Positions 1-24,903 of a DNA stretch of 24,903 bases are shown here, piece after piece. Both the position numbers and the translations under genes were made by a program. The notes below the pieces were generated by a model, which was not told the origin of the DNA, searched no databases, and saw only the letters and a program-made list of their open reading frames with translations. Positions within the stretch are counted from its first letter, which is position 1. Every line of letters starts with the position of its first letter. The stretch is from a bacterium (lineage in GTDB: Bacteria > Coprothermobacterota > Coprothermobacteria > Coprothermobacterales > JAADFF01), in the NCBI GenBank assembly GCA_027063755.1, contig JAMORD010000142.1, positions 1 through 24,903 on the forward strand, read 5' to 3'.

Positions 1-1224
1 GGAGGGTTTTCTACACGTCTTGTTTTCATTTTGCTTGCAGGTGCTTTATACTGGTTGGCTTCATACTTTAGGAAAGAAACAGTGCCCGTTCTTGAGACAG
101 AGACGTCTGAAGGGGGCGAAATAGGGGCTGGGGCTGGTGTTACTGGAGTAGAGGGAGTAGCTCCAGGTGGTGCTCCTGAAGAGGCCCTTGGCACCATGGA
201 GAGCATGATGGCTTTAGTCGGGGTTGACCCGTTTGAGCTGGAATTTGGCTATGGACTTCTGCCACTCTTTGATATAGAACAGGGGGGAGATCTTCTTAGT
301 CGTATATCTTTACTCAGGAGAAATATTACCGGAGAAATTGGTTTTCCTGTGCCACCTGTTAGGGTACATGACAGTTATGTCTTAGGAGCGAATGAATATG
401 TGATAAAGGTTAGGGGGGTAGAGGAAGGTAAAGGCGAGGTGTATACCGATAGATTCTTAGCCATGGGACCACCTGATGATCTTAAACTCTTGCAGGGTAT
501 AGAAGTTGTAGAGCCGGTATTTGGATTACCGGCAAAATGGATACCTTCATCCGCCAAGTTTGAGGCCGAAGCTATGGGACTGACAATAGTAGATGCTTCA
601 ACAGTTATTCTTACACACTTAGGAGAGATTATTAGGCGAAAGCTATATGAGGTTGTGACCAGACAACAGGTTAAAGAACTCCTTGACTATCTTGCTGAAA
701 GGTATCAGGCTGTTGTTGATGATGTCCTTAATACAATGGGTATTGGTGAGGTAGAAAATATTATTCGTAGACTCTTGATGGAACAAGTGCCTTTGAAAGA
801 TATGATAGCAGTGCTGGAAACTGCCGTTGATGCCTATAAGGTTAATAGCTCCATGCCGTTTGTTATAGATTCTATCCGTGAGAGGATTAGGAAGCACATT
901 ATTGAACATATAAAGGCCGATGATGGTAATGTGCATATTATTGTTCTTGATCCCAATCTTGAGAAAATGCTTGCCCCTGTTCTCACCAATGAAAATGCCT
1001 CTTTTCCACCTGGTACTATCATGCGAGTGGTAAAAAATCTCAAAGATGCCGTTAATGATCAACTTGAAAACGGTTTTCCGCCTGTGTTTTCTGTATCTCC
1101 CAGTATTAGATATTACTTTTTTGATTTTGTTAACACATATGTATCCCAAAGTGCCTTTGTTGTCTCTTATAATGAAATAAGAGATGCTAAGTTTGTACAA
1201 GATAAGGTGGTGAAGCTCTCCTGA
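1..1224 (+). CDS. flhA: Flagellar export gate protein FlhA, 3' portion
   Basis: FlhA is the large membrane and cytoplasmic subunit of the flagellar type III export gate, docking substrate-chaperone complexes. The reading frame is open from base 1, so the 5' end is outside the window and 407 C-terminal residues are seen; a TTG at 31 is internal. Residues 1-23 are the end of the last membrane helix (RLVFILLAGALYWLASYF). A Gly/Ala/Glu-rich linker follows to about residue 60, then the cytoplasmic domain. The stretch GLTIVDASTVILTHLGEIIRR matches the conserved FlhA segment normally written VDPATVIATHLSEVIKR. The stop TGA overlaps the apparent CTG start of flhF. FlhA is usually near 690 residues, so roughly 280 are missing upstream. 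Family assignment is secure. Confidence 0.95.
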   Translation, partial: GGFSTRLVFILLAGALYWLASYFRKETVPVLETETSEGGEIGAGAGVTGVEGVAPGGAPEEALGTMESMMALVGVDPFELEFGYGLLPLFDIEQGGDLLSRISLLRRNITGEIGFPVPPVRVHDSYVLGANEYVIKVRGVEEGKGEVYTDRFLAMGPPDDLKLLQGIEVVEPVFGLPAKWIPSSAKFEAEAMGLTIVDASTVILTHLGEIIRRKLYEVVTRQQVKELLDYLAERYQAVVDDVLNTMGIGEVENIIRRLLMEQVPLKDMIAVLETAVDAYKVNSSMPFVIDSIRERIRKHIIEHIKADDGNVHIIVLDPNLEKMLAPVLTNENASFPPGTIMRVVKNLKDAVNDQLENGFPPVFSVSPSIRYYFFDFVNTYVSQSAFVVSYNEIRDAKFVQDKVVKLS

Positions 1225-2303
1225 TTATAAAAGTTTTTAGGGGAACAGATGTCAATAGGGTTTTAGAACGTATCAGGCAAGAGTGGGGTAATGATGCTAT
1301 TGTTATTGATGTGAAATACAAGAGAAAATATCTATTTTTTGGGGAAAAATATGTAGAAGTTACCGCAGCCAGAGATGAGTATGGCATGTTAGGAGAAAAT
1401 GTAAAAAATCGTATGTCTGAAAGTGAGAAATTACCAGTGGAAGATCTATTAAGGGAGATAAAAGAAAATAAAGAGTTAATGTTAAAGGTGCTAAAGGCAC
1501 TGAGTGAGACCTCTTCCGGTAAATCTGAGAATGGTGTAGAAAGGTTTTTTATGGATTTAGGTTTTTCACGTGAGTTTTCATTGCTTGTAAGTGAGAATAT
1601 GCCTCTCCAGGCTGCTGGTGATGAAGAGGCCATGAAGAGTTTCCTTAAGCGCTACATCAAGAAAAATGTGCATGTTAAGCCTTTTGATAAATATCGCACA
1701 GATCTACTTCCAAGAGTTGTGTCTCTCGTGGGATCAACTGGTATAGGTAAAACAACAACCCTTGCTAAGATAGCATCTATTTTGCATCTTTACAAGCGTA
1801 AAAACATAGCTCTGTTTTCTATAGATACCTATCGTATTGGTGCGATAGAACAGCTGGAGGAATATGCAAAGATTCTTAGAGTGCCATTTGAAGTTATTCG
1901 CAATCCTGAAGAAGTGGCTTCGGCTTTATCAAGACACTCTTCTTCCGATTATATACTTGTGGATACGATAGGAAGAAGTCCTAAGGATAGCTTAGAAATA
2001 GTAAAACTGGCGTCGTACTTATCCGCTTTTCCGTCGTCTATTGTATTTTTGACACTGGCGGCTAATATGAAGCTTGTTGATATGCTATCGGCTTATGAGC
2101 GGTTTTCTTCACAGATAAAAATATCAGGTGTAATACTGACAAAGCTTGATGAGACTGATGATATAGCACCGGCACTTGAGTTTTTAATGAGAACGGGAAT
2201 ACCGCTGGTTTATATAACAACAGGTCAGAATGTGCCAAATGATATTATGGAGCCCAATGTAGAATACTTAATAGAGAGGTTGAATATCAATGGATCAAGC
2301 TAA
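1221..2303 (+). CDS. flhF: Flagellar biosynthesis SRP-like GTPase FlhF
   Basis: FlhF is an SRP-family GTPase that sets the place and number of flagella, working with FlhG. GTPase motifs are clear: GSTGIGKTTT (about residue 171), DTYRIGAIEQL, DTIGR and TKLD. The first conventional start is GTG at 1311, but that would remove 30 residues (IIKVFRGTDVNRVLERIR... onward) that match the family's N-terminus, which typically reads MKIKxFxxxxxxxAL. No ATG, GTG or TTG exists upstream in this frame before the stop at 1203. A strong ribosome site (AAGGTGGTGA, 1204-1213) is placed for CTG at 1221, which overlaps the flhA stop as CTGA. I therefore start at CTG 1221 (360 aa); ATT at 1224 is an alternative. 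The 3' end overlaps flhG by 14 nt. Confidence 0.9.
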   Translation: MIIKVFRGTDVNRVLERIRQEWGNDAIVIDVKYKRKYLFFGEKYVEVTAARDEYGMLGENVKNRMSESEKLPVEDLLREIKENKELMLKVLKALSETSSGKSENGVERFFMDLGFSREFSLLVSENMPLQAAGDEEAMKSFLKRYIKKNVHVKPFDKYRTDLLPRVVSLVGSTGIGKTTTLAKIASILHLYKRKNIALFSIDTYRIGAIEQLEEYAKILRVPFEVIRNPEEVASALSRHSSSDYILVDTIGRSPKDSLEIVKLASYLSAFPSSIVFLTLAANMKLVDMLSAYERFSSQIKISGVILTKLDETDDIAPALEFLMRTGIPLVYITTGQNVPNDIMEPNVEYLIERLNINGSS

Positions 2304-3156
2304 GGTATTGAAGCAGCTGGCTGAAGGCGGATTGGTGACAGAAGACGAAAAAAACACCCGGTTTATTACAATTACATCGGGTAAAGGTGGGGTTGGTAAG
2401 ACAAACTTTGCCCTAAATCTATCCATTGCGTTGTCTAAATTTGGCAAGCGTGTACTTCTGGCCGACGCTGACATTGGTCTTGCTAATGTGAATATTCTTC
2501 TTGGTACCTCCCATCCGCTGACGATATACGACATAATCGTTAAGGGAATAGATTGGAGAGAAGTGGTATACCCATTTGACGATAATTTCTTCATATTGCC
2601 AGGTTGTTCTGGTATAGAAGAAGTACTCAATCTTACAGAGACACAGCTTCAGATGCTTGTTAAAGTTCTTGATAATATGAGTAAGATGTTTGATTTTGTT
2701 ATTGTTGATACAGGGGCAGGTATAACACATTCATTAATAGCATTTGCCCTTGCATCGCCAGAGCTGATACTTGTTACAACTCCCGAACCTTCTGCCTTGG
2801 CCGATGCATATGCCACATTAAAAGTACTTACTCAAAAGGGATACGATGGAAAGATATGGACTGTTGTCAATATGGTTAGAGATGTAGCAGAGGGGGATAA
2901 GGCTTTTATCGCTTTGTCTACTCTTGTGAAACGATTCTTTGATAGGGAAATAGATCATCTTGTTAATATTCCTGATGATCCAGATGTGCATACGGCTGTG
3001 TCATTACAAAAACCTATTCTTGTTCATAAACCTAACTCAAAGTTTTCAACATCTGTTATGACGGCTGCACGAAAGTTGCTTGGTGTTTATACCCCGGAAA
3101 ATAAACATATTTCGTTCTGGGATAGAATAGTGAAAACATTAACTCGCAGGTGGTGA
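2290..3156 (+). CDS. flhG: MinD/ParA-type ATPase FlhG (FleN/YlxH)
   Basis: FlhG is a membrane-cycling MinD-like ATPase that limits flagellar number and stimulates the FlhF GTPase. The protein has 288 residues. The N-terminus begins MDQAKVLKQL, which carries the DQAxxL element known in FlhG as the FlhF-activating peptide. A deviant Walker A follows (SGKGGVGKT, about residues 30-38), then DADIGLANVNILLG and DTGAGI, the MinD switch motifs. The C-terminus ends in a basic/aromatic stretch (WDRIVKTLTRRW) that could be the amphipathic membrane-targeting helix; that last point is inference. It overlaps flhF by 14 nt, so the pair is probably translationally coupled. Confidence 0.94.
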   Translation: MDQAKVLKQLAEGGLVTEDEKNTRFITITSGKGGVGKTNFALNLSIALSKFGKRVLLADADIGLANVNILLGTSHPLTIYDIIVKGIDWREVVYPFDDNFFILPGCSGIEEVLNLTETQLQMLVKVLDNMSKMFDFVIVDTGAGITHSLIAFALASPELILVTTPEPSALADAYATLKVLTQKGYDGKIWTVVNMVRDVAEGDKAFIALSTLVKRFFDREIDHLVNIPDDPDVHTAVSLQKPILVHKPNSKFSTSVMTAARKLLGVYTPENKHISFWDRIVKTLTRRW

Positions 3157-3161
3157 TATCA

Positions 3162-3893
3162 TTGCCCAGCAAAATTGTTCTTCCAGAAGTAGGGTCTAAG
3201 GTATGGATAGAGGTTAAAGAGGGAGGGGATCTGCAGTCTTACACTTCTCGTGTTGAAGATATTAGGGGGGATCGTATTGTATTGGCGGCTCCTATGTACA
3301 AAGGTACTTTGGTGAAAATCAATAGTGGGAAAGTTAATGTCCGCTTTGTACACAAGGATGCCCTTTATGTGTTTGAAAGCGATGTTCTTGAGCAAAGAGC
3401 TATGCCTATCCCTTCCCTTATAGTCAGAGTTCCTAAAGAGGTGAAGAGAGAGCAAAGAAGAGAGTATGTTCGCGTACCATGGCTTATCATGGCCAAGTTT
3501 TTAGTGTTAAGCGAGGATGAGATAAATGTTCAATATAGAGATTATCCCAAGCTGTGGGAGGAAAAACTCTTTGATATCTTTGATGGGGTTATTAAGGATA
3601 TATCAGGTGGAGGTATTCGTTTCAATATTTCTATGAACTGGGTAAAACAATATGATATTAGGGTTGGTAGATATATGCTTGTGAAATTTTCGCTAGAGTA
3701 TGATTTGCTGGGGAATCACTATGAACGAGAGTTTATAGAGAAGATAAAAATTGTTAGAGATATACCTATACTCAGTAAGCTCAATGCAGAGTTTGGAGCT
3801 ACATTTATTGATATTCCTGATAGAGATAGAGACTTTATTATTAAAGCTGTTTTACAACGTCAGCGTGAGCTTATTAAGAAGGGGGTGCTTTAA
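3162..3893 (+). CDS. YcgR-type flagellar brake / PilZ domain protein
   Basis: This is a 243-residue c-di-GMP receptor of the YcgR/YpfA type: an N-terminal YcgR-like beta-barrel (about 1-95) and a C-terminal PilZ domain. The two PilZ signatures are present: RxxxR in QRREYVRVPW (about residues 100-105) and DxSxxG in KDISGGGIRF (about 146-151). In related flagellar operons such proteins slow or bias the motor when c-di-GMP is high. A GTG at 3150 is in frame, but the bases there (AGGTGGTGA, 3148-3156) form the ribosome site itself, so TTG at 3162 is the better start. The gene lies 5 nt after flhG and its stop touches the cheB start. A diguanylate cyclase at 18626 could supply its ligand, which is inference. 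Confidence 0.88.
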   Translation: MPSKIVLPEVGSKVWIEVKEGGDLQSYTSRVEDIRGDRIVLAAPMYKGTLVKINSGKVNVRFVHKDALYVFESDVLEQRAMPIPSLIVRVPKEVKREQRREYVRVPWLIMAKFLVLSEDEINVQYRDYPKLWEEKLFDIFDGVIKDISGGGIRFNISMNWVKQYDIRVGRYMLVKFSLEYDLLGNHYEREFIEKIKIVRDIPILSKLNAEFGATFIDIPDRDRDFIIKAVLQRQRELIKKGVL

Positions 3894-4940
3894 ATGCCTA
3901 TTCGTGTACTTGTAGTTGATGATTCGTTGCTAATAAGACGATTTGTCAAAGACATATTGTCTCGGGATCCAGAATTTGAAGTTATCGGAGAGGCTGCTGA
4001 TGGTGTAGAGGCCATAAATAAAATAATGGAGCTTTCTCCTGATGTTGTTATCCTTGATTTAGAGATGCCAAAGAAGAATGGCATAGAAGTGATTAGAGAA
4101 GTAATGGCCAAAAAGCCTACAAGGATTCTGGTATTTTCATCTCATACTAAGGAAGGAGCTGAGATTACCACAACAGCTCTTACCAGTGGTGCCATAGATT
4201 TTGTATTTAAACCCTCTTGGAGTCATATCGCTAGTAATATATCAGAATTTTCTAAGATGTTTATAGAAAAGGTTAAGCTTGTAGCCCGTTCTAAGATACC
4301 AACCCCTAAACCAGAGGTGGCTGAAACCCAGCCTACTGCACCAACGCCTTCCCGTCCAACGATTCGAAAAGAGAAGCTTGGTATTGTAGCCATTGCATCG
4401 TCTACAGGAGGTCCCAGGGCTCTTACTGCTGTTGTTCCCAAGCTTCCGGAGGATATGCCTGTTCCCGTTGTTATTGTTCAGCATATGCCAGCAGGTTTTA
4501 CAAAGTCTTTGGCAGAACGTCTTAATAGGCTATCAAAACTGACAGTCAAAGAAGGAGAAGACGGTGAACCAGTAAGAGCAGGCTATGTATACATTGCTCC
4601 TGGTGGCATTCATATGCGTGTCAGTGGTGGAAAGATAGAACTCTTTGATGGACCTCAGGTCAAGGGAGTTAAGCCTGCAGCTGATGTGCTGTTTGATAGT
4701 GTCGGAAGGGAATATAAGAAACAGACACTGGGAGTTGTACTTACCGGTATAGGTGATGATGGTACCGATGGGGCAAAGGTGATCAAGCAGTTTGGAGGTA
4801 AAATATTTGCAGAAAGTGAGGAAACTGCCCTTATCTATGGCATGCCTAAATCTGTTGTTAAGGCGGGGCTTGCCGATAAGGTTGTCCCCCTTCATCAGAT
4901 GGCCGATGAGATTGTGAAGGAGGTCAGAAAATGGATCTAA
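3894..4940 (+). CDS. cheB: Chemotaxis protein-glutamate methylesterase CheB
   Basis: CheB removes methyl groups from (and deamidates) chemoreceptors, opposing CheR. The 348 residues have the classic layout. The receiver domain (1-120) carries the acidic pair D9/D10 and phospho-acceptor D55 in VVILDLEMP. A Pro/Thr-rich linker covers about 134-155. The methylesterase domain follows with the catalytic triad context: Ser about 170 in IASSTGGPRAL, His about 196 in VVQHMPAGFT, and Asp near 289 in LTGIGDDGTDG. ATG at 3894 directly follows the previous stop and has AAGGGGGTG upstream. The 3' end overlaps cheR by 10 nt. No key residue appears to be missing. Confidence 0.97.
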   Translation: MPIRVLVVDDSLLIRRFVKDILSRDPEFEVIGEAADGVEAINKIMELSPDVVILDLEMPKKNGIEVIREVMAKKPTRILVFSSHTKEGAEITTTALTSGAIDFVFKPSWSHIASNISEFSKMFIEKVKLVARSKIPTPKPEVAETQPTAPTPSRPTIRKEKLGIVAIASSTGGPRALTAVVPKLPEDMPVPVVIVQHMPAGFTKSLAERLNRLSKLTVKEGEDGEPVRAGYVYIAPGGIHMRVSGGKIELFDGPQVKGVKPAADVLFDSVGREYKKQTLGVVLTGIGDDGTDGAKVIKQFGGKIFAESEETALIYGMPKSVVKAGLADKVVPLHQMADEIVKEVRKWI

Positions 4941-5713
4941 AGCAGTTTATTGCTGAGGTAGAAAGAAAATTAAAAATCAACCTGTCAGGCTATCGTGAAG
5001 ATCAAGTGAGAAGGCGTTTTGCCCTTTTTATGAAGCGTTATGGTATTAGTGACTATAGCGAACTTCTTGACAAAGTTCTCCATGATCCTAAGATCCAAAA
5101 GGATTTTATTGACAGATTAACCATTAATGTTTCTGAATTTTTCCGTAATCCAGATAAGTGGGAATATCTTAAGCGTACTTTAATTCCAGAGTTAATAAAA
5201 GAGAGTGGGAAATTAAAAGCATGGAGTGCTGGTTGTTCTGTAGGTTGCGAGCCCTATACCTTGGCACTTATCATGAAAGTTGATTTTCCACATGTGCCTG
5301 TAACTATTATTGCCACCGATATAGACGATGGTGCTTTGGCAAGAGCCCGTGAGGGTAGATACTTCAAGCGTGAGATGGTTAATGTTAAAGGAGAATATCT
5401 GAAATACTTTACTAAGATATCCGATGAAGAGTGGGTTATTTCACCTGAAATCAAACGCATGGTTACCTTTAGAAAACATAATCTTATAACAGATCCCCCT
5501 ATAGATAAAGGGTTTGACCTTGTTATGTGTCGCAATGTTGTTATTTATTTTGAAAGGGAGCATAAACAGAAAGTATGGGAGAAGTTGGCAAGTGCCCTTA
5601 GAGTAGGAGGTTATCTTTTCGTTGGTGGTAGTGAAATTATATTTGGCACAGCCAAGATGGGGCTGAAACTTCATAAGCCAGGTTTTTATAAGAAGATAGA
5701 AGAGAAAGTATAG
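4931..5713 (+). CDS. cheR: Chemotaxis receptor methyltransferase CheR
   Basis: CheR transfers methyl groups from S-adenosylmethionine to receptor glutamates. The protein has 260 residues: an alpha-helical CheR_N domain (about 1-75) then the SAM-dependent methyltransferase domain. Conserved pieces are INVSEFFRNPDKWEYL, the SAM loop WSAGCSVGCEPYTLA (about residues 98-112), the ATDIDDGAL acidic motif and VMCRNVVIYFE. The usual SAM-loop wording is (S/T)xGEEPY; here it is VGCEPY, with Cys in place of the first Glu. AAGGAGGTCAG precedes ATG 4931. It is the last gene of the flagellar/chemotaxis block and is followed by a terminator. Confidence 0.96.
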   Translation: MDLKQFIAEVERKLKINLSGYREDQVRRRFALFMKRYGISDYSELLDKVLHDPKIQKDFIDRLTINVSEFFRNPDKWEYLKRTLIPELIKESGKLKAWSAGCSVGCEPYTLALIMKVDFPHVPVTIIATDIDDGALARAREGRYFKREMVNVKGEYLKYFTKISDEEWVISPEIKRMVTFRKHNLITDPPIDKGFDLVMCRNVVIYFEREHKQKVWEKLASALRVGGYLFVGGSEIIFGTAKMGLKLHKPGFYKKIEEKV

Positions 5714-5744
5714 ATATTTTGTTTTTAATGGCTTTAAAAGATGA

Positions 5745-5768
5745 AGAGGGGAAAATCCCCTCTTTTTT
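5745..5768 (+). terminator. Intrinsic terminator after cheR
   Basis: A 7-bp perfect stem AGAGGGG/CCCCTCT (5745-5751 and 5757-5763) with loop AAAAT is followed by a run of T. It lies 31 nt after the cheR stop and 54 nt from the 3' end of the convergent PBP gene. A-rich bases upstream also make it usable from the minus strand, so it may serve both. Confidence 0.9.
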
Positions 5769-5791
5769 ATTGTCTGCTATCTTTCAGAAGT

Positions 5792-5820
5792 ATTTGCCCG
5801 CATATAATTTGCCCGCATAT
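5792..5820. repeat. Two tandem copies of a 14-base word
   Basis: ATTTGCCCGCATAT occurs at 5792-5805 and again at 5807-5820, one base apart, directly beside the stop codon of the PBP gene. It looks like a local slippage duplication; no function is visible. Confidence 0.7.
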
Positions 5821-5821
5821 A

Positions 5822-8140
5822 TTAAGGAGTTGTTGCTGTTGTAGAAGTTGCTACTGTAGAAGTAGTTGTCGTTTCTGTAGATGTTGTTGGATTTGGTGGA
5901 GTTACTTGTTCTGTGGCAGATATATTACATACAAACGACATATTCTGTAACTGCTCGTAGGGAACCATAGCCGGTGTCATAATAGAATACTCATCACATT
6001 CGGGAAATGTGTAAGTACCAGCAAGGAAATCTACTCCTACCAAAATCCACGATGTGTCAGGAACGCATTTACCCTCTGGCTCTGTACCGATAAGATATAG
6101 GTCTTTTTCGCCGTTTTTATCTTTTTCTCCATAAGGTTTGCATCTTGCAATGGGTACTATATCGGCTTTTTCCTCTTTAACTTTGGGTATAGGAGAGCCG
6201 GGAAATAGATTTGTTGTTTCCAGCTTGCCCAGAAGAGTTCCCCATGTATATGCTGCAATTCCCGGTCCCATCATAAATGTACGAGCTTTGTATGGTAATT
6301 TCATGTCATATTTGTCAAGTCCTATGTAAACACTGGCAACGAAATCTCCACCAAAGCCTATAAACCATGCGTTTTTCTTTTCGTCTGTTGTTCCTGTTTT
6401 ACCTCCGAGTTCCCATTTTTTCTTATTAAGTCTTTTAGCATAGATCTTATGCTTAAACACATCTTCAAGAAGGTCAACGGCAAGATAGTGAGCGTCAGGT
6501 GATAATACCTGAGTAGTGTAGGGTTTAGATTGCCATATGATGTTTCCTTTACTGTCAACAACTTTGAGTAGGTATCTTGGTGTAACTGCCTTTCCCCCAT
6601 TGGCAAACGGTGCATATGCATAAGCCATTTCCAAAGGACTGAGATCTGTTGCACCTAAGAATGAAGAAAGATATGGTTGAATGCCTGTTTGTATACCCAT
6701 TAGCTGTGCTCTATATCTAAAGGCATTGAGTCCAAGTGCCATGCCTATCTGTACTGTTACGGGGTTAGAAGATTCTATAAGAGCTTCTCTCATAGATATC
6801 CAGCCCCAATATTTACCGTTAAATTCCTTAGGAGACCACTCGTCTTTCATGCCAGGTACCTTTAATTTAAGTGGTTTACTTTCCCAGTAATCTCCAAGCA
6901 TTGATATCTTATAGTCTAATGCAGTAGAATAAATAATCGGTTTAATAGAGGATCCTGTTTGTCGTTTAGCTATGGCCCTATTGAATTTCGTAGTGTTAAA
7001 GTCTTCTCCTCCAACCATTGCAAGAAGGTCACCTGTCTTAGGGTCTATTACCACAATAGCTCCTTGAGGTTGTGGTATCTTTTTATCTCCCACTTCATCG
7101 TATGGGATCTTACCATCAAGCCATTTATCTCTGAAATATTTTAGAGATTCTTTGAGCGATATGCTGGCAGATTCTTGAATGTTGACATTTAGTGTGGTGT
7201 AGATTTTTAAACCGCCCTTATATACTGTTTCTTCTCCAAACTTGTCTATCAGTTTAGGAATGACATATGTGAGGAAATAATTGACGGAAGGATCTTTGTA
7301 TTCTGCCAGTTGACTATATGGTTTTATTAGTGGGGGATTTTTCAGTGCCTCTTCGTATTGTTCTTTGGAGATGTATCCATATTCGTACATTTTTTGAAGA
7401 ACCACTTTGGCCCTTTCCCATGCGCCATCATAGTTGTAAAGAGGACACAGTGCAGAAGGACTGTTAATGATACCTGCCAGCATGGCAGCCTCTGAGATAG
7501 TAAGGCTTGCTGTATTTTTACCAAAGTATGTTAAGCTAGCACATCCAACACCATAGCAACCTGCTCCAAGATACACGGTGTTGAGGTACATTTCTAATAT
7601 CTCGTCTTTAGTATACCTTTGCTCTAATCGCACAGCAAGAATGGCTTCTTTTATCTTACGGGTTATGTGTTTTTCCATACCTAAATTGTATATAGTTCGT
7701 GCGAGCTGTTGAGTTATAGTACTAGCGCCTTGCTTGACACTACCGTATCTGAGATTGACATAGATAGCCCTGAGTAGACCTTTAATAGATACACCTGGGT
7801 GTTCGTAAAAATAATGATCTTCCACAGCTATAACGGCCTTTTTGAGATATGGAGACATCTTATCAAGGGGAACATACTTATTTTTACTTCCCAGAGTAAT
7901 GAGTTTCGTGCCGTTTCTATCGTAGATGACCGACGGTTTACCCACCTCAATCTGAAGGTTTTTGGGATCTGGAAGTTTTTTAGAGTACTCAGATATGATA
8001 TTGATAGCAATTGCAGATGCAGCAAGGACCAGTGTAAGTGATATGATAATAAACACTAAGATAAGAGAATGAACAATACTCCAGATTATATGCAAAATCT
8101 TTTTTAGTGTCTGATTTGTTTGTTTGTTTTTTCTACCCAT
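5822..8140 (-). CDS. mrcA: Class A penicillin-binding protein (PBP1A type)
   Basis: Bifunctional peptidoglycan synthase, 772 residues from ATG 8140. A basic cytoplasmic tail and one membrane helix (about 18-46) precede the GT51 glycosyltransferase domain, with catalytic Glu107 in AVEDHYFYEHPG and the QGASTITQQLAR and RKIKEAILAVRLE motifs. The transpeptidase domain follows with SxxK (SSIK, Ser about 397), SxN (ESSNPV) and KTG (GGKTGTTDEKKNAWF). After KTG comes a roughly 130-residue tail with four cysteines and a Thr/Ser-rich end. Two further cysteines lie in the GT domain (GAGCYGVGCASL). A GTG at 8176 would add 12 residues but has no ribosome site. ATG 8140 also lacks one, but sits 10 nt after an extended -10 box. 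It is the only gene in its transcription unit. Confidence 0.95.
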   Translation of the reverse strand: MGRKNKQTNQTLKKILHIIWSIVHSLILVFIIISLTLVLAASAIAINIISEYSKKLPDPKNLQIEVGKPSVIYDRNGTKLITLGSKNKYVPLDKMSPYLKKAVIAVEDHYFYEHPGVSIKGLLRAIYVNLRYGSVKQGASTITQQLARTIYNLGMEKHITRKIKEAILAVRLEQRYTKDEILEMYLNTVYLGAGCYGVGCASLTYFGKNTASLTISEAAMLAGIINSPSALCPLYNYDGAWERAKVVLQKMYEYGYISKEQYEEALKNPPLIKPYSQLAEYKDPSVNYFLTYVIPKLIDKFGEETVYKGGLKIYTTLNVNIQESASISLKESLKYFRDKWLDGKIPYDEVGDKKIPQPQGAIVVIDPKTGDLLAMVGGEDFNTTKFNRAIAKRQTGSSIKPIIYSTALDYKISMLGDYWESKPLKLKVPGMKDEWSPKEFNGKYWGWISMREALIESSNPVTVQIGMALGLNAFRYRAQLMGIQTGIQPYLSSFLGATDLSPLEMAYAYAPFANGGKAVTPRYLLKVVDSKGNIIWQSKPYTTQVLSPDAHYLAVDLLEDVFKHKIYAKRLNKKKWELGGKTGTTDEKKNAWFIGFGGDFVASVYIGLDKYDMKLPYKARTFMMGPGIAAYTWGTLLGKLETTNLFPGSPIPKVKEEKADIVPIARCKPYGEKDKNGEKDLYLIGTEPEGKCVPDTSWILVGVDFLAGTYTFPECDEYSIMTPAMVPYEQLQNMSFVCNISATEQVTPPNPTTSTETTTTSTVATSTTATTP

Positions 8141-8150
8141 AGCAGTTAAA

Positions 8151-8159
8151 ATTATAGCA
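8151..8159 (-). promoter_or_regulatory. Extended -10 promoter of the PBP gene
   Basis: Read on the minus strand this is TGCTATAAT, a perfect extended -10 element (TGnTATAAT). No good -35 is seen at 16-18 nt, which extended -10 promoters can tolerate. The predicted start of transcription falls 2-5 nt before ATG 8140, leaving no room for a ribosome-binding site. Confidence 0.65.
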
Positions 8160-8194
8160 TATAGTATTACTTGCACTATCGGAGGTGAATTGGT

Positions 8195-9397
8195 ATGACC
8201 ATTGAAGAAAAGGTTGAAAAACTTGTTAGTCGCACCGCCGAGGTAATATCCCCTGCTGAGCTTGTAGAGAAATTCAAAAAGGCAGAAAAGGAGGGTAGAC
8301 CTCTAAGGGTAAAGCTGGGTGCAGACCCTACAGCTCCAGATTTACACCTTGGGCATGCTGTTGTTCTAAGGAAGCTAAGACAGTTTCAGGATTTTGGCGC
8401 TAAGGTTTATTTTGTTATTGGTGATTTTACCGCAATGATCGGTGATCCAACAGGAAGAAATAAGACAAGGAAACCTCTTTCCCGAGAGCAGATTAAGGAA
8501 AATGCCAAGACTTACCTTGAGCAAGTATACAAGATATTAATTCCAGAAATGACAGAGGTTGTTTACAATAGCCAGTGGCTTGAGCCTCTTGGGGCTGCCG
8601 ATGTTATTACCAAACTGGCATCTAAGTATACCGTTGCCCGTATTTTAGAAAGAGACGATTTTGACAAGCGTATGAAAGCTGGAATCCCCATTTATATACA
8701 TGAGATTTTATATCCCCTTTTCCAAGGATACGATTCTGTAGCTCTTGAAGCCGATGTAGAGATGGGAGGAACCGATCAGATATTTAACTTGCTTGTTGGA
8801 AGAGATCTGCAGAGGGAATATGGACAAGATCCCCAGGTTGTCTTTACAATGCCTATTATTGAGGGTCTTGATGGTGTAAAGAAGATGTCTAAATCTCTTG
8901 GCAACTATGTGGCATTTAATGATGAGCCTAAAGATATGTTTGGGAAAATTATGAGTATTCCTGATGTCCTTATGAAGAAGTATTATGAACTTTTGACGGA
9001 CTTTAGTGATGCAGAAATAGAGGAAATACTCAAAGGTCACCCCAGAGATGCAAAGATGAAACTTGCATATACCATTACAGCTTTCTTCCACGGTGAGGAG
9101 GCAGCCGCAGAGGCCCAGGAACATTTTGTAAAAGTCTTTTCTAAAAAGGAATTGCCCGATGAAATGCCAGAAATTAAATTTGCCGAGATTGTGCCCGGTG
9201 CAGAAGAAATTAGGCTGGTTGACTTTTTGGTTAAGGCAGGACTTCTTGGCTCAAAGGGAGAGGCCAAGAGAATTATCAAGGGAGGCGGAGTTAAGCTTGA
9301 TGGCAATGTTATAACTGATATTGCATATGTGTTGTATCATAAAGATGAGCCTCAGGTTTTGAGGATCGGCAAGAAGCGTTTCTATAAAATCGTATAG
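8195..9397 (+). CDS. tyrS: Tyrosyl-tRNA synthetase
   Basis: Class I synthetase that charges tRNA-Tyr; 400 residues, the usual length of the TyrZ-like subgroup rather than the E. coli-like one, as judged from KMSKS in place of KFGKS. The HIGH motif appears as HLGH (about 50-53) in [17 protein letters not shown], the signature KMSKSLGN is near 229, and an S4 RNA-binding domain occupies the C-terminus (about 338-400, [18 protein letters not shown]). ATG 8195 follows GGAGGTGA at 8181-8188. It is 17 nt upstream of porG without a terminator, so it may be co-transcribed with the por genes. It is divergent from the PBP gene. Confidence 0.96.
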
Positions 9398-9414
9398 TTC
9401 AGGAGGTGAAGCAC

Positions 9415-9996
9415 ATGATTGAAAACATTCTTGAAATTAGATGGCATGGTAGAGCAGGTCAAGGTGTGAAAACTGCCTCTTATCTGCTTGCAGAAGCCGC
9501 AATGGACCTTGGAAAGTATATACAGGCTTTCCCAGAATATGGTCCAGAGAGAATGGGGGCCCCTATGGCAGCCTATACAAGGATTAGCGATGAAAAGATT
9601 CTTATTCACAGTGGTGTTGAGAATCCCGATATTATTGTTGTTATTGACCCAACACTTGTTGGTACCATTGATATACTGAAAGGTGTTGACCTTGAGAAAG
9701 GTATTGTTATTATCAATAGTGCCATGGAACCAGATATGTTTAGGAAAAAACTTCCAGGTTTCAAAGGTAAACTGGCAACTGTTGATGCCACAGGCATTGC
9801 CCTTGATAGTATAGGTAGGCCAATTCCGAATGTACCTATGATTGGTGCTCTTATCAAGGTGACAGATCTTCTTCCACTGAAATCTGTTGAGGAGAAACTG
9901 AGACACAAATTCTCCGAGAAGTTTACAGAAAAGATAGTTGAGGGTAACCTTAAGGCCCTTGAAAGGGGTTATCAGGAGGTGAGAATAGATGGCTAA
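9415..9996 (+). CDS. porG: Pyruvate:ferredoxin oxidoreductase, gamma subunit
   Basis: Gamma subunit of the four-subunit 2-oxoacid:ferredoxin oxidoreductase; this domain helps bind CoA and contacts the alpha subunit. The 193-residue protein starts with EIRWHGRAGQGVKTASYLLAEAA, the conserved N-terminus of the family, and contains YGPERMGAPMAAYTRIS. A GTG at 9406 is in frame but lies inside the ribosome site AGGAGGTGA (9401-9409), so ATG 9415 is the start. It is the first gene of porG-porD-porA-porB and overlaps porD by 8 nt. The order is the one seen in Thermotoga and many archaea. Confidence 0.93.
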   Translation: MIENILEIRWHGRAGQGVKTASYLLAEAAMDLGKYIQAFPEYGPERMGAPMAAYTRISDEKILIHSGVENPDIIVVIDPTLVGTIDILKGVDLEKGIVIINSAMEPDMFRKKLPGFKGKLATVDATGIALDSIGRPIPNVPMIGALIKVTDLLPLKSVEEKLRHKFSEKFTEKIVEGNLKALERGYQEVRIDG

Positions 9997-10288
9997 GGAA
10001 CTTATGCCCAAGTCTTGGAAAGAATTTCCTGATGGTATCCATGTAGAAGTAAAAGATCAGCCACAGGGATTTGACTATATTACTGCAGGGTGGAGAACAT
10101 TTAGACCAGAGGTCAATCTTGATAAGTGTGTTCACTGTATGATCTGTTGGCTTGTTTGTCCCGATAATGCCGTTGTTGTTAAAGACGGCAAGATGACCGG
10201 GTTCTTCTACGACCATTGTAAAGGTTGCGGTGTCTGTGCAAATGAGTGCCCGGTCAAAGCCATTGAGATGGTACCGGAGGTGAAGTGA
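9989..10288 (+). CDS. porD: Pyruvate:ferredoxin oxidoreductase, delta (ferredoxin) subunit
   Basis: The 99-residue electron-transfer subunit carries two [4Fe-4S] binding motifs: CVHCMICWLVCP (Cys 47, 50, 53, 57) and CKGCGVCANECP (Cys 77, 80, 83, 87). The clusters pass electrons from the thiamine site to ferredoxin. An N-terminal extension of about 45 residues before the ferredoxin fold is normal for PorD. ATG 9989 has AGGAGGTGA upstream. The stop is one base before the porA start, so coupling is likely. Confidence 0.95.
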   Translation: MAKELMPKSWKEFPDGIHVEVKDQPQGFDYITAGWRTFRPEVNLDKCVHCMICWLVCPDNAVVVKDGKMTGFFYDHCKGCGVCANECPVKAIEMVPEVK

Positions 10289-10289
10289 T

Positions 10290-11459
10290 ATGGGAAAGAA
10301 AATAGCGATGGAGACTAACCAGTTGGCAGCATTTGCCATGGCCCAAATTGACCCAGATGTTGTTGCCGCATACCCTATTACCCCCTCTACGGAGGTTGTT
10401 CAGGAATTTTCTAAATATGTTGCCAATGGCGAGGTAACAACAGAGTTTGTGCCTGTTGAGAGTGAGCACTCTGCCATTTCTGCATGTCTTGGTGCTGCCA
10501 CTGCCGGTGCCAGAGTTATGACAGCAACAGCATCTCAAGGTTTGGCTTTGATGAACGAGATACTTCACATTGCCTCTTCTTCAAGGGCTCCTATATCTGT
10601 TGTCGTTGCCTCTCGTGCCTTGTCTGGTCCTATCAATATTCATGGTGATCATATGGATATTTCTTCTATTAGAGATGCAGGATGGATTATTATGGTTGCC
10701 GAAGATGCTCAGGAGGCCTATGACAATATCATTCAGTCTATTCCTATAGCCGAGCGTGCCAGATTTCCTATTATTACCTCTTATGATGGTTTTATTACAT
10801 CTCATGCTGTGGAAGTAGCCGAGGTTCTTGAGAAGGAAGAGGTTCAGAAGTTTATTGGTCCAAAGAAACCCGATTATTCTGTATTTGAAGATAAGCTTAC
10901 AATTGGTGTTCTTGCACTTCAGGATTCCTATATTGAGTTTAAGAGAAAACAGGCTGAGGACTATGATAAGGTTGTTGACATCGTCAAGCAGGTTGGTAAA
11001 GAGTATGGAGATCTTACTGGTAGATACTACGATACTATTGAGAAGTATATGACAGATGATGCCGAGGTTATTATGGTTGTTATGGGTTCTACAGCAGGTA
11101 CAGCCAAGGTTGTTGTAGACCAGATGAGAGCAGAAGGCCACAAAGTAGGTCTTCTTAAGATTCGCCTCTTTAGGCCTGTTCCTAAAGATGATATTATCAG
11201 CGTTCTGAGAACTGCCGATGCAGTGATGGTTATGGATAGGGCATTTACATATGGTGGTATTGGTGGTCCACTGTTTGAAGAGATTTCTGCAGCCATGAAC
11301 GATCTACCATGTAGACCATACATGGCCAATTACATCTATGGTCTTGGTGGTAGAGATATTAAGCCATCACATATTAGACAGGTCTTTGAAGATGGTCTTA
11401 AAGCCGTTAAGGGTTGTGGCTTTGACCAGCAGATTAAGTGGATCACAGTGAGAGAGTGA
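10290..11459 (+). CDS. porA: Pyruvate:ferredoxin oxidoreductase, alpha subunit
   Basis: Alpha subunit (389 residues) carrying the pyrimidine-binding side of the thiamine diphosphate site. Recognisable pieces are AAYPITPSTEVVQEFSKYV, FVPVESEHSAISACLGAATAGAR, the TATASQGLALMNE turn and RALSGPINIHGDH. The C-terminal half has the usual transketolase-C-like fold (MVVMGSTAGTAKVVVDQMR, KIRLFRPVP). The wording fits pyruvate rather than 2-oxoglutarate or branched-chain enzymes, though substrate cannot be proved from sequence. The ribosome site GAGGTGAAG overlaps the end of porD. Confidence 0.94.
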   Translation: MGKKIAMETNQLAAFAMAQIDPDVVAAYPITPSTEVVQEFSKYVANGEVTTEFVPVESEHSAISACLGAATAGARVMTATASQGLALMNEILHIASSSRAPISVVVASRALSGPINIHGDHMDISSIRDAGWIIMVAEDAQEAYDNIIQSIPIAERARFPIITSYDGFITSHAVEVAEVLEKEEVQKFIGPKKPDYSVFEDKLTIGVLALQDSYIEFKRKQAEDYDKVVDIVKQVGKEYGDLTGRYYDTIEKYMTDDAEVIMVVMGSTAGTAKVVVDQMRAEGHKVGLLKIRLFRPVPKDDIISVLRTADAVMVMDRAFTYGGIGGPLFEEISAAMNDLPCRPYMANYIYGLGGRDIKPSHIRQVFEDGLKAVKGCGFDQQIKWITVRE

Positions 11460-11470
11460 GGTGATGAGGG

Positions 11471-12487
11471 ATGGCAAATAACTTTAATATAACCCTTCCC
11501 GAGGTTAAAGAAATAGCAAGTCGTGGTGTGAAAGACCAGCCATTTATTGGTGGTCACCGCCTGTGTGCTGGTTGTAATGCTGGTACAATTGTTAGACAGG
11601 TTTTGACTGCTGCACAGTCTGATGAATATCAGATTGTTGTTGTTAATGCAACCGGTTGTTTAGAGGTTGCCACATCTATTTATCCATATACTTCTTGGAA
11701 TGTGCCATGGGTACATGTGGCATTTGAAAACGCCGCAGCTGTTGCTTCTGGTATAGAGGCCGCATACAGAGCCCTTTGGAGAAAAGGAAGACTCAATAAG
11801 AAATTTAGATTTATCGTGTTTGGTGGAGACGGTGGTACATATGACATTGGTTTCCAGGCTCTGTCTGGTGCCCTTGAAAGAGGCCATCAGCTTCTCTATG
11901 TGCTTTACGACAACGAGGCTTACATGAACACTGGTATTCAGAGATCTTCTTCTACTCCTCTGGGTGCCAATACAACAACCTCTCCTGCCGGTAGTGTAAT
12001 ACCGGGTAAACCTCAGATGAAAAAGAGGATTGTTGATATTGTGGCATTCCACCGTATTCCATATGTTGCTCAAGCCATACCAGGACAACCTTTTGACCTT
12101 ATGAAGAAAGTTAGAAAAGCTCTATCTTACGATGGTCCAACATTTATGGCAATTTATTCTTCTTGTACAAGAGGTCATAGGTTCCCACCGGAGAAATCTG
12201 TTGAGGTTGGTAAAAAGGCATGGGAGACATACTATTGGCCACTGTTTGAAATTGAACAGGGTCAGTGGAGAATTACCATGAAGCCACCGAAGAAACTGCC
12301 TATTGAAGAGTGGCTTAAGATGGAAGGCCGCTTTGCCCACCTCTTGAAACCTGGAAATGAGCATATTGTTAAGATGCTTCAGGAGGCAGTAGATGAATAT
12401 TGGGATTATCTTGTAAGAATGGAAGAGATGACCAAAGAAAAAGGTCTCTGGACTTGGGTTCCACCGCTTACAAGACAGAAGATATAA
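11471..12487 (+). CDS. porB: Pyruvate:ferredoxin oxidoreductase, beta subunit
   Basis: Beta subunit with the thiamine diphosphate and Mg site and a proximal [4Fe-4S] cluster; 338 residues. The TPP motif is GGDGGTYDIGFQALSGALERG...YDNEAYMNTG (GDG to N). Cysteines expected to hold the cluster are the CAGC pair near residue 33, the Cys in NATGCLEVAT and the Cys in SSCTRGHRF. ATG 11471 follows AGGTGATGAGGG. An out-of-frame ATG at 11464 lies in the ribosome site. It is the last gene of the operon and a UUCG hairpin follows 9 nt after the stop. Confidence 0.94.
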   Translation: MANNFNITLPEVKEIASRGVKDQPFIGGHRLCAGCNAGTIVRQVLTAAQSDEYQIVVVNATGCLEVATSIYPYTSWNVPWVHVAFENAAAVASGIEAAYRALWRKGRLNKKFRFIVFGGDGGTYDIGFQALSGALERGHQLLYVLYDNEAYMNTGIQRSSSTPLGANTTTSPAGSVIPGKPQMKKRIVDIVAFHRIPYVAQAIPGQPFDLMKKVRKALSYDGPTFMAIYSSCTRGHRFPPEKSVEVGKKAWETYYWPLFEIEQGQWRITMKPPKKLPIEEWLKMEGRFAHLLKPGNEHIVKMLQEAVDEYWDYLVRMEEMTKEKGLWTWVPPLTRQKI

Positions 12488-12496
12488 CAGCAGAGT

Positions 12497-12524
12497 GTGG
12501 GGAGCTTCGGCTCCCCACTTCTTG
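12497..12524 (+). terminator. UUCG-loop hairpin after porB
   Basis: A perfect 9-bp stem GTGGGGAGC/GCTCCCCAC (12497-12505, 12510-12518) is closed by the very stable TTCG tetraloop and followed by TTCTTGT. The T-run is weak, so termination may be partial or the hairpin may protect the por mRNA 3' end. The next gene's ribosome site starts 7 nt later. Confidence 0.75.
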
Positions 12525-12539
12525 TAAGGAGTGAGACTT

Positions 12540-13292
12540 ATGTTTCCACTCATGCATGTCAAAGCGGTTTTAGATGTACACGGTTCCCTTGATGATGAAC
12601 TTATATTGGGAGCTTTACTCCCCGATGTGTTGAGGCTTACCGGTTGCGAGTGGTCTCGTAGTCATAGTGCTGCGATATTTATTAAAGATACATTGGGGCG
12701 ATGCCATAGTATTACCATCGGTGCCATGTTACATGGAGAGTATCCTCAAGGTGTAGATTATTATTCTGATGTTGGCTTTAAGGATATCCCATGGGGGTGG
12801 GCATTTTATACAGCTTGGAAGTATACATCTAAACATCTTCATGGTAAGCTTCCTAAAGGGCTTGTCCCATGGGTGTTTCACAACATGGTAGAGGCTTCGG
12901 TTGATATGTATGTTTATGAGCTATGGGACCATGCCCTTGTTTCTCATATATCAGATGTATATTCATGGCAGGTAGATTGGAATGTTGTAGAACACATGAT
13001 TGTTGAGGCGGGATTAAATCTTGCTCGCAATCTAAAAAATGCTTATAGGGACTATCTTACTTTGTCTTTGGGTAAATATCATGATAAGCGGTGTTTCATA
13101 CGTTCATTGTATGAAATAGCCCGTAGGAAATTTTATAGACATGGTATAGTGATGAGTCTTCCTCTTGCTTTGTTTGAAAAGGTGTGGTATGCCATATATA
13201 AAGATAGAAAGCGTTTGTTTGACGAATATGTTTCTGTTTCTTATGACGGATTGAAACACACATATAAGGAGTGGTGCAGTGGTGAAATATAA
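12540..13292 (+). CDS. Uncharacterised protein, possible metal-dependent hydrolase fold
   Basis: I do not recognise this 250-residue protein with certainty. It is alpha-helical looking, with no signal peptide. The N-terminal half has regularly placed His/Asp residues: H6, H14, GALLPD (D29), SRSH (H42), GAMLHGEYPQGVD (H65, D73) and HNMVEASVD (H114, E118, D122). The GxLLPD...SH...H...HxxxExxxD pattern recalls zinc-dependent phospholipase C-like proteins, but this is only a resemblance. The C-terminal half is rich in Arg, Lys and Tyr. ATG 12540 is preferred over GTG 12531 because AAGGAG (12526-12531) would overlap the latter. It overlaps the HAD phosphatase by 14 nt, suggesting a two-gene unit. 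Confidence 0.75.
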   Translation: MFPLMHVKAVLDVHGSLDDELILGALLPDVLRLTGCEWSRSHSAAIFIKDTLGRCHSITIGAMLHGEYPQGVDYYSDVGFKDIPWGWAFYTAWKYTSKHLHGKLPKGLVPWVFHNMVEASVDMYVYELWDHALVSHISDVYSWQVDWNVVEHMIVEAGLNLARNLKNAYRDYLTLSLGKYHDKRCFIRSLYEIARRKFYRHGIVMSLPLALFEKVWYAIYKDRKRLFDEYVSVSYDGLKHTYKEWCSGEI

Positions 13293-14052
13293 ATATTTCC
13301 TTTTAGATATGGATGGTGTTCTCATTAGAGGTAAGGCTCCTATAAAGACATCTATAGAAGCGGTAAATCGTATTAAGCAGGCTGGGTACAATGTCGTTGT
13401 ACTCACCAACAACGCTATACATAGTGAGAAGAACCTTGCCAAAAAACTGCAAGATATGGGTTATGACATTGGCCATGAAGAGATTTTTTCATCTATTTCT
13501 GCCTTGAGGGAATATATAAAGGAAAATTCGTTTGAGACAGCCTTCCCAGTGGCATCGTTGGGTGTAATAGAAGCCCTTGTAGAGTCGGGAGTTTCTCCAT
13601 TTGACTCCGAAGATGTGGATGCCGTTGTCGTATCCTTTGACAAATATGTAACATATTCCAAATTGGAAAGGGCAACCAAGGCCATTCTGAAAGGTGCCAA
13701 GTTCATTGCCACAAATCCAGACCCTTCCATAGTAACAGAAGATGGGTTGGCAAGACCCGGAGCAGGTGCTATTGTTGGAAGTATTGAAATAGCTACAGGG
13801 GTTGAACCTATAGTGTTGGGAAAGCCCTCAGGTTGGATGATACATCTTGCCTCTCATCACTACGGTTTTTCTATACAAGAGGCTGTAATGGTTGGCGATA
13901 GGATATCTACAGATATTATGGCTGCTAAAAATGCCGGTGCCGATGCTGTTTTGGTCCTTACAGGAGCTACGAAAAAGGAAGAGATACCAGAGGATTTTAA
14001 ATATTCTGTTTACGATGACCTTCTGTCGTTTGTAAAGGACATAGGTCTTTAA
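13279..14052 (+). CDS. HAD-superfamily sugar/nucleotide phosphatase, NagD-like (HAD-IIA)
   Basis: Predicted Mg-dependent phosphatase of 257 residues. Motif I is LLDMDGVLIRG (nucleophile and general-acid Asp), motif II is VVLTNNA, motif III is the Lys in VLGKPSG, and motif IV is VMVGDRISTDIMAAKNAGADAVLVLTG. The long cap between motifs II and III, with TNPDPSIVTEDGLARPGAGAIV, is the type IIA cap of NagD and p-nitrophenylphosphatases. The substrate cannot be told. GTG 13279 (or GTG 13282) follows AAGGAG at 13267-13272. The stop is followed after 6 nt by a terminator, and the last 56 nt overlap the convergent glycosylase gene. Confidence 0.93.
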   Translation: MVKYKYFLLDMDGVLIRGKAPIKTSIEAVNRIKQAGYNVVVLTNNAIHSEKNLAKKLQDMGYDIGHEEIFSSISALREYIKENSFETAFPVASLGVIEALVESGVSPFDSEDVDAVVVSFDKYVTYSKLERATKAILKGAKFIATNPDPSIVTEDGLARPGAGAIVGSIEIATGVEPIVLGKPSGWMIHLASHHYGFSIQEAVMVGDRISTDIMAAKNAGADAVLVLTGATKKEEIPEDFKYSVYDDLLSFVKDIGL

Positions 14053-14671
14053 GGAGACAGCCCTCGCACAGAGGGCTTTTTTTCTTACATCTTTGTTTGG
14101 CATGTTCTACTATAAGGGCGTGATATTCCTTATAAAGCTCAACATCTTGAGGAATGTTAGATGTAAACATATGTGCTATTTCGTCATATGGTGTTTTTTT
14201 ATAGATTATTCCTAACCTGCTAAATATTCTCCTTGTATATGCATCTACAACAAAAAACGGCATATTTAGTGCATATAGCAATATTGAATCTGCCGTTTCC
14301 TTACCTATTCCCTTGATAGATAACAAGGTTTCTCTTGGTTGAGGATGTTTCCTGAGGTTCCTTATGCAACATGCAAGCTGTTCACATGTGAAACTGGCTA
14401 AGTTTTTTAGATATCTCGCCTTCTGGTTCATAAAACCAGCTGGCTTAATAAGAGGTTTTATATTTTCTATATTGGCATGGTACAGAGCTTGTGGGGTGTC
14501 AAGACCTTCTGCTATGAGATTCTGAAGCGCTTTATATGCCGATGTCCATGTCGTATTCTGTGTTAATATTGCACCTATAGCAATATGAAAGGCCGTTTCA
14601 CCAGGCCACCAATCTTTTTGATCTCCGTACATCTCCTTTAGCTGTTTATATATATGCATAATCTTATTCAT
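13997..14671 (-). CDS. Endonuclease III-family DNA glycosylase, MagIII-like active site with FeS loop
   Basis: HhH-GPD base-excision repair protein, 224 residues. The helix-hairpin-helix is LLSIKGIGKETADSILL and the catalytic Asp is D143 in FFVVDAYTRRIF. Residue 125, where E. coli EndoIII has the Schiff-base lysine (K120 in GRKTANVV), is Glu (GIGKETAD). The same GIGKE wording occurs in the 3-methyladenine glycosylase MagIII, so a monofunctional glycosylase is more likely than a glycosylase/lyase. Unlike MagIII, it keeps a complete EndoIII iron-sulfur loop, C-x6-C-x2-C-x5-C (C195, C202, C205, C211). The gene runs through the HAD terminator and overlaps the HAD gene by 56 nt. ATG 14671 has no ribosome site, and a promoter lies immediately before it. 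Confidence 0.9.
   Translation of the reverse strand: MNKIMHIYKQLKEMYGDQKDWWPGETAFHIAIGAILTQNTTWTSAYKALQNLIAEGLDTPQALYHANIENIKPLIKPAGFMNQKARYLKNLASFTCEQLACCIRNLRKHPQPRETLLSIKGIGKETADSILLYALNMPFFVVDAYTRRIFSRLGIIYKKTPYDEIAHMFTSNIPQDVELYKEYHALIVEHAKQRCKKKSPLCEGCLLKDLCPLQTTEGHRKQNI
14059..14083 (+). terminator. Intrinsic terminator of the HAD gene, inside the glycosylase gene
   Basis: A perfect 7-bp stem AGCCCTC/GAGGGCT (14059-14065, 14071-14077), loop GCACA, and seven T (14077-14083) form a textbook terminator 6 nt after the HAD stop. On the other strand the same bases encode KKSPLCEGC (residues 197-205) of the glycosylase, including two of its cluster cysteines. Confidence 0.9.
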
Positions 14672-14680
14672 AGTAGTGAT

Positions 14681-14709
14681 ATTATAAATATCGTACAGAT
14701 TTATTTCAA
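14681..14709 (-). promoter_or_regulatory. Sigma-70-type promoter of the glycosylase gene
   Basis: On the minus strand there is TTGAAA (14709-14704), a 17-nt spacer and TATAAT (14686-14681). The ATG at 14671 begins 9 nt after the -10, so transcription should start within a few bases of the initiation codon. A perfect inverted repeat GATATT-ATA-AATATC (14678-14692) covers the -10 and could be an operator, though this is only a pattern. Confidence 0.75.
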
Positions 14710-14727
14710 GGAAGGGAGGGGTAGTTT

Positions 14728-16152
14728 ATGGCAGAGGAAAAGAAGAAACTACCTTATGTTTTGGAAAAGAAAAATGGATGGGAGGTAATTACCTCCGAGG
14801 AGAAAGCCAAGGCTTATGAACTTTCTGACAAGTATTTGGCTTTTATGAGTAAAGTAAAAACGGAGAGGGAATTTGTAAAGGAATCTATTCGCATTTTGGA
14901 GGAGCATGGCTTTGTCTCTGTTGATAAGAAAGAGTCTTTAAAACCTGGTGATAAGGTTTACTGGAACTTCAGAAACAAGTTTCTTACGGCTGCTGTAGTA
15001 GGTAAAGAGCCCGTATCCAAAGGTGTAAATATCGTGGCTTCTCATGTTGATGTACCACACATAGACATCAAGCCATATCCTATTTATGAGGATAGTGAGC
15101 TTGCATACATTAACAGTCACTACTATGGAGGTATAAAGAAGTTTACTTGGCCTGCTATTCCACTGGCGCTTCATGGTGTTGTTGTAAAATCTGATGGTGA
15201 GGTTGTTGAGGTTGTCATTGGTGAAGACGAAAGTGATCCGGTTCTTACCATCACCGATATTGCCATTCACATTGCCAGAAAGATTCAGTTAGGTAAAAAT
15301 ATTAGTGAGGCTGTTCCCGGTGAAAATCTTGATCCCCTCATTGGTAGTGTGCCTGATACAGATCTTGATGAAAAAGAAAAAGACAAGGTTAAAAAATATG
15401 TACTCAAACTCCTTTACGATAAATATGGTATTACCGAAGAGGATCTTGTTGGAGCAGAAATCCAGCTTGTTCCGGCATGGTCTGCCCGTTATGTAGGTAT
15501 TGATAAGGGGGCTATTGGTGCTTTTGGTCATGATGACCGTGTGTGCGGTTATACATCTCTTGCTGCCATTCTTGATATTGATGGTGCACCTGAAAGGACG
15601 GCTATTGCTATGTTCTTTGATAAAGAAGAGATTGGTAGTGTCGGTAATACATCTTCTGCCAGCTACTTCGTTGATAGGACACTGGCAGACCTTCTTTACC
15701 TGACCGGTGAGCCAACAGATGCCCGCACACTTATGCTTGCGTGGGATAATACAGCAGTACTTTCTGCAGATGTTGATGCAGCATATGATCCATTGTGGAA
15801 AGGGGCATATGATCCTTCTAACTCCCCATATATGGGTTATGGTGTCACATTAACCAAGTATACAGGTTCTGGTGGCAAGTACCATGCCAACGATGCCCAT
15901 GCAGAGTTTTACGCAAAAATGAAGAAGCTTTTCAAGGATAATGGGGTTGTATGGCAGACTGGTGAGCTTGGAAAAGTTGATGAGGGTGGTGGTGGCACTG
16001 TAGCAGGTGATTTTGCCAATAGAGGAGCTGATGTTGTAGATATTGGTCCTGCAGTTTTAGGACTTCATACCCCATTTGAGGTTGTTTCCGTTGTAGACTT
16101 CTATTATTCCTATAAAGCCTTTAAAGTCTTCTACGAGAAATATACAAAGTAA
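14728..16152 (+). CDS. M18-family metallo-aminopeptidase
   Basis: Dinuclear-metal aminopeptidase (aspartyl aminopeptidase family) of 474 residues, the usual size of the bacterial group. Metal and catalytic motifs are [32 protein letters not shown] (Glu pair), [10 protein letters not shown] and the C-terminal [10 protein letters not shown]. There is no signal peptide, so it should act in the cytoplasm on peptides; the preferred N-terminal residue cannot be deduced. ATG 14728 has GGGAGGGG upstream at 14713-14720. The gene is divergent from the glycosylase and followed by a 10-bp hairpin. Confidence 0.93.
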
Positions 16153-16172
16153 ATTGCATAAACTGGTATATA

Positions 16173-16206
16173 TAAGGGGCGGGCATGTGTCCGCCCCTTA
16201 ACTTTT
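16173..16206 (+). terminator. Terminator-like hairpin after the aminopeptidase
   Basis: A perfect 10-bp stem TAAGGGGCGG/CCGCCCCTTA (16173-16182, 16191-16200) with an 8-nt loop is followed by ACTTTT. It lies 20 nt after the aminopeptidase stop and 35 nt before the apgM start, so apgM probably has its own promoter or depends on readthrough. Confidence 0.8.
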
Positions 16207-16235
16207 GGAGTAGAATGATACAGGAGGTGATGTTT

Positions 16236-17456
16236 ATGTCTAAAAAGATATTGTTCGTCATATTAGATGGAGTAGGAGATCGTGTTCTTAATGGGAGAAC
16301 TCCTCTTGAGGTAGCCGTAAAACCAAACATGGATTTTATCGCTAAAAATGGTGTACAGGGAATTGTAGATGTTATTTCACCCGGTGTTATCCCGGGTTCT
16401 GATACAGCCCACCTTAGTCTTATGGGATATGATCCGTATAAGTCTTATACTGGTCGTGGCCCTCTTGAAGCTATGGGAGCAGGTATTGAGGTAAAGCCTG
16501 GTGATATTGGTTTTAGAGTCAACTTTGCTACGGTAGATGAAAATTGGATTATCAAAGATAGAAGAGCTGGTCGTATTAAAGATGCTCGTCCACTTGCCGA
16601 GGTTTTAGATGGTATGGAGATAGATGGTGTGAAAATTATACTCAGGGCTACTGTTGAGCATAGAGGTGCCCTTGTGCTCCGTGGAGAAGGGCTTTCTGAT
16701 AAAATCACCGATGCCGATCCCCATGAAGTGGGGAAACCTGTACTTGAGGTAAAACCCACCGATGATAGTGAAGAGGCTAAACGCACAGCAGACATTGTCA
16801 ATAAGTTCATCAAGAAATCTTATGAAATGCTTAAAGACCATCCACTAAACAAAGATAGAGAAAAACAGGGGCTTCTTCCTGCCAACATAGTATTGCCTAG
16901 AGGACCGGGTAAGGTTCCACATCTCCAATCGTTTGAAGATAAGTGGGGTATTAAAGGTATTTTCATAGCAGGAGTAGCTCTATTAAAGGGACTTGGTCGT
17001 TTTGCAGGTCTTCCAGCACCAGACCTTGAGGGCGCTACAGGTGGATATGATACAAATCCCATGGTAAAGATAGATCGTGCCCTAAAATTCCTCTATGAAG
17101 AAGATGGTGATATTGCATTTATCAACTTTAAGGCTACCGATGTTGCAGGTCATGATATGAACTTTGAGAAGAAAGTGGAAATGATAGAAAAGGCTGACAA
17201 GATGTTTGAAAAGGTGCTTGACAAAGATGATCTTGTTATAGCTATTACAGGTGACCATAGCACACCGGTAACCAAGGGAGATCACTCTGGAGATCCTGTG
17301 CCACTGGTTCTTTATGCTCCCAATGTCCGCACAGATAACACTCTTTACTTCTCTGAAAGAGAAGCGGCCATGGGAGGCCTTGGTCGTATAAAGGGATTTG
17401 ATATAATGCCTATACTAATGGATCTTTCTGATAAGGCCCATAAGTTTGGAGCATAA
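16236..17456 (+). CDS. apgM: 2,3-bisphosphoglycerate-independent phosphoglycerate mutase, archaeal type
   Basis: Interconverts 3- and 2-phosphoglycerate in glycolysis and gluconeogenesis with a phosphoserine intermediate and two metals (alkaline phosphatase fold); 406 residues, normal for ApgM and shorter than the roughly 510 of GpmI. Conserved stretches are VILDGVGDR (metal Asp), [15 protein letters not shown] (nucleophile Ser), [30 protein letters not shown] and [19 protein letters not shown]. ATGs at 16230 and 16236 are in frame. AGGAGGTGA at 16222-16230 places the start at 16236 and excludes 16230. No terminator lies between its stop and the next gene. Confidence 0.95.
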
Positions 17457-17480
17457 AATACAGTAAGGGGGGAAGCTGCG

Positions 17481-17990
17481 ATGAGCAAATTTTTAAAGGT
17501 GCTGGCAATTTTTACCCTAATAGGAGTCATTATATTGTCTGCCCTTATAGGTGTTGAATATTATAAGGTGAAAGTTAGCAAGCAGGTCCCCCAGATTTAT
17601 ATTAAGCAGATAACAGTTAGTGCTGGAACCCCCTACGCTTTTACGCGTAGGGGGCTTTATTATAAGATTTATCCACCTGAAATTATAGATGGGGTCTTGT
17701 ATATGCGTATTGATGATATGCCTATAGTCTTCGGTGGCTATGGTAATGTCAGCTATGGTGTTATGCTTGATAATCCTCGTGACATTATCCTCAATCTTCC
17801 CAGTAAGAAATTGATGTTTCAAGAAGATAGCAAAAATGTTGTGCTGTCATTTGGTTCTACATATTTGCTTCACAAAATTGTCTGCAAAAATTATGTATGT
17901 ATGGCTCCCCTTAGAGAGGTAGCCGAGATATTAGGTCGCAAGGTTGATATGTATCAAAATGGTAAAGTGCTTGTTATTCACAATGAGTAG
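17481..17990 (+). CDS. Membrane-anchored protein with copper-amine-oxidase-N-like domain
   Basis: A 169-residue protein with a short basic N-terminus, one hydrophobic helix (about 6-27, VLAIFTLIGVIILSALIGV) and an extracytoplasmic remainder. The C-terminus APLREVAEILGRKVDMYQNGKVLVI resembles the repeat found in copper amine oxidase N-like (stalk) domains, common in secreted clostridial and Thermotoga proteins; it is not an enzyme motif. Role unknown, perhaps cell-wall related. The ribosome site is AAGGGGGG at 17465-17472. Codons 50-58 form a strong terminator-like hairpin. The 3' end overlaps the convergent cyclohydrolase gene by 13 nt, with no terminator at that junction. Confidence 0.8.
   Translation: MSKFLKVLAIFTLIGVIILSALIGVEYYKVKVSKQVPQIYIKQITVSAGTPYAFTRRGLYYKIYPPEIIDGVLYMRIDDMPIVFGGYGNVSYGVMLDNPRDIILNLPSKKLMFQEDSKNVVLSFGSTYLLHKIVCKNYVCMAPLREVAEILGRKVDMYQNGKVLVIHNE
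17629..17661 (+). terminator. Terminator-like hairpin within the coding sequence
   Basis: A perfect 10-bp stem CCCCCTACGC/GCGTAGGGGG (17629-17638, 17645-17654) with loop TTTTAC is followed by CTTTATT. It lies about 150 nt into the preceding ORF. It may stop part of the transcription coming from apgM, or it may simply be a secondary structure in the message. Confidence 0.5.
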
Positions 17991-18562
17991 CTTGCTAGGG
18001 TTTCGTATATTACCTTGTCGTATAGATATGTGCGTTTAAATGCCTTCAGTGCAAGTTCTTTTCGTATCTTAAGAGGAATCTTCTTGTTTTGTGAAATGTA
18101 ATCCATAACTATTTCATAATCTGTTGGTTCTATTAAAACTACAACATCTTTGTAGTTTTTTGCTGCTGCTCTAATGAGCGATACCCCGCCTATGTCTATA
18201 TATTCAAGTATTTGATCTTCGGTAAGCCCTTTTTCTGCCATTTTCTCAAATGGATATAAGTTAACTGCTACAATGTCTATTGGTTTTCCACCAATGGCCT
18301 CTAAGTCTTTCATGTCTCCGGAAAGATGTCTTCGTGCCAGTATACCCCCAAATACTTTGGGATGTAGTGTTTTCACCCTGCCCCCCATAATCTCAGGGAA
18401 ACCTGTATAAGTGCTTATGGGAAGCACAGGAATGTCGTGCTGGCACAATAAGTTTGCCGTTCCTCCCGTAGAGAGAATTTTTATACCATGTTCATGTAGA
18501 ACTTTGGCAAGTGAAACAATACCTGTTTTATCGGAAACTGATAACAAAGCCATATGATACAT
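17978..18562 (-). CDS. purH: Stand-alone IMP cyclohydrolase (PurH N-terminal domain)
   Basis: Closes FAICAR to IMP, the last step of purine synthesis. The 194-residue product corresponds to the complete N-terminal MGS-like domain of bifunctional PurH: ALLSVSDKTG, LSTGGTANLL, GFPEIMGGRVKTLHPKVFGGILARR, IVAVNLYPFE and DIGGVSLIRAAAKNYKDVVVL. It ends at ETLASYSL just where the transformylase domain would begin. That other half is a separate gene at 21786 on the opposite strand. ATGs at 18580, 18562 and 18553 are in frame. The AAAGGGGGAAGGGA tract (18577-18564) acts as ribosome site, so 18562 or 18553 is the start. It is divergent from the diguanylate cyclase gene. Confidence 0.93.
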   Translation of the reverse strand: MYHMALLSVSDKTGIVSLAKVLHEHGIKILSTGGTANLLCQHDIPVLPISTYTGFPEIMGGRVKTLHPKVFGGILARRHLSGDMKDLEAIGGKPIDIVAVNLYPFEKMAEKGLTEDQILEYIDIGGVSLIRAAAKNYKDVVVLIEPTDYEIVMDYISQNKKIPLKIRKELALKAFKRTYLYDKVIYETLASYSL

Positions 18563-18586
18563 ATCCCTTCCCCCTTTCATACTTTG

Positions 18587-18592
18587 TATAAT
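18587..18592 (+). promoter_or_regulatory. Possible -10 box of the diguanylate cyclase gene
   Basis: TATAAT lies 38 nt before the proposed GTG start, in the short region divergent from the cyclohydrolase gene. No convincing -35 is seen at 16-18 nt, so this is tentative. Confidence 0.35.
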
Positions 18593-18625
18593 GATAACAA
18601 GAAATGTGCTGTGGAGGGGAAAATT

Positions 18626-19792
18626 GTGCTAAAAAGTCATATACTTGCAGAAATTGTTGATGCGATGGTGCCATATATTGAACCTACTGTGATGGAGGAA
18701 ACTGTTAGAGAAATTCTTTTGAAAGGTGGATATGAAATACAACCATCTGTAGAGGGTGAAGGTATAATATTTCCCAGTGGTATATATCATATTTTCTATG
18801 ATGGAAAGAGGCAATATGATTGGGAGCATGTCATTGGTAAGCTATTTAGCATCTATGGTATGTCTCATGAGTTGTACGATGACTTAGCGGCTAAAATGAC
18901 GGTGCTTAGAACGCTTACCCACACATTATCTGTGCTTGCCGCAGCGTCTACCGATATGGAAGGCATAAGGAAAGTGGTTGATGTAATTACAGCAGAAACA
19001 CAGCTTACCGATTTAGTGCTTGCCGTGTATGATGAAAAACCTCATATCATATACGCGCCAGAATATACCGAAAAAAGTAATCTTGAGGGGATTGTTGAAC
19101 GCAGTATTTTTACGCCTTTTACCAAGGAAAAGTTAAATGGGCATTTCATATATCCCCACACATACACAACAGATGAAGGCATTTTCTTTATAGGTTTTTT
19201 GACAGATAAAGACATACATATAAGAGTGGAGCCTGAGCTGCTGGAATTGCTCTTATACATACTCATTCCTTTCCTTAGATCGGTTTACCTATCTGAAATA
19301 GCTTTTTACGATGCCCTTACCGGGGTACTTACCAGAGGAAAACTTATGGAATCACTGTCTATGCTGTGGGATTTGTCGCAGTATACAGATGCTTCGGTTG
19401 GAATTCTTATGTGTGACATTGATCACTTTAAACATGTCAACGATACATATGGTCATGATGTAGGGGATATCGTATTAAAAGAGGTTGCACAGCGTATAAA
19501 AAAGACAGCTCCCAAAGGTGCTATCGTGGGACGCTATGGGGGCGAGGAGTTTGTTGTGGCATTCCATGCCACATCTAAAGAACAGGCTCGCAAATATGCT
19601 GAGGCTATTAGGTTATTGGTGGCCGATGCACCTGTTGTGTATCCTAAAGGTGCGATAGATATCACACTATCTATTGGTGGTGCTCTTGGTTCTCCTGTCA
19701 AAGGTGAAACATTTGCCGAGGTGCTAAAACGAGCCGATGAAAACTTATATGAGGCCAAGAGAACAGGGCGAAATCGTGTAATTGTTAAGTAA
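18626..19792 (+). CDS. Diguanylate cyclase (GGDEF domain) with N-terminal sensor-like region
   Basis: Makes c-di-GMP from two GTP. From GTG 18626 (ribosome site GGAGGGG, 18613-18619) the protein has 388 residues; a longer frame from 18554 has no ribosome site and covers the promoter region. Residues about 1-220 have no membrane helix and include a GAF-like stretch (LAAASTDMEGIRKVVDVITAETQLTDLVLAVYD), so cytosolic sensing is likely. The GGDEF domain fills about 225-388: DALTGVLTRGKL, CDIDHFKHVNDTYGHDVGD and the active-site loop RYGGEEF. The RxxD inhibitory site normally just before GGEEF is absent (APKG there), suggesting no product inhibition. It precedes purF by 71 nt. The PilZ protein at 3162 is a possible reader. 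Confidence 0.92.
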   Translation: MLKSHILAEIVDAMVPYIEPTVMEETVREILLKGGYEIQPSVEGEGIIFPSGIYHIFYDGKRQYDWEHVIGKLFSIYGMSHELYDDLAAKMTVLRTLTHTLSVLAAASTDMEGIRKVVDVITAETQLTDLVLAVYDEKPHIIYAPEYTEKSNLEGIVERSIFTPFTKEKLNGHFIYPHTYTTDEGIFFIGFLTDKDIHIRVEPELLELLLYILIPFLRSVYLSEIAFYDALTGVLTRGKLMESLSMLWDLSQYTDASVGILMCDIDHFKHVNDTYGHDVGDIVLKEVAQRIKKTAPKGAIVGRYGGEEFVVAFHATSKEQARKYAEAIRLLVADAPVVYPKGAIDITLSIGGALGSPVKGETFAEVLKRADENLYEAKRTGRNRVIVK

Positions 19793-19798
19793 ACTGTA

Positions 19799-19827
19799 TT
19801 GTCATATTAGAGATTAGTTGCTATAAT
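19799..19827 (+). promoter_or_regulatory. Promoter of the purF operon
   Basis: TTGTCA (19799-19804), a 17-nt spacer and TATAAT (19822-19827) with TGC in front, an extended -10. This is the best promoter in the window. It lies in the 71-nt gap between the cyclase gene and purF and would give a leader of about 30 nt. There is no room for a purine riboswitch, and no clear repressor box is seen. Confidence 0.85.
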
Positions 19828-19863
19828 ATCCACATCAAAGCGGGGGGTTAGGGGGAATGCAGC

Positions 19864-21192
19864 GTGTGCGGTATTGCTGGTGCTTTTGATGTTGAAAAAG
19901 CGTTTTTTATACTTCACGATATTTTGCTTCATCTTCAACATAGAGGACAAGAATCTGTTGGTATTGTAATGGATAACTTTACCAGTATAAAAGGCCACGG
20001 CCTTGTTAAAGAGGTACTTACCGAGAAGAGTTTCATTGAGGGGCATACAGGTATAGGACATGTTAGATATTCCACAGTTGGGGGAACGGAAGAAATACAA
20101 CCGCTTATAGGTTATACAGGTAAAGATAAGATAGCTGTGGCCCACAATGGTACTATTCCCGATGCACACAAGCGACGGGAAACTATTCTTGACCGGGGGG
20201 CTGTTTTTTCTACCACAGTAGATTCAGAACTCTTTCTTCACTATGTGTCTATTGCGCCATTTGATGATGCCCTTGAAAGTGTGTTGTGGACATTGCAAGT
20301 AATTCCCGCTGCCTATAGTGTTCTTGTTCTTCACGAACAATTTATGCTTGGGGCGAGAGATCCTTATGGATATAGACCGCTGTTTTGGGGAAGATATGAT
20401 GGAGGATATGTTGTTGCATCAGAGGACTCTGCACTGGTGGCCCTGGGTGCTACAGATATCACAGAAATAAAGCGTGGTGAAGTTGTGCTATTTGAAAGGG
20501 GTAAAGAACCTAAGTGTATTAGCCTTTCTGTAGATAAACCTGGCAGGTTTTGTGTATTTGAGTATATCTATTTTGCCAGACCGGACTCCAATCTTGGAGG
20601 TATTAATGTTCATAAGGCCCGATTTGAAATGGGAAGATGGCTTTATAAAGAGCATAAGATACAGGCAGATATCGTTATACCAGTGCTTGACTCAGGCTTG
20701 TCTGGAGCTTTAGGCTTTTCATCTGAATCTGGTATCCCCATGGACTTTGGCCTCATGAGAAACAGATATATGGGACGCACATTTATTATGCCCACAGATA
20801 GAAAGTCCTCTGTTAGGAAAAAGCTTATACCTATACCTGAAGTTGTTAAGGGTAAAGATGTTGTTCTTATAGATGATTCTATTGTAAGGGGAAGCACGAT
20901 GGGGGTCATTGTATCTATGCTCAGAGAGGCTGGTGCCCGAAAGGTCATTGTTGGTATACATTCACCACCTGTGAAATATCCATGTTTTTATGGAATAGAT
21001 ACGGCTACACGCAAAGAACTTATAGCCTCTGACCATACCATTGAGGAGATACGCGATGTGATAGGGGCAGATGAGCTATTTTACCTTTCAATAGAAGGAC
21101 TTATAAAGGCAGTGGGTAGGGAGGATGTATGCCTTGCTTGTCTAAATGGACATTACGATACATGGGTGCCCGAGGTGGATAGTGGTGTATAA
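19864..21192 (+). CDS. purF: Amidophosphoribosyltransferase
   Basis: First committed step of purine synthesis: PRPP plus glutamine to phosphoribosylamine. The 442-residue protein starts MCGIAGAF, so the Cys nucleophile of the class II glutaminase domain is residue 2, exposed by Met removal alone with no B. subtilis-like propeptide. Other glutaminase motifs are HRGQESVG, GHVRYSTVGG and AHNGT. The phosphoribosyltransferase domain has the PRPP loop VVLIDDSIVRGSTMG. Cysteines in KYPCFYGID and CLACLNG match the [4Fe-4S] ligands of the B. subtilis-type enzyme. The start is GTG 19864, fixed by the Cys, with AGGGGGA upstream. It is the first gene of the pur operon. Confidence 0.96.
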   Translation: MCGIAGAFDVEKAFFILHDILLHLQHRGQESVGIVMDNFTSIKGHGLVKEVLTEKSFIEGHTGIGHVRYSTVGGTEEIQPLIGYTGKDKIAVAHNGTIPDAHKRRETILDRGAVFSTTVDSELFLHYVSIAPFDDALESVLWTLQVIPAAYSVLVLHEQFMLGARDPYGYRPLFWGRYDGGYVVASEDSALVALGATDITEIKRGEVVLFERGKEPKCISLSVDKPGRFCVFEYIYFARPDSNLGGINVHKARFEMGRWLYKEHKIQADIVIPVLDSGLSGALGFSSESGIPMDFGLMRNRYMGRTFIMPTDRKSSVRKKLIPIPEVVKGKDVVLIDDSIVRGSTMGVIVSMLREAGARKVIVGIHSPPVKYPCFYGIDTATRKELIASDHTIEEIRDVIGADELFYLSIEGLIKAVGREDVCLACLNGHYDTWVPEVDSGV

Positions 21193-21826
21193 CATTGTGG
21201 TACTTGCCTCAGGTAGTGGTTCAAATTTTGAGGCTATAGTCAGGCAGACACGCCTTTATTTTACAGATATTACCGTGTCAATGTTGATAACCGATAAAAA
21301 GAATGCGTTTGCCATCAAACGGGCAGAGTATTTGGGTATACCGTACACTCTTCTACCTAAACATCATCGGTTTCGTGTGCTTGATGAGATTATAGACACT
21401 GTAAAACCTCATCTTATAGTGCTTGCTGGTTTTATGAGGATAATACCCAGATGGTTTGTAGAAAAACACTTCGGTAAGATTGTCAATATTCATCCGTCAC
21501 TTCTTCCTTCATTTCCTGGTATGCATGCTATCAGGCAGGCTTATGACTATGGTGTTAGGGTTACCGGTATCACCATTCATTTCGTTGACAGCGGAGTAGA
21601 TACTGGACCTATTATCTTTCAGTATCCACTGATGGTGAACCCTGAGTGGGATATAGAGAAGTTGGAAGAGTATATCCACAGGTTAGAACATCGTTTCTAT
21701 ACACCGGTGATAAACGGACTGCTTCATTGTCCTTATGAAATACGGGGGAGAAAAGTTATTTTTACAGATAACAGGGGGGATGCATGTGATATTTTCAGAG
21801 TTGAAAGAGGGGAGTATATCCCTTAG
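21185..21826 (+). CDS. purN: Phosphoribosylglycinamide formyltransferase (folate-dependent)
   Basis: Transfers formyl from 10-formyl-tetrahydrofolate to GAR; 213 residues. Conserved motifs are NIVVLASGSGSNFEAI, the substrate/formyl site VNIHPSLLPSFPG (catalytic Asn and His) and TIHFVDSGVDTGPII (catalytic Asp). GTG codons at 21182 and 21185 are possible starts. GAGGTGGA at 21172-21179 favours 21185. It overlaps the end of purF by 8 nt and its own 3' end overlaps the AICAR transformylase gene by 41 nt, indicating tight coupling. Confidence 0.94.
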   Translation: MYNIVVLASGSGSNFEAIVRQTRLYFTDITVSMLITDKKNAFAIKRAEYLGIPYTLLPKHHRFRVLDEIIDTVKPHLIVLAGFMRIIPRWFVEKHFGKIVNIHPSLLPSFPGMHAIRQAYDYGVRVTGITIHFVDSGVDTGPIIFQYPLMVNPEWDIEKLEEYIHRLEHRFYTPVINGLLHCPYEIRGRKVIFTDNRGDACDIFRVERGEYIP

Positions 21827-22685
21827 GTATGGAGAAAATCCTCATGAAAAGGCATGGGTGTATGGTGAACCGGCATTCCAGCTTCTTCATGAAGGACGAC
21901 AGATTTCTTACAACAACCTGCTTGATGCCGATGCGGCGTGGGCTGTTGCACAACATTTAAAAGACATAGCACCGTTTGGAGCTGTAGCACTAAAACACCA
22001 GACACCGTGTGGAGTGGCTGTTGCCGATACACCAGAAGAAGCGGTAAGAAAGGCAATAGATGCCGATGCAGAATCTGCCTATGGTGGAATACTGGCAGTG
22101 AACTTTCCGTTCACTTTGTCTGTTGCCAAATCTTACAAGAAATATTTGGAGGTTATTGTAGCGCCAGAGTTTACCGAAGAAGCTCTTGCATATCTTAGGA
22201 AAAAGAAAGTGCGTCTTATAGTTCCCAGTAGCTACAACGCCCTTGTAGGAAAACCTGCTTTTGGGGCTTTAGTTGTTTCTGAAAGAATACTTCCACCGCT
22301 GGAGTTTCAGCTACAGGTTGGAGAGCCCGTGTCCGATGATGTTGTGATGGATATGAAGCTTGCGTATATTGCCGTAGAAGGTGTAAAGTCCAATGCCATT
22401 GTCATTGTAAAAAATGGTGTCACTGTAGGTATGGGTACGGGGCAACCCTCTCGGAAACGGGCAGCGTGGATTGCCACAACACTTGCAGGTGATAAAGCAC
22501 ATGGGGCTGTTGCCGCTTCTGATGCCTTCTTTCCATTTCCCGATGGGCTAGAGATATTGGCAGAGGCAGGGGTTGGTGTTGTTGTAGCCCCTTTGGGTTC
22601 TAAAAGAGATGAAGAGGTTTTAAAGAGGGCTGAAGAGCTGGGTATTACTTTCTACTCTGCACCGTCTCGTGTATTTAGACACTAA
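21786..22685 (+). CDS. purH: Stand-alone AICAR transformylase (PurH C-terminal domain)
   Basis: Formylates AICAR to FAICAR using 10-formyl-tetrahydrofolate. The 299-residue product is only the C-terminal domain of PurH: SLRYGENPHEKAWVY, ISYNNLLDADAAWAV, catalytic Lys70-His71 in ALKHQTPCGVA (usually KHxNPCG), AESAYGGILAVN, GMGTGQPSRKRAA and ASDAFFPFPDGLE. No MGS-like domain precedes it; the upstream 41 nt belong to purN in another frame. GTG 21786 is preferred, being 6 nt after GGGGGG (21774-21779). ATG 21780 touches that tract, and ATG 21735 lacks a ribosome site. The cyclohydrolase partner is at 17978-18562 on the other strand. Confidence 0.94.
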   Translation: MIFSELKEGSISLRYGENPHEKAWVYGEPAFQLLHEGRQISYNNLLDADAAWAVAQHLKDIAPFGAVALKHQTPCGVAVADTPEEAVRKAIDADAESAYGGILAVNFPFTLSVAKSYKKYLEVIVAPEFTEEALAYLRKKKVRLIVPSSYNALVGKPAFGALVVSERILPPLEFQLQVGEPVSDDVVMDMKLAYIAVEGVKSNAIVIVKNGVTVGMGTGQPSRKRAAWIATTLAGDKAHGAVAASDAFFPFPDGLEILAEAGVGVVVAPLGSKRDEEVLKRAEELGITFYSAPSRVFRH

Positions 22686-22697
22686 GGAGGGGTTAAT

Positions 22698-23885
22698 ATG
22701 AAGATTGTTATAGTAGGCAGTGGTGGAAGAGAACATGCTATGGGATGGGCTTTTTATAGAGAGGGCTATGATGTTTACTATGTGCCCGGTAATCCTGGCA
22801 CTGCACGACATGGTACCAATATTGCTGAAATACCAGATGAAGAGGATATCTTAGTTATTCCCGGCTCTGAGACATATATTGCCGGTGGTATAGCCGATGG
22901 CAAAGACAATGTCTTTGCACCAGATAGCAGGGGGGCTCGTCTTGAGTCTTCTAAGATATGGGCAAAAGAGTTTATGAAAAGACACGGTATACCTACAGCT
23001 CCGTTTATTGTGGCAAACACTCCTAATGAGCTGAAAACTGCTCTAAAATCGTTTTCACCTCCTTATGTAATTAAGGCCGATGGACTGGCCGGTGGAAAAG
23101 GTGTCATCATAGAAGATGACTTTAATAGGGCCCTTGAGAAGGGAACTATGCTTATTGAGGGAAGCCTTCTGAAAGGTGTTAAAGGGCCAGTTGTGGTTGA
23201 AGAGTATTTACCCGGTGTTGAACTATCTGCTATGGCTGTTGCCTCGGGAGAACACTTTGCGTTGTTTCCTTTTACACGCGACTATAAACGGGCATGCGAT
23301 GGTGGAAAGGGTCCCAATACAGGTGGTATGGGGGCTGTTGGACCGATTAATGTTGATAAGGGTATTGTAGACCAGATAGAAAAGATATATCGTTTGACAC
23401 TTGATGGTCTGAAATCTGAAGGTATTTCTTATAAAGGCTTTTTATATATAGGACTGATGATAAAAGATGACAAGGTTTATGTGCTTGAATACAATGTTCG
23501 CATGGGGGATCCCGAAACAGAGATTATTGTGATGATGAATCCCTCTGGCTTTGTAAGAAGTGTTCTAAGTGCATACAGAGGAGAATCCATTCAGCCGATT
23601 GTTCCTAAGTGTTTTGCCATAGATGTTGTTGTTGCCTCAGAGGGATATCCACTATCGCCTCGTAAGGGTCAGGTTATTGAAAAAGAGCCAACGGGATTTG
23701 CCTTTTATGCTGGTGTAAAGGAAGAAAATGGGAAACTTATTGTTTCTGGTGGCAGGGTCTTCCACTGTATGGGGACAGGTATGACACCAGAAGAGGCACG
23801 CACATCGGCCTACAGGTGCGCAGAGTCTGTATCTTTCCCTGGTGCATTTTTTAGAAGGGATATCGGAGAGCTTATTGAGAGGTGA
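22698..23885 (+). CDS. purD: Phosphoribosylamine-glycine ligase (GAR synthetase)
   Basis: ATP-grasp ligase joining phosphoribosylamine and glycine; 395 residues, a little under the usual 420 or so. Motifs are IVGSGGREHAMGW, YYVPGNPGTA, LESSKIWAKEFMKRHGIPTA, the ATP loop VIKADGLAGGKGVII, VVEEYLPGVELSAMA, DGGKGPNTGGMGAVGP and EYNVRMGDPETE. The segment around residues 50-75 (ILVIPGSETYIAGGIADG) diverges from the common VGPExPLxxG wording but keeps its layout. ATG 22698 has AAGGAGGGG upstream, 12 nt after the previous stop. Confidence 0.95.
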   Translation: MKIVIVGSGGREHAMGWAFYREGYDVYYVPGNPGTARHGTNIAEIPDEEDILVIPGSETYIAGGIADGKDNVFAPDSRGARLESSKIWAKEFMKRHGIPTAPFIVANTPNELKTALKSFSPPYVIKADGLAGGKGVIIEDDFNRALEKGTMLIEGSLLKGVKGPVVVEEYLPGVELSAMAVASGEHFALFPFTRDYKRACDGGKGPNTGGMGAVGPINVDKGIVDQIEKIYRLTLDGLKSEGISYKGFLYIGLMIKDDKVYVLEYNVRMGDPETEIIVMMNPSGFVRSVLSAYRGESIQPIVPKCFAIDVVVASEGYPLSPRKGQVIEKEPTGFAFYAGVKEENGKLIVSGGRVFHCMGTGMTPEEARTSAYRCAESVSFPGAFFRRDIGELIER

Positions 23886-23890
23886 GAACA

Positions 23891-24826
23891 TTGAAAACAT
23901 ATACATACAGGCAAGCTGGTGTAGATGTGAAAAAGGGTGATGAATTTGCCAGCTACATTAAGGAAAGGGTAAGTGTTCCCGACTGGCTTATAAAGGAGCC
24001 AACGGGGTATGCTTCTATACTGTCATTTGTCAATCCACCTATTGTTGTGACAGCCGATGGTATAGGCACGAAGATTTTGCTTCATACGAAATATGAGCGT
24101 TTTAGAGATGCAGCTATGGACCTTGTGGCCATGAACTACAACGATATTGTTGCCGTCGGCGGTAGACCATTGGCTTTTTTAGACTATCTTGGGGTTTCTG
24201 ATATAGGTGGGTTTTTAAAGAATTTTATAGAGACCCTTGCTGGAGTACTTGAAGAGGTTGATATGTACCTTGTTGCCGGTGAAACGGCGGAGATGCCGGA
24301 CATATACGACAAAGGGCATTGGGATGCTGCAGGATTTGCCATTGGTATATGGGAGAAAAAACTACCTATAGATGATATTCAAATAGGTGATGTCATCATG
24401 GGTATTCCTTCATCAGGTTTTCACTCCAATGGTTGGAGTCTTATTAGAAAGATTATTGATGAAGAGAACATAGATATTGAAAAACTTCTATTTGATCTCC
24501 TTGCAGGTACTCGTATCTACAAAGAGGCTATACAGTTATTTCCATATGTTAAGGCCATAGCTCATGTTACCGGTGGAGGTATTAAGAGGGCGCTGAGAAG
24601 GGTACTCAAAGATAAGGGCTATCGCATAGGACTACCACAGCGGGATTTTATAAACTGGATACTTGGCTATGTAGATTTTGAAGAGGCCCTAAATACATTT
24701 AATATGGGTATTGGCCTCATAGTTGTGGTGTCACCTGAAAATATAGACCATGTTCTTCGTGTATATGAAGATGCCCTCATTATAGGCAAAGTATCACCAT
24801 TTATTGAAGTGAAATATGGCTTATAG
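23891..24826 (+). CDS. purM: Phosphoribosylformylglycinamidine cyclo-ligase (AIR synthetase)
   Basis: ATP-dependent closure of FGAM to AIR; 311 residues, shorter than the common 330-350. Recognisable parts are YRQAGVDVKKGDEF, VTADGIGTKILL (family TDGVGTK), DLVAMNYNDIVAVGGRPLAFLDYLGV, VAGETAEMPDIY, GIPSSGFHSNGWSLIRK and AHVTGGGIKRALRR. GTG 23882 is in frame but lies within the ribosome site AGAGGTGA that also ends purD. TTG 23891 is therefore the start, 5 nt after the purD stop. Confidence 0.93.
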   Translation: MKTYTYRQAGVDVKKGDEFASYIKERVSVPDWLIKEPTGYASILSFVNPPIVVTADGIGTKILLHTKYERFRDAAMDLVAMNYNDIVAVGGRPLAFLDYLGVSDIGGFLKNFIETLAGVLEEVDMYLVAGETAEMPDIYDKGHWDAAGFAIGIWEKKLPIDDIQIGDVIMGIPSSGFHSNGWSLIRKIIDEENIDIEKLLFDLLAGTRIYKEAIQLFPYVKAIAHVTGGGIKRALRRVLKDKGYRIGLPQRDFINWILGYVDFEEALNTFNMGIGLIVVVSPENIDHVLRVYEDALIIGKVSPFIEVKYGL

Positions 24827-24853
24827 CCTAAATATACCTAAGGGGGGATGCAT

Positions 24854-24903
24854 GTGTTTGTATCTATTATCATAGGGAGTACATCAGATCTTGATGTTGT
24901 GCG
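24854..24903 (+). CDS. purE: N5-carboxyaminoimidazole ribonucleotide mutase, 5' end
   Basis: Only about 16 codons are in the window. FVSIIIGSTSDLDVV matches the PurE N-terminus (VxIIMGSxSDLxVM), and the gene lies directly after purM, where the product of AIR carboxylation is needed. GTG 24854 is 6 nt after GGGGGG (24842-24847); ATG 24848 is the alternative. The rest is beyond the window. Confidence 0.8.
   Translation, partial: MFVSIIIGSTSDLDVV

Follow-up and report, generated by a model that had tools for sequence, protein, structure and literature searches.

The bifunctional purine enzyme PurH appears to have been replaced in this Coprothermobacterota genus by two separate genes of the Thermotogales type, one for the IMP cyclohydrolase (IMPCH) and one for the transformylase (AICARFT). 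Both were probably acquired laterally, already as separate genes, after complementary decay of PurH copies in Thermotogota; we give this reading a probability of roughly three in four. It was hypothesised that the events were as described below. In Thermotogota, a short Thermotoga-type PurH copy would have shed its IMPCH domain and retained AICARFT, and a second PurH copy would have kept IMPCH while its AICARFT domain decayed. The two genes would then have been transferred to this genus, AICARFT within an operon and IMPCH as a lone gene. AICARFT expressed from the purF-purN-AICARFT-purD-purM operon would formylate AICAR with 10-formyl-THF and release FAICAR, which the separately transcribed IMPCH would cyclise to IMP.

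Two PurH genes on opposite strands

The window, i.e. the whole stretch of 24,903 nucleotides that was analysed, is one contig of a 1.5 Mb genome (251 contigs, 88% complete). An earlier note on this DNA had described PurH as split between opposite strands, with a diguanylate cyclase gene, purF and purN in between. Both open reading frames were indeed present (Table 1), each holding one half of PurH only, and the Pfam and NCBIfam matches of the intervening genes agreed with that description. Together the halves span 4.7 kb, with 3.2 kb between them, and they are divergently oriented. The IMPCH protein carries PF02142 (20-133) and the first 58 positions of PF01808 (1-58), and the AICARFT protein carries PF01808 77-309, so each half is complete at the domain boundary, as had been proposed. 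NF002049 covered IMPCH at 4-194 of 510 only, and AICARFT aligned to residues 175-464 of Thermotoga maritima PurH (1zcz), up to the last C-terminal residue. With the models of bifunctional PurH (NF002049/TIGR00355), the halves scored 247 and 265 bits, below the cut-off of 402, and AICARFT scored 110.8 bits with the standalone AICARFT model NF005492 (PRK07106), whose cut-off is 415. In annotation pipelines, the score of either half falls well short of the purH cut-off, and such genomes may be wrongly called purine auxotrophs.

Table 1. Features in and around the pur locus of the window
Feature	Position	Strand	Remarks
Unknown-function protein, 169 aa	17481..17990	plus	overlaps IMPCH 3' end by 13 bases, convergent
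IMPCH (P0001; PurH2/PurJ-type, MGS fold)	17978..18562	minus	standalone, 194 aa
Diguanylate cyclase (GGDEF), between IMPCH and purF	18554..19792	plus	PF00990
Promoter-like site TTGTCA-17-TATAAT, TG before second hexamer	19799..19827	plus	consensus scan
purF, amidophosphoribosyltransferase, Thermotogales type	19864..21192	plus	TIGR01134 above cut-off
purN, GAR transformylase	21182..21826	plus	TIGR00639 above cut-off
AICARFT (P0002; PurH1-type)	~21786..22685	plus	standalone, 299 aa
purD, GAR synthetase, Thermotogales type	22698..23885	plus	TIGR00877 above cut-off
purM, AIR synthetase, Thermotogales type	23882..24826	plus	TIGR00878 above cut-off

The IMPCH reading frame extends to 18580. The ATG at 18562 has a Shine-Dalgarno-like GGGGGAAGGG in front of it and is therefore preferable to the start at 18580. 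AICARFT starts at ATG 21780 or GTG 21786 and overlaps the 3' end of purN (21826) by ~41 bases. The purN frame is open from 21146, and its start was placed at 21182 as in the corresponding frame of a congener, G006 (L008:2153-2797). The genome of this congener is 93% complete and was assembled independently. It has the same two PurH halves with the same neighbours, and no other PurH domain was found there; nucleotide identity between the loci was 72-97%. The congener contigs break where the IMPCH and AICARFT blocks would join. The GGDEF gene also adjoins in the congener (L009/L221) and is a neighbour outside the enzyme pair. The 169-aa protein, which had no Pfam or NCBIfam match, is conserved there as well (L009:992-1501). 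The window's contig ends after purM, which in the congener is followed by purC. A scan of the window against Rfam gave no match.

The catalytic residues of IMPCH have been named as Lys66, Tyr104, Asp125, and Lys137 of the human enzyme (PMC3261824). All four are present in the window's IMPCH as K70, Y109, D129, and K141. AICARFT, whose motifs were identified by sequence and not by structure, has RYGENPH at 14, KHQ at 70, and a C-terminal RVFRH at 295. Between the window's species and the congener, IMPCH showed 80% identity, with pN 0.107 against a saturated pS of 0.76, and AICARFT 95% identity with dN/dS 0.12; both genes are under purifying selection. The possibility raised in the earlier note that one half is a recent remnant with lost catalytic residues did not hold, and both halves look functional.

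Besides the two halves, a PF01808 search of the 88% complete genome gave no match. No match to PurO (PF07826) was found in this genome, nor to PurP (PF06849) in this genome or the congener; the profile searches, which the earlier note had suggested, thus yielded no fused purH, purO or purP in the window's genome. purC is present in both genomes. Since both halves are intact, no PurO or PurP was found and purC is present, the last steps of purine synthesis most likely run through the separate IMPCH and AICARFT genes. At 88% completeness an additional purH could be missing from the assembly, yet the congener is also without one.

A promoter-like site lies upstream of purF, in a region where the consensus scan gave 12 sites against 9.2 expected. 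It is suggestive of a promoter from which the AICARFT operon would be transcribed independently of IMPCH. Given this site in front of purF and the opposite orientation of the two genes, IMPCH and AICARFT are probably expressed independently.

Origin of the two halves

The AICARFT protein showed 66% identity over its full length to the C-terminal half of T. maritima PurH, and 42% to the fused Coprothermobacterota PurH. The window's order purF-purN-AICARFT-purD-purM is the gene order of Thermotogales, at 50-67% identity, whereas the arrangement in a single-contig genome from the same taxonomic order, which we take to be Coprothermobacter proteolyticus DSM 5265, is purF-purM-purN-fused purH-purD, at 35-43% identity. 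PurF was 52-62% identical to Thermotogales PurF vs 43% to that of C. proteolyticus, PurM 55-62% vs 35%, and PurD scored 483 bits with T. maritima PurD (1vkz) and 251 with the next best structure. Thermotogota genomes were located by using T. maritima CheY as a marker (verified against 1tmy), and outgroups were taken from a scan of contigs for LRYGENPH, a general pattern with no Thermotogota among its hits. AICARFT fell within a Thermotogales clade of 27 rows (100/100), separate from every other PurH, and the concatenated operon also placed the window with Thermotogales (100/100). Grouping AICARFT with its own phylum was rejected (p-AU 1.1e-5). Among the nine Coprothermobacterota genomes compared, PurH, where present outside the genus, is a fused protein dissimilar to the window's halves. 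Judged by their sequences, AICARFT and the whole operon are of the Thermotogales type and foreign to their own phylum.

The best match of the window's IMPCH outside its genus was the standalone IMPCH of a Thermotogaceae genome, G407 (54%); it was 49-50% identical to the fused PurH of Coprothermobacterota. In IMPCH trees with two taxon sets, it fell inside a Thermotogota clade of IMPCH paralogues (99/99 and 100/98), which are either standalone or the IMPCH part of a decayed PurH, and was sister to G407 in both sets (95/86 and 98/87). The short IMPCH domain of the Thermotoga-type fused PurH was far from it in the tree. The IMPCH half therefore appears to be Thermotogota-like and to come from another PurH lineage than the N-terminal domain of T. 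maritima, which is less certain than the origin of AICARFT. On account of a weak match to 1zcz, IMPCH had been considered a trimmed native PurH, a candidate that was demoted once the Thermotogota IMPCH paralogues were found.

The earlier note had left fission, transfer, and an ancestral unfused state side by side. The operon match and the separate trees of the two domains best support the transfer of an already split system of the Thermotogales type. Domains that were separate from the start are unlikely, given that either half has fused proteins around it or among its relatives. The IMPCH tree and the rarity of this type outside Thermotogales suggest that the window is nested in Thermotogales, and the transfer was likely directed from Thermotogales to the window's genus. 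The opposite direction, or inheritance from an ancestor of Thermotogota and Coprothermobacterota, in either of which the split system would not stem from within Thermotogales, is unlikely. The window's branch is not resolved against the main Thermotogales groups, and constraining Thermotogales together without the window was not rejected for either the operon (p-AU 0.119) or IMPCH (p-AU 0.411). Besides, some phylogenomic trees place the two phyla together (PMC10356935). However, IMPCH is nested beside G407, and since the other Coprothermobacterota and the non-Thermotogales Thermotogota with PurH have the ordinary fused form, inheritance would need many losses.

A mixed origin, in which AICARFT came with the Thermotogales operon and IMPCH is a trimmed remnant of the native fused PurH, is quite improbable. 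It would fit the identity of IMPCH to fused Coprothermobacterota PurH, and a grouping of Coprothermobacterota IMPCH that includes the window was not formally rejected (p-AU 0.132). That placement was nevertheless 39 log units worse, and the best match outside the genus and the supported clade with the Thermotogota paralogues and the split G407, recovered with two taxon sets, argue against it. It is very unlikely that the IMPCH homologue is a paralogue with another role and that a different enzyme closes the ring. Relatives without the catalytic Tyr coexist with a fused PurH or occur without the pathway, but the window's protein keeps the four catalytic residues, unlike 10/11 of those relatives, and no other IMPCH or PurO was found. 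Fission in place would mean that the native fused PurH of the genus came apart between its two domains, whose genes a rearrangement then left on opposite strands. It would account for the proximity of the halves and for the position of the cut, but it is refuted for AICARFT by the AU test, the whole operon is foreign, and the halves differ in their nearest fused relatives, the Thermotoga-type N-terminal domain being far from IMPCH; we regard it as highly improbable. An artefact of assembly or binning, conceivable from the fragmentation of the window's assembly, is refuted, since the same genes and neighbours in the congener exclude an assembly error and complete single-contig Thermotogota genomes are also split.

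PurH states across Thermotogota

A search for PurH in 101 Thermotogota genomes showed three states. Thermotoga and the family f265 have a short fused PurH (455-477 aa). A standalone AICARFT of about 299-339 aa was found in the genus g341, in G407, and in genomes that we take to be Fervidobacterium and Thermosipho. The remaining Thermotogota families have an ordinary PurH of ~505 aa. Thermotogales with the short fused PurH or the standalone AICARFT keep purF-purN-purH-purD-purM, except that purD and purM are not adjacent in G407. The family f265 carries an additional standalone IMPCH beside its short fused PurH. In G397 and G434, an IMPCH with a decayed AICARFT domain occurs beside a normal fused PurH, and the tail of the G397 protein matches PRK00881 end to end. 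The IMPCH of Fervidobacterium and g341 has a tail of ca. 230 aa in the AICARFT position, which is without AICARFT motifs and is unrecognised by Pfam, and in Thermosipho and G407 the tail is lost and IMPCH is bare. G343 was dropped as a case of split PurH because both of its matches are at contig ends. Complementary decay of two PurH copies is the simplest account of the Thermotogota split, and we infer the order of the events. Since Thermotogota show nearly every intermediate stage, fission of a bifunctional enzyme can be tested step by step.

Within the Thermotogota IMPCH clade, the catalytic Tyr was present in all rows examined (16/16) in which a genome with the pathway has no other IMPCH. 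Where the genome has another PurH or lacks AICARFT, Ser, Arg or Lys replaces it in 10/11 rows; these rows represent just two or three independent events. The exception is G397, whose operon groups with another Thermotogota family. In the genus g332, a Tyr-less protein is kept in four species without AICARFT, purC, and PurP. The retained Tyr-less paralogues likely have a second role, and they point to an unrecognised function. A wider scheme, in which PurH decayed reciprocally, the pair crossed from one phylum to another in the form of an operon and a satellite gene, and the Tyr-less paralogues took a non-catalytic role, is possible but tentative.

Comparison with known split systems

Outside archaea, PurH has been regarded as "almost uniformly" bifunctional (PMC6797443), and a literature search gave no paper linking Thermosipho with purine and IMP cyclohydrolase, Fervidobacterium with purH, or gene fission with PurH. 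The window is not a lone bacterial example: besides the split Thermotogota, unrelated splits were found elsewhere. Among 386 genomes sampled from across bacteria, further lineages had standalone IMPCH of ca. 200 aa. G104, G131, and G272 have a standalone IMPCH and a separate AICARFT of ca. 435 aa (27% identity), which is related to NF005492/PRK07106 but below its cut-off. Their IMPCH, which often adjoins purD, lies outside the Thermotogota clade in the tree; since this type is unrelated to that clade, split PurH has several bacterial origins. G151 and G288 probably have the same unrelated split. Across the genomes compared, split PurH thus occurs repeatedly in bacteria. ForH (6nko, 216 aa), from formycin biosynthesis, is like the window's IMPCH a standalone bacterial protein of the IMPCH fold, but its match is weaker (100 bits) than that of ordinary PurH.

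In archaea, PurH1 and PurH2 also occur as separate proteins (PMC3261824, PMC6797443), and Archaeoglobus AF1811 (PurH2) was shown to be active as an unfused IMPCH (PMC6797443). The partner of PurH2 is PurP in Archaeoglobi, and in Halobacteria PurH1, found there as PurN-PurH1, goes with PurO (PMC3261824), whereas the window pairs PurH1 with PurH2. Separated PurH domains are active by themselves, and channelling is absent from the human enzyme (PMC6797443). The IMPCH-AICARFT complex considered in the earlier note thus found no support and would not be required.

Close counterparts occur in Thermotogota. The AICARFT domain of T. maritima PurH matches that of the window end to end, and a Thermotoga genome (G428) has purF-purN-purH-purD-purM in the same order; however, T. 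maritima keeps a short fused IMPCH domain, while in the window IMPCH is encoded on its own and belongs to another PurH lineage. Thermosipho, Fervidobacterium, g341, and G407 resemble the window in having a standalone Thermotoga-type AICARFT in the same operon and, unlinked to it, an IMPCH gene from the same clade. Fervidobacterium and g341 differ in that their IMPCH gene still carries the decayed domain. In the split Thermotogota, the genes of the pair are distant from each other or sit on different contigs, whereas those of the window are close together and divergent.

Identity to the congener and the neighbouring gene

When the window was aligned with the corresponding congener locus (L220), the nucleotide identity rose sharply inside purF (window 20320-20720), from 0.72-0.85 to 0.90-0.97, and remained high through purM with a single dip, to 0.82, in purD. 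This step resembles what would be seen after recombination of this tract between the two species. The 169-aa protein encoded next to the IMP cyclohydrolase (IMPCH) gene had no family match and is also present, conserved, in the congener.

Loci considered in the window and in other genomes
Feature	Genome or family	Locus or contig	Positions	Remark
169-aa protein gene	window		17481-17990	convergent with IMPCH gene, overlapping its 3' end
Faint IMPCH-like protein	G407	C18	42757-43080	
Faint IMPCH-like protein	G412	C15		
Faint IMPCH-like protein	G404	C83		
Faint IMPCH-like protein	G439	C5		
Faint IMPCH-like proteins	G442, G450, G472			
IMPCH paralogues	f265	L207, L208, L209		alongside fused PurH
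IMPCH paralogues	f175	L215, L216		alongside fused PurH
IMPCH paralogue	G434	L217		alongside fused PurH
G397 locus	G397	L213	6638-8041	
G397 locus	G397	L197		
IMPCH-like genes	G403, G436, G414, G421 (g332)	L203, L210, L211, L212		
Second split PurH		L234, L235, L229 and L237, L239, L242		

IMPCH paralogues and orphans

The catalytic Tyr104 is kept where a genome has a single IMPCH, whereas the paralogues beside a fused PurH (families f265 and f175, and G434) carry Arg or Lys at this position. In the Thermotogota genome G397, an operon that includes a fused purH clusters with f52, a different family of the Thermotogota; the Thermotogales IMPCH gene is also kept, its AICAR transformylase (AICARFT) domain half-decayed. 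Four Fervidobacteriaceae genomes of genus g332 (96-99% complete), all lacking an AICARFT domain, PurP and purC, retain an IMPCH-like protein with Ser replacing the catalytic Tyr; this protein is an orphan. A 351-382 aa protein of Thermotogaceae, showing only faint IMPCH similarity, is perhaps a further decayed PurH paralogue.

A second bacterial split PurH

Another bacterial split PurH consists of a standalone IMPCH of ca. 200 aa, which adjoins purD in some genomes, and a separate AICARFT of ca. 435 aa that scores below the cut-off of PRK07106, the standalone AICARFT family. This split is unrelated to that of the window.
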